From: Ectothiorhodospiraceae bacterium BW-2
GTDB lineage: Bacteria; Pseudomonadota; Gammaproteobacteria; Thiohalomonadales; Thiohalomonadaceae
Direction: 5' to 3'
Length of the DNA stretch: 64,000 nucleotides
Assembly (NCBI GenBank): GCA_008375315.1
Contig: CP032507.1
Span: forward strand, 3,248,071 to 3,312,070
Shown here piece after piece: positions 1-64,000 of this stretch (positions are counted from its first letter, which is position 1; each line of letters begins with the position of its first letter). The translations under genes and the position numbers were made by a program. The notes beneath the pieces were generated by a model that did not search any database, was not told the origin of the DNA, and saw only the letters and a program-made list of their open reading frames with translations.

Positions 1-181
1 CTTCACGGTTAAAGTTAATCTCTTGATACTCAGCAGTGGTCGTCCACTGGAAGACCTCTTCTATCTTCTCCTGCGGTACCTTCTCTTCAAACAGCTCCTG
101 CTTGTTTTTCAGGGTCTCTTTATACTCTTCCTGACGAAACAGCGGATAACTCGGGGCGATCTTCTCAACAGCTTGACTCAT
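1..181 (-). CDS. nifK: Nitrogenase MoFe protein beta chain, N-terminal fragment
   Basis: The first 60 codons of a gene cut by the window edge. They read MSQAVEKIAPSYPLF, followed by an acidic/lysine-rich stretch and a FQWTTTAEYQEINFNRE-like segment, which is the typical NifK N-terminus. NifK pairs with NifD to form the alpha2beta2 MoFe protein that reduces N2 and shares the P-cluster. The ATG at 179-181 is preceded by AGGAG at 8 bp spacing. It follows nifD by 114 bp and is probably the third gene of a nifHDK operon. The catalytic residues lie outside the window. Confidence 0.93.
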   Translation of the reverse strand, partial: MSQAVEKIAPSYPLFRQEEYKETLKNKQELFEEKVPQEKIEEVFQWTTTAEYQEINFNRE

Positions 182-246
182 GACTTCTCTCCTGCCGCGC
201 CACTAATCTGTGAACACAGCTTAGGTTAATAACGATAACAGTGGGG

Positions 247-279
247 GCGATTAGCAGCGATCTAGGCGCTGCTAATCGC
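247..279 (-). promoter_or_regulatory. Intercistronic hairpin between nifD and nifK
   Basis: A perfect 13-bp inverted repeat (247-259 and 267-279) with a 7-nt loop lies in the nifD-nifK gap. No U-tract follows it on the minus strand, so it is not a classical terminator. It could protect the upstream nifHD mRNA from 3' decay or set the nifK expression ratio (inference). Confidence 0.7.
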
Positions 280-295
280 GCCATTTAGGCGTTAG

Positions 296-1780
296 TTAGG
301 CACCAGCAGTGGCTGCTTCAGCAGCCGCATCGCTACTCGCTAGCCAAGGGGCCTTAATCTTTTTCCAGCACGGGTTATTCAGGGTCATATCCATATCACG
401 GGCAAAGATGGCAAAACCATCGTAGCCGTGATAGGGGCCAGAGTAGTCCCAGCTGTGCATCTGTCTAAAGGGGATCCCCATCTTTTGGAAGATATACTTC
501 TCCTTAATCCCGGAACCGATAAGATCGGGCTTCACCTTTTTGACAAACTCCTCAAACTCATAACCGGTGACATCGTCATAGATTAGAGTCGCGTTACCCA
601 TCTCTTTAATGGTACGGTCATAGTCGTCGTTATGGGCAAACTCGTAGCCGGTTCCGACTACCTCCATGCCCAAATCTTCGTAGGCACCGATAATATGGCG
701 TGGGCGCAGCCCTCCGACATAGAGCATTACCCGCTTACCTTCGAGACGGGGACGATATTTGGCAATGACCGCCTCATATTCGGCTTTATACTTCTCAATC
801 ACCTTCTCGGTATTGGCCTGAATGGTGGCATCAAAGAAGCCGGCGATTTTGCGCAACGACTCGGCGATTTTGCTCGGGCCGAAGAAGTTATACTCCATCC
901 ACGGGATACCGTACTTCTCCTCCATGTGGCGGGAGATATAGTTCATGGAGCGGTAGCAGTGGAGCAGATTGAGCTTCGCTTTAGGGGTATTCTCCATCTC
1001 AGCTAGCGTCCCATCGCCAGACCACTGGGCGATAACTCTCAGCCCCATCTCCTCTAGCAGTGTGCGCGAAGACCAAGCATCGCCACCGATATTGTAATCG
1101 CCAATAATGGTGACATCGTAAGGGGTTGATTCAAAGCTGTGATCGTTATCGCGATTCCCTAGCACCCAGTCGCGTACAGCATCGTTAGCGATATGGTGGC
1201 CGAGCGACTGTGAGACGCCACGAAAACCTTCGCAACGCACCGGCACGATCGGCTTTTGAATCTCTTTAGCGCTCTTTTTGGCGACCGCTTCGATATCGTC
1301 GCCAATCAGACCGATAGGGCACTCCGACTGCACCGTAATCCCCTTATTGAGCGGAAAGAGCTGCTCGATTTCGTTCATTATCTTCGCTAGCTTCTTATCG
1401 CCGCCGAAGACGATATCCTTCTCCTGAAAATCGGAGGTGAAATTCATGGTGCCGAAGGTGTTGATCCCGGTCGTACCGACATAGTAGTTCCGCCGACCGG
1501 CACGAGAGTATTGGCCACAGCCGACAGGGCCATGAGAGATATGGATCATATCTTTAATCGGCCCCCAGACCACCCCTTTCGAGCCGGCATAGGCACAACC
1601 ACGAATGGTCATGACGCCGGGGAGCGATTTACGGTTGGAGGTAATACACTTTTTCGACTGCTCAACCGACTGATCGTTGACGGTTAAGTGTTTGGCGCGA
1701 TCTTTTTTCGCCGCCTCGGGATAGACCTCCAGCACCTCTTGGATTAAGGCTTGGGTCTCTTCTTGAGTCATTGCAGACAT
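296..1780 (-). CDS. nifD: Nitrogenase MoFe protein alpha chain
   Basis: 494-residue NifD, the FeMo-cofactor-carrying subunit of molybdenum nitrogenase. The key residues fall at the Azotobacter numbers: P-cluster ligands Cys62, Cys88 and Cys154, FeMo-co ligands Cys275 and His442, and His195 near the active site. The length is normal and nothing is broken, so it is a Mo-type alpha subunit (VnfD and AnfD are shorter and differ around the cofactor). The C-terminus ends in an Ala-rich tail. It is preceded by nifH (72-bp gap) and followed by nifK. Control is by the sigma54 promoter upstream of nifH. Confidence 0.97.
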
Positions 1781-1792
1781 AGTTTACTCCTC

Positions 1793-1826
1793 TACCCGAT
1801 ACCACTCATGCGTGGATACTCGGGTA
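1793..1826 (-). promoter_or_regulatory. Intercistronic hairpin between nifH and nifD
   Basis: The inverted repeat TACCCGA (1793-1799) / TCGGGTA (1820-1826) encloses a second inner CCAC/GTGG pair, giving an interrupted stem with a 6-nt loop in the nifH-nifD gap. Hairpins at this junction are known to help keep NifH in excess of NifDK; that role here is inferred. Confidence 0.6.
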
Positions 1827-1852
1827 TGAAAAAACGGGTGAATCGGATTAGG

Positions 1853-2731
<879 letters not shown>

Positions 2732-2825
2732 CTATCTCCTTAAGTTTTCACCTATCACCAGGACTGAAAAAAATCTGTCCGTTACAACGGTTCATTGAGT
2801 TCCGCTGCACTCGCTAGGGTTAAAA

Positions 2826-2840
2826 GCAACTGCTATGCCA
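2826..2840 (-). promoter_or_regulatory. Sigma54 (RpoN) -24/-12 promoter of nifHDK
   Basis: On the minus strand the sequence reads TGGCATAGCAGTTGC, an exact match to the consensus TGGCAYRNNNNTTGC, with GG and GC dinucleotides properly spaced. The predicted transcription start is near 2815, about 87 nt ahead of the nifH ATG. Confidence 0.92.
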
Positions 2841-2949
2841 GCTTTTGAAATATATTTTAACTATTTGTTTTAAAAAATAAAAAACATTAAGAAATCGGCC
2901 TCAAGGCGACAGCGATTGTTGAACAAAAGGCCACAAAATGTGTGGGGTT

Positions 2950-2965
2950 TGTGGCAGATCAGACA
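2950..2965. promoter_or_regulatory. NifA upstream activator sequence
   Basis: Exact TGT-N10-ACA (TGT 2950-2952, ACA 2963-2965), the NifA-binding consensus. It is centred about 143 bp upstream of the predicted nifH start, within the usual range for NifA enhancers. It also lies about 65 bp in front of the divergent ppx start. Confidence 0.75.
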
Positions 2966-3028
2966 GAGCTGTCAATTTTAGCCCCCATCGGGCATAATTC
3001 CCCCCAACGGTTACCTAGGGGGATCACG

Positions 3029-4534
3029 ATGACTTTTTCCGAATCAACGCCAGAGACGACAATTGCTGCTATCGATCTCGGCTCTAACAGCTTCCACATG
3101 GTGGTCGCTCAGATCGTCAACGGCGAACTGCAGATTATCGATCGTATTAAAGAGATGGTTCGACTCGGGGCCGGCTTAACCGAAGAGAACCAAATAACCC
3201 CCGAGGCTCGCGATCTAGCATTAGCCTGCCTCTCCCGCTTTGGTCAGAGAGTTAGCCACTTAGGTTATGGCGATGTCCGTGCCGTCGGTACCAATACTCT
3301 GCGTCAGGTGAATGATAATGGCCAGTTTCTACAGCAGGCCGAGGCGGCGCTAGGCCATCCGATTGAGATTATTTCGGGCCGCGAGGAGGCGCGTCTCATC
3401 TATCTAGGCGTTGCCCACGGCCTAGCGACCTCGGCTCAACCCCGCTTAGTGGTCGATATCGGTGGCGGCAGTACCGAACTCATTATCGGTCGCCGAATGC
3501 AGTCACAGCAGCGAGAGAGCTGTGCTATGGGCTGTGTCAGTTTCAGCCAGCGCTTTTTTGCCAACGGTGAGATCACCGCCGAAGCGATGAGGGAGGCCAT
3601 TATCGCAGCTCGTGTCGAGATCCGCCCCTACCGCACTCAGTTTGAGAAGAGTCAGTGGCACGAAGCGGTCGGCAGTTCGGGAACTATCAAAGCGATACAG
3701 AGCGTTGTCGCCGCCCATGAGTGGTCGGTTGAGGGGATCAGCCGCAAGGCGCTTAAAATACTACGCCAAGCGCTAATTAGCGCCGGCAGTATCGATAAGC
3801 TACAGCTCGAAGGGTTGACTGAGGAGCGCCGACCAGTCTTTGTCGGTGGGGTAGCGGTACTTAGCGCCCTGTTCAAATCGCTCAATATTAAGCAGATGCA
3901 GGTCTCCGATCTCGCGCTACGAGAAGGGGTGCTTTATGAGCTACAGGGGGTGAGGCAAGATATCGATATTCGCGATCGAACGGTTGCGGCATTTAGTAAA
4001 CGCTTCCATCTCGATAGTCGGCAAATTAAACATATTGAGACGACCTGCCGCCTCATTATGGGGCAGGTCGCTGAAAAGTGGCAGCTAGCACAGCCGCTCC
4101 AGACCAAAATGGTGCTCTGGGCGGCACAGCTACACGAAATTGGCCTTGCCCTCTCCCATACGGCCTTTCACAAACATAGCGGCTATATTCTGGAACACGC
4201 CGATATGCCCGGCTTCTCTAAGCAGCAGCAGCAGATGTTGGCCACTTTGGTACGCAACCATCGGCGCAAATTGACCCTCTATCATTTTCAAGCGCTGCCC
4301 GAGACGCAGCAGCCGTGCGCCCTGCGTCTCTGTATTATCTTAAGGATCGCGGTACTACTCCATCGTGGTCGTAGCCACGCCTTTAAAGAGCCGTTGACGA
4401 TTGAGGTTGACGATAACCAGTTACAACTCCACTTCCCCTCTGGCTGGCTTGGTGAGCACCCTCTGACCGCTACTGAACTTCGGGCGGAAGCTCGCTATCT
4501 CGCCTCCGCCGACTATCTCCTACGCTTCGATTAG
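3029..4534 (+). CDS. ppx: Exopolyphosphatase / guanosine pentaphosphatase family protein
   Basis: 501-residue Ppx/GppA-family enzyme. It has the ASKHA N-terminal phosphate-binding motif AAIDLGSNSFHM and a second nucleotide/phosphate motif VVDIGGGSTELI, followed by the C-terminal helical HD-like domain seen in long Ppx proteins. It would hydrolyse polyphosphate from the end or convert pppGpp to ppGpp; the length favours Ppx over the short forms. I start it at the ATG at 3029 (after a purine-rich GGGGG stretch) rather than further upstream, because the extra 29 residues are not part of the family and overlap the nif control region. It is divergent from nifH and convergent with the next gene. 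Confidence 0.92.
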   Translation: MTFSESTPETTIAAIDLGSNSFHMVVAQIVNGELQIIDRIKEMVRLGAGLTEENQITPEARDLALACLSRFGQRVSHLGYGDVRAVGTNTLRQVNDNGQFLQQAEAALGHPIEIISGREEARLIYLGVAHGLATSAQPRLVVDIGGGSTELIIGRRMQSQQRESCAMGCVSFSQRFFANGEITAEAMREAIIAARVEIRPYRTQFEKSQWHEAVGSSGTIKAIQSVVAAHEWSVEGISRKALKILRQALISAGSIDKLQLEGLTEERRPVFVGGVAVLSALFKSLNIKQMQVSDLALREGVLYELQGVRQDIDIRDRTVAAFSKRFHLDSRQIKHIETTCRLIMGQVAEKWQLAQPLQTKMVLWAAQLHEIGLALSHTAFHKHSGYILEHADMPGFSKQQQQMLATLVRNHRRKLTLYHFQALPETQQPCALRLCIILRIAVLLHRGRSHAFKEPLTIEVDDNQLQLHFPSGWLGEHPLTATELRAEARYLASADYLLRFD

Positions 4535-4560
4535 AGGGTGAGACAAGCCACTCTCTAATC
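4529..4560. terminator. Shared hairpin at convergent gene ends
   Basis: A 12-bp stem with one G-T wobble (4529-4540 with 4549-4560) and an 8-nt loop. The ppx stop and the stop of the opposing gene are both inside or at the edge of the stem. The hairpin can form in either transcript, so it is a plausible bidirectional terminator, though no long U-tract follows. Confidence 0.6.
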
Positions 4561-6236
4561 TATCGATCTGGATAGGCAGCCCAGCCATCTATCCAGCTAT
4601 TATAGTTCTCCGGTCGCATCGCCCCTAGATAGTTGGCCGCTTCATCCCAAAACTCCCCCTGCGTAATCGCTACGGCGTATTTGGTCACATTGCGTTTATT
4701 GAGCGGAGTAAACTTCGGTTTGGTCAGGCTATAGATATCGGTAGGTAGATCATCCATATCACCAATTTGACCCCGTTGCACGATACTGGCAAAGAACTCT
4801 GTCTCGCTAAATCCACCATCATCGTCGTTCTCTCCCCCCTCATCATTAAATCGGCTGGAGTTATCATCTATCATCAACCCCTTAAAGGAGAGCTCCCCCG
4901 ACTCGATTTGAGCCACAGTCGCTGAGTCGCGAATATCGATCGCCTCTGAGGTAAAGCCAAAGATCGCCATATTGCGAAAATCACCCGCTGTACCGCGCCG
5001 TAGCACCATCCCCCGTTGTGATTTAGTCGAATCTAGCGAACCAACCAGAGTCACATTAGAGAGAAAGGGCTTAGAGCGTGGCTCACTATGGTGATCCTTA
5101 CCGTAGTTATCGGCCTCAATCGCATTATCGCCGGAGCGACTCCCCATCTGCACCACAATGAACTGGCCATTGCCTTGCCAGCCCCGATCCCAATCAAGGC
5201 CATCATCCCCCGGTTGAGTAACCAATATGTTACGAATATTCACCGTCCCCCCAAAGAGCTCTAAGCCATCATCAAGCGCCTTATGAATCTGCACAAAGCG
5301 AATAATGGTTGACTCCCCACAGCCGCCGAGGGTCAGCCCGTTTAGCTCATTGTTAGCCGAAATTTCGTGTCCTGCAAACTCAATGCGAACATACTGCATC
5401 ACACCGCAGTTAGAGAAGGTATCGCTGCCCCCAAAACCGCCCCGGGGATCATCTTTACTAATCCCCTCAATATGCTCAACGCGGGTATTAATCGGTGCAT
5501 TGCCGAGCAGCACCACTCCGCCCCAATCCCCCGGCGATCTTAGTCCCGGCTCTTTCGCGCTGCTAAAAAGAATTGGATTATCAGCCGCCCCTCTAGCATC
5601 AATGGTTGCATCCCGAGTTACGATGAGCGCCGCCCCCGGCTTTGCCAAAATTTGAGTGCCCGGCTCAATAGTTAACTGCGCTCCACTCTCCACAAAGACC
5701 AGCCCCTCCAAAATCCAACTCTTATCGGCAGACCAGATCGTCTGACCATAGATAGAGCCGTTAACTAGCTGCTCTTTGCTCAATTTAGGCTGAAAATAGG
5801 TGGCAAAGACGATACCGGCGGCAATAAGCAGCACCACGGCGGCAATACCGGCGGAAAATCCCGCCTTCATTCCGGGCCGATTATCGCTCTCTCGCTGCGG
5901 TTCGACCTGTCGCTCTGGCACTGGCGAAGGGGCGGAGTTCGCCGCTTGTCGAAGTTGAGCCGAATCGGCATCGGGGCCGGCATAGTTTTCGCGTGCATCT
6001 TCGCCAATCAGGCTCCCCGGCAGATTGATCTGCTCTACCTGTTTAGCAAGTTTAACCACACTCTCATTGGTAGAGCTTACCCCCTTCTCAATCAGCTCCT
6101 TGCGGTAGTTATCGTCACGCAACATCATGTTGTAGTGAACAAATTTGGTATCTCCCGACTCCTCCATGGCGCTTTTTAGCTCCCAAAGACAGGTAATCAG
6201 GTTCGAGCGCTCATCTTTACGACTATCTTGACTCAT
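4560..6236 (-). CDS. Membrane-anchored beta-helix protein of unknown function
   Basis: 558 residues. A soluble N-terminal region of about 120 residues, with no signal peptide and a Pro/Gln-rich end, is followed by one membrane segment (about 126-147). The rest carries repeats typical of a family of secreted right-handed beta-helix proteins (motifs GDWGGVVLLGNAPIN, YVRIEFAGHEI, DDGLELFGGTVN, DDGLDWDRGWQGNGQF). The topology suggests N-terminus in the cytoplasm and beta-helix in the periplasm. The related family is common in Bacteroidetes and marine gammaproteobacteria and lacks a proven function. A surface or cell-envelope role is inferred. Confidence 0.7.
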   Translation of the reverse strand: MSQDSRKDERSNLITCLWELKSAMEESGDTKFVHYNMMLRDDNYRKELIEKGVSSTNESVVKLAKQVEQINLPGSLIGEDARENYAGPDADSAQLRQAANSAPSPVPERQVEPQRESDNRPGMKAGFSAGIAAVVLLIAAGIVFATYFQPKLSKEQLVNGSIYGQTIWSADKSWILEGLVFVESGAQLTIEPGTQILAKPGAALIVTRDATIDARGAADNPILFSSAKEPGLRSPGDWGGVVLLGNAPINTRVEHIEGISKDDPRGGFGGSDTFSNCGVMQYVRIEFAGHEISANNELNGLTLGGCGESTIIRFVQIHKALDDGLELFGGTVNIRNILVTQPGDDGLDWDRGWQGNGQFIVVQMGSRSGDNAIEADNYGKDHHSEPRSKPFLSNVTLVGSLDSTKSQRGMVLRRGTAGDFRNMAIFGFTSEAIDIRDSATVAQIESGELSFKGLMIDDNSSRFNDEGGENDDDGGFSETEFFASIVQRGQIGDMDDLPTDIYSLTKPKFTPLNKRNVTKYAVAITQGEFWDEAANYLGAMRPENYNSWIDGWAAYPDR

Positions 6237-6479
6237 CTGGCATACTCCAAAATACGGAATTATTCAAAGGAATGTGAATGGTGGCCACTGTAGCAGCACA
6301 AATTAGTCAAAATCATGAGAGTATAGTTAAATAAAAAATACTTTAATATTAAATAATTATTAAAAAAATAATAAAAAAAATTGAATCCAAAAAATATAAC
6401 CTCAAAGCAAAGAAAATGTAACATAATTCTGTTAGGCTGAAATTCAATTTAGCCAACTCAATGTCAGCGGTACCCAACT
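6237..6479. other. AT-rich divergent intergenic region
   Basis: 243 bp without a gene, with a very A/T-rich centre (about 6320-6420). It must hold the promoters of the divergent beta-helix and chemoreceptor genes. I see no confident -35/-10 pair or conserved operator. Confidence 0.6.
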
Positions 6480-8018
6480 ATGCGCATCCCGATACACCTA
6501 AAGATTATCTACTGGATCATCCCCTCTATTACACTGATTTTGATCATTAATGGCGCAGTCAACTACTACTCAACCAAACAGGAGCTACAGCAAGAGCTCG
6601 CTTTTCAGCTAGAGCAGACCAGTGAGCGGCTCTCTCTCGCCCTACCGACCGCCCTGTGGAACTTTCAGACTGAACTGGTGGATAAAATCCTCCTCTCAGA
6701 GGCAAAATCTCACTACATTCAATCCATTACTGCCTATGATGATAGCAACAATGTGTTATCAGCCGCCATCTCTCTAGCCGATGGACGCTGGGAGATACGA
6801 AAGCAGCCCCCGCAGCACGATAGTGAAGCCCAAGAGATGAAGATGACCTATAGCGACGGCTCGACTCAATCGGCGGTAGGTAAAGCCGTTATTCAGCCCG
6901 ACCTAGCACCGATGCAACAGCGGCTCTCCTCAATAAGGATAAATATCATTATTCAAATTATTGTTCTTGATCTCATCACAACGGCTATCCTATATTTTTT
7001 AATCTATAGTTTAGTGGGTAACCCGCTAAAAAAAATAGCAATCGCTATGCGGGAGATCGCTAAAGGCAATGGTGATTTAACCCAACGAATGCCCATTGAG
7101 AGTAATGATGAGATTGGGGATCTATGCCGCAGATTTAATCAATTTTCCGAGCGAGTTGAAAAAGTGGTCGCCGCTATCGCAAAAGAGGTGCAAACACTCA
7201 ATCAGGCGAGCGATATGATATCGGGTGCGACTGAAAATTTCCAACAAGGTATCGCTCGTCAACATAACGATATCGATATGGTCGCAACGGCTATTACCGA
7301 AATGGCGGCCTCAGCGAAAGAGATTGTCATTAATGCCGAAGATGCAGAGAAGCAGGCAAGCCAAGCCGATGGTGATGCAAATAGCGCCAAAACCGAGCTT
7401 GAGCGGGCGACACACTCTATTGATCGCTTCTCAGAAGAGGTCGATTTTGCCGCCTCTGTCATTAATAACCTACAGAGCGATGTTGACAATATTGTCGGGG
7501 TGCTAAGTGTGATTAGGGGGATTGCAGAACAGACCAATCTGTTAGCCCTTAATGCGGCCATTGAGGCGGCTAGAGCGGGTGAACAGGGGCGAGGTTTTGC
7601 CGTTGTCGCCGATGAGGTCAGAGCGCTATCGATAAGAACCCACGACTCTACCCAAGAGATTCAGACCATGATAGAGAGTCTGCAAGCCGGATCGCAAAAG
7701 GCGGTCGATGTGATGAACTCCAGCAAGAATATTGGCGTAGAGACAGTGGATCAAGCCAAACTTGCCGATAGTCGTTTAGCCTCCATTGCGACAGCCATAC
7801 AGACGATTAACCAGATGAATGCCCATATCGCCGTCGCGGTGAATCAGCAATCGAATGTCTCTGAGGATGTCACTAAGAATATTAACAACATCTCCAGTGT
7901 TACTAACGATAACAGCGATATGGCAGAAGAGCTAACTCGGAGTACGCATAACCTATTAACTATGGCTAACTCTATCAACGCGCTTGTCGGTCAATTCAAA
8001 TTTAATCCCGATCTCTGA
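6480..8018 (+). CDS. Methyl-accepting chemotaxis protein
   Basis: 512-residue transmembrane chemoreceptor. TM1 (about 9-26) is followed by a short periplasmic domain of about 130 residues, TM2 (about 158-178), a HAMP domain ([23 protein letters not shown] onward in parts) and a cytoplasmic coiled coil. The hairpin tip carries the invariant [20 protein letters not shown] signature that contacts CheA/CheW. It is followed within 46 bp by a periplasmic binding protein gene, which may supply its ligand-binding partner. The start has a weak Shine-Dalgarno, but TM1 begins directly after it, so no shorter start is likely. Confidence 0.93.
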
Positions 8019-8064
8019 TCTTGTCATCTTTCAATCTTCAATTGCCACACAAAGGTAACTTCAA

Positions 8065-8796
8065 ATGAATAGAGTCGCATTAACTGCTATAACGGCGCTA
8101 TCACTATTCTACTCAACGACTTATGCCGGAGAGTACACTATCGGGATGGAGTCATTAGACTACCTTCCCTACTATAACAAAGATAGTAGTCAGGGCATTG
8201 CAAGAGATATTCTTGATGCCTTTGCCGCAGAGCATAACCACCAGTTCACCTATAGCGCTATGCCGGTTAAACGGCTACTGAACCAGTTTTTAGCCGAAAA
8301 GGTCGATTTTAAGTTTCCCGATAGCCCCGATTGGGGTAAAGATCAAAAAGCGGGCAAAACAATTGTCTATAGTCAAGGCGTTATCCCCTATACCGACGGG
8401 ATTATGACTCAACCAGATAAGCAAACTATCTCATTAGCTGACTTTAAAACGATGGGCTCCCCCTCGGGTTTCTATCCATGGGTATATATGGATCAAGTTA
8501 ATACCAAACAGATAAAGTTAGTTGAAAACCCAGACTTAGATGGGTTACTGCTACAGGCTATTCGTGGAAGGGTTGACGGTGCCTATGCCAATTTGGCGGT
8601 AGCTAGATACCACTTAAGACAACAAAATCAGCAGGAGAGTTTGGTTCATGCGATTAATCTTCCTGTAGGTCAGGGTTATTTTCACTTTGCTACCATTAAA
8701 CATCCCGAAATTATTACCCAGTTTAATACTTGGCTTGGGTCGAATCAGGCCAAAATCACTGGATACATCGAAAAATATGGGGTTAACTTAAACTAG
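8065..8796 (+). CDS. Periplasmic solute-binding protein (SBP family 3-like)
   Basis: 243 residues with a clear signal peptide (cleavage near TTYA|GEY) and a family-3 amino-acid-type binding-protein fold: MESLDYLPYYN at the front, an RDILDAFA helix, and a DGAYANLAVARYHL segment typical of the second lobe. There is no ABC permease or ATPase next to it. It lies between a chemoreceptor and a lipoprotein gene on the same strand, so it may act as a sensory binding protein rather than a transporter part (inference). Confidence 0.78.
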   Translation: MNRVALTAITALSLFYSTTYAGEYTIGMESLDYLPYYNKDSSQGIARDILDAFAAEHNHQFTYSAMPVKRLLNQFLAEKVDFKFPDSPDWGKDQKAGKTIVYSQGVIPYTDGIMTQPDKQTISLADFKTMGSPSGFYPWVYMDQVNTKQIKLVENPDLDGLLLQAIRGRVDGAYANLAVARYHLRQQNQQESLVHAINLPVGQGYFHFATIKHPEIITQFNTWLGSNQAKITGYIEKYGVNLN

Positions 8797-8851
8797 AGTC
8801 TCTTTTCTCTTTTTTATTTTCGCTTTTTCATACCTAAATATAGGAGTTACT

Positions 8852-11038
8852 ATGCCCGCATTTAAACGCAAACTTTTGCCCAAAGTTATTAGCTCAATTA
8901 TTCTTGGTTCAACACTCTCTCTCGGAGGATGTCTCTCAGATGATGATGAAGGGAGTATGGATACCGCAGGAGGGGCGACAGATAGCGGAACCACAGGGGA
9001 TTCGGCCATTACACCACCTCAAATAGGTGAAGGAAGTACCACAGAAACGACTCCTAATACAGATGAGAGTAGCGTTGCCTCAAGTGATTCCAACTCGACT
9101 GCGGCATCCTCTAAAGTGATTGCGCCAGGAGAACTCTGCCCTAATGGTGGTATTCAAATCGACACCGGTATTGACGAAAATGGTAACGGTATTTTAGATA
9201 GTAGCGAAGTTGATAATTCGGAATTAATCTGTCACGGTTTAAATGGTGAAAAGGGGGCGGATGGAGCAGCAGGCCCCGCTGGTACGACAGGCCCAGCCGG
9301 AGCGACAGGCCCAGCTGGAGCGGCGGGGGCGGATGGAGCCGGACAACTCATCCATTTGGTACAAAAGGGGCGCTACCACTCCAACATTTTTGCTGAAAGC
9401 GCTGCAGAAATAGTCACTTTTGACCCCGATAGTCAACGGATATTCACTGTTAATGCCCAATCCGGTAAAATCGATATCATTAACGCGGCGGATATTAATA
9501 ACTTATCATTCGTCGAATCGCTGGATGTCGCAAACGATATTAGCTCAAACAACCTCGGTACACCGGGTGCCGCTAACAGTGTCGCAGTCTATCACGGCCT
9601 ATTAGCCGTTGCGATTGAGGCGAATCCGAAAACTGACGAGGGCTGGATCGCCTTCTATCGTCTCTCAGATAGCGTCTTTCTGTCAGCGGTTAAAGTTGGC
9701 GCTCTACCCGATATGGTCACCTTTACCCCCGATGGTAAACAAGTGGTTAGCGCCATAGAGGGTGAACCGGCTGAAGATGATTATAGTCCCGATCCTGAGG
9801 GCGGTGTCGCTGTCATAGATATCACTTGGGATGGCACTACCCTAACAACCGCTCTCACTAATATCACCTTTACAGACTTTAATGTCGGCGGTAGCCGTCA
9901 TAGCGAATTACCCGATAAACTGATTCTAAATGGTTATAACGCCTCAGTCGCACAAGATTTAGAGCCGGAGTATATTGCAGTGAGCAGCGATAGCAAAACT
10001 GCCTATGTTGCCCTGCAAGAGAATAACGGTGTTGCTGTTATCGACTTAACCCAAAAGAGCGTTACCAAACTATACGCCTTTGGTTTTAAAGATCACTCTA
10101 TTCCTGGCAATGAGTTAGATGGTAATCACAAGGATAAGATGGTCAGCCTCAAAAACGAACCCGCTTTTGGGCTCTATCAACCCGATTCGATTGCCACAAT
10201 GAGCGTTAATGGCATTAACTATCTACTAACAGCTAATGAGGGTGATGATCGTAGCGACTGGGTGAAAGAGCTTTCGCAAACAGAGTGTGAGACTGGTAAG
10301 TTCTACTTCAATCTTGATGATAACGAATGTGCCGATGATATTACGCTAAAAGATGCTCTCGATAATAGCGTTTATAATCCGACAGATCCTAGTGCTAAAC
10401 TTGATCTCTCAAACTTTGCCAGTGGTGGCGATTTAGCCTCTACCGTCAATCGCGTTAAATTCTCCCATAGCGCTACCTTAAACTATGGCGATGTCGATGG
10501 AGATGACAAAACAGATAAGATACTTACCTATGGTGGACGCTCATTTGCTATCTGGAATATGGAGGATGGCTCTTTAGTCTATGATTCAGGCAACGACTTT
10601 GAGCGTATCACCGCACTGCGGTATGGTGCCGATTTTAATCAGACCAATGACGAGCAGGGAGCCGAGGATAGGAGTGATAATAAAGGCCCAGAACCAGAAG
10701 CGCTAACCGTAGGTAAAATCGGCGGCCACACCTACGCCTTTATCGGCCTAGAGCGAATGGGCGGCATCATGATTTATGATGTCTCCAATCCCAATAACGC
10801 ACACTTTGTCGAATATATCAATAATCGTGATATGACCAAAGACCCTGACGATAACGCAGACAGCGATGGTGATGGCGTTAAGGAGTACAGTGTCGATGCA
10901 GGAGATTTAGGCCCAGAAGGGTTTAAATTTGTTGAAGCTAGCAAGAGCCCTTCAGGTCAGCCACTACTCATTATCGGCAACGAGGTCAGCGGCACCACCA
11001 CCCTCTATGAGATTACCTCCACTCGTCTTAGCGAGTAG
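8852..11038 (+). CDS. Lipoprotein with collagen-like segment and choice-of-anchor I propeller
   Basis: 728 residues. A lipobox (LSLGGC, Cys27) is followed by a Ser/Thr/Asp-rich linker, a short Cys-containing, calcium-loop-like segment (DENGNGILDSSEVD, Cys96 and Cys127), eleven Gly-X-Y triplets (132-164), and then a long propeller-like domain matching the choice-of-anchor I family often found beside phytase or alkaline phosphatase modules. A DSDGDG calcium-type motif lies near the C-terminus. A strong AGGAG precedes the ATG. It is probably a cell-surface lipoprotein; enzymatic activity is uncertain. It is likely co-transcribed with the binding protein 55 bp upstream. Confidence 0.82.
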   Translation: MPAFKRKLLPKVISSIILGSTLSLGGCLSDDDEGSMDTAGGATDSGTTGDSAITPPQIGEGSTTETTPNTDESSVASSDSNSTAASSKVIAPGELCPNGGIQIDTGIDENGNGILDSSEVDNSELICHGLNGEKGADGAAGPAGTTGPAGATGPAGAAGADGAGQLIHLVQKGRYHSNIFAESAAEIVTFDPDSQRIFTVNAQSGKIDIINAADINNLSFVESLDVANDISSNNLGTPGAANSVAVYHGLLAVAIEANPKTDEGWIAFYRLSDSVFLSAVKVGALPDMVTFTPDGKQVVSAIEGEPAEDDYSPDPEGGVAVIDITWDGTTLTTALTNITFTDFNVGGSRHSELPDKLILNGYNASVAQDLEPEYIAVSSDSKTAYVALQENNGVAVIDLTQKSVTKLYAFGFKDHSIPGNELDGNHKDKMVSLKNEPAFGLYQPDSIATMSVNGINYLLTANEGDDRSDWVKELSQTECETGKFYFNLDDNECADDITLKDALDNSVYNPTDPSAKLDLSNFASGGDLASTVNRVKFSHSATLNYGDVDGDDKTDKILTYGGRSFAIWNMEDGSLVYDSGNDFERITALRYGADFNQTNDEQGAEDRSDNKGPEPEALTVGKIGGHTYAFIGLERMGGIMIYDVSNPNNAHFVEYINNRDMTKDPDDNADSDGDGVKEYSVDAGDLGPEGFKFVEASKSPSGQPLLIIGNEVSGTTTLYEITSTRLSE
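9245..9343 (+). repeat. Collagen-like Gly-X-Y coding repeat
   Basis: Eleven consecutive Gly-X-Y codon triplets inside the lipoprotein gene, several of them GPAG A/T T/A repeats with near-identical 9-18 bp DNA units (about 9270-9325). Replication slippage here would change the number of triplets without breaking the frame. Confidence 0.85.
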
Positions 11039-11053
11039 ATAAAACCAAACCCT

Positions 11054-11075
11054 CCTCCCCCCTCACCGGGGGAGG
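11054..11075. terminator. GC-rich hairpin between convergent genes
   Basis: An 8-bp all-GC-rich perfect stem (11054-11061 with 11068-11075, CCTCCCCC/GGGGGAGG) with a 6-nt loop. On the minus strand it is followed by GGGTTTGGTTTTATC, so it is a good terminator for the long minus-strand run ending at 11083. It may also stop transcription from the lipoprotein gene. Confidence 0.7.
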
Positions 11076-11082
11076 CTTCCCC

Positions 11083-12420
11083 CTACGACTCCCCGTCAGG
11101 AAGCTGCTCATCGCTATTAGCATAGATAGACAACCTATTTTTGCCCCCATTTTTCGCTTTATACATCGCAATATCGGCATGACGGAGAAGAGTATCCCTA
11201 TCCTGTCCATGCTTAGGGTAGAAAGCGCCTCCAACACTCACACCGATCTGGCATAGCTGCCCATCAACCACAAACGGCGAACTGACCACAGCGATTGCCG
11301 TATCTCCAATCGCCTTTAACTCTCGCTTCTTCTCAACGGCGGGTAATAGGATAACAAACTCATCTCCGCCAATACGATAGAGAGGCAGATCAAGCTGATG
11401 CTGCTGCTTTAACCCATTGAGTAACCGATTACCAAACGCGGCCAACAGACCATCCCCCACCGCATGACCTAAGGTATCATTCACCTTTTTAAAATCATCC
11501 AAATCAAAAAACATAAGCGCAAACGGGAGCCGCTGCTCAACCTGTTCAGACAACGCCTTCTGAAAAGCGTGACGATTCGGCAGCGCCGTCACAGAGTCAA
11601 AATAGGCCAACCGCCGCTCCTGATGGTGATGGTGCTGTAGCTTCTGCTGCATTGTCGCTAGCGCCTCGGCCAAAATATGCAGCTCTCGATCACCGGCGAG
11701 GGGGATCTTATGCTCTAACTCCCCCTGACCAATCCTCTCTGCGGCTATCGCTAGAGCAGTCAACGGCTTAACCAGATAACCAGAGAGAATCTTCCCGACC
11801 CAAAAGGCCAGCACCAGCACCAGCGCGATAGTCGCAAGATAGACTAGCCCCATCTGCTGCCAAAAACTGGTGACCGAACTAGAGAAGGAGGCCTCCAGAT
11901 AGCTCTGATACTGCTCCCCGACCGAAGTCGAGACATCCGCCACCAAATAGCCGAGCGTGAGCTCGCGATCACCTATTGCCTGATAGAAAATGAGGTGGCC
12001 ATTACTAACCTCTCTAATTCGCTCCCCTTCGGTCAGCGGTATAATATCGACAGCACTAATATGGGTTTGATGATCAGGATAGGGACGATTCCCATCATGG
12101 ACTAAATTCCAGTCGCTATCGGTCACATAGAGACCATAAATTTCATGATGATTCGCACTATATTTAAGTAAGCGCGTAATCTCATGAAAGCGATAGTTAT
12201 AGAGCGGATCAAACAGATTATCGGCCATCGTTTGCATCAAAATTGTCGTTTTACGAATGACCTCCTCTTTCACCGCCTCATTCAGAGACTCCTTAGCTAC
12301 TTTAAGTTGGCCTTTGACCGCAAAATGGGTGGTCGCTATCGAAATAGCGAGCACCACAATAACCACCAATAGTGTGGTAATAAAAAAAGTTAAGCTAATT
12401 CGGGTACGAAAGTTTTTCAA
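11083..12420 (-). CDS. Membrane diguanylate cyclase (HAMP-GGDEF)
   Basis: About 445 residues: TM near the N-terminus, a periplasmic sensor of about 150 residues, a second TM (VYLATIALVLVLAFWVG), HAMP, and a GGDEF domain with intact active site RIGGDEF and DSVTALPNRHAF. It would make cyclic di-GMP from GTP. The RxxD inhibitory site is not evident ahead of GGDEF. The start is uncertain: TTG at 12420 has an AAGAG upstream and gives MKNFRTRISL just before TM1, while a TTG at 12447 would also be in frame. It overlaps the PhnD-like gene by about 26 bp and is the last gene of the long minus-strand run. Confidence 0.85.
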   Translation of the reverse strand: MKNFRTRISLTFFITTLLVVIVVLAISIATTHFAVKGQLKVAKESLNEAVKEEVIRKTTILMQTMADNLFDPLYNYRFHEITRLLKYSANHHEIYGLYVTDSDWNLVHDGNRPYPDHQTHISAVDIIPLTEGERIREVSNGHLIFYQAIGDRELTLGYLVADVSTSVGEQYQSYLEASFSSSVTSFWQQMGLVYLATIALVLVLAFWVGKILSGYLVKPLTALAIAAERIGQGELEHKIPLAGDRELHILAEALATMQQKLQHHHHQERRLAYFDSVTALPNRHAFQKALSEQVEQRLPFALMFFDLDDFKKVNDTLGHAVGDGLLAAFGNRLLNGLKQQHQLDLPLYRIGGDEFVILLPAVEKKRELKAIGDTAIAVVSSPFVVDGQLCQIGVSVGGAFYPKHGQDRDTLLRHADIAMYKAKNGGKNRLSIYANSDEQLPDGES

Positions 12421-13306
12421 TGCTAGGATAACTCTTGATGAAGGCAATAATCGAATTAATCTGCTCCAAATCGCGTTCGGTTAGCCGATTAAAACCGCTC
12501 GTCTTATCATAACTTCTCATGAGTTTACCCTCTGGCTCCTCCTCGGCTAAGGCTAATAGACTCTTAACTAATAACTCCCGCTGCCCCGAGGAGAGTTGGG
12601 TTGAAAAGAGTTCAATGCTACGAGGATATTGCTTCGACTGAAACAGTGGTCGCGTCTTATCTACCCAATCACGACTCATAAACTGCCGATTATGGTAGTC
12701 ACTATCACTAAATAGCGCTGCCTGTACCAGATCAAGCTGCAACCAAGAGAGCGAATTCTCCTCATCATCGCTATGGACCAAATTAATTGAGTCCGCCTCA
12801 GCATCCTCTCTCGGTGATGAGAGCAGCTTGAGCGGTAATCCCCTCTCCATCAACTCGCGATAGAGTAGAAAAAAACCACTAAAGCTACCACTATCCTCGG
12901 TGGCAACCTTAGCGCCAACTAACTGCTCTAGGCTTGTATAGCGCTTATGGGCCACCAGCACCGAGCCATAATTTTTAACCCCCCCTTTATGCCGATTTAA
13001 CAGCGGCACCATCACATTGGCCTCAACCAGTAGCGCGGCGGTATAGGCCGACTCACTAACCCAGTGCAACTCACCCTTTTGTGCTAACTGGAGTAGTTGA
13101 GCCGTATCTTCAGCCACCACCACCTTCGCTTGGGTAAACCCCAGCTCGGGCCGATTTGCGATGACATAGTCGGCTATCGGCTGCATTTTCGCCACCGTTT
13201 TTTGAATATTGCTGCTAACCCTGCTTATATAGAGCGTCTCAGCAGTCGCGGGTTGTAATAATAGAGTCGTCAAAATCAAAGCAAAAAATAGCGTGAGTTG
13301 CTGCAT
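12395..13306 (-). CDS. PhnD-like periplasmic binding protein
   Basis: 303 residues with a signal peptide (cleavage about LQPATA|ETL) and a PhnD/phosphonate-type type-2 binding fold: AKVATEDSGSFSGFFLLYREL corresponds to the LGLxDxxSTSG loop of the family. It lacks the AIFGPN-like anion motif seen in the paralogue at 39624-40466, so its ligand may differ. No transporter genes are nearby. It lies between a REC-kinase and a diguanylate cyclase, with which it overlaps, suggesting it delivers a periplasmic signal to one of these membrane or receiver proteins (inference). Confidence 0.75.
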   Translation of the reverse strand: MQQLTLFFALILTTLLLQPATAETLYISRVSSNIQKTVAKMQPIADYVIANRPELGFTQAKVVVAEDTAQLLQLAQKGELHWVSESAYTAALLVEANVMVPLLNRHKGGVKNYGSVLVAHKRYTSLEQLVGAKVATEDSGSFSGFFLLYRELMERGLPLKLLSSPREDAEADSINLVHSDDEENSLSWLQLDLVQAALFSDSDYHNRQFMSRDWVDKTRPLFQSKQYPRSIELFSTQLSSGQRELLVKSLLALAEEEPEGKLMRSYDKTSGFNRLTERDLEQINSIIAFIKSYPSIEKLSYPN

Positions 13307-13312
13307 AATAGA

Positions 13313-14572
13313 CTACTCCCCTATCGATAATCTTGGTTGTTTTTTGGGCAAGGTAAAGTTAAAAATGGCCCCCTGACCATCATGACGATTAGCCGCCTTA
13401 ATACTGCCGCCATGGAGTCGGATTAGCTCTCGACTAAGCGCCAATCCCAAGCCAAGGCCATTGGCTTGACTATGGGAGTCACTCGATTTGGTGAAGGGTC
13501 TAAAGATTAGCTCCTCCTCCCCTGCGGGAATACCGATCCCCTCATCAATAACGGCCACCGATATCTCCTGAGAGTTGTCAAGACCACCAAGACTCTTATC
13601 ACTCAAGATAATCGTCACTGTGGCCCCATGAGGGGAGAATCTCACCGCATTACTTAACAGATTGATAATAACACGCTCTATCTTCTCAGAATCTATCTCT
13701 ACAATGAGAGGAGTGTTGGCAGTGTGAACCAGCACATTGACACTCTTTCTTTGCATCGTGGAGGATAGGGCACTACGGGCGTTATCCACAATAGTCACCA
13801 TCTCTACCGGTTGGATATTTAAATCGATATATCCGCTCTCTAGTTTGGAGACATTGAGCAAATTCTCTACCATAATCAGTAAGCGTTTGCCACTCTCATG
13901 AATATAACTAAAATACCTCTTCTCCTGCTCATTCCCCCCACTATGCTCCATACCTATATTGGCAAAGCTGAGAATCGCGTGTAGTGGTGTTCTCATCTCA
14001 TGCGAAACATTGGCCATAAAGAGTGATTTAGATAAGTTTGCCTGCTCTGCCTCCATCGATTTATAGATCGCCTGCTCATGCAGTGAAAAGGCTCGCAAGG
14101 AGGAGACAATTGAGGTAAAGAGTCGATCCCTTGTTAAATGCTGCTTCTCATAGTAGTTATTAATATTAAATCGTACAATCACATCCTGACTCGGAGCGAT
14201 ACCCGCCTGTCCGGTACGCAGTACGATTTGTACGACTTGGTTATCTAGCTCATTGCGAATATAGTTAACCAACTGTAGGCCGCTATCCTCACTCTCCATG
14301 ACAACATCTAACAAAATCAGGGCAATATCACTATGCTCCGCTAGGAGCTGTCGCCCCTCCTCGGCAGAATAGGCGTGTACAAACTCAAACGATCTCCCTT
14401 GATAGTGGTGGTGTCGCATCGATAGCTGAGTCACCTGATGCACATCCGGCTCATCATCAATCAGGGCTATTTTCCATCGCCCCTCCTCCCCCTCTCTCTC
14501 ATTGTCAGCCTCATCCTCCTCCTCACAAAAGATAATCTCATCACTCTCTATCGCTGGTATGACTGAGTTCAA
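13313..14572 (-). CDS. Receiver-histidine kinase (REC-HisKA-HATPase)
   Basis: 419 residues, soluble. An acidic N-terminus is followed by a receiver domain (IDDEPDVHQVT; phospho-acceptor in LILLDVVMES; LRTGQAG loop), then HisKA (FMANVSHEMRTPLHAIL) and HATPase (VIDEGIGIPAGEE, NGLGLGLALSRELIRLHGG). The receiver is the same subtype as that of the REC-HD-GYP protein at 22461-24026. It starts at a TTG that has AAGGAG at 7 bp. It probably receives phosphate from the CBS-kinase encoded just upstream and passes it on (inference). Confidence 0.9.
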   Translation of the reverse strand: MNSVIPAIESDEIIFCEEEDEADNEREGEEGRWKIALIDDEPDVHQVTQLSMRHHHYQGRSFEFVHAYSAEEGRQLLAEHSDIALILLDVVMESEDSGLQLVNYIRNELDNQVVQIVLRTGQAGIAPSQDVIVRFNINNYYEKQHLTRDRLFTSIVSSLRAFSLHEQAIYKSMEAEQANLSKSLFMANVSHEMRTPLHAILSFANIGMEHSGGNEQEKRYFSYIHESGKRLLIMVENLLNVSKLESGYIDLNIQPVEMVTIVDNARSALSSTMQRKSVNVLVHTANTPLIVEIDSEKIERVIINLLSNAVRFSPHGATVTIILSDKSLGGLDNSQEISVAVIDEGIGIPAGEEELIFRPFTKSSDSHSQANGLGLGLALSRELIRLHGGSIKAANRHDGQGAIFNFTLPKKQPRLSIGE

Positions 14573-14592
14573 AATTGGCTCCTTAATATGGA

Positions 14593-15849
14593 TTAAATCG
14601 GAAATATAATAGTAAAGCGGGTGCCACCTAAAGCGCTATTGCTCTCAACAGCGATCTCGCCATGAAGCACATCAGTGACTAGGTTATAGACAATATGGAG
14701 CCCTAGCCCACTCCCCCCTCGATGGCGTAGCGTCGTAAAAAAGGGATCAAAAATGTTACCGATAATCGCCTCTTCAATCCCCTTGCCACTATCTTGACAG
14801 ATAAGGTGAATCGAACCTTTAGTTTCAAACAGCGTTATCTCAACCGAACCGTGACGACTCTGCTCTGATCCCGACTCTGAATCAAAAGCGTGCTCTAGTG
14901 CATTGAGCACTAAATTGGTAATAATTTGCGAGATAGCACTCGGCGAGGTCGTGACCACGATGGGTTGATGGGGAGAGTTCAATCGAACCGGTTGTGGATA
15001 GTGGCATAATGTCGGTTTCATACTATCTAATAGCTGTTGACAATACTCCCCTAACTCAAAGGTTCGTAGCTCATTACTCGTCTGATCGACTGCAATCGAT
15101 TTAAAGTTTCTAATAATCTCATTAGCTCTGGAGAGGTTGGCGTGAATCAGTGCGGTAGAGTCACTCACTAGCTCTGAAAAATGAGTTAATAGTGAGCGTT
15201 TAAGCTGTCCTGCTCGAAGGAGATCGACTAACTTTGCCGCCTCGTCCTGAAGTGTGCTCGCGGCGGTGACCGCTATACCGATAGGGGTATTGACCTCATG
15301 GGCAACCCCCGCCACCAGACTCCCTAAATAGGCCATCTTCTCCCGCTGAATAAGCGCCTGCTGCGCCTGCTCTAGCTGCTTTTTGGTCAACTTAACCTCG
15401 GCAAGAGCACTCTTTAACAGCGCCAAACCACTTACGAAACCGCAATAGAGGCCCTCTTGGGTCACTAAAATCCCATTTTCGATTAAGTGGTTTCGATTGC
15501 GCTCAAACAGGGTGCTCACCTGCGCTACTGAGTCGAAATAGTCAGCCGTGAAGGGGGTGTGATCCATCATTACCGACACGCTACGGTGCCGATAGATATC
15601 GCGGCCATAGAGTTGTAGATACTTTATCTGAAAGTGAGTGCGAGAGATGATCCCGATAGGAGAGTTTTCGCTATCGACCACAGGTATTGCAGCCGCATCT
15701 GGTCGTAGCTTTAGCCACGATTCGGCATCAATACAGAGCGCGTCATCACTAAGCGCAGGATAGGGGGCCATAATCGCACCGAGATAGATGGCCGAGTCAC
15801 TCTCGCTGCCTGCTTTTGTTAGAGATAGATTTCGAGACGCCACCTTCAT
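14593..15849 (-). CDS. Soluble histidine kinase with CBS-like sensor region
   Basis: 418 residues without a membrane segment. Residues 25-148 resemble the CBS-pair region found in EAL/GGDEF proteins (IPVVDSENSPIGIISRTHF, SVMMDHTPF, LVTQEGLYCGFVSG). Then come a coiled coil and an unusual HisKA box GVAHEVNTPIG (phospho-acceptor His about 184), with HATPase motifs GKGIEEAI and GGSGLGLHIVYNLV. Its kinase core is clearly paralogous to the membrane kinase at 24052-25500. An ATG (15849) and a GTG (15852) are adjacent; I chose the ATG. A nucleotide-type ligand for the CBS region is possible but unproven. Confidence 0.87.
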   Translation of the reverse strand: MKVASRNLSLTKAGSESDSAIYLGAIMAPYPALSDDALCIDAESWLKLRPDAAAIPVVDSENSPIGIISRTHFQIKYLQLYGRDIYRHRSVSVMMDHTPFTADYFDSVAQVSTLFERNRNHLIENGILVTQEGLYCGFVSGLALLKSALAEVKLTKKQLEQAQQALIQREKMAYLGSLVAGVAHEVNTPIGIAVTAASTLQDEAAKLVDLLRAGQLKRSLLTHFSELVSDSTALIHANLSRANEIIRNFKSIAVDQTSNELRTFELGEYCQQLLDSMKPTLCHYPQPVRLNSPHQPIVVTTSPSAISQIITNLVLNALEHAFDSESGSEQSRHGSVEITLFETKGSIHLICQDSGKGIEEAIIGNIFDPFFTTLRHRGGSGLGLHIVYNLVTDVLHGEIAVESNSALGGTRFTIIFPI

Positions 15850-15863
15850 CACCGCGCTATCAG

Positions 15864-16310
15864 TTAATAAGTCTGTACGACCCGTACACTACCTGTCACC
15901 GCACTCTCGATGGTCACCACACCAATCATATTTGGATCAGTACTGACCCTCTCAATAATTCGCTCTTTTGTCTCCACTTGGGGCGGTTTGCCTCGATTAG
16001 TAAATATCTTTTTAGCCCAATAGTTACGATATTGGCTACGACTTTTCTCTAGCACATTTTCAATAAAATAGAGGGTCTCGGGCTCATCACTACTCATCGA
16101 AATAGGTGTCGCTGGCCTACCATCGGCAAAACTCTTTGTCTTACCGAGAAAAATCGCCTTGATATCCTCTTTAGTGATCTCTGAGCGGTTATCAGGGTGG
16201 ACAATAACAACCACTTCGCCGCTCGCCTCTGCCACGGCCCCTCCTATCATGAGCATAAGCAGCGAGAGGAGAGCGAGAATGAGTTGAGTAGCCATATATC
16301 TTTGCATCAT
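15864..16310 (-). CDS. Half-size PstS-like periplasmic protein
   Basis: 148 residues with a signal peptide (MMQRYMATQL...AVAEA|SG). The mature part matches the N-terminal lobe of phosphate-binding proteins: VIVHPDNRSEITKEDIKAIF, a YWAKKIF-x-PP segment and DPNMIGVV. At half the length of PstS and without the SGSG phosphate loop it is probably not a transporter component. The start at 16310 follows an AGGGGGG sequence; longer readings run into the porin gene. It lies just downstream of a porin gene, as does its paralogue at 20805-21263. Confidence 0.82.
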   Translation of the reverse strand: MMQRYMATQLILALLSLLMLMIGGAVAEASGEVVVIVHPDNRSEITKEDIKAIFLGKTKSFADGRPATPISMSSDEPETLYFIENVLEKSRSQYRNYWAKKIFTNRGKPPQVETKERIIERVSTDPNMIGVVTIESAVTGSVRVVQTY

Positions 16311-16323
16311 AACCCCCCTGCCC

Positions 16324-17550
16324 TTAAATAATAAAATCGAGCGCAATGGTAAACAGTAGATCACGACCGGGATCGTCGCGATTATAGGCTGATGAGTGGT
16401 TGACATAAGAGGCACCCGCATCTCCGGCACGAGGACGAATCCAGTCGAGTTGGCTCTTTAGTATCATCTGTTCTGAGAGGCTATAGTTAACCCCCAACAC
16501 CAAGGTGTCGTGCGCAATCGATGAGGCAGAGCGCACCCCCTCTAAGCTGGCCGCTAATGGGGGCTGAGTGACCTGCGCACTAATATCTCTGCCCGCACGC
16601 TCACGCCACCCCCAAGTCAGATGGAGTAACCACTTATCGAGATAGCGACCGACCGTTAGATAGGTCCCATCCGTTCCACTCAAATAGGAGTCAAATTCGG
16701 AGTGAATCATCTCTCCGGTAAGTAACCATTGGCCACTCTCATAGATAAAACCGCCATATAGATAGAGAGAGTCCGCCTCTTGATGGCTCATCTCCTCGGC
16801 CAAGCCATGATAACCGAGCTGAGATAGCGTGGTGACCAGCGCTGTAATAGCCGCCGGCTCTGCTGTCGTTGCCCCTGAAATCAGGCCCATTTGTAGGGTT
16901 ATATTGTTATAAAAACCGGTAAAGTTAACAAAAATATTTTTATCAACACTCGCCTCGATCGGCTCTTCGTTAATATTTAAAATCTCCTCTGATGTGTAGA
17001 TACCAAAGCGCGATTCAAGTGATACCCCCCCCAAATCGGCATGATAGCTCACCTCAACCCCATCGACATCATAGACCGGAATGGCTCCATAGACCTCTCT
17101 CGGTGGCCGAACCCAGGGTTGGGTATAGGTGACCAGTCGAGAGGCTGAGTGGATTAGATTAGGATTTTGATAGCGTCCTAGGGTAAAGTTCCAAGCGGGT
17201 GAGGGGGTATAGAGGAGTGAGGCGATCGTCACCGTCGGTGCAAAGTCGTTATCGCTCTTTTTGCTAAGCGCCGCCTGCAAAGAGCCCTCAATAGTGGGTG
17301 AGACTCGATAGTTAAGTTGTGCCCCCGCTTTAGAGTCAAGCTCAGCATCACAACGACGACTCCTTCCCGGCCCCTCAGAGAGGGAGTTGTGCCGAAAATC
17401 GGCTTCACTATTATCGAAACAGGCCATCGCCAAGGTGCCAAAACCGTATAGAGTCATCCGATCCGAGGCGGCCACAACCGTCGCGGCGGTTAAGAGCGAT
17501 AGTGCTAGCGACAGATAGCCTGACCAGAGCAGCGTCGTACTATGTTTCAC
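16324..17550 (-). CDS. Outer-membrane porin-like protein
   Basis: 408 residues. A signal peptide (cleavage about TVVAA|SDR) is followed by strongly alternating beta-strand sequence (LYGFGTLAM, AGAQLNYRVSPTIEGSLQAAL) and C-terminal strands typical of gammaproteobacterial porins. Together with the paralogue at 21266-22480 it shares the motif WVRPPxxxYGxIxVxxxDGVxxS. GTG start. A porin followed directly by a half-size PstS-like gene is found twice in this window. Function: probably diffusion of small anions into the periplasm. Confidence 0.8.
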   Translation of the reverse strand: MKHSTTLLWSGYLSLALSLLTAATVVAASDRMTLYGFGTLAMACFDNSEADFRHNSLSEGPGRSRRCDAELDSKAGAQLNYRVSPTIEGSLQAALSKKSDNDFAPTVTIASLLYTPSPAWNFTLGRYQNPNLIHSASRLVTYTQPWVRPPREVYGAIPVYDVDGVEVSYHADLGGVSLESRFGIYTSEEILNINEEPIEASVDKNIFVNFTGFYNNITLQMGLISGATTAEPAAITALVTTLSQLGYHGLAEEMSHQEADSLYLYGGFIYESGQWLLTGEMIHSEFDSYLSGTDGTYLTVGRYLDKWLLHLTWGWRERAGRDISAQVTQPPLAASLEGVRSASSIAHDTLVLGVNYSLSEQMILKSQLDWIRPRAGDAGASYVNHSSAYNRDDPGRDLLFTIALDFII

Positions 17551-17559
17551 GCCCGCCCC

Positions 17560-19182
17560 CTATATAAATCGCGCTGAGAGGCTCTCCATCATACCGGCTA
17601 GGCGATTTAGATCGCCATTCGCGGTAGAGATAGAGTTAGAAAAGGTGTGAATCTCCTCTGAGAGCTGTTTAATTTGATGAATATGACGATTCATTTCGCT
17701 ACCACTATACTCCTGCTCCTGCGCTGCCCCTAAAATAATGGTATTGGCGGCAGAGATAGAGCTCACCGCGACTGAGATATGTTTAATCGACTGCCCTGCC
17801 CGTTCAGCAATCTCGACGGTGACCGCTGTCTGCTGCTCACCCGACTGCATCGAATTGACCGCCTGTTGGGTGGTATTTTGCAGCCGCTCAATCGTGGCCT
17901 GAATATCTTGGGTCGATTGCTGAGTGCGCCCAGCCAAAATCCGTACCTCATCGGCCACCACCGCAAAGCCTCGTCCCTGTTCACCGGCCCGCGCCGCTTC
18001 GATAGCTGCGTTGAGCGCCAGAAGATTGGTCTGCTCGGCAATACCCCGAATCACATCGAGTACCGAGCTCACCTCAATCACATCAGTTTCGACATTTTGA
18101 ATCGCATCGGCACTATTTTTAACGACTGTAGCGAGCTGCTGCATCGAGTTCACCGTCTGCGTCACCTCCTGCTGACCGCTACACGACATCTCATCGACCT
18201 GACTGGCCTGCTCGGCGGCAATCTCTACCTGACGGCTCACCTCTGCGAGTGCTTGTGACATCTGCGCCATATCGCGCGAGAGATTATCGGTCTCCGAACG
18301 CTGTTTAGCGATGAGCTGATTACTCTGCTCGGTAATGGCCGTTAACTTTTGCGCCGAGTCAATTAAATTGCCCGACATCTGCTTAATATCGCGAATGATA
18401 TCTCCTAACGCCGATTGCAGTGTGATCGCGCTCTGTGCGATACGACCAAACTCATCTTCTGAACTGTAGCGAATAGGCTGCGTAAAGTCCCCTTGAGCTA
18501 ACTGCTCTAAGTGGTAGCTCATCTGCTCAGCCGGTTTGGCAATTTGGCTCTTCATTACCCAAAGGGAGGTGATGCTGACCACCATAAACGCCAATAACAT
18601 CAGCAGTGAACTCGACTGAATCACCCCCTGCCCGTTGGCAATTGTCTCTGACCAGCGGTTGCGGGCACTCTCTGAGATAAGTTGAGCCGCCTCCTCTAGC
18701 TGCGTTGTCGGTGCCCGATCGATCCCCTTTACCGCCCGATCCACCGCCTTATGATCGTAGCCTGAGGCGATCAATGTCTGTCGCCCCTCTCGGTAGGCCT
18801 GCCCCATGACTTGATAGGAGGCGACAAACTGTTGTAGTTTGCTTTTAACCTCCCCTGGGGCTAAGCGCGTTAGTAACTGATCGGCTAACTGCTGAATCTG
18901 CTGCTCCTGTTGCTGAAAACTGCGCCAATACTTCTCCATTTGAGTCGGATCGTCGCCCCGTAACAGTACATTTTTCCACTCCTGCACCTGTTTTTTAAAG
19001 GTAATGACCATTAGGATCACCTCCCGCTCATCGGTGAGCTCTTGCTGCGCGACCCTGTCAATATCACCAATCCCCGACCAGGTCGTATAAAAACCGTAAA
19101 AGACTACCGACCCGACAACCACCATGCCCACCAGAATAATGGCAAACAGTTTTGCCCCGATATTTCGTTTAAAATAGCCCAT
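17560..19182 (-). CDS. Methyl-accepting chemotaxis protein
   Basis: 540 residues: TM1 (about 12-32), a four-helix-bundle-type periplasmic sensor ([12 protein letters not shown] is typical of 4HB/CHASE3-like sensors), TM2 (about 192-210), HAMP, and a signalling coiled coil with [35 protein letters not shown] in parts. No CheA, CheW or CheB/R genes are in the window, so it depends on a remote array. It sits between the two copies of the porin/PstS-like module, 9 bp upstream of the second porin gene. It shares 53 identical bases with the receptor gene at 53360-54985. Confidence 0.94.
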
Positions 19183-19217
19183 ACCCTACTCTCATTCAAA
19201 AAGAAGAAAACTCGACC

Positions 19218-20801
19218 CTACTCATCAACAAAACCGTAACTGTTTCTGCCCGATTTTTTGATCTCATACATTCGCTCATCGGCCCGCTCTAATAACGCTT
19301 TGGCCTCAATATCAGTGCCACGGGGAATCAGATAGATACCGATACTCGCCCCGACCTGTGCGCTCTGCCCTGCGGCACATAAAATTTTAGTGCCAATTTT
19401 TTGCAATAACTCCACGGCAATACGCTCCGCCACGGCTTTAGTTGCCTCACTTAACAGAATGACAAACTCATCCCCACCTAAACGGGCAATAAAATCGCTT
19501 TCGCGTACCGTATCGGCGATACGCCGAGTCACACTTTTTAAAACATCATCTCCGGCGGCGTGACCTAAGGTATCATTGACCTGTTTAAAGTGGTCAAGAT
19601 CGATCATCATCACTGTCATTGAGCACTCACCGCGATGGACGCTCGCTAACATCCACTCCAGCCTCTCATTAAAACCGAGCCGGTTTGCAACCTGAGTCAA
19701 TGGATCGATACGGGCGTGGGATTGGGCGAGCTGCGCCTCCATCTTTAATTCGGTAATATCGTTCAATACCCCCTGCATCACCCCATTGCCAATCGGGGTT
19801 AGGTTAACTTTTAGCCATCTGACGGTCTGATCTTGTGAGGCTTTGACCTGAATATCGAAATCAACCTGCTGCTGCTTATCGATTGCCGACTCAAATAGTT
19901 TTCTAATTTCAGTATCAAAGCCGACTAGCCTCTCTATAAAGTGCATCTTACTATCTTGACTATCGATATCGGAGTCAACGATACACTCTTTACAGGCTCG
20001 ATTCGCCGAGAGCAGAGTCCCTTCGGGGGTAAAGGTAAAGATGCAGGTGGAGGTGTTTTCAAGAATCGAGTGGTACTGCCGTCGCTGAATCTCATGCTGT
20101 TGTCGCAGCTCTCGCTCACTCTCTAGCGATTGAAACATACTATTAATTAACCGATTAATATAGTTAATCAGCGCACCAATCTCATTCTTCTCATCCTCCG
20201 GCTGGCAACATAGTGTCTCACCATAATCGCACTTGACCCGATTGAGCTGTTCGATTAAGCCTCTTATTTTTGGAGAGATAACTGACTGTAACAGCAGCAG
20301 CAGGGCGACGATGCCGATCAGGGTCTGACCGATCACCGGAATGACCACATAGAGCAGCGATGTCTGCACTGTCCGTTGTAGCTCACTTTGGTCTAGCTCA
20401 ATAATAATTTTACCGACGCTCTGTTGCGCCTCAAAGGGGGAGTAGAGTAGGCGACTCATGGAGCGGCTATCCTGCTGCTGCCTAGCAGAGGGCTTAGTAT
20501 CGCTTGCTAATGGCGACTGAGTACTGCCATAGAGGGCCACTTTAGCGATTAAACGGCTGCTTAATAACCCATTGACAATCTCCGTCGCAGCGCCAGTGTC
20601 ATTGAGATAGCAGGCAATGTTAGCGGTCGGCTCGATCACATTAATCAGCGCATTAATGCTCTCTACCGCCTCCCTCTCCGCTCTATCGGCAGTAAATAGG
20701 TAACCGGCGACGCTAGTGATTAGACCGACAAAAGAGACGATCCCTAAAATACGCCACAAAGTATAGGATACAAGGCTGTGTCGAACCGAAATAGCCGCCA
20801 T
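19218..20801 (-). CDS. Membrane diguanylate cyclase (sensor-PAS-GGDEF)
   Basis: About 527 residues: TM1 (about 17-40), a periplasmic sensor of about 130 residues, TM2 (about 173-197), a HAMP-like linker, a PAS domain (HSILENTSTCIFTFTPEGTLL), and GGDEF with active site RLGGDEF plus the feedback-inhibition RxxD (RESD) five residues ahead. It would make cyclic di-GMP with product inhibition. The ATG at 20801 has AGGAG at 6 bp; the TTG just before it is not needed. It is translationally close (3 bp) to the PstS-like gene, suggesting they sense together. Confidence 0.92.
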   Translation of the reverse strand: MAAISVRHSLVSYTLWRILGIVSFVGLITSVAGYLFTADRAEREAVESINALINVIEPTANIACYLNDTGAATEIVNGLLSSRLIAKVALYGSTQSPLASDTKPSARQQQDSRSMSRLLYSPFEAQQSVGKIIIELDQSELQRTVQTSLLYVVIPVIGQTLIGIVALLLLLQSVISPKIRGLIEQLNRVKCDYGETLCCQPEDEKNEIGALINYINRLINSMFQSLESERELRQQHEIQRRQYHSILENTSTCIFTFTPEGTLLSANRACKECIVDSDIDSQDSKMHFIERLVGFDTEIRKLFESAIDKQQQVDFDIQVKASQDQTVRWLKVNLTPIGNGVMQGVLNDITELKMEAQLAQSHARIDPLTQVANRLGFNERLEWMLASVHRGECSMTVMMIDLDHFKQVNDTLGHAAGDDVLKSVTRRIADTVRESDFIARLGGDEFVILLSEATKAVAERIAVELLQKIGTKILCAAGQSAQVGASIGIYLIPRGTDIEAKALLERADERMYEIKKSGRNSYGFVDE

Positions 20802-20804
20802 CAA

Positions 20805-21263
20805 CTACTCCTTTAGGGTGAAGACTACGGTTAGACCTGAGAGCTCTTCACCAGCAGGAAGGTAACCGATAGCCCCTGGGTTATCTCGCACACTCTGCCT
20901 AATCTCCGCGAGTGAAGCGAGTTGGCGTGGGGGCGAGTTTTGACCAGAGAAGATCAGTCGCGCCCAGTAGGAGTTAATTTCGGAGATCTCCCGCTCCATT
21001 AGCTGCTGATAGAACTGCGCCTTTAGGGCATTGTTACCCGCTAGCTCAACCGGCAGTGCAATACGCCCCTCCCCTAGTGTCCGCTGCCGTCCCATGTAGA
21101 GGTTGATCACCTCCGATTTAGTTAGCTGCGACACCTCACTCTGCGGGCTGACGACAACCCATATCTCACCTAGCCCATTCGCGTGAATTAGAGCGCTGAT
21201 AAGCAGCAGAGACGCGGTGAGACTCCAGTAGCTAATCCGATAACTTAGTTGATAACTATACAT
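20805..21263 (-). CDS. Half-size PstS-like periplasmic protein
   Basis: 152 residues. Signal peptide, then WVVVSPQSEVSQLTKSEVINLYMG, a YWARLIFSGQNSPP segment and DNPGAIGYLP, matching one lobe of a phosphate-type binding protein. It is a paralogue of the protein at 15864-16310, sharing the pattern YWAxxIFxxxGxPP...DPxxIG. It lies 2 bp after a porin gene and 3 bp before a diguanylate cyclase gene. No Pst transporter genes are present. Likely a periplasmic sensor partner of the cyclase (inference). Confidence 0.82.
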   Translation of the reverse strand: MYSYQLSYRISYWSLTASLLLISALIHANGLGEIWVVVSPQSEVSQLTKSEVINLYMGRQRTLGEGRIALPVELAGNNALKAQFYQQLMEREISEINSYWARLIFSGQNSPPRQLASLAEIRQSVRDNPGAIGYLPAGEELSGLTVVFTLKE

Positions 21264-21265
21264 CT

Positions 21266-22480
21266 CTAAAACACCATATCTATCACAATAGAGCTGATAC
21301 TATTCTCCTGATCCCACCTTTCAAGATCATCGACATACCAGAGCAGGGAGGGCTTTATCGCACTTTTAACTCGATCAAATTGCAGTTTAAGCGCGATCGT
21401 ATCACTCAAATCGTATCGTCCCCCGATGGAGAGGGTACGCTGATCTAACTCGCCTTCAGCGACCGCCATCGCTATTAAGGGATCGAGCTCCGGTGCCACA
21501 CTTACCGGCGTCACACTCTCAGATCTCACTCCTGACACCATAAAATAGGGAGTCCAGCGTTGGAGCCGGTAGCCGAGACTGATATAGGCCGAGAGGTTAT
21601 CGGAGATCGCCAAAGTCTCGCTCTCGATTCGCCCTAGAGCGCTCTGAACTCGCCACCTCCCCTTTTCGTACCCCACACCAAAGCTATAGTAGCGTAAGGT
21701 TTTATCCCTCATCGCCAACTGCTCAGCCAGTGTCTGATTCCCGTTGGCCACGATTTGGCTGAGCTGGGTGATTGAGGGATCTTCATCGTTCAACTTAAGC
21801 CCCGATAGGGTAAGTTTATAGAACCAATCGATACCCTGATACTCAGCTAAGAGACCGTAGAGAGGAGAGTCGCTAAAATCGAGCTGATTGGCATTAAAGC
21901 CGGGAAACTTCTGATTTGCCAGACCATAAAAGCCCTTCACTTTGAACACCCCCTGCTTAAGCGATAGATATTGACTGAGATCGACACCATCGAATCGGGA
22001 GACATTAATCACGCCATAGTAGTCAACCGGCGGTCTAACCCAGAGGTAGGAGTAACCTATATCACGCGAATCGGAACGAAAAAAGATATCGAGCCCTAAG
22101 CGACCTAAGCGGAGTTCGGCCTCAGGTAATAGCCTATATTTTAGGTAGGCCCAGCTCAATTCAGGGGTAAAACTCTCATCATAGCGGTAGCGACTCAGTA
22201 GCTGAATTCCACCGCTTAACTGCTCATTAGCACGATAGTTAAGCTGCACTCCAGCCCTCGTATCGAGTTGATAGGAGAGGGTATCAATCCCCCTCCCGGG
22301 CTGTGCCACATTGCGCACATAGACTGCATCATCGTCACTATTATAGACAGCCCCAACAGAGGCAAAACCGTTAAGCGCTAAACTCTCGGAGAGCGCCATA
22401 GCATACAGGGGGAGAGAGGCGAGTGCGGTAACGACCGCTAGCGCTAATCTGCTCCCTGTTTTAATCTTTAAAGCGTTCAT
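21266..22480 (-). CDS. Outer-membrane porin-like protein
   Basis: 404 residues from the ATG at 22480: signal peptide (cleavage about YAMA|LSE), then beta-barrel sequence including a GVQLNYRANEQLSGGIQLL strand pair and LWVRPPVDYYGVINVSRFDGV. It is a paralogue of the porin at 16324-17550 with the same C-terminal pattern (LKLQFDRVKSAIKP corresponds to LKSQLDWIRPRAGD). A GTG nine codons upstream would also be in frame but adds a non-signal extension. It overlaps the end of the HD-GYP gene by 20 bp. Confidence 0.82.
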   Translation of the reverse strand: MNALKIKTGSRLALAVVTALASLPLYAMALSESLALNGFASVGAVYNSDDDAVYVRNVAQPGRGIDTLSYQLDTRAGVQLNYRANEQLSGGIQLLSRYRYDESFTPELSWAYLKYRLLPEAELRLGRLGLDIFFRSDSRDIGYSYLWVRPPVDYYGVINVSRFDGVDLSQYLSLKQGVFKVKGFYGLANQKFPGFNANQLDFSDSPLYGLLAEYQGIDWFYKLTLSGLKLNDEDPSITQLSQIVANGNQTLAEQLAMRDKTLRYYSFGVGYEKGRWRVQSALGRIESETLAISDNLSAYISLGYRLQRWTPYFMVSGVRSESVTPVSVAPELDPLIAMAVAEGELDQRTLSIGGRYDLSDTIALKLQFDRVKSAIKPSLLWYVDDLERWDQENSISSIVIDMVF

Positions 22481-24026
22481 AGATCGATAATACCCTCTCT
22501 TTTTCACTTATTAAGGCTGAAATCATGTCAGGATCAAACTGCTCTCCCGACATCTCCTCCATGTAAGCAAAGACTTTGTCATAGCTCCACGCCGGCTTAT
22601 AACAGCGGCGACTACAGAGAGCATCAAAGACATCGGCCACCGCCGTAATTCGCCCCTCCACACTAATCGCCTCCCCCTTTAAGCCATTCGGATAGCCCTT
22701 ACCATTCCAATGTTCATGGTGATCACGAGCGATACGGCTAGCGAGTTGAATAATGCGTTTATTCGACTTAGCCAGCATACGATACCCCTCTTCAGCATGG
22801 GTTTTCATCACCTGCCACTCCTCTGCATCGAGTTTGCCGGGTTTATTTAAAATTGCATCGGGAATAGCAATTTTGCCCACATCATGCAGCGGCGAGGCCC
22901 ATTTGATTAATTCAGCCTGTTTACTGCCTAAGCCAATCTTGTTTGCCAACAGCTCTGAGAGTTCAGAGACCCGAGTAATATGGTTGCCAGTCTCTTTAGA
23001 GCGCGTCTCAACCGCCCCCCCGAGCAGATAGACCATCTCCCACTGCGCCTGCTCAATCTCATCGTTTAAGATAATATTTTCAAACGCCACCAAAGCGTTG
23101 TGGCAGTAGATCGAGGCGAGTTTAGAGTGGAGTGGCGTAAACCCCTCTAACGCCCCACAGATAGCCAAAATATAGCGCTCCTGCTCCTTACCTAGATAGG
23201 AGGCGACAAAGTAGTTATCGTCATAGTAGAAACGGAATCGTTCTTGCTGCTGATTAATATCATTCAGAAACCCATCGGGGAGCTTTTTGACGACATTGCC
23301 ACTATTAGGATCGTAATCCCCTGTTCCGGCGATGATCCGCAAATTTTGCCCCTTCTCATATCCGGCCATCATGTGATCTATCTTCAGCAGCGCCGCATCA
23401 TCACCAAACTTAAATAGGGAGAGTATTTGCAACATCACCCCTTGGGCAAATTCGCCTAAGTTAGGTGATTCAAATATCTTTGCCGTTGACTCCAGCACCT
23501 TCTCTAACCCCGATTTCATCTGCTCTTGCTGCACAATAAACTCATAGGTTTTCAGACAGGCGTGCATGAGCGTGGTCAATTTGGTGCGAGTAAGCTCGGT
23601 CTTCTCTTTATAGTCGTTAATATCGTAACGACTAATCACCTCCTCCTCGGGTGCCTGCCCCGGTTGACCGGTACGCAACACAATGCGGGTAAAGTGGTTA
23701 TGATCGATTGCCCGAATATCTTTAACCAGATCGAGCCCGGCACTCTCGCTCTCCATCACCACATCGAGCAGACAGACGGCAATATCGTGGTGCTGTTGAA
23801 ATAGCTCACGCCCTTCCGCCGCGCTATAGGCACTAAAAAATTGTAGCGGCCGACCATGAAACTGGTACTCCCCGAGTACCATTTTGGTCACTTTGTGAAT
23901 CTGCTCCTCATCATCGATAATCGCAACCTTCCAAGGTTTATACAGCGGCTCGGTCATTGCGCCTGTTTGCGCAGCGCCCTCAGACTCATCCTCATCGATA
24001 AACTCAAAATCGTCCTCATCTATCAT
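22461..24026 (-). CDS. Response regulator with DUF3369 and HD-GYP domains
   Basis: About 521 residues: an acidic N-terminus, a receiver (IIDDEEQIHKVTKMVL, acceptor in VCLLDVVMES, LRTGQPG loop), a GAF-like DUF3369 region, and an HD-GYP phosphodiesterase domain with [33 protein letters not shown] and VADVFDALCSRRCYKP. It would degrade cyclic di-GMP under control of phosphorylation. The ATG at 24026 is preferred because an earlier in-frame start runs into the kinase gene. The cognate kinase is probably the one encoded directly upstream. Confidence 0.92.
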   Translation of the reverse strand: MIDEDDFEFIDEDESEGAAQTGAMTEPLYKPWKVAIIDDEEQIHKVTKMVLGEYQFHGRPLQFFSAYSAAEGRELFQQHHDIAVCLLDVVMESESAGLDLVKDIRAIDHNHFTRIVLRTGQPGQAPEEEVISRYDINDYKEKTELTRTKLTTLMHACLKTYEFIVQQEQMKSGLEKVLESTAKIFESPNLGEFAQGVMLQILSLFKFGDDAALLKIDHMMAGYEKGQNLRIIAGTGDYDPNSGNVVKKLPDGFLNDINQQQERFRFYYDDNYFVASYLGKEQERYILAICGALEGFTPLHSKLASIYCHNALVAFENIILNDEIEQAQWEMVYLLGGAVETRSKETGNHITRVSELSELLANKIGLGSKQAELIKWASPLHDVGKIAIPDAILNKPGKLDAEEWQVMKTHAEEGYRMLAKSNKRIIQLASRIARDHHEHWNGKGYPNGLKGEAISVEGRITAVADVFDALCSRRCYKPAWSYDKVFAYMEEMSGEQFDPDMISALISEKERVLSIYERFKD

Positions 24027-24051
24027 ATCAGTTTCAACTTCTCTCTCACTA

Positions 24052-25500
24052 TCAATCCAATCGCTCTGGAAGTATGATTGTAAAACGGCACCCCTCATTA
24101 GGCGCACTATGACAATCGATACTCCCCTTTAATTTTTGGGTAACTAAGTTATAGACAATATGCATGCCTAAGCCAGTTCCCCCTTGACCACGCCGAGTGG
24201 TATAGAAGGGATCAAAAATTTTATCCAGACTCTCTTGCGCCATCCCTTTGCCACTATCACGATAGCGTAGCTCAATCCCTTGAGGCTGTTGTGTCAGAGT
24301 GATCGCGATCTCCCCTGCCACTGAGCCGTCCTCAAAACCGTGGATAATCGAATTAGAGATAAAATTGGTCATTATTTGTGCCAGAGCACCCGGGTAGGTG
24401 GTTATCTCTACCTTATCGGCAAAGTCGGTAATCAGTTCGATTTGGGTATGTTTCCACTTCGGTCGCAGGCTACTTAACACCTCTTGCAGGTAGTCACCAA
24501 GGTTAAGCGTTCTAATCTCCTCAATCGATTGGTCCACCGCCACCTGTTTAAAGTTTTTAATCAGTTCAGCGGCGCGAGTTAGATTGGCTTGCAACATCAC
24601 CACCCCCTCATCGACCTGCTCGACATAGTTCACTAGCGAGGATTTTTTCATCTTCCCCTCCTGTAGTAGCAGCGAGAAGCGGCGACTCTCCTCCGCTAGG
24701 TGTGAGGTGGCGGTAATACTGACCCCTAACGGCGTATTGATCTCATGGGCCACACCGCTAACCAATCCGCCTAACGCCGCCATCTTCTCCGATTTGATTA
24801 ACTCAGATTGCGCCGCCTCTAATGCAGTTGTTCGCTCGGCCACCCGCTGCTCTAGGGTCTCGTTCTGCCGCTCAATAATAGTCATCATGCGGTTGTTTGA
24901 GGCGATTAGATAACCTAATGTCGCGATAAACATTAGGTTAATCACCCCTAAGATAATCCCTGAGAGGTGGAGATGGGAGGCGACCGTCTCCGATCTAGAG
25001 AGGGTCGCAATAAAATTAGCGTAACTCTGCTGCCGAAAAGTTTGCGCCATGGTCTCAAACTGCTGTAGCTCAACATTCATCCGCTCGCTATCGGGCAGCC
25101 ACACATCGGCGTTGACAGCGCCGTTAATCATCTGTTGCGCCACCTCGCCACTAGCCGAAGTATAGCGATCTAGCTGCGCAATCAGCCGCTCTACTTCGAG
25201 CTTAACGGCCTCATAGCGCGTTAACTCATCGAGTGCGGCCCGCATCTCGACAACCACTCTGTTTGCGTCAACAACCATCTCGATTTCGCCAATGAGTACC
25301 GCCTGTAGATAGAGATCTTTAATCTGCTCTAAACGAAACAGCGTCTGATCCATCGTCTCAAGTAGCGGATAGTGGTAATCTTTAACACTATCGAGTCGCG
25401 ATCTATTTTCGGCAGAGTTTTTTAAACTAAACCACTGAAAAGCCAAAAAAAGCACTACCGCTATGAGCAGAATATAGTGGTAATTTTTAAACTTGATCAT
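24052..25500 (-). CDS. Membrane sensor histidine kinase
   Basis: 482 residues: TM1 (about 9-24), a helical periplasmic domain of about 150 residues, TM2 (178-200), a coiled coil, the HisKA variant GVAHEINTPLG (acceptor His252), and HATPase with GKGMAQESLDKIF and GGTGLGMHIVYNLV. The core is paralogous to the CBS-kinase at 14593-15849, including the following KNFKQVAVDQS segment. It lies between a PhnD-like protein gene and the REC-HD-GYP gene, a likely sensor-kinase-regulator set. Confidence 0.92.
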   Translation of the reverse strand: MIKFKNYHYILLIAVVLFLAFQWFSLKNSAENRSRLDSVKDYHYPLLETMDQTLFRLEQIKDLYLQAVLIGEIEMVVDANRVVVEMRAALDELTRYEAVKLEVERLIAQLDRYTSASGEVAQQMINGAVNADVWLPDSERMNVELQQFETMAQTFRQQSYANFIATLSRSETVASHLHLSGIILGVINLMFIATLGYLIASNNRMMTIIERQNETLEQRVAERTTALEAAQSELIKSEKMAALGGLVSGVAHEINTPLGVSITATSHLAEESRRFSLLLQEGKMKKSSLVNYVEQVDEGVVMLQANLTRAAELIKNFKQVAVDQSIEEIRTLNLGDYLQEVLSSLRPKWKHTQIELITDFADKVEITTYPGALAQIMTNFISNSIIHGFEDGSVAGEIAITLTQQPQGIELRYRDSGKGMAQESLDKIFDPFYTTRRGQGGTGLGMHIVYNLVTQKLKGSIDCHSAPNEGCRFTIILPERLD

Positions 25501-25552
25501 GCGCTAATATCTTACTTAGGCTCTTTTGAATGGGGGTGGAAACGGGCTATCT

Positions 25553-25571
25553 TGTCACAAGAGAGTGTCAC
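25553..25571. promoter_or_regulatory. TGTCAC direct repeats in the largest gap of the signalling run
   Basis: Two TGTCAC copies (25553-25558 and 25566-25571) 13 bp apart, with an overlapping CTTGT-C-ACAAG palindrome at 25551-25561. They lie in the 84-bp gap between the PhnD-like gene and the kinase gene, the only gap in the run that could hold an internal promoter and operator. No convincing -35/-10 pair was found. Confidence 0.25.
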
Positions 25572-25584
25572 TTTTGTGTCGCCT

Positions 25585-26433
25585 CTATTGCGAATTAAAT
25601 AAATTGAGTAGCTGCTGAGATTGACGCACGACATCGTAATAGCTATCGCCATGAGCCACAAAGCTGATCGGTGCGGCATTTACCTCGCTCTCACTACGAT
25701 AGTTGACTACCGCTTCAGTTATCTTCTCGACTCTCGCCTGATCCAGATGCGGTGCGACCACCAGTGTCGATTCGGGATAGGGGGGGCTCTTGTCGATAAT
25801 ATGAAAAATATCCCCATACTGCTGTACCGATTGAAGGTAACGGTTACGGCTCAAAGCGGCAACATCGATGGAGCCTGCGACCAGCGCCTGTGCTAGCTTT
25901 GAGCTTTTACGCAAGAAAAATATCTCATTAAAGTAGCTCTGATAGTCGATCCCCTGTTTCGATAACATTAAGATAGGTAGCAGATAGCCACTCGTCGAGC
26001 CCACATCTTTTAAACCTAGCCGGCTCTGTTTCAGATCCGCCACCTGTCTGAAGCGACTCTGCTTGAGTGAGACCAGATAGGTCTGAAAACTATCACTCAA
26101 GCCGCCATCACGACTGCGCATCTGAATCGTCGCGACATATCGTAACTGCGGCAGTGTTGACGCTATCTGCACATATTGCGCAGCAGAGATAATCGCAATA
26201 TCGCTCAACTCATGCTGTAACGCATAAGATAGATCATCATAGCGATGGTGGATAACCATCTTTACATCGGTAGCGAGCTGCTGCGACAGGTAGGCGATTA
26301 GCTCGCCATACTGCGCCTCCCGCTCTGTCTGCGTCCGACCGGGGGAGACAGAGAAGATGAGCCCCTCTGAGGCAGAGAGAGACCCACCGAGGGGTAGCAG
26401 TAGCAGCAAAATCAACATGGCTCTCCCTCTCAT
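25585..26433 (-). CDS. PhnD-like periplasmic binding protein
   Basis: 282 residues. Signal peptide (MRGRAMLILLLLLPLGG...), then a phosphonate-type binding fold: FSVSPGRTQTEREAQYGELIAYL, SDIAIISAAQYVQIA, LGLKDVGSTSGYLLPI and a C-terminal GDSYYDVVRQSQQLL that closely matches the paralogue at 39624-40466. Its ATG overlaps the stop of the P-II gene upstream (ATGA), so the two are translationally coupled. No ABC transporter is adjacent; the gene downstream encodes a sensor kinase, for which it is a likely periplasmic ligand subunit (inference). Confidence 0.88.
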   Translation of the reverse strand: MRGRAMLILLLLLPLGGSLSASEGLIFSVSPGRTQTEREAQYGELIAYLSQQLATDVKMVIHHRYDDLSYALQHELSDIAIISAAQYVQIASTLPQLRYVATIQMRSRDGGLSDSFQTYLVSLKQSRFRQVADLKQSRLGLKDVGSTSGYLLPILMLSKQGIDYQSYFNEIFFLRKSSKLAQALVAGSIDVAALSRNRYLQSVQQYGDIFHIIDKSPPYPESTLVVAPHLDQARVEKITEAVVNYRSESEVNAAPISFVAHGDSYYDVVRQSQQLLNLFNSQ

Positions 26434-26774
26434 CGACTCTCCTCCTCTAAGGGTGGCAGCTCAAAGGGGGTCGCCCCTAACAGAGGCTGCATATAGATAA
26501 GCCCGCCGTGGGGACGGTTAATATCGGCCTCAAAGAAGAGATACTCAAACAGCCTATCGGCCTCAGTCGCGGCGACAACGACCGAGAGGGTATCTTTTTC
26601 GGTCGTCTCGCCGACACCGCGATGGCGTAATGGAGTTATCCGTCCTACCCCGCGACCGTGGTGAATATTCACCCGACTCACCCCCTTGTCATAGACCAAC
26701 TTCTCGATAATGGGCGCAGCGCGTCCGACAGGGAGGATGGCGGTAATTAACTTCTGTTCGGTTAATAGTGGCAT
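26430..26774 (-). CDS. Atypical P-II family protein
   Basis: 114 residues with a P-II ferredoxin-like fold (KLITAILPVGRAAPIIEKLVYDKGVSRVNIHHGRGVG, then DTLSVVVAATEADRLFEYLFFEADI). The conserved T-loop tyrosine used for uridylylation in GlnB/GlnK is not present at the expected place, so control by GlnD is unlikely. It is preceded by GGAGG and lies 3 bp after a second P-II gene. P-II proteins sense ATP/ADP and 2-oxoglutarate or related metabolites and often bind membrane transporters; the likely partner here is the DUF1538 protein. Confidence 0.82.
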   Translation of the reverse strand: MPLLTEQKLITAILPVGRAAPIIEKLVYDKGVSRVNIHHGRGVGRITPLRHRGVGETTEKDTLSVVVAATEADRLFEYLFFEADINRPHGGLIYMQPLLGATPFELPPLEEESR

Positions 26775-26777
26775 TCG

Positions 26778-27158
26778 CTACCCCTCCTCCCCCCGCTCCT
26801 GTGCCGCTATTTTGTTTAAAATATCGGCCGGAATAAAGGTCGCTGCCTTCTCCACCGGAGTGACCCATAAAAATCCCATCCCCGGGGTATCGAAGCGACC
26901 GGCACTATAGATACGATCAACAATATGATCGACCTGATCACTAGAGACCACGATATTAATCACCTCCTTTTCGGCATCGATCGTTAGACCTAAAATACCC
27001 AACCGCTCCCGCACCCCGCGACCGAAAGCGTAGTGAATACTCGCCCCCTGCGCCCCCCCCTCCTGCGCTGCCTGCACCACCGCATCGGCGTGCCCTTTTG
27101 GCACCGCAGCCGTAATGAGTGCTACATCGGTTAAAATAACAATCTCTTTTTTACTCAT
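26778..27158 (-). CDS. Atypical P-II family protein
   Basis: 126 residues: the P-II core (VALITAAVPKGHADAVVQAAQEGGAQGASIHYAFGRG), a central EKEVINIVVSSDQVDHIVDRI strand-helix, and an extended C-terminal tail (FIPADILNKIAAQE). It lacks the canonical GlnB T-loop tyrosine context. Its ATG overlaps the end of the DUF1538 gene by 8 bp, a sign of coupled translation and so of a physical or regulatory partnership. It differs in sequence from the adjacent P-II protein, so a heteromeric or two-input arrangement is possible. Confidence 0.85.
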   Translation of the reverse strand: MSKKEIVILTDVALITAAVPKGHADAVVQAAQEGGAQGASIHYAFGRGVRERLGILGLTIDAEKEVINIVVSSDQVDHIVDRIYSAGRFDTPGMGFLWVTPVEKAATFIPADILNKIAAQERGEEG

Positions 27159-28944
27159 GCCCCACTCCCTCTCTCTTTGTCGCTAACGACGGCGCTGCTG
27201 CTAACCCACTATCGTAGTCAAGATGGCGCCGTTTAACCTTCCAGTTGACCCATAACCCAGTTAGTAGCACCGACAGAATCGGCCCAATAGAGGCCATGGC
27301 CAAAATACCAAACCCCTCTACTGCCCCCACAGCGGTGCCAAATCCCAACCCCATGGAGAGCACCAGCGGCACCGTCACCGGCCCTGTAGTCACACCGGCG
27401 CTATCCCAGGCGATATTGACAAACTCCTCGGTCGATAACCAAGTTAATACCACCGCGAGCAGATAGGCCGGCAGCAAAATCGCCACCAAAGGGATGGTAA
27501 AGATAATTTTAGCCACCCCTACCGCAATGCCACAGCCGACTCCGATAGAGACCGCCAGCATCAATAGCCGTTTAGGAAAGGCGCCATTGGTGAGATTCTC
27601 CACCGTCATCCCCAGTGCATTTAGCGCCGGTTCTGCCAGTGTCGCACCAAAGCCCAACACCCAAGCAAATAGCAGCGCGATCAGAATACCGACCAGATAA
27701 CTATAGAGGGGGGAGTCAGCCACCGCCGAAATCGTCGTAAAGGCCGCCGGCACCAGACTACCAGACTGACTACCCAACTTAGCCAGACCGTAGGTTAGCC
27801 CTAGACTGAAGATAATCATCCCCACCACCGCCAAGGCAATGCCGAAAAAGAGGTGCCCGGGCTGCTTTAAGCGCTCCTTTAACACCCACACCAGCACCGC
27901 GAGCAGAAATAGCACCAGCGGCACAATGGCCCGAACCCCACCCACAATCTCACTCCAAGGCGAGCGACTCCACTCAGTTGCCACCTCAGCCGCCTGCGAT
28001 CCGGCCACTGCCAACCTAATCTCATCGACGCTGCTCTGTTGAGAGACAAACAGCGCCAACAACATCACCGCAATAATAGGAAACAGCGACGCGAGCGTCA
28101 CAATGCCAAACCCCGACGAGCTATTGTGCCCCTTACCGGCGGCGGCGGCGATCCCGATCCCAAGACTTAAGACCAGCGGTACGGTGACCGGCCCAGTCGT
28201 TACCGCCCCACTATCCCACGCCAACCCCAATACCGGACGCAAATCACTATCCAGACTCAAATAGAGGGTCAATAGCAGGGTCGGAGTGAGCGTCAGATAG
28301 ATAAGCGGCTTTAGGCTCCAGCCATATAAAAAGCGCAAAGTACCGAGTATCGCCGCTCCCCCCACACCCGCACCCACCACGAGCACCAGCACCTCAGACC
28401 ACTCATTGAGCAGCAGATAGAGATAGGGGGCGGCGTTGACATCGACTATCGAACCGGCAGTCTTTAGCGCCCCGATCGCCGGCTCGGCAAAGGTGACCCC
28501 AATGCCGAGCAGAAACGCAATAAGCAGCACCACCGGCAGTGTTGCCCGAGTCGGCAACGAATGACCAATGAGCTCACCAAACGGCATGAGGCCAATCTTC
28601 AGCCCCTCCATAAATAGCATTAGCCCCATAATCACCGCCACTAGCCCTGCGGCAATGACACCGGCGTCGGTAACCTCTTGGCGCAAAATCACCACCTGCA
28701 GCAGCACCAGATAGAGCGCTAGGGGGACCACCGCCTGCAACTGCTCTTTAAGCCTAACCCCTACGTAGGGGGCAATCAGCCGCCAAGCATCAATTAGACG
28801 CAGTTTAAGCAGTGGCGCTTTATAGGGGATCTCACCTCCCTGCTCATCATAGCGCGGCTTTGGGGTCAGGTGGTTATAGCTCACCCGATAGTGGTGAGCG
28901 TTAACCTCGCGGGTAAAGGCGGCAAAACGGATAGAACGAGGCAC
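27151..28944 (-). CDS. DUF1538 family integral membrane protein, duplicated fold
   Basis: 597 residues, very hydrophobic, with about a dozen or more membrane segments after a 50-residue hydrophilic N-terminus. Two homologous halves are visible: FAEPAIGAL (152-160) repeats as LAEPALNAL (436-444), and AWDSGAVTTGPVTVPLVLS (242-260) repeats as AWDSAGVTTGPVTVPLVLS (512-530). This inverted- or tandem-repeat style points to a transporter or channel; the substrate is unknown. GTG start with AAGGAG at 8 bp. It is translationally coupled to two P-II genes. Confidence 0.88.
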   Translation of the reverse strand: MPRSIRFAAFTREVNAHHYRVSYNHLTPKPRYDEQGGEIPYKAPLLKLRLIDAWRLIAPYVGVRLKEQLQAVVPLALYLVLLQVVILRQEVTDAGVIAAGLVAVIMGLMLFMEGLKIGLMPFGELIGHSLPTRATLPVVLLIAFLLGIGVTFAEPAIGALKTAGSIVDVNAAPYLYLLLNEWSEVLVLVVGAGVGGAAILGTLRFLYGWSLKPLIYLTLTPTLLLTLYLSLDSDLRPVLGLAWDSGAVTTGPVTVPLVLSLGIGIAAAAGKGHNSSSGFGIVTLASLFPIIAVMLLALFVSQQSSVDEIRLAVAGSQAAEVATEWSRSPWSEIVGGVRAIVPLVLFLLAVLVWVLKERLKQPGHLFFGIALAVVGMIIFSLGLTYGLAKLGSQSGSLVPAAFTTISAVADSPLYSYLVGILIALLFAWVLGFGATLAEPALNALGMTVENLTNGAFPKRLLMLAVSIGVGCGIAVGVAKIIFTIPLVAILLPAYLLAVVLTWLSTEEFVNIAWDSAGVTTGPVTVPLVLSMGLGFGTAVGAVEGFGILAMASIGPILSVLLTGLWVNWKVKRRHLDYDSGLAAAPSLATKREGVGHE

Positions 28945-28962
28945 TTCTCTTGCTCCTTTACA

Positions 28963-30282
28963 TTACTGACTCTTTTCGTGATCAAACAGATGTAGCTGGT
29001 GAAAAAAGCCGTGCACACTAAACGGCAGGTGGGCCTCCTCTCTATGCGGCGTAAAGAGAATCGCGCTCGCCACCGCACCGCTTAGACAGGCGATACCGCA
29101 GATAGAGAAGGCCAACGAAAAGTTGCCCATATCCCCCAAAACACCCCCTAAAATCGGAAAGACGATGCCACCTACCCCATAAGATAGAAAGAGGTAGGGG
29201 TAGTTTTGGCCGACACTTCGATTACCGAACTGATCTGCCGTTAGCGCCGGAAAGAGCGCAAAATTGCCGCCGAAATTAAACCCGATTAGCGCCGCCCCCA
29301 AATAGAGCAGATACTCATCTCCCGCCATAGAGGTAAAGAGCAGCAGAATCACCCCCTGACTACCGGCCATGAGCGTCACCGCCCGTTTACGCCCCAAGCT
29401 ATCGCTCACCACCCCCCAAACGATGCGCCCGACGCCATTAGCAATACTAAAAAAGAGCGCCATCGCCGTACCGGCAATCGCACTCGCCTCAGCCACTGAG
29501 TAGCCAGAGGCCTGTAGCGCCTCCATCGGGTAGAGTTTCATGAGCCCAATCGACATCAATCCCGCTCCAGCGCTAACCGCAAAGGTGATAAAGAGCAGAT
29601 AGAACTGCGGCGTATGTAGCATCTCCGTCACCGTAAAGTTCTCCCCCCCGGCACCGGCCTGTTGTGGCGGGGGTTGGTAACCGGCCGGTCTCCAGCCGTG
29701 GGGCGGCATCTTCATCCAGAGGCTACCTAGCAGCACCAACGAGGTAAACAGTACCCCATAGATAATAAAAGTATTAGCCAACCCGACCAGCTCGATTAAA
29801 TGGCCCCAGTTACCGGCCAATTTGACCCACGCCATCGCCCCAAAGCCGAAACCGGCGACCGCCAACCCAGTAATTAGCCCTTTATGGTCGGGAAACCAGT
29901 TCATTCCCACCGCAATCGGCACCACATAGCCTAGCCCGATCCCGATCCCACCAATTAGGCCGACCCCAAAAGCGACCTGCCAAAACCCCTCAGCACCACT
30001 CACTCCCGCTAACAGATAGCCCGCGCCAAGGGTAACGGCTGCCACCTTCGCCAGTTTCGCCGGCCCCCACACATTGAGTTTACGCCCGGCAAAGAGCATC
30101 GACAGCGAGAACGAGGCTAACCCCACCGCAAAGACAATTTGGGTATCGAGTTTACTCCAGCCACTCTCTAGCAGCGCCGGCGTAAAGACCGACCAAGCAT
30201 AGATAGCCCCGAGACAGAGCTGAATTAAGATGGCTCCGAATACCACCAACCAACGGTTCATGATCACAGTTTTTTCAGACAT
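28963..30282 (-). CDS. OFA-type MFS transporter
   Basis: 439 residues with 12 membrane segments and the signature of the oxalate/formate antiporter family: N-terminal RWLVVFGAILIQLCLGAIYAWSVF, GLGYVVPIAVGMNWFPDHKGLITGLAVAGFGFGA and GRIVWGVVSDSLGRKRAV. The family exchanges small carboxylates such as oxalate, formate, lactate or pyruvate. The substrate cannot be told from sequence. It lies between a CBS protein gene (31 bp upstream) and the DUF1538 gene (18 bp downstream). Confidence 0.9.
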   Translation of the reverse strand: MSEKTVIMNRWLVVFGAILIQLCLGAIYAWSVFTPALLESGWSKLDTQIVFAVGLASFSLSMLFAGRKLNVWGPAKLAKVAAVTLGAGYLLAGVSGAEGFWQVAFGVGLIGGIGIGLGYVVPIAVGMNWFPDHKGLITGLAVAGFGFGAMAWVKLAGNWGHLIELVGLANTFIIYGVLFTSLVLLGSLWMKMPPHGWRPAGYQPPPQQAGAGGENFTVTEMLHTPQFYLLFITFAVSAGAGLMSIGLMKLYPMEALQASGYSVAEASAIAGTAMALFFSIANGVGRIVWGVVSDSLGRKRAVTLMAGSQGVILLLFTSMAGDEYLLYLGAALIGFNFGGNFALFPALTADQFGNRSVGQNYPYLFLSYGVGGIVFPILGGVLGDMGNFSLAFSICGIACLSGAVASAILFTPHREEAHLPFSVHGFFHQLHLFDHEKSQ

Positions 30283-30313
30283 ACCGACTCCCTTTCCAGA
30301 CTAACTTTCCAGA

Positions 30314-30751
30314 CTAATGAATCCCATCACGCTCAAGTAGCAGACGCAATGAGAGTTTGACAAAATCCATTGAGGTGACAACGCCGACCACACTCCCCTC
30401 CTCCAATACGGGTAGGCAGGCGTGTTTGTGATCCACAAAGAAGCGCCCCGCCTCGATTAGAGTCATCTCTGTCGTCGCGGCTAGCGTAATCGGCTGCATA
30501 ATCTCCGTCACCGCCGTACGACTCTCTTGTAGATCAAGCTGCTCTAAACCGTAGCGATTGATCAGCTTCAGTGCATGGTTAAGCACCGCCCTATGGGTCA
30601 AAATACCCACTATCTGCCCGCCACTATCGACCACCGGCAGATGGCGAATGTCATGCCGCCGCATCCGCTCTCTCGCCTGATGCATATCTGCGCTCTGCTC
30701 AATCGTTATCGGATTGGAGGTCATTATATCGGCCACCGTATTCATACTCAT
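30314..30751 (-). CDS. CBS domain pair protein
   Basis: 145 residues consisting almost only of two CBS domains (VADIMTSNPITIEQSADMHQARERM and the second half VTEIMQPITLAATTEMTLIEAGRFF, each with a HLPVVD or CLPVLE core). Such proteins bind adenosine nucleotides and adjust partner enzymes or transporters. It may regulate the OFA transporter encoded next to it, or a kinase of the run (inference). Confidence 0.9.
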   Translation of the reverse strand: MSMNTVADIMTSNPITIEQSADMHQARERMRRHDIRHLPVVDSGGQIVGILTHRAVLNHALKLINRYGLEQLDLQESRTAVTEIMQPITLAATTEMTLIEAGRFFVDHKHACLPVLEEGSVVGVVTSMDFVKLSLRLLLERDGIH

Positions 30752-30795
30752 CTTCCCTCTCTGATAATCAATATCGATAAAACGGCGATTATCCC

Positions 30796-31989
30796 CTATT
30801 TAACAGCTACCGGCCAAAAGAGTCTGAATTGTGCCCCGTCACCCAAGCTCGATAGCAGCTCAATATGCCCCCCATGTTCATGGACGATGTGATTCACCAT
30901 CGCCAACCCCATTCCGCTCCCCCCCTCTTTAAAGCGGCTGCTAAAGAAGGGTTGAAAAATTTTGCCCCGCATCTCCTCCGCGATACCGGGACCACTATCG
31001 GCTATCTCTAACAGCAGATAGTCGCCGTCAATCGCCTCGTCACAGATCACACAGCGGCTCTCGCCCCCCTGCCAGCGCGTCAATCGAATCCAGATAGTCC
31101 CCCTACCGGCCATCGCATTGCGGGCATTAATCACCAAATTCATCACCACCTGCTGTAGCTGCACTCGGCTAAAGTGGCCGTAGGGGAGATCGGGCGCGAC
31201 CTCAAGCTGGAACTCTACCGATTTTTCGACAATCACCTGCAACAGAGCAAACTGCTCATTGAGTAGCGCTGCCATATCGATAGACTCCCGATCAGAGGAG
31301 TGGTCGCGGCCATAGTGGAGCATCCGTTTGACCACCTCGGCCTTATGGTGCAGTAGCAGTTGAATCTTCTGATTATAGTTAGCGACCTTGGCGGCGCTGC
31401 ACGGCTCACCGCTAGTTAGGTGCTTCTCTATTAACCGAGAGAGGGCTAGAGTACCGTGAATTGCATTTTTAAAGTCGTGCGCCATGCCATGGACAAACTC
31501 CCCCACAGAGGCGTTTTGGTTGGCAATGCAGAGCTGTTGGTGGAGTTGGCGGATCTCCTCAACCCGCGCCTCTACCTGCTGCTGTAGCGAGTGGGTGTAG
31601 AGCTGGAGCTGAAGATGGGTTGCCACTCGGCTTAACAGCTCCCGCTGGCGAATCGGTTTGGTAATGTAGTCCACCGCTCCAGACTCAAAAGCGGTCACCA
31701 CACTCTCCTCATCGGTACGGGCGGTCAAGAAGATCACCGGTAGCTGCTCCCAGCGCGACTCCCCCTTAATTTGGCGGCAAAACTCTACCCCACTGACTAT
31801 CGGCATATTGTAGTCGAGCAGAACGAGTGAAAAGGGTTGTCGCAGTAGCTGCAACCGTCCACTTTCAGCACTGGTGGCGTAGGCGACTCGATACCCCTCG
31901 TCGCGCAGTATATGGCCAACTAATTGGATATTGTGTGGGTTATCGTCGATAACCAAAATCGAGTAGTTGTGAGTCATTGTGCTATCCAT
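30796..31989 (-). CDS. Receiver-histidine kinase
   Basis: 397 residues from the ATG at 31989: a receiver ([18 protein letters not shown], acceptor [22 protein letters not shown]) is followed by a coiled coil, a HisKA-like helix with [12 protein letters not shown], and HATPase with [10 protein letters not shown] and [19 protein letters not shown]. The receiver is closely related to that of the REC-HD-GYP protein at 36072-37112, and both begin MDSx. It overlaps the stop of the upstream multi-sensor kinase. An ATG at 31977 is also possible. Confidence 0.9.
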
Positions 31990-34900
31990 CCTCAGCGGGC
32001 TCCGACTGTAGCCGCTGTAACTGCTGCTGTAGCTGGCCAAACTCTCGCTGCAACCGTTCGATATCAAAGAGCGTAATCGCCTGCTCCACCCGATAGAGTA
32101 GCGGTTCGATGACCGCAATCTCCCCTTCGGCACGGAAAAAGACCCCTAAATCGTGGCAAAACTGCTCCGCTTCGTCCATAAATCCACTCTCCATCACCTG
32201 TTGTAGTCGAGGCAGAAAGGTTGTCACTAACTGCGTTTTTGCGTCAGTCGAGAGTCGCTGCCGCTCCTGTCCATGATCATCGTCTAATGGCAGCTCCCTC
32301 TCGGGCTCAGCGCGGCTATCACTGTCGCTATCGAATAGAGCGTGTTGATGGGGTAGATGGTGGCTCATACTCTCAATCAGATCGGTAAACTGTAGCGGTT
32401 TGTGCAGACACTCGGCAAAGTAGATGCGATAGCTCTGTAGCTCATCTTCAGTCACCGAGGCCGTGACCGCAATCACCGGAATCACGGCGGTCGCGGCATC
32501 GGCCTGCAGGTGCCGCACAGCGGTGACTCCATCCATCTGTGGCATACGAATATCCATTAAGATGAGATCGGGGTGGTGCTGCCGCGCCTTCTCTAGCGCC
32601 TCCTTGCCATTCTCCGCCTCAAGTAGGGTAAAGGGGTAGGCGGAGAGGTATTCGCAAATGAGCTGCCGGTTAAAGGGGATATCATCGGCTATCAAAATGG
32701 TTGCCGCCTCAAAGCGGTACTCGGTGTGGGTGTGGGAGAGCGTCTCTAGGTTCGCGTCGGGGCAGATCGGAATGTCGGGCAGGGTGAGGGTAAAGCAGCT
32801 CCCCTCCCCGACTCGGCTCACCACGCTAATATCCCCCCCCATCTGCCGCGCTAATTGACGACTGATCGCTAACCCCAACCCGGTTCCGCCATACTTTTTG
32901 GTCGATTGCATCTGCTGCTGCTCAAAGGCGGAGAAGAGGCGAGGTAGAAAGTCAGCGTCAATGCCGATACCGGTATCGCAGATCTCACACTGAAGCGCCA
33001 TTCGCAGCGAATCGGCATCGGCATCGAGCCGAAACGAGACCTTGAGGGTCACCGATCCCTGCTCAGTAAATTTAATCCCGTTATTGATGATATTAATTAA
33101 AATCTGCCGTATGCGGTGCTCATCGGCATAGATCACCTGCGGCAGTGCGTCGGGTAGCTCCATCACCAGTGTGAGCCCCTTATCCTGACACTGTAAACTA
33201 AATATCTGCTCTAAACTACGAAACAGCTTAGGTAGCGAAAAGATCTCCGGGTTAATTTTTAACTTACCCGCCTCAATTTTCGAGAGATCTAAAATGTCAT
33301 TAATAATATGCAGCAGACTGCGGGAGCTAACCTGAATCGACTCCAAAAAGGAGCACTGTTTAGAGTTCAAGTCGGTCGCCAAAAGAAGATCGGCAAAGCC
33401 GATAATCGCATTCATAGGGGTACGAATCTCATGGCTCATATTGGCTAGAAATTCCGATTTGCTTTGGCTCGCCTTTAGCGCATTTTCGCGCTCCTTAAGG
33501 GCCACCTGGCGCGAGTGATCGAGCTGCCGCTCAACCAGTTTACGATGGGTAATCTCCCGCACCAATTTGCGATTCCAGTAGAGAATGGTGAGCAGAATCA
33601 GACTAAATAACAAGACGAGCTGGATAAATAGCGTATAGTCAACCGGATGTTTAAGCTCGATTCCGATCCAACGGTTATAGATTTGGCTGCGCAGCTCCGC
33701 CGGCATCTGTTTAATCGCCTTATTTAGAATCGACACTAGCTCCGGCCTATCTTGTCTGACGCCAATACTGAGCTCAAACTCCTCATCGGCCTTACCCATA
33801 ACACGCAGATTGGTTAACCCCTCCTCCTGAATCACCTGATTGACTGTCGGCAACTCCTGAATAAAGTAGTCGATCTCCCCTTTAGAGAGCGCACGCATTC
33901 CCTCTCTGACGGTGACAAATCTAAACGGCGTTACCATCGGATAGCGCTGCTGTAGTAGCTCATCCACATAGTAGCCGTTGACCACACCGACCCGCTCCCC
34001 GACCAAAGCGCCGATATCGCTCACAAAACGGCTCCTCTCGTGGCCGACGATAATAATCGGAAAACGGATAAAGGGATCGGTAAAGAGCATCTTCTCTCTG
34101 CGCTTAGGGGTATTAACCAACGCGCTTAATAGATCGAGCTCCTTACGAGCCAATTTATCGAGCAGGTAGTGCCACTGCTTTGCAGTCGATATCTGGAAAT
34201 CGAGTTTTAACTCTTTATTAAAGTAGTTGTAGTAGTCGGCAATCATACCGCGATAGGTCTTGCCATCGAACTGCTCAAACGGCGGCCAATCACTATCGAT
34301 CCCCAGCTTTAGCAACGGATGAGACTGTAGAAACTGCCACTCCTGCTCGGTTAGCAGCTTGCCAGTATCGCTTAACTCATTCAACGACTCGCTGTAAAGA
34401 CGCCATTTTTCGATAATAAAGTTGCGCTCCCTAGCAGATATCGCTCGCAGGGTCTTATTGAGAATCGACTGCACTAGCGCCGCGTCAGGGTAGTCTTTAA
34501 AGATGCCGATATGGAGTCTGTTCTCCTGCTCTGCACTAAAACCGAGCTTGATATGGTTAAAGTGGTAGCGGCGGATAATATTGTTATAGGTGACATACCC
34601 TATCGCGGCATCGACCTCCCCGTTTTGCACCATACGCAGCTGTTCAATCGGATTATCGGCATAGATCACCTCAACTCCCGCTTCGGCGCGAATATAGTTC
34701 TCGGCGGCGTGGTGCTGCTTGACTACCGCCACCTTTCTTTTGACCAAGTCGGTACGAGATCGACAGGGGTGGGCTACTCTATCGGAGCAAAAGAGCAGCA
34801 TCGATGCGGCAAAAAGGGGATCGGTTAGCAGAAAATGGGCCTGCGCAAACGGGCTATCGAGCAGAGTACTGTTGCCGATGAGGGTGGGAGAGATCACCTG

Positions 34901-36094
34901 TGCTTGTGAATAGTTAGCGGGTGCCAACTCGATCGGTTTTAATCGAATCGGGTAGCTCAAAATCTCGGCCATCAACTTAATGATGTCGGGATAGATACCG
35001 GTGAGGACACCGTTTTGATGGCGAATAAAGAGCGGCTCCTGATCGCCCAAATCGAGTAGGGCAAGCTCAATCCTCCCCTGCTTCTCTAACCAGTAGTGCT
35101 CCTCCATCGAGAGGGTCAGACCAGAGGGCTGTGGCGGAATATTTTGCTGGTCAAAGACGACAGTGTGCAGATTTTTAACCTCGTCAAGATAGCCAAAGCG
35201 GACAAAATCGTTGGCTAGTTTGGCGATTTTACCCCGACTGATTTTGCCAAGAGGCACTCTGTCGGCCATAATTAACTGGCGGGTCATCTGCGCCTCATAG
35301 TGCAGATGGTCGAGCGAGAGCGGTGACTGGTAGCGCTCTTTAATAATATTAATCGTCTGTTCAGGATGCTCTAACGCATAGTGCCAGCCTCGAATTGAGG
35401 CATCGCGAAAACGGCGGGCTCGATCAGGGTAGTTCTCCGCTTCACTACCGGAGGCAAACAGCATATCGCCATAGGAGTCAATGCCATAGGCCATCGGATC
35501 GATAATATTGACCTCAATCCCACGACTGCGATAGTAGTAGGGTTGATCGGTCAAATAGGCGGCAATGGCATCCATCTTACCCGAGAGGAGATCGTTCGGA
35601 TCGTAACTCATATCGAGCTGCTCGTAGTCAGAAACGCCCTCATTTTGCAGCATGGAGTGGAGAAGATAGCCATCTTCATCAAAGTTAAAACCGAGGGTAC
35701 GGTGCTGAAAATGTTGCGGTTCGCTAATGCCGGAAGAGGCGAGCGTCAGCAATACTAGCGGGTTATTTTGAAATATCGCCGCTAGCGCCACCAGCTCTCT
35801 CCCCTTCATACGAGCTAACAGACCGGAGGCGTTTAGGGTTGCGTACTGAACCCGATTTTGCGCCAATAGCTCAACAATCGAGTCGTTGTGCACATCAGGG
35901 AGGTAGTCGCGAATCTCAACCTCTAGCCCGACATCGCGATAGAACCCCTGCTCTTGTGCCATATAGTAGCCGGCAAACTGAAACTGGTGCTGCCACTGTA
36001 GCTGCAATACCACCGACTCTAGCGCCGACAGCGGCCTAGTCAGTAGCAGTAGCCCTAACAGCGTAAAGAGGTTAAGTCTCATACATAAACGCAT
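31982..36094 (-). CDS. Multi-sensor hybrid histidine kinase (THI5-SBP3-SBP3-HK-REC)
   Basis: 1370 residues. Signal peptide, then a THI5/NMT1-like binding domain ([20 protein letters not shown], about 28-320), two family-3 binding-protein domains (about 335-575 and 590-815; the second has [15 protein letters not shown]), a membrane segment (about 822-842), HisKA ([19 protein letters not shown]), HATPase ([18 protein letters not shown]), a receiver ([23 protein letters not shown]) and a C-terminal helical tail with LFDIERLQ. Three fused periplasmic sensors in series are unusual. GTG 36097, ATG 36094 and ATG 36082 are possible starts. It overlaps both neighbours. Confidence 0.93.
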
Positions 36095-37112
36095 CACGAA
36101 ACTGCTCGCGAATGGCTAAAAAGCGATCTAGGTGGGTAAAAAAGAGGCTCACTAGCTGAGGCTGAAACTGCTGCCCCGACTCCTCTTGTAAGAGGGTGAA
36201 GATCTTCTCATCCGGCCAAGCCCGCTTATAGCAGCGATCACTCCCTAAGGCATCGAAGACATCGGCTAAGGCGACAATGCGGCCATAGAGGTGGATATCC
36301 TCCCCCGCCAATCCGTTAGGGTACCCTTTGCCGTTCCACTTCTCATGGTGCTGTAGCGCAATCGTGGCCGCCGCCTCCATCACTGGCCGATGGGAGGCCT
36401 GTAACATCTCATACCCTAAGCGGGCGTGGGTCATCATAATCTGCCACTCCTCTGGTGTTAGCCGCCCCGGCTTATGTAGTACCGCATCGGGAATCCCCAC
36501 CTTACCAATATCGTGCATTGGGGAGGCGTCGCGCAGTAGAGCACACTCTGCTTGTGATAACCCTAATAGCTCCCCCATCAGTGCCGAGTACTCCGCGACC
36601 CGTTTGACATGGTTGCCGGTCTCTTTTGAACGGGTCTCGGCAATCGCCCCCATGGTAAAGACGACTTCGCGCTGAGTCTGTTCAACCTCCGAGGTTAACG
36701 CCTCTACCCGCCGCTCTAAATGGTGCCGATAGTCGTTTAGTTGCAGGTGGGTGCGAATGCGAGCTAACAGCTCAACTTTACTAAAGGGTTTGGTAACATA
36801 GTCAACCCCGCCGGCGGCAAACCCCTGCTCGACACTCTCGGCATCGTTACGGGCGGTTAGGAAGATCACCGGAATATCGGCCAGTTCAGCCTGTTGCCGC
36901 ATCTGACGACAGGCGGTTAAGCCATCCATGTTGGGCATCATGACATCCATAAGCACCATATCTTGCCGCCGCTCCTGCAGCACCTTTAGTGCCCTTACGC
37001 CATCGGTCGCATAGGCGATGCGATACCGCTCTTCACGCAGGATGGAGGCTAGGAGCTGAATATTTTTAGGGTTATCATCGACAATAAGAATCGAAAAAAT
37101 TTCGCTGTCCAT
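36072..37112 (-). CDS. Response regulator with HD-GYP domain
   Basis: 346 residues: a receiver ([38 protein letters not shown]), a coiled coil, and a complete HD-GYP domain ([54 protein letters not shown]). It is a predicted cyclic-di-GMP phosphodiesterase controlled by phosphorylation. Its ATG overlaps the stop of the hybrid kinase (TAATG), which makes the two a coupled pair. Confidence 0.95.
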
Positions 37113-39613
37113 TACATGACCTCATCAATATCATAGTTATCTGGTTTTTGATACCGATTCCACTCATCTATTCGAGCGAGATATGACTCAATTTTTTCGA
37201 TATCAAACAGTTCAACAGCCTCTAATAGCTCGGTCATTAGCGCCGATAATGCTTTAGAACATTGATGGGACGGTAGCTGCAATACAGTGTGGGCAAAGCG
37301 GTTAATCTGCTCTAAATCGCCACACTCTCGCGCTTTGGTATAGTCTATCTCAAGCTTTGGCGGCAACTGCAACGATCCTACTAACTCATCCTCTCGGTTT
37401 TTGGGCAACGGTTGCGCTAGAGGCCGATTCTCACCCTCTGCCTCCTCCGATAGCGGTAAAAACTGCGCGAGGATGGCTATCATCTCATCGACTCGACACG
37501 GTTTGGGGAGAAAACCATCAAATTCGGCCCGATCTAGCTGCTGTTTTTCGTTCTCAGTCACTGAGGCGGTATAGGCGATAATCGGCAGAGAGTGCCAGTG
37601 GGGAACGGCTCGTATCTGCCGTGTCAAGGTAACGCCATCGACATCGGGCATCGAAATATCCATTAAAATCAGATTGAAAGTCGTCTGCTGTAACTGCCGC
37701 AGTGCCGCCTCTGCCCCGTCAGCTTCGAACACCTCGACCTGTGAGTCGCTCAGCGCCGCCGCCACCATTTGACGATTCTGTTCGATATCATCAACGACTA
37801 GTAGCTTAGAGGGGAGAAAGTGCGCCGCTGTGACAAGCCTCTCTGTAGTTAGTGGCCCCTCATCCACCACCGGCTGTGCAACGACCACATGAGGTAGCGC
37901 GAGTGTAAATTTTGAGCCGCTACCGAGTACGCTGGTGAGGGTTAAGCTCCCCCCCATTAGCTCAACTAGACGGCGACTAATCGCCAGCCCTAGACCGGTA
38001 CCGCCATACTGGGCGTGGCTCTGGCCACTCTGTTGGGTAAAGTTCTGAAAGATCGCCTCCTGCTCCTGCTCCTTGACTCCGATACCACTATCGATCACTG
38101 CAATAGAGAGATCGATACACCGCTCCTGTGCTGGAGTGGCGGGCGAGGCTGCCGACACGACTAACTCTATCCCCCCCTGTTCGGTAAATTTAATCGCATT
38201 GCCTACCAAATTAAACAGCACCTGGCGCAGTCGTGCCTGATCTAGATAGAGATGTTCGGGAAAACTATCTAAGATGGAGACCCTAAAGTAGAGCCCCTTC
38301 TCTAGGACTTTAAAAGAGAAGAGCTGCTCTAGTTCGGCTAACAGAGCGGTTAATGAGCAGTGGTGCAGCTCGATATCGAACCTGCCGGCCTCAATTTTGG
38401 ACAGATCGAGGATATCGTTAATCAGCTTAAGTAGATTAGCGGCTGCCTGGTGGACAGTCTCGGCGTAGTGGCGTTGGCGTGCATTGAGTTCAGTCCGTTT
38501 TAGAAGATCGGAGAAGCCTAAAATCGCATTCATCGGGGTACGGATCTCATGGCTCATGGAGGCGAGAAAGTTGCTCTTCGCTACACTCGCCTGCTGCGCC
38601 TGCTGCTTTGAGACAATAAGCGCCTGCTGCGTCCTATCTAACTGGTTTAATGCCGCGATGACCGAGTCGATAACCCCCCTTAGCTCATTGTTGGCGGTCG
38701 GTATCGCCCTTAACTCAACGATGAGGGGCTCTAGCGGGTGGTCGGTTCTCTCGGCAAAGGCATTTAATACTCCGCTTGCCTGCTGTAGGGGGTAGAGTAG
38801 TCGGTAGAGAAATAGCGCTAGTAACGGCGGCAGCAGTACGATTAACCAGCTTAGGGTCGCAATTAAGGCATCAATAAACTGTTTGAGTAGCTCCATGTGT
38901 GCATTCTCAAATGAGACCACGATATCGAGCGAAGCCTCACTAGCCGGCAGCAGCGAAATGTGGCTAGTAACGCGTAGCTGATTCGGTTGGAGATCGAGTT
39001 CGGTATCGCCCTCTAACAGACGCCAACTGACGCCGCTCTCTAACGACTCGCTCACTTCACTGTTTAACCAACTTCCCATATCACGCACCACAATGATATA
39101 ACCCAACCTCTCTACTTCGTAACGATAGACCGGTACCATAGCGACCATCTGTACGCTACCGCCCTCATCCTTCCAAAACCCTGCCCGACTCTCAGCGTGC
39201 AGTAGCTGACCTAACGGCTGCTGCTGTAGTGAGTCTCCAAACTGAAACTCATTATGACCACGGGCAATGACCACCCCGTCGATAGAGGTAAACAGCATCC
39301 GATCCACCAATTTAGAGTCGATAATCAACTTACCCCACTGATAGAGGAGATCGGCATCTTTATTGACAAAGGCGCGTTGAATCTCGCGACTTAGACTGAG
39401 CAGAGCGGCGATTTTGTGCAGTTCACTGCTGTGCCGCTGCAGTAGCTGCTGAATCGCCCCCCCCTGCTGGTTTAGCTGCCGCCTGACCTCAAGATGGTAC
39501 TGCTGTTCAACCTCACTTAGCTGATACTGTAATAACAGCGCAGCCGCTAGCAGCGGAACAGAGAGCCAAACCAGAACCTGAAGGTAGAGCCTGTTTCCTA
39601 GCCGAGGTAGCAT
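37112..39613 (-). CDS. Hybrid histidine kinase with periplasmic Cache-like sensor
   Basis: 833 residues from the ATG at 39613 (a GTG precedes it): TM1 (about 9-27), a periplasmic double-Cache-like domain (REIQRAFVNKDADLLYQWGKL, DRMLFTSIDGVVIARGH), TM2 (about 247-268), HisKA ([19 protein letters not shown]), HATPase ([18 protein letters not shown]), a receiver (LLVVDDIEQNRQM, LMDISMPDVDG) and a C-terminal helical tail with LFDIEKIE, as in the neighbouring hybrid kinase. It probably works with the PhnD-like protein encoded 10 bp upstream and the HD-GYP regulator downstream. Confidence 0.93.
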   Translation of the reverse strand: MLPRLGNRLYLQVLVWLSVPLLAAALLLQYQLSEVEQQYHLEVRRQLNQQGGAIQQLLQRHSSELHKIAALLSLSREIQRAFVNKDADLLYQWGKLIIDSKLVDRMLFTSIDGVVIARGHNEFQFGDSLQQQPLGQLLHAESRAGFWKDEGGSVQMVAMVPVYRYEVERLGYIIVVRDMGSWLNSEVSESLESGVSWRLLEGDTELDLQPNQLRVTSHISLLPASEASLDIVVSFENAHMELLKQFIDALIATLSWLIVLLPPLLALFLYRLLYPLQQASGVLNAFAERTDHPLEPLIVELRAIPTANNELRGVIDSVIAALNQLDRTQQALIVSKQQAQQASVAKSNFLASMSHEIRTPMNAILGFSDLLKRTELNARQRHYAETVHQAAANLLKLINDILDLSKIEAGRFDIELHHCSLTALLAELEQLFSFKVLEKGLYFRVSILDSFPEHLYLDQARLRQVLFNLVGNAIKFTEQGGIELVVSAASPATPAQERCIDLSIAVIDSGIGVKEQEQEAIFQNFTQQSGQSHAQYGGTGLGLAISRRLVELMGGSLTLTSVLGSGSKFTLALPHVVVAQPVVDEGPLTTERLVTAAHFLPSKLLVVDDIEQNRQMVAAALSDSQVEVFEADGAEAALRQLQQTTFNLILMDISMPDVDGVTLTRQIRAVPHWHSLPIIAYTASVTENEKQQLDRAEFDGFLPKPCRVDEMIAILAQFLPLSEEAEGENRPLAQPLPKNREDELVGSLQLPPKLEIDYTKARECGDLEQINRFAHTVLQLPSHQCSKALSALMTELLEAVELFDIEKIESYLARIDEWNRYQKPDNYDIDEVM

Positions 39614-39623
39614 CACGGCAGTA

Positions 39624-40466
39624 TTACGGTGTCACAAGATTGCGCACCGCCCGTATCGAATCGTAAAAAGCGTCTCCCCGAGCCTGAAACCCCCGAATGA
39701 GCGAGCTCTGTTGGAGAAAGGTGGGGTTAGCGGCCGCCTCCTCTAAAATAGAGACGAGCTGCCGCTGCTGCTCTAAATTGAGTGAGGGGCCAGCGGCAAC
39801 CGCATCTTCTGGAATGGGTAGCGATTTTTTAACAATGTGGAACCTCTTGCCATATTTAGCCTCAGCCTGCGACAGCTCCAATAGATTAGCTCCGCCCACA
39901 TCAATAGCACCGTTTGCTAGGGCATCATAGATCTTATAGTGCTTCTTTAACAAAAATAGCTGAAAATCCGCCTCGGCACTCAACCCCTCAGCCGCTAACA
40001 GATGACGCGGAAATAGAAAACCGGAGGTCGAGTCTGGATCGGTCAATCCCAACTTGCTACCCTTTAACTGCTGTAGTGGTAGTGCCGAATCCTCCTGCCG
40101 TACAATTAGGGCGCTATGATAGTAGGCATCGGGCTGCATCACAGTCACTAGATAACGCACCTGCCTCTGACCATAGTTCGAGACCGCATCGACATAGCCG
40201 TTGGGGCCAAAAATGGCGATATCGATCGCTCCTGCGGCTAGACGCTCAGCGAGATCGGCGTAGTCTCGGGAGATATAGAGCTTTACCGGTCGCTGTAGCT
40301 GTTCTTGTAAGAGAGACAGGGTCGGCTGGTACATCTGTTGCAATACCGCCTCCGCCCGCCAAGGCACAACGCCCACCCGAAACTCAACCTCGCTCTCAGA
40401 GGCGGCAAAGACCGACAGCGACATAAGCGCCAAACACCCCAGCCACCCTCGTAATCGTAACAACAT
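39624..40466 (-). CDS. PhnD-like periplasmic binding protein
   Basis: 280 residues with signal peptide (SLSVFA|ASE) and clear phosphate/phosphonate-type features: FRVGVVPWRAEAVLQQMYQP, AIDIAIFGPNGYVDA, LGLTDPDSTSGFLFPR, and a C-terminal GDAFYDSIRAVRNL. The ATG at 40466 follows a GGAGAGG sequence. Of the three PhnD-like proteins here this is the closest to classical PhnD, so phosphonate, phosphite or a related oxyanion is a fair guess. No phn transporter or lyase genes are near; a hybrid kinase gene follows directly. Confidence 0.88.
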   Translation of the reverse strand: MLLRLRGWLGCLALMSLSVFAASESEVEFRVGVVPWRAEAVLQQMYQPTLSLLQEQLQRPVKLYISRDYADLAERLAAGAIDIAIFGPNGYVDAVSNYGQRQVRYLVTVMQPDAYYHSALIVRQEDSALPLQQLKGSKLGLTDPDSTSGFLFPRHLLAAEGLSAEADFQLFLLKKHYKIYDALANGAIDVGGANLLELSQAEAKYGKRFHIVKKSLPIPEDAVAAGPSLNLEQQRQLVSILEEAAANPTFLQQSSLIRGFQARGDAFYDSIRAVRNLVTP

Positions 40467-40479
40467 CAACCTCTCCTAT

Positions 40480-42237
40480 TTAACCAACATAGCGCTTGCG
40501 TTTTTTCGGTAACACCTTCTCTATCTCAACCCAAATGAGACTATCGACACAGTCACCAAAGTTAGCATCAAGGTTAAAATCGACAAAACTGCACCCCCCA
40601 GGTTCGCACAGCTCTGAGTACTGTTTGTAGAGTGTCGGCACCTTCACCCCGTAGTGGGTCAGTAACTGATTTAACTGCTTAAAGTTGGTGGTATAGTTGG
40701 CTTGATAGAGCTGCTCTGCCTGCTGTTTAATGTCAGGGTGAATCGTGTAGGGGGTTCTGGCTGTCGCTAACTCATGCTGCCCCCCAAACTGATGCTGATA
40801 GAAGGCAAGAATCGCCTGTCGCGCCTCATCCGGGTAGGATTGACTTAAACTGACCGGGCCAAATAGGTAGCGAATGTCAGGGTGAGCCTTTAGATAGGCC
40901 CCAATGCCATACCAGAGGTAGTCCAGCCCCCGTAACCCCCAGTAGCGCGGCTGGATAAAGCTGCGCCCTAACTCTATCGCATGGGGTAGCTTCGGCACGA
41001 TCTCAGGCTGCAACTCAAACAGGGTATGGCTGTAGAACCCCTCTAGACTATGGTGCTGTAGCAGCGTCCGCCCCTCACCTAATCGGTAGGCACCGACAAT
41101 CTCTAGATCGTTCTCATCCCATAAAACAATATGGCGGTAGAGGCTATCGTAGTAGTCCATATCGAGCGCTTTACCCGTCCCCTCCTCGACTGAGCGAAAG
41201 GTGAGCTCCCGCAGCCGTGCAATCTCCTGCATAACGGTCGAATCAAAGTGATAGTCGAACAGATAGATCTTTTTGCCATCGGCCGTCTCACCGAGCAGCG
41301 TCGATTGGTGCAACTCTTTTTTGAGCGCCTGCCGATTAACCGGATGCTCAATCGTCTCAAAGGTAGTTAAGAGCGGTTTTTTACCCTTTTTAGGTAGCCG
41401 TAGCAGATGTTTACGAAACTGTTTTGCCAATTTAGCTAGATCGGATTTTGGCTCGACAATAGCCGCTGCAATCGGCTTTCCCACAAAGAAGGTGATCTCC
41501 TGATTCTTCTTATTAAACATCTCATTCACCAACCACAGCGTCCCTAACGGCTTATAGAGCGCCGATAGACTATAAAAGAGCAGTGAATTTTTAGCATCGA
41601 TATAGACCGGCAGAATCGGTGCGCCACTCTTTTGGGCGAGTCTTAAAAAACCACTCTTCCACTTACCATCTCTAACGCCATTAGGTCGAATACGGGAGAC
41701 CTCACCGGCTGGAAAGATAATCACCGCCTCATCCTGCTGTAGCGATTGCAGCATCGCTTTATAGGCCGCCTTACCCGCCCCTTTACCCATGTTATCAACC
41801 GGTAAAAAGAGCTGCTGTAACGGTTCAACCGAGGCTAAGAGCTCATTGGCCACGATACGCACATCACTCCTAACTGAACGGACTAACTTTAACAGACTCA
41901 AGCCATCGAGCGAGCCGATGGGGTGGTTGGCGATAATAATCACCCGCCCCTCAGAGGGGATCCGCTTTAGAGATCGATCGCTCACCCGATAGCTAAACTC
42001 AAAGTGCTCTAAAATCTGATTTAAAAAGGCAAAGCCGCGTAGGTGGCGATTTTTATCGATAAACTGATTAATCTCTTGCTGATGCAGCAGCAGCTCCATC
42101 AATCGCACTAAGTAGTCGCCCCCCGGCCTCTCTCTAATCGCCGGATAGCGTCTGCCGATAATGTCAGCGATATTCAGGTTACCCGGCAGGCTATATTGGG
42201 AGTTAGGTAGTGTCGAATCGCTCTGACTAGGCAGCAT
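40480..42237 (-). CDS. Bifunctional acyltransferase, OlsF-like
   Basis: 585 residues with two acyltransferase parts. The N-terminal half is PlsC-like with NHPIGSLDG (catalytic His about 105) and FPAGEVSR. The C-terminal half is an OlsB/hemolysin-type acyl-transferase ([41 protein letters not shown]). OlsF proteins have this order and make ornithine lipids by N- then O-acylation; these replace phospholipids under phosphate limitation. It is flanked by a chemoreceptor (11-bp overlap) and a PhnD-like gene. The ATG at 42237 has GGAG upstream; ATGs at 42252 and 42273 are alternatives. Confidence 0.78.
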
Positions 42238-44257
42238 AGAGATTAGCTCCATTACGGCTACTATTGTTAGCATGAAAAAGTTCGTTATCGCCCCCGTTAC
42301 TACCTAAGCCGAGCGATGCGGTAATCATGGCGATATTTTGTACCACTTCGGCATGAATATCGCGCACCATCGTCTCAGTATTACAGGCGTGCTGATCGAG
42401 ACTGGTGAGAGCCTGATCAAAAGAGCTAATATGCTCTAACTGCTCTTTCACATAGTGATTGCCCTCAAAAGCGACCATCTTAGAGTTACTGCTGTGCCCC
42501 TTAACCGAGTTAGTGGTATCGACTAGTGTGCGGGCTACCTCCTCCTGCTGCTGAGTCGCCTGCTCAATCTGCACCACATCTTGAGTTAGATGCTGCGATG
42601 AGCTGCGCAGGTGCTGCAAGATAGAGTCGATCTCCTCTAAAAAGCCGTGAGTTCGATTTGAGAGCTCTCGCACCTCAGTAGCCACCACGGCAAACCCCCG
42701 CCCCTGATCGCCAGCACGAGCCGCCTCAATACTCGCGTTAATCGCTAACAGGTTGGTCTGATCGACTACATTCATCATTACATCGGTAATTGAGGTGACC
42801 CGTCCAACATCGTTACTTAACTCATTGAGTGACTCTACCAGTTTTCGTGTCGCCTCGTAGGTGGCGTTACTCGCATCGATCATCGACTGTACCTGCTGAC
42901 TACTCATCTCCATCGACTGTTCGGTCTGGTGGGCGTGCTCGGCAACCTGATTAGAGGAGTTATCGACCATGTTAGCCACATGGCGTAGCTGCTCCATTAG
43001 CTGCCGCGACTGACTGACATTCTCCCGCGTTTGGGTGGTGTAGTTATTAATCGTCTCGATATTGCCTACCAAATTTTGCAACGCTGTTGAGACTCGCTGT
43101 AGGTGATCGCTCTTTTGCTGCGTCTCCTGTTCCATATTGGCTAAGAGCCGATTAAAAAAACGCGTCACCTCTCCCATCTCGCTATCGGGCTGTTTAACTT
43201 CAATTTTTTCAATATTACCGGTCTCTAGCAGCATATTTAGCGAGTGGCGCAGCCGTCGTACCGGCTTTAGCACATAGCGCCCTTGGGCGATACGAATCGC
43301 CACCACGATCACTAGGACGGCAATCAATACCGCGATAAAGTAGCGTCGCACATCACTATCGATCTGCTGCTGCCACTGCTGCATCTGCTCTTCGCCGGTT
43401 TTAATTCGCTGCTCCAGATTACCTACTAAGTTATCGATACTGTTGCGCGCCATTGATACCTCAGTTAATAGCGCCTGTGTCCGCTGAAACTCCTGCGGAT
43501 AGCGGCTCAATAGGTAGGCCAACTCCTCCCTTATTGGCACCAGTCGCTCTACCTTTTCGCTCTCTTGTTGATCACTCTCTAGCCCCATTAAGGCGCTAAA
43601 ATCGTCACTCTCACTGCTGCTCTCCTCATAGATCCCAACAGGAGGCAGGTTATTGAGTGACTGGCTCAGCTCAACGAGTTGACTGATGACAAACTCGACC
43701 CCATCGCTCGCAGCCCCCGGTGCCTTCGACTCCTCTCGCGCTAGCGATAATCGCTCTAGCTCCATCGCCATACAGGCGCTAATTTGCAACAGCTCTTGGC
43801 CCCGAGCCGCATCGATAGTTAGCGCCTCAACACCGTAGTCATAGAGATTACCGATAAAGCCTAACATCTCCCGTTCGGCCTGAATCAGCAGCCCTTGAGA
43901 TGAACCAGAGAGCTTGCCCGCCCCCCGATAATCGACCAGTAACCCCTGAATTAGCTGCGCTAATGGCTCCTGAATCGATTGTGCTAACGGCGAGGGGAGA
44001 GTCTCGACCTGCTCGGCGGCAAGTCTCTTTAAATAGGCCTCCGCTGCGCTCAGCTTAAGAGCATCGCCACTATTGAGATAGTCATTGATATAGCGCCTAG
44101 CATCAATTGAGACGCTCTCTTTCAATTGCAAATAGCGCTGTAGGCCATGATAAGGCTCCACCATGCGGTTGAGTCCCTGATAGAGGATCACCCCCATCAA
44201 CAACATAATCGCCGCTAACGAGTAGGTTGAAATATGGGTAATTGTCGATATTCTCAC
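42227..44257 (-). CDS. Methyl-accepting chemotaxis protein, divergent
   Basis: 676 residues: TM1 near the start ([15 protein letters not shown]), a very large helical periplasmic region (about 280 residues, with an acidic SSSESDD patch), TM2 ([18 protein letters not shown]), HAMP, and a signalling domain whose tip reads [35 protein letters not shown], slightly different from the other receptors here. The tail is Asn/Ser-rich and lacks a CheR-binding pentapeptide. I prefer the GTG at 44257 (AGGTGA upstream) to a TTG 24 codons earlier. First gene of the 33-kb minus-strand run. Confidence 0.85.
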
Positions 44258-44482
44258 TATAACATCACCTGCGGATAAGGATAAGAGTTTAGAGCTTCCA
44301 CCGGCTACTCTACCCGATAGAGATGACAAGAAAGTTAACTCACAATGAAATTATTAGGTGATACTGATGAACAGCAAATCGCTCCCCTTGCTGTAACCAA
44401 ATTGCTATGTAGTCGTCATAAAATGATCACTCATCCCCCCTACAATAGCCCAAGTTGTTACCACCTCTACAGGAGAGTCTCT

Positions 44483-44746
44483 ATGTACGCTACGGCTATA
44501 TTTAACGGCAGCACTGATTCGGGATCTGATCCAGCTGATTTAGGATCGCGACAGACAGAGATAGATCTACAGGTCGCCATGTTAAACCACCGCTATCGCG
44601 CCAACCGTCTTAGACTGACACCAAAATCGAGCTGCTACTTTTGTGATGAGTCGCTACCCCACCCACAAGCGCTCTTCTGTGATGCCGACTGCCGCGAAGA
44701 TTACGAAAAGCTACAGCGCCAAAAACGGATATCTGGGCTGATTTAG
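44483..44746 (+). CDS. Small zinc-ribbon protein
   Basis: 87 residues. The C-terminal half has CYFC-x11-CDADC (Cys51, Cys54, Cys66, Cys70), a treble-clef or zinc-ribbon pattern like the DUF2116-type proteins. The N-terminal half is polar. The ATG at 44483 has AGGAGAG at 5 bp; a reading that starts 46 codons earlier lacks this. Divergent from the chemoreceptor gene, with a 225-bp gap. Function unknown. Confidence 0.75.
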   Translation: MYATAIFNGSTDSGSDPADLGSRQTEIDLQVAMLNHRYRANRLRLTPKSSCYFCDESLPHPQALFCDADCREDYEKLQRQKRISGLI

Positions 44747-44774
44747 CGTTAGTCCACAACCACCGCCTACTGTT

Positions 44775-46469
44775 ATGGAGCTATATATCATTGATGCCAT
44801 TAGCCCCTTCTTTGCTACCCACGCCTCCACCACTATCAATTGGTCTAAAATCCCCTTTAATCGCATTGAGACCGATGGGCGGTTGAAAAAGCGCGACTAC
44901 AAGGCGATTAAGGAGCGCTTTAAGCGCTATATCGACCAGATAAGTCAAATCGGCTATAACGCCATCTCAATTGACGATCTCTCCCACATGGTGGTCATGA
45001 ACTACTACTCCCCAACGCTAAAAAAGAAGATCGCCAAATATCAGCGGCGGTTTCGCAAGCTGCTCCAAGGCGTGGCAGAGCACAATCTTGCTATCTATAT
45101 CACCACGGATGTGATGTTCTATAACGATGATATTCGACAACAGATGGCACAGCAGCACAGCTCGGCTACCGAGCTACTTGCGGGAATACTCACGGCGCTA
45201 TTTGAGCAGATGCCGCTCGTTAACGGGGTCATTTTGCGCCTAGGTGAGGCCGATGGCGTCGATGTCCGTGGCGACTTCTGCTCTGAGCTGACTATCCAGA
45301 CCCCCCAAGAGGCCAACCAGCTACTTAAGAGGGTGCTGCCGCTGTTTGAAGCGGAGCAAAAGCGGCTCATCTTCCGTACCTGGACTGTCGGTGCCAGAGA
45401 GATCGGGGATATGAACTGGAATCCAACCACCTACCATAAGGTCTTTGCCGACATTGAGAGTCAGGCACTCACCATCTCAATGAAGCCGGGTGAGGGGGAC
45501 TTTTTTCGCTACCTTGAGCTTAATCGCCACTTTCTTACCGATAGGCGCCACTCAAAGCTACTTGAGCTACAGACCCGCCGCGAATATGAGGGGTTCGGCT
45601 CCCTACCCAACTTTGTCGGCTGGGAGCATGAGAGACTGGCTCGACAGCTACGCCTCAACTGCCCGACTCTCATCGGCATTCATGTCTGGTGCCAGACCGG
45701 AGGCTGGTCAGCTCGCAAGCATCTCGCCTATCTCGATAACTCCTCATGGTTTACCGAGCTTAACACCCTCGTCACCCTGCGAATCTTTAAACAGCAGCAG
45801 TCACCCGAGGAGGTGATCGCCGAGCTGATGAGTCCGAACAAGCGCACCCAGTTACTAGAGTTTCTCCGTTTAGCAGAGGAGCTTATCGACCAGCTACTCT
45901 ATATAGAGCCCTTTGCCATCCAGACACTCTACCTCCACCGAGTGCGCATCCCGCCCCTACTCTACCTCTTCTGGGATTCGGTCACCCTGACCACGCCGCT
46001 ACAGGAGCTATTTCGGCGCTACCTCCCCGATCCAGAACGGGCGCTACAGCAGGCAGAGCTCGCCTTTGCCAATATCGAGCGCATGGAGAGTTTGAACAGA
46101 AAATTGAAACTCCCCTATGATCAAGCCTTCTATCGCGATACCTGCGAGCTACTGCTGCGCTGTCGCTACTATCTGCTACAGCAGCCAGGGGCCGCAGAGG
46201 AGCTACAGCAGCAGTTACACACCTATCGAAGTCGCTATCCGGACGGATTAAAAGTGGTCATTCACCAAGATTCGGCACTCACAAGGGGCGTTATTCGGCA
46301 GCTACTACCGCTCTTTATCCGCCACCAACCCCACTATCGTCGGTTAGACAAGCTATTATTTAACCGCTTCACCGCGCCAATCTACCCCCTTTTACTACGC
46401 AAAGTGGCAGCCGATCTGCCCGATTTTGCCGATAAACAGGCGATGCCGCTGCATGAGTTATTAGTATAG
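44775..46469 (+). CDS. TIM-barrel glycosidase-like protein (GH67/115-like)
   Basis: 564 residues without a signal peptide. The order of motifs resembles alpha-glucuronidase-type barrels: YIDQISQIGYNAISIDDLSH, an IYITTDVMFYND strand, VILRLGEADG (Glu158), FRTWTVG, and LELQTRREYEGFGSLPNFVGWE followed by IHVWCQTGGW. The C-terminal 180 residues are helical. I assign the fold family with moderate confidence; substrate and even activity are unknown. It begins 28 bp after the zinc-ribbon gene and has no clear Shine-Dalgarno, which suggests coupling to it. Confidence 0.55.
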   Translation: MELYIIDAISPFFATHASTTINWSKIPFNRIETDGRLKKRDYKAIKERFKRYIDQISQIGYNAISIDDLSHMVVMNYYSPTLKKKIAKYQRRFRKLLQGVAEHNLAIYITTDVMFYNDDIRQQMAQQHSSATELLAGILTALFEQMPLVNGVILRLGEADGVDVRGDFCSELTIQTPQEANQLLKRVLPLFEAEQKRLIFRTWTVGAREIGDMNWNPTTYHKVFADIESQALTISMKPGEGDFFRYLELNRHFLTDRRHSKLLELQTRREYEGFGSLPNFVGWEHERLARQLRLNCPTLIGIHVWCQTGGWSARKHLAYLDNSSWFTELNTLVTLRIFKQQQSPEEVIAELMSPNKRTQLLEFLRLAEELIDQLLYIEPFAIQTLYLHRVRIPPLLYLFWDSVTLTTPLQELFRRYLPDPERALQQAELAFANIERMESLNRKLKLPYDQAFYRDTCELLLRCRYYLLQQPGAAEELQQQLHTYRSRYPDGLKVVIHQDSALTRGVIRQLLPLFIRHQPHYRRLDKLLFNRFTAPIYPLLLRKVAADLPDFADKQAMPLHELLV

Positions 46470-46481
46470 TCGTATGGGGGG

Positions 46482-46502
46482 CCGCAGGGGATCCCCCTGC
46501 GG
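46482..46502. terminator. Hairpin between convergent genes
   Basis: A 9-bp perfect GC-rich stem (46482-46490 with 46494-46502, CCGCAGGGG/CCCCTGCGG) with a 3-nt centre lies between the stops of the glycosidase-like gene and the ferredoxin gene. On the plus strand AGCTTTACATTTGG follows. Probably a shared terminator. Confidence 0.65.
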
Positions 46503-46518
46503 AGCTTTACATTTGGCT

Positions 46519-47299
<781 letters not shown>

Positions 47300-47311
47300 G
47301 GCTAGAGATGC

Positions 47312-48361
47312 TTAACTGCTTTCGGCGTCGGTGAGAGCCTCTTTGGGTTTGGCTCTTATATTGCGTACCGCATTACGAATAAAGAGGATAAAGAGGGCCG
47401 CCATGCCACCTAGCATCGTCCCTAAGACCACGATTAATGATCGTTTAGGTTTGCTCTTTTTCTCCGGAATCACCGCCGGATCGATCACCTGAAAGGCAAA
47501 GTTATCGGAAGCTGAGGCGAGCGTTAGGTTCTTAATGTGGCCGCGCATGAGACTAAATAGCATCTGTCGCGACTCCTCAATCGTCGTGCGAGCGAGCTCC
47601 TGCTCTAGATAGCTAATATTCTCCCGCGCTCGGGTCATCGTCTCTTCACGCAGCACCTCTCGCAGCTTATCGATTAGGCCATTTGCCCAGACAGCAGTCA
47701 GACGCGGATCTTCCCCCTCAACCGCCACTCGAATGAGGCCACTCTTCTTATCTTCATTCACCTGCACCCATTTAGCAAAGATCTCGTAGCTCTGCTGTAG
47801 GGTCGGCTCCCCCTCAGCTAGGCTCTCGCTACCGACATTAACCGGCTTAACGCTCTCCTCTCCCATAAGCGCTACTTTCAGTGCCACAATCCCCTGGCCG
47901 ATAACTCCTGGCTCTTTCACTAACCACTGCTGCTGCTCACTATCCCAGTGTTCGGGAAAGAGGTGTGGCTTTAACTGGTTATCCTCAATAAATTGCACCA
48001 TAAACTGCCGTGTCTGCAGTACATTGGTCGCATGGGCGCTACCGCCACTACCGCCTAAATCGACGCCGGCTAGGGAGGCGAGCCCCCCAAATTGGCCGGC
48101 TAGGGCGGCGAGCCCCCCCCCCTTCTCCTCCTCTACCGGCTCTAGCACCACCTCAGCGCGATAGATATTGGGCAGCTTAATAGCTACTGTGGCAGCGACT
48201 ATCGTCGCTAGTAGAGTAATAAAGATAATGAACCACTTACCACGCCAAATCACCAGCCACAGCTCATAGAGCGAGATCTCATCCTCATCCGTTGCCACCA
48301 TATAGGGGGGGGGATAGGGGTAAGGGGGCGGGGTTAGCGCATAGGGAGTCCTCTCTTCCAT
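47312..48361 (-). CDS. Wzz-family polysaccharide co-polymerase
   Basis: 349 residues: a Pro/Tyr-rich N-terminus, TM1 (about 42-62, after ISLYELWLVIWRGKW, the Wzz hallmark), a periplasmic helical domain, and TM2 with a Pro-rich approach (DPAVIPEKKSKPKRSLIVVLGTMLGGMAALFILFI). It sets polysaccharide chain length and does not carry a tyrosine-kinase domain. A Gly/Ala/Leu repeat (GGLAALAGQFGGLASLAG) follows TM1 and is coded partly by a G10 tract. It starts 2 bp after the SLBB export gene ends. Confidence 0.9.
   Translation of the reverse strand: MEERTPYALTPPPYPYPPPYMVATDEDEISLYELWLVIWRGKWFIIFITLLATIVAATVAIKLPNIYRAEVVLEPVEEEKGGGLAALAGQFGGLASLAGVDLGGSGGSAHATNVLQTRQFMVQFIEDNQLKPHLFPEHWDSEQQQWLVKEPGVIGQGIVALKVALMGEESVKPVNVGSESLAEGEPTLQQSYEIFAKWVQVNEDKKSGLIRVAVEGEDPRLTAVWANGLIDKLREVLREETMTRARENISYLEQELARTTIEESRQMLFSLMRGHIKNLTLASASDNFAFQVIDPAVIPEKKSKPKRSLIVVLGTMLGGMAALFILFIRNAVRNIRAKPKEALTDAESS
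48113..48122. repeat. Ten-base C/G homopolymer inside the Wzz gene
   Basis: C10 on the plus strand (G10 in the coding strand), encoding the Lys-Gly-Gly-Gly junction just after TM1. It lies next to an imperfect direct repeat GGCTAGGG(A/C)GGCGAGCCCCCC at about 48069-48087 and 48099-48118. Slippage would shift the frame early in the protein. Confidence 0.8.
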
Positions 48362-48363
48362 GG

Positions 48364-51300
48364 TTAAAAGACTCCAATGGTAGTGAGTGCCGCCGCAGAG
48401 ACGGCGACATCGGCGAGAATTTGGGAGACATCCTTAGCGATGGCTAACAGAGGCACCCGTTCGACATCAAGCGGCACCACAATCGTATCGCCAACTAGCA
48501 CAGGGGGATTGGACCAAAAGCCGGCTGTCGATTCAATCGTGCCATCGGCCCGAATAATATAGATGCGTGACTCATCGGCACGATAGGTGGTGCCGCCACT
48601 TTTTTGAATATAGTAGCGATAGTCGTGATCGGGGTGGTGGATATGAGAGGTGGCATACTGTATCTCGCCGATCACCGAGACCTCCTGCGGCCGCTTAGGC
48701 ACAATCAGCCGATCACCATCTTTAAGTCGAATATCCTCCACCTCGCCACTGAGGACACTTTCGAGATTGATAACCACCCGCCCCATCGCCTTCACCGAGC
48801 GCAGCTTTAGTAGCAGATCCTGCAAAATCGAGTAGCCCTCCATATTCATGCCACTACCGCCACTGCTCCTCTGCTGGGCGGCGAAGGCGACATCGAGCTC
48901 CATGCGCTGTACCATCTGCTCTAGCCGTAGCTGCTCCTTCTCTTTCACCTGTTCGCGCGAGAAGAAGCTCCCCCCCAAAAAGGCCCTATCGCTCAATCCG
49001 CCAGCCCGCTCGATTAGTTGCGTCAGGGTCTCTCCCTCCCTAACCACATAGCTCCCCGGAAAGCGGAACTCACCCTCAAGCGAAACAACAGTCTGCTCGA
49101 ACCACTCTGGCATACGCTTAATTTGCAGTACATCGTAACTTTTAACGACAATCGGCCCCTCGCTACCGCTAGCAAATAGCTGCGCCAGATCGATAGACTG
49201 CTGTTCAACTTGGCGCTGTTGGTTATCGACTATCGAATAGCGGGTCAAATCAGCCGCCAACGGGTAGGCCGATTCGGTCAACCCCCCCGCTGCATGAATC
49301 ATATCCATTAAATCTGCCCCGTCAACTAAGGGGTAACGACCAGGATATTTTACCAGACCATGGATGGTAAAGTGGGGGAGCGCCGCGCTAGGTGGCAGCT
49401 TCTCCTGCAACCATAGCAGAATTAGCTCGATATGGTGCCAGCGATCCATCGCCCGCTCCATGGCGCTATCCTGTCGTCGCTCGGCTAGGTCGAGTGAAGG
49501 GGGGGCTGCGGCGATACTCTGCTGCTGATTTAAGTCGGCAATCACCTGTAGGCGCCTATCGACCAGCTCTGTAGGCTCCCGTTGCAACAGGGTCGGCTGC
49601 TGTGAGAACTTCTCGAGCTCAGACTCCGCCTGCGCCTCCCTCTGCTGCGCTCTGCTGCGGCTTATCGCGCCGCTCTGCTGCTGCGCCACCACCCGCTCCT
49701 CTGCCGTTTTAGACTCTCTTCCATCCCACAACTGCTGCTGTGCAGCTAGCTGCCGTTGATAGTACTCCTCTCCCTGAAACGGCGAGTGGTAGAAGATATT
49801 GAGTCTATCCTCCGGCTGTAGCACCACATCGGCCGCAGAGCCGGGGCTATTTAACGCCTCCAGAATATTGACCATTATCACACGGCGCTCTTTTCGGTTA
49901 TCCGATTCGCGCTGAATCAGCGCGTACTCGACATCGGCTTCGGGATTGAGCTGCATCGCCGCCCGCACTAGATAGCTGACCCGCATCTGTGCCTCAAACG
50001 GATAGTCGCCCTGATGGGTCACTGCGCCAACCACTGAGACCACCTGCTGTCGCTCCAGACCGCGTCGCTGCTGCTTAATTTGCTCAATCACCGAGTAGAG
50101 CTGCTGCCGCCGCTGCTCATCTTGGGCCAGAATAATCACCTCATCGCGGGCTTTTAACAGTAGATCATCGGGGGAGCCGGGCTGTAGAATCGCTTCACGA
50201 GGGGAGAAGGAGAGCACCTGAATCGTCCTCTCGCGGCTATTCTCCCGCTTAATTAAACCATAAGTGAGATCTGCCGCAGGTTTTAAATCGTCCAACGAAC
50301 CGAACAGATCGCTAATTCGCACCCCCTGATACCACTGCGATACCCCTGGGCGCTCTACCATGCCTGAACTCAACACCGCCCCATCTAACTGATCGAGTAC
50401 CGAGACTAGCTGAACTAGATCGCCATGATGCAACCGCTGCTGACGATCGCGCTGTCGGGTCAGATCGAGGCTGAGAATCTCAATGCGCCCCTGCTTACCG
50501 ACCCTCTCGATACGGGAGCGATTCGGGTAGGCGTTAGCGGTGTACCCCCCGGCCATCTCGACTAGCCCAGCAACCGTCGTCTGACCAGAGAGCTCATAGA
50601 TGGCGGGACGAACCACCTCGCCGCTGATGGCGACACTCTCTCCTATCGGTGGGATAAAGATCACATCCCCCGCCTGTACCTGTCTATCGTCAGAACTATC
50701 GCCCCGCATAAAGAGATCGTAGAGATCTAGCGTTGCCACCCTCTCACCGGCCCGTTTTAGTTCGATATTGCGCAGCGAACCGATCTCCGTCACCCCGCCG
50801 GCTAGGTAGAGGATATGGGAGAGGGTTGATAACGCGCTCACGGTATAGGAGCCAGGCCGATACGCCTCTCCCAACACAAAGACGCGAATAGAGCGCAGCT
50901 CGCCCAAATTGACAGCCACATTCACGCCGACAAATCGCTGCTGCACGGTGCGCTCAATTTTAGCTCTTAGCTCACTAAAGCTAAGTCCCGCCACTCGCAG
51001 CGGCCCAACGGAGGGAATAGCGACCGAACCGTCACGGCCAACCGTTAGCTGATAGCGCTCGTTTTGGGAACCAAATAGCTCTATTTCGATATTATCGCTA
51101 GGACCGATACGGTAGTCGGCCGGAATCGGAATATCGCTCGCTGGGGCAAAGGTGTTGGGAGCATCGGCAAAAAAGTCGTAGCCGTACCGTTTTAACTCCT
51201 TTTTTCCCACCTCAGCGGGGGCGGTACTCTTTTTCTCTCGCATAACCGGAAATCGTTCCACCTCCTGTCCAGAGCCAGTAGCTGTCCCCTGCTGCTCCAT

Positions 51301-51438
51301 CTGCTGCATCACCATCTGCTGCTGTTGCGGCGAAAGATTTTGAAACATCTGTCGCTGCTGTGGCGTCATCGCTATCGCCATTAGGGGCAGCAGCAGGCCC
51401 ATTGTTGACAAGAGTCGTCGCGTTAATTTAATCATCAT
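48364..51438 (-). CDS. Polysaccharide export protein with multiple SLBB domains
   Basis: 1024 residues. Signal peptide, then a Gln/Met-rich stretch (MTPQQRQMFQNLSPQQQQM), a Poly_export domain (DYRIGPSDNIEIELFGSQNERYQLTVGRDGSVAIPSVG in parts, about 105-185), and several SLBB domains (RVFVLGEAYRPGSYTV, AISGEVVRPAIYELSG, VVSVVGAVTHQGDYPFEAQ, FTIHGLVKYPGRYPLVDGA, VVSLEGEFRFPGSYVVREG, EVSVIGEIQYATSHI), ending in a helical tail. It is a large Wza/OtnA-type outer-membrane or periplasmic export protein. It lacks a lipobox Cys. It pairs with the Wzz gene; glycosyltransferases are not in the window. Confidence 0.93.
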   Translation of the reverse strand: MMIKLTRRLLSTMGLLLPLMAIAMTPQQRQMFQNLSPQQQQMVMQQMEQQGTATGSGQEVERFPVMREKKSTAPAEVGKKELKRYGYDFFADAPNTFAPASDIPIPADYRIGPSDNIEIELFGSQNERYQLTVGRDGSVAIPSVGPLRVAGLSFSELRAKIERTVQQRFVGVNVAVNLGELRSIRVFVLGEAYRPGSYTVSALSTLSHILYLAGGVTEIGSLRNIELKRAGERVATLDLYDLFMRGDSSDDRQVQAGDVIFIPPIGESVAISGEVVRPAIYELSGQTTVAGLVEMAGGYTANAYPNRSRIERVGKQGRIEILSLDLTRQRDRQQRLHHGDLVQLVSVLDQLDGAVLSSGMVERPGVSQWYQGVRISDLFGSLDDLKPAADLTYGLIKRENSRERTIQVLSFSPREAILQPGSPDDLLLKARDEVIILAQDEQRRQQLYSVIEQIKQQRRGLERQQVVSVVGAVTHQGDYPFEAQMRVSYLVRAAMQLNPEADVEYALIQRESDNRKERRVIMVNILEALNSPGSAADVVLQPEDRLNIFYHSPFQGEEYYQRQLAAQQQLWDGRESKTAEERVVAQQQSGAISRSRAQQREAQAESELEKFSQQPTLLQREPTELVDRRLQVIADLNQQQSIAAAPPSLDLAERRQDSAMERAMDRWHHIELILLWLQEKLPPSAALPHFTIHGLVKYPGRYPLVDGADLMDMIHAAGGLTESAYPLAADLTRYSIVDNQQRQVEQQSIDLAQLFASGSEGPIVVKSYDVLQIKRMPEWFEQTVVSLEGEFRFPGSYVVREGETLTQLIERAGGLSDRAFLGGSFFSREQVKEKEQLRLEQMVQRMELDVAFAAQQRSSGGSGMNMEGYSILQDLLLKLRSVKAMGRVVINLESVLSGEVEDIRLKDGDRLIVPKRPQEVSVIGEIQYATSHIHHPDHDYRYYIQKSGGTTYRADESRIYIIRADGTIESTAGFWSNPPVLVGDTIVVPLDVERVPLLAIAKDVSQILADVAVSAAALTTIGVF

Positions 51439-51507
51439 GAAGTTGTAACCGGTCGCTTTAAGGTTGTAAAGGCAGGGGGCGATTCTAGCCTATTTAGCCG
51501 CTAATGG

Positions 51508-52518
51508 CTATGTTGAACTACAGTTATCCGTGAGCGGAAACAGCCGCTCCAGCCCTCCTCCTAGCTTTAACCAGCAGCGCTCAATCACTCCAGTCGCCTC
51601 GCTATCGGCTCCGACATAGCAGTCGATCTCCCTAATAGAGCCAAACCGCTCTAGCTGCTGCTGCACTATCTGCTTAATTAGGGCGCTATCGAGCCCCTCA
51701 CCGGCCTGATCTAGCTCAATATGGTGATACTCTTCAAACTGATCTTCCCACGCTCGGCAGTAGTTCTCCAGATAGTGGGGACGGTGCAGGGTCGCAATGC
51801 GATAGAGGAGCACCGGCTGGGGTAGATCGAGTTTTAGCGCCTGTTCAATCGGCCCTTTAATCGCAGCAAAACCGTGGTCAATCGCGATGAAAAGCAGCGG
51901 TCGCTGCTGCTGTTCAACCAGAGTAATCGTCCCTAACGGCCCGACTAAATTCACCTTCAATCTTTTTGCTGCCGCGATATCGGCCATGGCAGCAATGAAA
52001 CTGTTGTTTATATAGCAGGGGAGGTGGAACTGCAAAATCATACCGTTGCAGGGGCAGCTAGCGATTGGGCTAACATAGCTCTCACCACTATCGAGACTCA
52101 GCTCGACCGCTTGACCTGCCATAAACTGTAGCGTCTGACTGCGCGGGGTTCGTAGCTGTAGAATCAAAAACTGCTCCTCTATCTGTTCGAGACGATAGAC
52201 CCGAGTTGCGATCTGCTGCTTTGGAATAGAGGCGGGATGGTTAAGCTCCTGTAGCTCCAATACCAGATTGCTCGCCGCTGTGTGGCGACAGAGCAGCAGG
52301 TCACCCTGCGCCTGCTGCTGTAGGTTAAGGCGAAAATCGGCACCGCCATGGGCGACGACCTCCCCCTCAATTCGGCGGGCAATACACTCACCACAACTGC
52401 CGCTAGAGCAGTGGTAGTTAACATGAATTCCGGCCCTAAGCGCCGCCTCTAGTAGCGGCTCATTAGCCTCAGCTTCAAAAATATGGCCACTAGGGCGAAG
52501 CTCAATTCGGTATCCCAT
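51508..52518 (-). CDS. [2Fe-2S] ferredoxin-FNR-type protein with degenerate flavin site
   Basis: 336 residues. A plant-type ferredoxin domain (CSSGSCGEC with Cys37, Cys42 and Cys45, and Cys77 in LLCRH) is fused to an FNR-like reductase domain. The layout is that of CDP-6-deoxy-glucoseen reductase or phenol hydroxylase reductases. The FAD-binding RxYS motif appears as ESYVSPIAS, without the Arg, and the NAD-side glycine motif reads IDHGFAAIKG, so flavin or NAD binding may be weak or lost. It lies 4 bp after a small HTH gene and 69 bp upstream of the export operon. Confidence 0.82.
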   Translation of the reverse strand: MGYRIELRPSGHIFEAEANEPLLEAALRAGIHVNYHCSSGSCGECIARRIEGEVVAHGGADFRLNLQQQAQGDLLLCRHTAASNLVLELQELNHPASIPKQQIATRVYRLEQIEEQFLILQLRTPRSQTLQFMAGQAVELSLDSGESYVSPIASCPCNGMILQFHLPCYINNSFIAAMADIAAAKRLKVNLVGPLGTITLVEQQQRPLLFIAIDHGFAAIKGPIEQALKLDLPQPVLLYRIATLHRPHYLENYCRAWEDQFEEYHHIELDQAGEGLDSALIKQIVQQQLERFGSIREIDCYVGADSEATGVIERCWLKLGGGLERLFPLTDNCSST

Positions 52519-52522
52519 CGCG

Positions 52523-52951
52523 CTACCCCATCCGTTGCCCTAGCCACCGATTTAGCTCCTGTAACATCTGTCGCTGTTCGGGAGTTGCGTTTAGCTGCCA
52601 CTGCCCTAACTGCTGCAGTAGCTCCTTTAGCAGCGTCTGCATCTGTCGCGCCTGTTCGCGACTAATGGAGAGTTCAGTCTCTTTCTGCTTCAGCCGCACC
52701 TCCAGCTCGCCCGCCTCAGGGGCAACGGTATCTCTTACCCGTCGTCCAAAAGCGGTCGCTCGAATCAGTTTGGCCCGCTCATTCGCCCCGCTCTCTTGTG
52801 TTAGTTGTAGCCCTGGGTAGCAGGCAGATAACTCATCATAATCGACCATGCCGTTTTGGGATGAGAGGTGACCTTGGCGAATCATCTGTTGCAGTTCACA
52901 CCGTTTGATGCCAAGTAGCCGTGCGGCCCTAGCAATCGCAAATTGCGCCAT
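52523..52951 (-). CDS. Small protein with N-terminal HTH and C-terminal coiled coil
   Basis: 142 residues. Residues 3-40 (FAIARAARLLGIKRCELQQMIRQGHLSS) look like a winged or excisionase-type HTH, and residues 80-140 are a Gln/Glu-rich coiled coil. I do not recognise the family. Only 4 bp separate it from the iron-sulfur/FNR-type gene, so it may be that gene's regulator or an assembly partner. Upstream, in the same direction, is rnpB. Confidence 0.6.
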   Translation of the reverse strand: MAQFAIARAARLLGIKRCELQQMIRQGHLSSQNGMVDYDELSACYPGLQLTQESGANERAKLIRATAFGRRVRDTVAPEAGELEVRLKQKETELSISREQARQMQTLLKELLQQLGQWQLNATPEQRQMLQELNRWLGQRMG

Positions 52952-52995
52952 ATTCCCCCTCCTGATCCGTCTCTTTCTCGATCCAAAATTTAGGT

Positions 52996-53336
52996 GAAGT
53001 CAGCCATAAGCCGGGTTCTGTCGAGGACAACCATTCATCTAGGAGCCGTGTCACCACGACCCTCGTGCGATCTACCCGAGGACAGTGCGGGCCACACTAT
53101 CGCCCTCTATTTGATCTTGCTCCGGATGGGGTTTACCCTGCCACTACGATTACTCATAGCGCGGTGCGCTCTTACCGCACCTTTTCACCCTTACCGCCTA
53201 AACTATCAGGCGGCGGTCTGTTTTCTGCGGCACTTTCCGTCGGCTCACGCCGCCCAGGCGTTACCTGGCATCCTACCCTGTGGAGCCCGGACTTTCCTCC
53301 CTGTTGTTAAGGCAGAGCGGTTGTCTGGCTGACTTC
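52996..53336 (-). ncRNA. rnpB: RNase P RNA, bacterial class A
   Basis: About 341 nt. The minus-strand transcript begins GAAGUCAGCCAGACAACC and contains the universal GGGAGGAAAGUCCGGGCUCC core (near 53296-53315 region) and the 3' conserved ACAGAACCCGGCUUA (about 53004-53022). Its ends pair (GAAGUCAGCC near the 5' end with GGCUGACUUC at the 3' end). It is the catalytic RNA that matures tRNA 5' ends. The apparent protein-coding readings across it are artefacts. Confidence 0.97.
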
Positions 53337-53344
53337 ATCTGGCT

Positions 53345-53372
53345 ATTATAACGCCTAACTTAGGTTCTGTAA
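53345..53372 (-). promoter_or_regulatory. Sigma70-type promoter of rnpB
   Basis: The minus strand has TTACAG (53367-53372), a 16-bp spacer and a perfect TATAAT (53345-53350), ending about 8 bp before the rnpB 5' end. The -35 box lies within the last codons of the upstream chemoreceptor gene, whose stop is at 53360-53362. Confidence 0.8.
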
Positions 53373-54985
53373 CGCTCCGCCATCTGCAATAGCTGTTGTG
53401 AAATCGCGGCTAGCCGTTCGCTGTGGTTTCGATTCTCGTTCGCTTTTGCCGCAGTCTGGTCGGCCGCAGAGGCGATGGTGACGACATTGGCATCGATCTC
53501 CTGAGAGACACTCATCTGCTGCTCTGAGGCGCTGGCGATTTGGGCATTCATGTCGTTAATGGTCATCGCAGCGGCGGTAATTTCATGCAGTGCTTCGCCG
53601 GCTAAATTGGCCTTCTCGACTCCGATTTCGCTCTGCCGACGCCCATCGGCCATCGCCTGCACCGCATTTTCCGCCCCCTCCTGTAGTCGAGTGATCATAG
53701 CTTGGATCTCCTGGGTGGACTCTTGAGTGCGCTGTGCTAGGTTTCTCACCTCATCGGCCACTACGGCAAAGCCTCGTCCCTGTTCACCGGCCCGCGCCGC
53801 TTCGATAGCTGCGTTGAGGGCAAGCAGATTGGTCTGTTCGGCAATACCGCCGATAACATCGAGCACCGAGCCGATATTTTCACTCCCCTGTTTAAGCTCG
53901 GCGATCACTTTTGAGCTCTGCTCCACCTCACTAGCTAACGCTGTAATCGCCCCAATCGCCCCCTGCACCACCGCATCCCCCTCCATCGTGAGCTGCTTCA
54001 CTCGATTGGCCGCATCGGAGGCATCCTGGGCGTTACGCGCTATCTCAGCGACGGTGGCAGTCATCTCATTCATCGCTACCGCGACCTGATCGGTCTGGCT
54101 ATGCTGCTGCTGCATCAACATCGCATTCTCTTTGGCAATGTTCGCCATAGAGCCGGAGGTCGATTCGAGTTCGGTGGAGACCCGTTTCACCTCCGCCACA
54201 AAGTCACGCATAGAGGTCAGTAGCAGGTTGAGATCACCCCCGAGCTGACCAAATTCGCTCTTATCGTGTAGCTGAGACATTTGGGTCAAATCACCACTCT
54301 CTCTGACATGGGTCATTAGCCGAACCAGATCGGCCATGGAGTGCAGAATGCCGCGCTGAATCAACCACGATAGTAGCGACATCAAGCCAACAATTATCGC
54401 CAAACCGGCCGCAATTATCCACGCCTCTTTTATGAAAATCTCTTTAACATCATCAATATAGATACCACTACCGACCACCCAGCCCCATGGCTTAAACCCT
54501 TTGACATAGGAGATTTTATCGACCGGCTCTTCCCCTCGATCACGGCGCCAGCGATAGTTGACATAGCCGCTACCCTGTTGGCGCACCACTTTGACAAACT
54601 CTCGAAACAGATAGGTTCCGGTTGCGGTCTGCTGCTCCCCCACACTGCGTCCCTCTAGGGAGGGCTCTTCCGGATGCATCACCATTGTAAGATCCATATC
54701 GTTAATCCAAAAATAGCCATCCTCGTCATAACGCATCGCACGCAGAGAGTCCTGAGCTAACTGCTGCGCCTGCTGTTGGCTCAACTCTCCCGCCATTTGG
54801 CGCTGATGGTAGGACTCCAATAGCGAATAGGCCACCTCAACTAAGTTGCGAGTCATCTGCTCACGATCGGTCATTAGGTTGTGCCAATTGAACATCGCTA
54901 GTAGTGCCGATAACATGAAGATGCCGATAAAGGCAGTCACCGATAGTAGCAGTAATCTCGCTCGCAAAATCAAGTTATTAAACAT
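53360..54985 (-). CDS. Methyl-accepting chemotaxis protein with single Cache sensor
   Basis: 541 residues: TM1 (about 10-28), a periplasmic sCache_2 sensor with the family signature [22 protein letters not shown] and [39 protein letters not shown] in parts, TM2 (about 188-207), HAMP, and a signalling domain with [35 protein letters not shown]. The sCache_2 type usually binds small carboxylates such as pyruvate or lactate. Its 3' end overlaps the rnpB promoter. Confidence 0.95.
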
Positions 54986-55152
54986 TTATGTCACACTCCT
55001 ACGGGTCTTTAAGGTGGCAATCACAACAGCGGTCAATATACCCCAAAGCGCCACCAGTTGCAGCCCTTATCGTTAACTGCTAGAAGCGGTGGCAGGAGAT
55101 GCGCTATACTGCCGCTCAATTAACCAAGCTGAACCCTAAAAGGTCGATCGTT

Positions 55153-55856
55153 ATGGCTAAAAAGTCTCCCCAACGCTACTCCGATGCGTTTAAACAGCGA
55201 GCTGTCGCTCAAGTCAACTCGGGGCAGAGCGTCCCTGCTGTTGCCAAATCGCTAAATGTCAATAGAAGCACCCTCTACACTTGGGTTCGAGCTGCCGCAG
55301 CAGCCGAGGTAGAGAGTGGTAATAGCAATGACAATGACAATGACAATGACAATGACAATAACAAAAGTGATAGTGGCACCGTAGCCGTAGCCGAAACGGT
55401 ACCGGTGACAGAGCTAACTACGGTAACAGTCGCGGCGGCTAAACCACCGCAGGAGAGGCGACACGCCCCCCACTCCATCGCAGCGGCCTACTTTCGGGTA
55501 GTCTTGCTAGTGATTGTCGGCCTAGGACTAGGTGCGATGCTCGCCCGCTATAACGATGCCCGTGATGATGGCCCTTTAGCCACGATTCAGCGCCAACTAG
55601 AAGGTGCGATTGCGACGATTCAGCAGCAGCGCCCCGCGCCGGCCGATGAGGCAGTGGTTCACGAACGTGAGGGCGAAACGGCGACAGCGACTAGTGTCGA
55701 GAACAGCACCGCCGAGAGGGAGCCACCCCCACCCCCCCCTCTACCACCGACTCCCCTCCCACAGAGAACCGCTACGCCCCCTATCCCCTGCCGCCACCAC
55801 CCGCATACTGGCCAAGATACAACTACCCTCCAAACTATGGCCAACCTCAACGCTAA
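55153..55856 (+). CDS. Membrane protein with transposase-type HTH, interrupted by a frameshift
   Basis: About 234 residues if a one-base slip is repaired. N-terminal HTH_Tnp-like domain (YSDAFKQRAVAQVNSGQSVPAVAKSLNVNRSTLYTW), an (Asn-Asp)n stretch, a Thr/Val linker, a membrane segment (FRVVLLVIVGLGLGAML), a polar region and a Pro-rich end. After a C8 run (55732-55739) the original frame would run on to 56022, 170 bp into the opposing gene. In the -1 frame the protein instead ends in a Pro/Tyr-rich tail (ENRYAPYPLPPPPAYWPRY) with a stop at 55854-55856, meeting the opposing gene by 3 bp. So one C is probably missing, or the run slips. Confidence 0.7.
55327..55362 (+). repeat. AATGAC hexanucleotide repeat
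   Basis: Five perfect AATGAC units (55327-55356) followed by a sixth unit AATAAC, within the HTH/membrane protein gene. They encode alternating Asn and Asp. Length changes keep the frame, so the repeat is a likely linker-length polymorphism. Confidence 0.9.
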
Positions 55857-56224
55857 GCCGAGTTCGCCGCCAGTAACTGACGCAGTTGCGTCACCTCTAC
55901 AGGGCGCGGCAGCGCTACGATGCGAGGGAAACGCTGCTGTAGTGAACATAGCTTATCGCTATCGTAAGGGTGGTAGATTAACACGATATTTACCCGACTA
56001 TTTTGCGCCACCGCCGCAATAATCGACTCCATCTGGCTCAATCGATCTCGAAATTCGGGCAGGTAGTTAAACTCACCGACAATCGCATCGGGCTGCTGCT
56101 TGCGAATATGGGCCACCATTTTGCGTGCCGAGGTGAAGGGGGTAACCTGATACCCGAGTTCAGTAAAGAGCGGCTCAAAATTGCCATAACCGCCTAGTTC
56201 AATAAATTGCAATAGCCGCACCAC
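55853..56224 (-). CDS. Conserved hypothetical protein, response-regulator-like fold
   Basis: 123 residues, beginning with GTG after GGGAGAGCAG. The sequence VTPFTSARKMVAHIRKQQPDAIVGEFNYLPEFRDRLSQMESIIAAVAQN...VNIVLIYHP has the alternating helix/strand pattern of a receiver domain, with an acidic residue missing at the usual phospho-acceptor position. It may be a pseudo-receiver. It follows the small gene at 56234-56563 by 9 bp and converges with the frameshifted gene. Confidence 0.6.
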   Translation of the reverse strand: MVRLLQFIELGGYGNFEPLFTELGYQVTPFTSARKMVAHIRKQQPDAIVGEFNYLPEFRDRLSQMESIIAAVAQNSRVNIVLIYHPYDSDKLCSLQQRFPRIVALPRPVEVTQLRQLLAANSA

Positions 56225-56233
56225 CTGCTCTCC

Positions 56234-56563
56234 CTACTCACTAAGAACAAAGCGGGTCTGTTCAAACTCCCCCTCGGGGCCGATATGAATCTCACTCACC
56301 CCCGGCAGGCGACTAGCTAGATAGGCAGCCATTAGCTGACTAACCGCATCACGCCCCGTCTCAAGGGCTGTCAGCAGCCGCTCAGCCACAATTTGACAGC
56401 GCTGCTCTGCGTTTGGCTCTGGTAACCATTGGCGTCCTAACTGCCAGCCACTGGCCATATCGCGCTCCAGTTTGGTAAAGTAATCTTCGGCCTCAGCGAT
56501 GAGCTGGGAGTCGATCTTAACTTGGTATTGTTGCTCATCGGCATAGAGAGTCATTTGCATCAT
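56234..56563 (-). CDS. Conserved hypothetical protein
   Basis: 109 residues, acidic and mainly helical, with no membrane segment. LERDMASGWQLGRQWLPEPNAEQRCQIVAERLLTALETG and a final SEIHIGPEGEFEQTRFVLSE are the conserved-looking parts. The ATG at 56563 has AAAGGA at 5 bp. It probably forms an operon with the pseudo-receiver-like gene. Function unknown. Confidence 0.65.
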   Translation of the reverse strand: MMQMTLYADEQQYQVKIDSQLIAEAEDYFTKLERDMASGWQLGRQWLPEPNAEQRCQIVAERLLTALETGRDAVSQLMAAYLASRLPGVSEIHIGPEGEFEQTRFVLSE

Positions 56564-56666
56564 CTGTATCCTTTAGTAAAATGTCGCCTCACCGAACCTC
56601 AAGATATAGCGATGATACCGGTTCGGCGTTAATTTAACGGTACCAATAAAATCGCTCGATACCTCT

Positions 56667-56699
56667 CCGGAAGACCGGAAATCTGTGTTTAATCAACAC
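56667..56699 (+). promoter_or_regulatory. Two small hairpins in the RRM gene leader
   Basis: CCGG-AAGA-CCGG (56667-56678) and GTGTT-TAATC-AACAC (56685-56699), the latter followed by TTTTATTT, lie 34-66 bp before the RRM gene. They could form a structured leader or a weak attenuator. No known riboswitch was recognised. Confidence 0.35.
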
Positions 56700-56732
56700 T
56701 TTTATTTACAATAACAGGAGTTCTCTACCCCT

Positions 56733-57278
56733 ATGTTTCGCATGCCTAACTCAAAACAGATAGCCTTGGCTATCACCAGCGCCATTATCGCCGCTATTGT
56801 CGCCTATCTCATTGGATGGCTACTCAGCATGGCGTCCACACAAATCTTTGTCAATGGTATGGCACTAGGTGCCCTGCTCTCTACGCTGATTCTCAGCTCG
56901 TTAAGCCTCCCCCCCTCTATCGCCTCAGTGGCGCGCTTTACGGCGACAGAAAATCAGGAACCTTTTGAAAACAAAACCATCTTTGTCGGTAACCTTGCCT
57001 TTAAAGCCAATTCAGAACAGCTACGAGCCCTCTTTGCCCGCTATGGTGAGGTGGTGACAGTCAGAATTATGACCGATCGATTAACACGCCGTCCTCGCGG
57101 GTTTGCCTTTGTCGAAATGGAGGGCCGCGGCGCGATGAAGGCGATAGAGGCGCTCGATGGGCACGAGTTTTTAGGACGCGAATTACGGGTCAATGAGGGA
57201 CATAACCGCCGTCCTCGCAGCGACGATAGTTACGATGGGGGGGAAGAAGATAGCAACCCAAGTTCACAGCGCGTCTAA
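56733..57278 (+). CDS. Membrane-anchored RRM RNA-binding protein
   Basis: 181 residues. Two membrane segments (about 8-31 and 38-58) precede a single RRM (80-156) with intact RNP2 (IFVGNL, 83-88) and RNP1 (RGFAFVEM, 122-129), then an Arg/Asp/Gly-rich tail. The RRM is of the small bacterial/cyanobacterial Rbp type that binds single-stranded RNA. The membrane anchor is unusual and suggests RNA handling at the inner membrane. AGGAG lies upstream. It is followed by hflD after 14 bp. Confidence 0.88.
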   Translation: MFRMPNSKQIALAITSAIIAAIVAYLIGWLLSMASTQIFVNGMALGALLSTLILSSLSLPPSIASVARFTATENQEPFENKTIFVGNLAFKANSEQLRALFARYGEVVTVRIMTDRLTRRPRGFAFVEMEGRGAMKAIEALDGHEFLGRELRVNEGHNRRPRSDDSYDGGEEDSNPSSQRV

Positions 57279-57292
57279 ATTCTGACACTCCC

Positions 57293-57931
57293 ATGGCAAA
57301 ACATACCCTACAGGAGCGCATTATCGCCCTTGGTGGCCTCCATCTGGCTCTGGAGCAGGTCGATAGGCTGGCCCACCGAGGTGATGTCGATCCCGACTCT
57401 CTCCGGACGGTTATCCGCAGCCTCTTTATCATCACGCCTGAGCGGACGATCGATGTCTATGGCTCGCTGGAGGCGCTACAGCTCGGTCTGCAGAGCCTCT
57501 GCCGCCACTGGGATAATAGCTCACCGCAACGCAATGTGCAGATGATGCGCTATCTGATTACCCTAGCCACGCTAGAGCGCTCACTAAAGCGCTCAGACGA
57601 GACCCTGCAACAGCTAGGCGACGATATCGAAGCGGTACGGCGACAGGTCGAGCACTTTCACCCCACCCATCCGGCCGTCATTGGCCATTTAGCCGATATC
57701 TACCGCCAACATATCAGCCCATTAACCCCGCCGGTGATGGTAATTGGCAAAGAGGAGTACCTACAGCAGGCAGGGATCAGCGAGCAAGTTCGCGCCCTGC
57801 TACTAGCCGCACTGCGAGCAACGATTCTCTGGCGTCAATGTGGCGGCAGTCGCTGGCAGCTACTGTTTCGCCGCTCTGCCTACCTACATCAAGCACGGCA
57901 GATGCTCACCGCCACCCCACCCACCCCTTAA
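57293..57931 (+). CDS. hflD: High-frequency lysogenization protein HflD
   Basis: 212 residues, matching the E. coli protein in length and pattern: N-terminal ALGGLHLALEQVDRLAHRGD, ERSLKRSDETLQQLGDDIEAVRRQVEHF, and C-terminal ISPLTPPVMVIGKEEYLQQAGISEQVRALLLAALRATILWRQCGG followed by QLLF. HflD is a peripheral membrane protein known for lowering phage CII activity. It is usually beside mnmA and purB; here it lies between an RRM gene and glucokinase, an unusual place. Confidence 0.88.
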   Translation: MAKHTLQERIIALGGLHLALEQVDRLAHRGDVDPDSLRTVIRSLFIITPERTIDVYGSLEALQLGLQSLCRHWDNSSPQRNVQMMRYLITLATLERSLKRSDETLQQLGDDIEAVRRQVEHFHPTHPAVIGHLADIYRQHISPLTPPVMVIGKEEYLQQAGISEQVRALLLAALRATILWRQCGGSRWQLLFRRSAYLHQARQMLTATPPTP

Positions 57932-57955
57932 GATACTTGAGATACCACTAACCCA

Positions 57956-58963
57956 ATGACCCCTATCGCTCTCGCTGCCGATATAGGCGGCACCCATACC
58001 CGACTAGCGCTCTTCTCTCCCCATGATCGAAATGATCGAAGCGCTGCGATGACGATAGTGCGCCAAAGCGAGCTATTAAACAGCGACTACCCCTCATTAG
58101 AGGCGGCCATTACCGCCTTTTTACCCATCCTTGAACAGCGAGAGGCGATCCACCATAGTGCGCTAGCCCTCGCCGCTCCGATTAACAGCGAGACGGTGAG
58201 AGTTACCCTCACCAACCTATCGTGGGTCGTCGAGCGAGAGCGCCTGCAGCAGCTACTGCCGCACAGTGAAAACCACCTCATTAACGACTTTGAGGCCCAA
58301 GCGTTAGGCACTCTCTCTTTAACCGCTAGTGAACACAAAGCCCTCCTGCCTAACCAGCCGGCACCGGCTGCCGAGGGGGTTCGGGTCGTTATCGGCCCGG
58401 GGACTGGTCTCGGTCAGGCTTATGTTTACCACGATCACCAACAGCAGCATATCTTTGCTACCGAAGGGGGCCATACCGATTTTGCCCCACTCGATAATGA
58501 ACAGCTAGCGCTATGGCAGTTTCTACAACCCCACTATGGCCACCTCTCCTACGAACGGCTACTCAGTGGCGAGGGGTTACAAAATATCTACCGCTTCTAT
58601 ACCGGTACCCCGATGGGTGTTACTGTGGCAACACCGGCAGAGATCAGCGCTCTAGCGGCGCGGCCCCTTATCGAAGCTCAACGCGCTGTCCAATTATTTT
58701 GTAAAATTTATGGAGCATTTGCCGGAAATGTGGCACTCTCTTTCAGACCGGCAGGCGGTATCTGGCTAACTGGCGGCATGAGCGACAAACTGGCCGACTG
58801 GATAGATCAGCCAGCTTTTAGTCAAAGCTATCTTGCCAAAGGTCGCATGGAGGCGGTTGTCGCAGCTATACCGCTTAGGCGCGTTCTTTCACAACAGATC
58901 GGCCTACGGGGCGCAATGCACTGGCTCGTTCAACACCTCTCCTACCGCACATCACTGTTATAG
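57956..58963 (+). CDS. glk: Glucokinase
   Basis: 335 residues, Glk family (ROK-distinct). N-terminal AADIGGTHTRLALF phosphate loop, LINDFEAQALG with the catalytic Asp, VIGPGTGLGQA, EGGHTDFAP, and a C-terminal GGIWLTGGMSDKL. It phosphorylates glucose to glucose-6-phosphate. It stands first of the glk-glgC-GH57-malQ-glgB set (20 bp before glgC), so free glucose from glycogen or maltodextrin breakdown can re-enter the pathway. Confidence 0.95.
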   Translation: MTPIALAADIGGTHTRLALFSPHDRNDRSAAMTIVRQSELLNSDYPSLEAAITAFLPILEQREAIHHSALALAAPINSETVRVTLTNLSWVVERERLQQLLPHSENHLINDFEAQALGTLSLTASEHKALLPNQPAPAAEGVRVVIGPGTGLGQAYVYHDHQQQHIFATEGGHTDFAPLDNEQLALWQFLQPHYGHLSYERLLSGEGLQNIYRFYTGTPMGVTVATPAEISALAARPLIEAQRAVQLFCKIYGAFAGNVALSFRPAGGIWLTGGMSDKLADWIDQPAFSQSYLAKGRMEAVVAAIPLRRVLSQQIGLRGAMHWLVQHLSYRTSLL

Positions 58964-58983
58964 ATTTTTTAGATAGGTTCAAT

Positions 58984-60303
58984 ATGCATACTACAGATTA
59001 CAGCCGCGAACACTCCAAACAGATTAAGTACTACTCCCAACCCAAAATAGCCACCGAGATCACCCGCAAGACGCTAGTACTGATTCTGGCAGGGGGTGAG
59101 GGATCTCGTTTAATGGGATTAACCAAATGGCGCGCTAAACCGGCAGTCCCCTTTGGCGGAAAATATCGCATTATCGACTTTGCCCTCTCCAACTGCATCA
59201 ACTCAGGTCTGCGCCGCATCGGGGTACTAACACAATACAAATCACATTCACTCATCCGCCACCTACAGCGGGCATGGGGCTTTTTACGCGCCGAAATTGG
59301 CGAGTTTGTCGAAATTTTGCCGGCCCAGATGCGGATCAATAAAGACTGGTACCGAGGAACGGCCGATGCCATCTACCAAAATATCGACATTATGCACCGC
59401 CACTCGCCCGACCATGTGATTATTCTCGGTGGCGACCACATCTATACCATGGACTACTCCAAAATGTTAATGGAGCATGTCCGCTCCGGAGCCGATCTAA
59501 CGGTCGGCTGTATCGAAGTCCCCCGCGAGGAGGCGACCGACTTTGGGGTGATGTCGGTCGATGAGAGCTACCGCATTACCCAATTTACCGAAAAACCGAC
59601 CGATCCCGAACCGATGCCGGGTAAGCCCGACAAGGCACTCGCCTCAATGGGGATCTACATCTTCTCCACCAATTACCTCTACTCTAAGCTAATTAACGAT
59701 GCTGGAGATAACAGCTCTAGCCACGACTTCGGTCGGGATATCATTCCCGGCGCCATTAAAGACTCCATTGCTATCGCCTACCCCTTTATCGACGAAACCA
59801 CCGGCGAAGCGGCCTACTGGCGCGATGTCGGTACGGTTGACTCCTACTGGAAGGCCAATATGGAGCTGTGTGCGATCGAACCGGAACTCAACCTCTACTC
59901 CCGCGACTGGCCGGTATGGACCTATCAGACTCAGCATCCGCCAGCCAAATTTATCTTCGATGATGAGGGGCGACGGGGCGAGGCGATCGACTCGCTCGTC
60001 TCCGGCGGCTGCATTATCTCCGGTGCCCGAGTCAAACGCTCGGTCATCTTCTTTGCTAGCCGAATCGAGAGCTACTCCTTTGTTAAAGATAGCGTCATTC
60101 TGCCGAAGGTCACTATCGGCAGAAACTGTCGCATCTTTAACGCCGTGATCGACAAGGGGACCTATATTCCCGATGGCACAATCATCGGCGAAGATCGCGA
60201 AGAGGATGCAAAACGCTACCATATTACCGAAGAGGGGATTGTTCTGGTCACACCGCAAATGCTAGGACAACATCTATTTACGAATGACAAATTAGGTGAC
60301 TAA
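58984..60303 (+). CDS. glgC: Glucose-1-phosphate adenylyltransferase
   Basis: 439 residues. LAGGEGSRLMGLTKWRAKPAVPFGGKYRIIDFALSNC carries the pyrophosphorylase motif and the allosteric-site Lys/Arg region, followed by WYRGTADAIYQN, GGDHIYTMDY and the C-terminal left-handed beta-helix (GGCIISGARVKRSVIFFASRIE). It makes ADP-glucose for glycogen, the regulated step. It lies 5 bp before the GH57 gene. Confidence 0.97.
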   Translation: MHTTDYSREHSKQIKYYSQPKIATEITRKTLVLILAGGEGSRLMGLTKWRAKPAVPFGGKYRIIDFALSNCINSGLRRIGVLTQYKSHSLIRHLQRAWGFLRAEIGEFVEILPAQMRINKDWYRGTADAIYQNIDIMHRHSPDHVIILGGDHIYTMDYSKMLMEHVRSGADLTVGCIEVPREEATDFGVMSVDESYRITQFTEKPTDPEPMPGKPDKALASMGIYIFSTNYLYSKLINDAGDNSSSHDFGRDIIPGAIKDSIAIAYPFIDETTGEAAYWRDVGTVDSYWKANMELCAIEPELNLYSRDWPVWTYQTQHPPAKFIFDDEGRRGEAIDSLVSGGCIISGARVKRSVIFFASRIESYSFVKDSVILPKVTIGRNCRIFNAVIDKGTYIPDGTIIGEDREEDAKRYHITEEGIVLVTPQMLGQHLFTNDKLGD

Positions 60304-60308
60304 CAACC

Positions 60309-62018
60309 ATGGCAAAAAAGGTCAACTTCGTTCTCTGCTGGCACATGCATCAGCCCTACTATCGTGAGGGGCTGAATGGGGACTACTTCCTCCCTTGGGT
60401 CTATCTGCACGGTATCAAGGATTATGACGAAATGGCCGCCCACCTAGAGCGCCATCCGGCAATGCACGCTGTAGTCAACTTTGCACCCGTGCTGTTAGAG
60501 CAGCTCGATGACTATGTGGTACAGCTAGAACAGTTTCTTGACAGCGACAAACCGATGCGCGATCCGCTGCTCAACTGGCTCAGCGGGGTCGAGCCGATTC
60601 CAAGCGACCACGGCCTACGCAGCCAGATTATTACCGATTGCCAAAAGGCGCACGCCCCCCGCATGATCGCCCCCTACCCCCCCTATCAGCAGCTAATTAA
60701 TCTAAGCCATGTCGATCGCGGCAAACATGAGTGGGAGATGCTGCTTAACTATCTCGATGAGCAGTTCTTCCTCGATCTGCTCACATGGTACCACTTAGCT
60801 TGGTTCAGTTACTGGCGCAAACAGCTACCGCCATTAACCCAGCTACTGGCCAAAGGGCGCAATTTTGACAAACAAGATCGACGCCAACTGCTGGAGCTGA
60901 TTCACCAATCGCTCTCTAGTCTCATTCCGCGTTACAAGGCACTGGCCGAGTCGGGGCAGATTGAGTTGTCGGTCACCCCCTACGGCCACCCCATCGTGCC
61001 GCTACTCAACGACTTTCACAATATGCGCGACACACAGCCGAACGACCCTGCCCCCATGGCCGATAGTTACCCCGGTGGCAGCGAGCGCTCCTTGCGCCAC
61101 CTACAGAAGGGAATTGAGGTGTTTGAACACTACTTTGGCCACCGCCCTAACGGTATCTGGCTCTCAGAGGGGGCGGTCAGTCGCGATGCCATTGAGCTGC
61201 TAGATAGGCTCAATATCGGCTGGACAGCCACCGGCGAGTCGGTCTGGGGCAATAGCTATGAACAGTCGGCCTGCGAGCTGACCGATATCGGCTGTCGCAA
61301 GTCGCTCTTTCGCCCCTACACCCTCGCCGAGAGCCAGACTCGCCTCTATTTTCGCGATGATGGCCTCTCTGATCTTATCGGCTTTGAGTATAGTAAATGG
61401 GATACTGAAGATGCCATTAGTAACCTCATTCACAACTTAGAGAATATCGCTAAAGGGCTAGATGAAGAGGCCGAATCGCATGTGGTGTCGGTGATTTTAG
61501 ATGGCGAAAACGCCTGGGAGTACTATCGTGATAACGGCTACCACTTTATCAATAAGCTCTATCATCAACTCTGCCACCACCCACAATTAAACCCCACCAC
61601 CTACGCTGCGATCAGCGAAAAGGTTCACCCAATTCAACTAAAAAGACTCTGCGCCGGCAGCTGGGTCTATGGCACCTTCTCGACTTGGATTGGCTCCGAT
61701 GCCAAAAACCACGCTTGGGATCTACTAGTCGAGGCCAAAAAAGCCTACGATTCGATGATAAAAAGCAGCAAACTCACCGCCAAACAGAAACGAGTTGCCG
61801 AACAGCAGCTCTCTATCTGTGAAGGCTCCGACTGGTTTTGGTGGTTTGGTGACTACAATAATGCCCAAAGCGTGAGCGACTTTGATCGGCTCTACCGTAA
61901 ACAGCTCAAACTTCTCTACGAACTGCTGCAACTCAACCCGCCGCCGAGCCTCAACATCCCCATCTCTCAGGGGAGTCAACAGGCAGAGCATAGCGGTACG
62001 ATGCGGCGCAACCGCTAA
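60309..62018 (+). CDS. Glycoside hydrolase family 57 protein
   Basis: 569 residues. The N-terminal LCWHMHQPYY is the GH57 first conserved region, with later regions GIWLSEGAVSRDAIELL (predicted nucleophile Glu) and VSVILDGENAWEYY (acid/base Asp region). GH57 enzymes act on alpha-glucans as amylase, glucanotransferase or branching enzyme. The sequence lies between glgC and malQ, so it is probably a glycogen-modifying enzyme; the exact specificity cannot be read off. No signal peptide, so cytoplasmic. Confidence 0.93.
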   Translation: MAKKVNFVLCWHMHQPYYREGLNGDYFLPWVYLHGIKDYDEMAAHLERHPAMHAVVNFAPVLLEQLDDYVVQLEQFLDSDKPMRDPLLNWLSGVEPIPSDHGLRSQIITDCQKAHAPRMIAPYPPYQQLINLSHVDRGKHEWEMLLNYLDEQFFLDLLTWYHLAWFSYWRKQLPPLTQLLAKGRNFDKQDRRQLLELIHQSLSSLIPRYKALAESGQIELSVTPYGHPIVPLLNDFHNMRDTQPNDPAPMADSYPGGSERSLRHLQKGIEVFEHYFGHRPNGIWLSEGAVSRDAIELLDRLNIGWTATGESVWGNSYEQSACELTDIGCRKSLFRPYTLAESQTRLYFRDDGLSDLIGFEYSKWDTEDAISNLIHNLENIAKGLDEEAESHVVSVILDGENAWEYYRDNGYHFINKLYHQLCHHPQLNPTTYAAISEKVHPIQLKRLCAGSWVYGTFSTWIGSDAKNHAWDLLVEAKKAYDSMIKSSKLTAKQKRVAEQQLSICEGSDWFWWFGDYNNAQSVSDFDRLYRKQLKLLYELLQLNPPPSLNIPISQGSQQAEHSGTMRRNR

Positions 62019-62033
62019 ATGATAGGAGCCCCT

Positions 62034-63401
62034 ATGTCCCCATCCGCTCCCTTAACTCGCCGTCGAGCCGGTGTACTCCTCCACCCCACCTCCCTCCCCT
62101 CGGGGACATTGGCCGACACTCAGCGCTGGCTCGACTTTATGGCCGCTGCCCACCTAGGGGTCTGGCAGATGCTACCGCTCGGTATTCCGCAACACGGCCT
62201 CTCCCCCTATCAGTGCCTCTCTGCCTTTGCGGTTAACCCTAAGCTCTACCCCGCTATCGCCCCCCTACCGCAGGGGGAGCCACTACCAGAAGAGTTTCAC
62301 ACCTTCTGCCAACGGCACCACTACTGGCTCGATGACTACGCCCTGTTCGCCCTAACCAAACAGCAGCGCCAGCAGCAGCCGTGGTACCAGTGGCCCCCCG
62401 AGCTGCGTGATCGCGAACCCGCTACCCTACACCTGCTCACCGAGCGCCATCAGGATGCCCTGATCCGGCTAAAATGGGAGCAGTTTCAGCTCCATCAGCA
62501 GTGGCAACAGCTGCGTGCCGAAGCGCAGCAGCGCGATATTCTACTCTTTGGCGATATGCCGATCTTTGTTGCCCACGACAGTGTCGATGTCTGGGCTCAT
62601 CGCGATGAGTTTCTACTCGATAGAGACGGGATGCCGAGCGTAGTCACCGGCGTCCCCCCCGACTACTTCTCTGTCACCGGTCAGCGCTGGGGTAACCCCC
62701 ACTTTAACTGGGAGGCGATGCGTGATAACCGCTTTCACTGGTGGCGGCAACGGATCCATACCCAACTCGACTGGTTCGATATCGTCCGTATCGACCACTT
62801 TCGGGGGCTGGAGGCGGTCTGGGTGATCGATGCTAACTGTGATACTGCCATTGATGGCTACTGGCAGCCAGTACCTGGCGATGAGATGCTACAGCAGATA
62901 CTGAACGATCTAGGCGATAATCCCCCCCTAGTGGCCGAAGATCTAGGGGTCATTACTGATAAAGTTCGCGCCCTGAAAGAGCAGTTTCAGCTACCGGGAA
63001 TGTCGGTACTACAGTTCAGTTTTGATGCGTTTGAGGATAATCCCCATAAACCGCCTAACATTCCTGTCAATGCCACCGCCTACACCGGCACCCACGATAA
63101 CGATACGACCCGAGGCTGGTTTGATACCCTTGATGGGGCAACCCAGAACCACATTCGGGAGAACTTGGCGATGAGCGACGGGGACGATATTGTCACCGCC
63201 CTCATCACCACCACTCTCAATACCGCCGCCACGCTAGCTATCGTGCCGATGCAGGACTGGCTTGGACTCGGCTCCGAGGCACGAATGAACACCCCCGGCA
63301 CCACCGAGAATAACTGGCGTTGGCACCTGCATGATAGTCAGCTTACCCCCGAGCTGAGCCAATGGATTGCAACACAGATTGAGAAGAGCCACAGAGGATA
63401 G
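62034..63401 (+). CDS. malQ: 4-alpha-glucanotransferase
   Basis: 455 residues from the ATG at 62034, which has AGGAG at 5 bp; the ATG at 62019 lacks one. GH77 motifs: GDMPIFVAHDSVDVW, VRIDHFRG (nucleophile Asp), PLVAEDLGVI (acid/base Glu) and GTHDNDTTRGW. It disproportionates maltodextrins and helps recycle short glucans formed in glycogen breakdown. 8 bp separate it from glgB. Confidence 0.96.
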   Translation: MSPSAPLTRRRAGVLLHPTSLPSGTLADTQRWLDFMAAAHLGVWQMLPLGIPQHGLSPYQCLSAFAVNPKLYPAIAPLPQGEPLPEEFHTFCQRHHYWLDDYALFALTKQQRQQQPWYQWPPELRDREPATLHLLTERHQDALIRLKWEQFQLHQQWQQLRAEAQQRDILLFGDMPIFVAHDSVDVWAHRDEFLLDRDGMPSVVTGVPPDYFSVTGQRWGNPHFNWEAMRDNRFHWWRQRIHTQLDWFDIVRIDHFRGLEAVWVIDANCDTAIDGYWQPVPGDEMLQQILNDLGDNPPLVAEDLGVITDKVRALKEQFQLPGMSVLQFSFDAFEDNPHKPPNIPVNATAYTGTHDNDTTRGWFDTLDGATQNHIRENLAMSDGDDIVTALITTTLNTAATLAIVPMQDWLGLGSEARMNTPGTTENNWRWHLHDSQLTPELSQWIATQIEKSHRG

Positions 63402-63409
63402 GTAACCCC

Positions 63410-64000
63410 ATGCATACTGACGATATTCAGCGCCTGCAACACGGCACCCACCACGACCCCTTCGCGATTTTGGGCAAACACCCCCATCGCAATGGCATCG
63501 CCTATCGCGCCTTTATGCCCGAGGCGGAGCGGGTCATTTTAGAGGATGTCGGGCCGATGAAACGGATTGAGCATAGCGATCTGTTTGAGATCGTCATCCC
63601 CTCTCGACAAGCACGCCAAATCCCCCTCCACTACCAGCTCCACTGGCAGCCGAAGGGGGAGAAGGCCTCTGTTCGTCATACCACCCTCTCCCCCTACAGC
63701 TTTGCGCCTCAATTAGGCGAGATGGATCTCTACCTCTTCGGTGAAGGTAAACATCGCAAATTGTGGCAAGTCATGGGGAGCCACCTAACCACGATTGATG
63801 AGATAGCTGGAGTCCTCTTTAGCGTCTGGGCACCAGGGGTGATCCGCGTCAGTGTGGTAGGCGATTTTAATAACTGGAACGGTCTGCGCCACCCGATGCG
63901 CAACCGTGGCAGCTCTGGGGTATGGGAGCTATTTATTCCCGGGCTCCACGCCGAAGATGCCTACAAATATGAGATTCGCACCACCGCTGGCCAACTGCTG
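63410..64000 (+). CDS. glgB: 1,4-alpha-glucan branching enzyme, N-terminal part
   Basis: The first 197 codons, cut by the window edge. MHTDDIQRLQHGTHHDPFAILG and the following N1 domain, then the CBM48 region (FSVWAPGVIRVSVVGDFNNWNG, HPMRNRGSSGVWELFIPGL, AYKYEI), are characteristic of GlgB. The catalytic GH13 domain lies beyond the window. It closes the glycogen operon, 8 bp after malQ. Confidence 0.95.
   Translation, partial: MHTDDIQRLQHGTHHDPFAILGKHPHRNGIAYRAFMPEAERVILEDVGPMKRIEHSDLFEIVIPSRQARQIPLHYQLHWQPKGEKASVRHTTLSPYSFAPQLGEMDLYLFGEGKHRKLWQVMGSHLTTIDEIAGVLFSVWAPGVIRVSVVGDFNNWNGLRHPMRNRGSSGVWELFIPGLHAEDAYKYEIRTTAGQLL

Follow-up and report, generated by a model that had tools for sequence, protein, structure and literature searches.

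A DUF1538 membrane protein gene and two P-II-family genes of Ectothiorhodospiraceae bacterium BW-2 probably (we put it at about 60%) form one cassette, consisting of an UmpAB-related cation/proton antiporter and its own two-paralogue P-II regulator. P-II proteins are known to regulate the membrane transport of ammonium, bicarbonate, nitrate, and urea. A P-II gene beside its transporter is familiar; what is new is a P-II partner made of two paralogues with altered ligand sites.

Gene layout

The window is the whole stretch of DNA analyzed here, 64,000 nt of assembly GCA_008375315.1 (contig CP032507.1, positions 3,248,071 to 3,312,070 of the forward strand). The features discussed, in window coordinates, are as follows:

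28944..27151, minus strand: DUF1538 membrane protein (PF07556), 597 aa, with a GTG start and a TAA stop
27991..28809, minus strand: first DUF1538 repeat, residues 46-318, UmpA-like, with a nearly invariant E154 and an invariant D244 at predicted helix breaks
27154..27990, minus strand: second DUF1538 repeat, residues 319-597, UmpB-like; E438 and D514 are invariant, and the repeat probably has the opposite orientation to the first
27158..26778, minus strand: P-II-1, the first P-II-family protein, 126 aa (PF00543, 33.6 bits)
26967..27023, minus strand: short T-loop of P-II-1, residues 46-64, GRGVRERLGILGLTIDAEK, conserved in the P-II-1 family
26774..26430, minus strand: P-II-2, the second, fast-evolving P-II-family protein, 114 aa (PF00543, 14.6 bits; homologous to P-II-1)
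26433..25585, minus strand: PhnD-like gene, whose start overlaps the P-II-2 stop

The DUF1538 and P-II-1 genes overlap by 8 bp, P-II-2 follows P-II-1 after a gap of 3 bp, and the P-II-2 stop and PhnD-like start share an ATGA (4-bp overlap). The gene positions and spacings given in an earlier, sequence-only reading of this DNA proved exact to the base. A purine-rich stretch precedes each of the four starts. The BW-2 genome carries one DUF1538 gene, and its one canonical P-II gene lies at another site.

These genes sit within an uninterrupted co-directional run on the minus strand (21266-36097), which also encodes a hybrid kinase with solute-binding domains, a kinase/regulator, a CBS protein, a lactate-type MFS protein, a histidine kinase, an HD-GYP regulator, and a porin. 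The run could be a single long operon private to this lineage. Neither the run nor the two-half make-up of DUF1538 (below) figures in the sequence-only reading.

Conservation of the DUF1538/P-II pairing

DUF1538 was found in 116 of 299 sampled Pseudomonadota genomes. Among 40 diverse loci picked by DUF1538 alone, a P-II gene adjoined it in 38 (directly downstream in 37 and upstream in one, L102) and was absent from two (L115 and L121). In a further set of split umpAB loci from gammaproteobacteria, P-II lay downstream in 40 of 40, at a distance of up to about 50 bp in 37 and of 112, 301, and 1388 bp in the others. The long fused form was represented by 80 named contigs, 77 of which had room to read the P-II position; P-II-1 was present in all 77 and P-II-2 in 74, the exceptions being one masked locus (L148) and two that lack P-II-2 (L186 and L199). 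These sets overlap slightly, as some contigs belong to the same genome (e.g., L143 and G302). With about four P-II genes per genome, adjacency would be expected by chance at roughly 0.3% of loci, a rough estimate that rules out chance given 38/40, 40/40, and 77/77. The coupling of DUF1538 to P-II, which the sequence-only reading had staked on conservation of the pairing in other genomes, thus survived the survey.

The titles of the long-fusion contigs name Gamma-, Alpha-, Beta-, and Zetaproteobacteria, Bdellovibrionota, Sulfuricurvum, and Lentisphaerae, although many are metagenome-assembled genomes with possible mis-binning. Among cultured organisms, carriers are Hydrogenovibrio halophilus, Thiomicrospira microaerophila, Marinospirillum perlucidum, Thiorhodococcus mannitoliphagus, and Pseudomonas strains, among others, and DUF1538 with P-II also occurs in five annotated plasmid records, including those of Clostridia, Methylocystis, and Chelativorans. 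Pairwise distances of DUF1538 and P-II-1 were correlated (r = 0.68, against at most 0.17 in 500 permutations), for which shared ancestry alone would also suffice.

The DUF1538 protein and its relation to UmpAB

The window protein belongs to the DUF1538 family (PF07556, 358 bits over two stretches; gathering score, 22.6) and is a one-chain fusion of two homologous halves, UmpA-like and UmpB-like, rather than two subunits. The halves are 32% identical to each other (E = 9e-25). With the NCBIfam models, residues 64-299 align to UmpA (E = 6.5e-59) and residues 337-574 to UmpB (E = 7e-48), although the scores, 199 of the required 490 bits (NF041627) and 163 of 500 bits (NF041628), lie below the equivalog cut-offs. 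Contrary to the sequence-only reading, DUF1538 is not uncharacterized. When co-expressed in Escherichia coli, the Halomonas zhaodongensis proteins UmpA and UmpB conferred pH-dependent Na+(Li+,K+)/H+ antiport on everted vesicles, and the two form a heterodimer (PMC5484666). This antiporter role of split DUF1538 members dates from 2017, is a single report, and was obtained without a cognate P-II protein, which is not mentioned in that paper (PMC5484666); P-II is therefore not required for activity. By homology, the window protein is predicted to be a cation/proton antiporter as well. A machine-learning study also lists DUF1538 among the features tied to the optimal pH for growth (PMC13255231), an association that fits a pH or cation role.

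Clear UmpA relatives occurred in 98 of 369 gammaproteobacterial genomes, all under the UmpA equivalog cut-off; none of the 369 had an umpA gene above it, beside which a P-II of the characterized type could have been sought. The DUF1538 label persists in annotation because the 490-bit cut-off is not reached in these genomes.

The AlphaFold model of the window protein is confident (pLDDT 90, pTM 0.87). In this model, each half most likely has seven helices. The third and sixth appear to break at the motifs AEP and WDxxxVTTGP; the acidic residues there (E154, D244, E438, and D514) show little or no variation among 57 sequences. An odd number of helices per half leads one to expect that the second half is inverted, and the loop charges roughly agree. 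No convincing PDB fold match was found for the whole model (Foldseek best E = 0.04, TM 0.13; VIA-align best Z = 6.1, root mean square deviation 4.5 over 116 residues) or for the N-terminal half (Foldseek best E = 0.96; VIA-align best Z = 5.5), which does not by itself establish a new fold.

P-II proteins with altered ligand sites

P-II-1 exceeds the PF00543 cut-off of 25 bits and thus belongs to the P-II superfamily. P-II-2 falls under this cut-off and is tied to the P-II-1 family by profile-to-profile comparison (hhalign, E = 3e-19); the single P-II that accompanies split umpAB also matches the P-II-1 family (E = 5e-20). In GlnB and GlnK, Q39 contacts 2-oxoglutarate, K90, R101, and R103 contact the ATP phosphates, and Y51 is the site of uridylylation. 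In our alignment, Q39, K90, R101, and R103 are invariant in 12 GlnB/GlnK proteins and replaced in all DUF1538-linked P-II groups, P-II-1 and P-II-2 included. In P-II-1, the respective substitutes are R (91%), a hydrophobic residue, T (91%), and I or V, and the Y51 column is empty. The T-loop of DUF1538-linked P-II proteins has a median of 17 residues versus 22 in GlnB, i.e., it is typically five residues shorter. The signal for the pair is probably not canonical ATP/2-oxoglutarate, and the metabolite sensing attributed to it in the sequence-only reading finds no support in these sequences, from which the canonical ligand residues are gone in both proteins.

P-II-1 retains G35, G37, G87, and G89, still has a basic residue at the K58 position, and has gained conserved Arg residues in the T-loop. 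Its T-loop is more conserved than the protein overall (0.72 versus 0.64), which is what a fixed partner would demand. The T-loop of P-II-2 is variable (conservation, 0.33), and mean identity is 25% for P-II-2 versus 52% for P-II-1, showing that P-II-2 evolves fast.

Proposed mechanism and alternatives

GlnK plugs AmtB and SbtB partly blocks SbtA, both by T-loop insertion (PMC8352866, PMC10710835). By analogy with these pairs, the P-II proteins most likely serve as a dedicated cytoplasmic gate of the antiporter. The conserved acidic residues at the DUF1538 helix breaks could carry cation and proton; P-II-1, with its short conserved T-loop, would most likely bind DUF1538 from the cytoplasmic side and set antiport activity; and P-II-2 would assemble with P-II-1, as a mixed trimer or as stacked trimers, and tune the response. 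According to a review, the known P-II partners are trimeric transporters, from which a DUF1538 trimer would be predicted. Counting against the gating model are the scores under the UmpA and UmpB equivalog cut-offs, the activity of UmpAB in E. coli without a cognate P-II, the two of 40 loci that lack P-II, and the absence of P-II-2 from L186 and L199. A bolder and more tentative proposal, to which we give somewhat less than even odds, is that this is a widespread, undescribed P-II switch in which a hetero-oligomer of two ligand-site-altered paralogues gates an Na+/H+ (K+/H+) antiporter of unassigned fold and so couples a cytosolic signal to pH or cation homeostasis.

The alternative that deserves most attention, although we consider it rather unlikely, is that the fused subfamily carries a cargo other than Na+ or K+ (another ion or a small metabolite) and that P-II regulates this traffic. 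The window subfamily is only 32-38% identical to split UmpA relatives, its scores stay under the equivalog cut-offs, and the UmpAB paper stands alone; however, the acidic residues and motifs are common to split and fused members, and the growth-pH association of DUF1538 also argues against another cargo. Less probable still is a P-II pair that senses nothing and acts as a constitutive accessory subunit for assembly or stability of the antiporter. The near-obligate linkage is compatible with such a role, as are the replaced Q39, K90, R101, and R103 if these are read as lost sensing, but UmpAB was active in E. coli without a cognate P-II (PMC5484666), and P-II-1 keeps G37, G87, G89, and K58 and gains its T-loop Arg residues as if binding another ligand.

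We see only a small chance that DUF1538 is instead a sensor or membrane anchor whose P-II proteins relay a message elsewhere. This formally fits the gene order, and the sequestration of GlnK by AmtB offers a precedent, yet no third conserved gene presents itself as a target and the cassette moves intact among unlike neighborhoods. Finally, the sequence-only reading had linked the cassette to the PhnD-kinase sensory module of the window. A functional membership of this kind is very improbable: the ATGA overlap and the unbroken co-directional run in the window speak for it, but about 120 other loci, some of them from the same family, show no PhnD, MFS, or CBS homologue in the vicinity of DUF1538, so the PhnD-like protein and kinase can be ruled out as members of a conserved module and the link is local to the window. 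The locus is better explained by a P-II-regulated UmpAB-type antiporter cassette than by a broad sensory module.

Comparison with known systems

UmpAB belongs to the same DUF1538 family, with UmpA and UmpB each aligning to one half of the window protein, and UmpA/UmpB-like pairs elsewhere also have a downstream P-II gene. In contrast to UmpAB, which comprises two genes and was studied without P-II (PMC5484666), the window has one longer chain, scoring below the equivalog cut-offs, and two P-II genes. GlnK-AmtB shares the P-II gene adjoining its membrane target and gating by T-loop insertion (proposed here for DUF1538), but AmtB is of another transporter family and GlnK is one protein, which has the Q39, K90, R101, R103, and Y51 lost from DUF1538-linked P-II and a T-loop five residues longer. 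SbtB-SbtA likewise joins a divergent P-II-like protein with non-canonical ligand use to a sodium-coupled transporter. SbtA, however, is a bicarbonate symporter of another family, and the window has two P-II paralogues; the C-terminal CGPxGC motif of some SbtB homologues is absent from the P-II-1 and P-II-2 window sequences, whose neighbor is DUF1538 and not sbtA. PII-NG beside czcABC (Sant'Anna et al. 2009, as cited in PMC7726332) is also a divergent P-II beside a proton/cation exporter. Compared by gene linkage, it differs in having an RND exporter and a single P-II, and the window cassette has no adjoining RND gene.

In the open-access literature searched, DUF1538 or UmpAB is not connected with P-II in any paper, and the pairing is provisionally unreported. 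If DUF1538 antiporters are P-II-gated, P-II sensing would extend to cation and pH homeostasis across a large part of Pseudomonadota, and the near-constant "nitrogen regulator" beside DUF1538 would be explained, its copied annotation name probably being misleading.

Split, fused, double, and probable triple forms

The cassette occurs in four architectures: (a) split umpA-umpB with one P-II; (b) a DUF1538 fusion of about 500 aa with one P-II; (c) in Clostridia, a fusion as in (b) whose P-II protein is about 222 aa long, with two P-II domains in two of the three scanned; and (d) as in the window, two P-II genes beside a long fusion of about 595 aa. Locus L088, from the window's own family, encodes a 684-aa DUF1538 protein (L088:5201-7255, minus strand) beside a 364-aa open reading frame (L088:4110-5204, minus strand) in which two P-II domains are clear (E = 6e-7 and 6e-19) and a third is probable (E = 2e-4 with the single-P-II profile). 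The third domain scored 25.8 with the P-II-1 profile, whereas none of 30 shuffled copies exceeded 16.6, and this open reading frame is possibly a P-II trimer in one chain. In a tree from a short alignment, with weak deep support, the clostridial double P-II groups with the single P-II and not with P-II-1 or P-II-2; P-II duplication therefore probably occurred more than once. The double and triple chains suggest that unlike P-II domains assemble together, without fixing the stoichiometry, and are natural material for testing trimer asymmetry.

Two kinds of apparent fusion were rejected as artefacts: a P-II fused to another protein in L148, caused by a masked stretch of N, and P-II open reading frames of 266-543 aa overlapping DUF1538, caused by choosing the most upstream start. 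In L102 and L163 (1835-2185), P-II precedes the DUF1538 fusion instead of following it. L112 holds a second P-II of the DUF1538-linked type (L112:9766-10128) about 3.5 kb from the cassette, on the opposite strand and with no DUF1538 of its own in the stretch examined. Two DUF1538 systems lie side by side, each with its own P-II, in L101 (fused and split) and in L163 (a fusion of about 500 aa and a long fusion).
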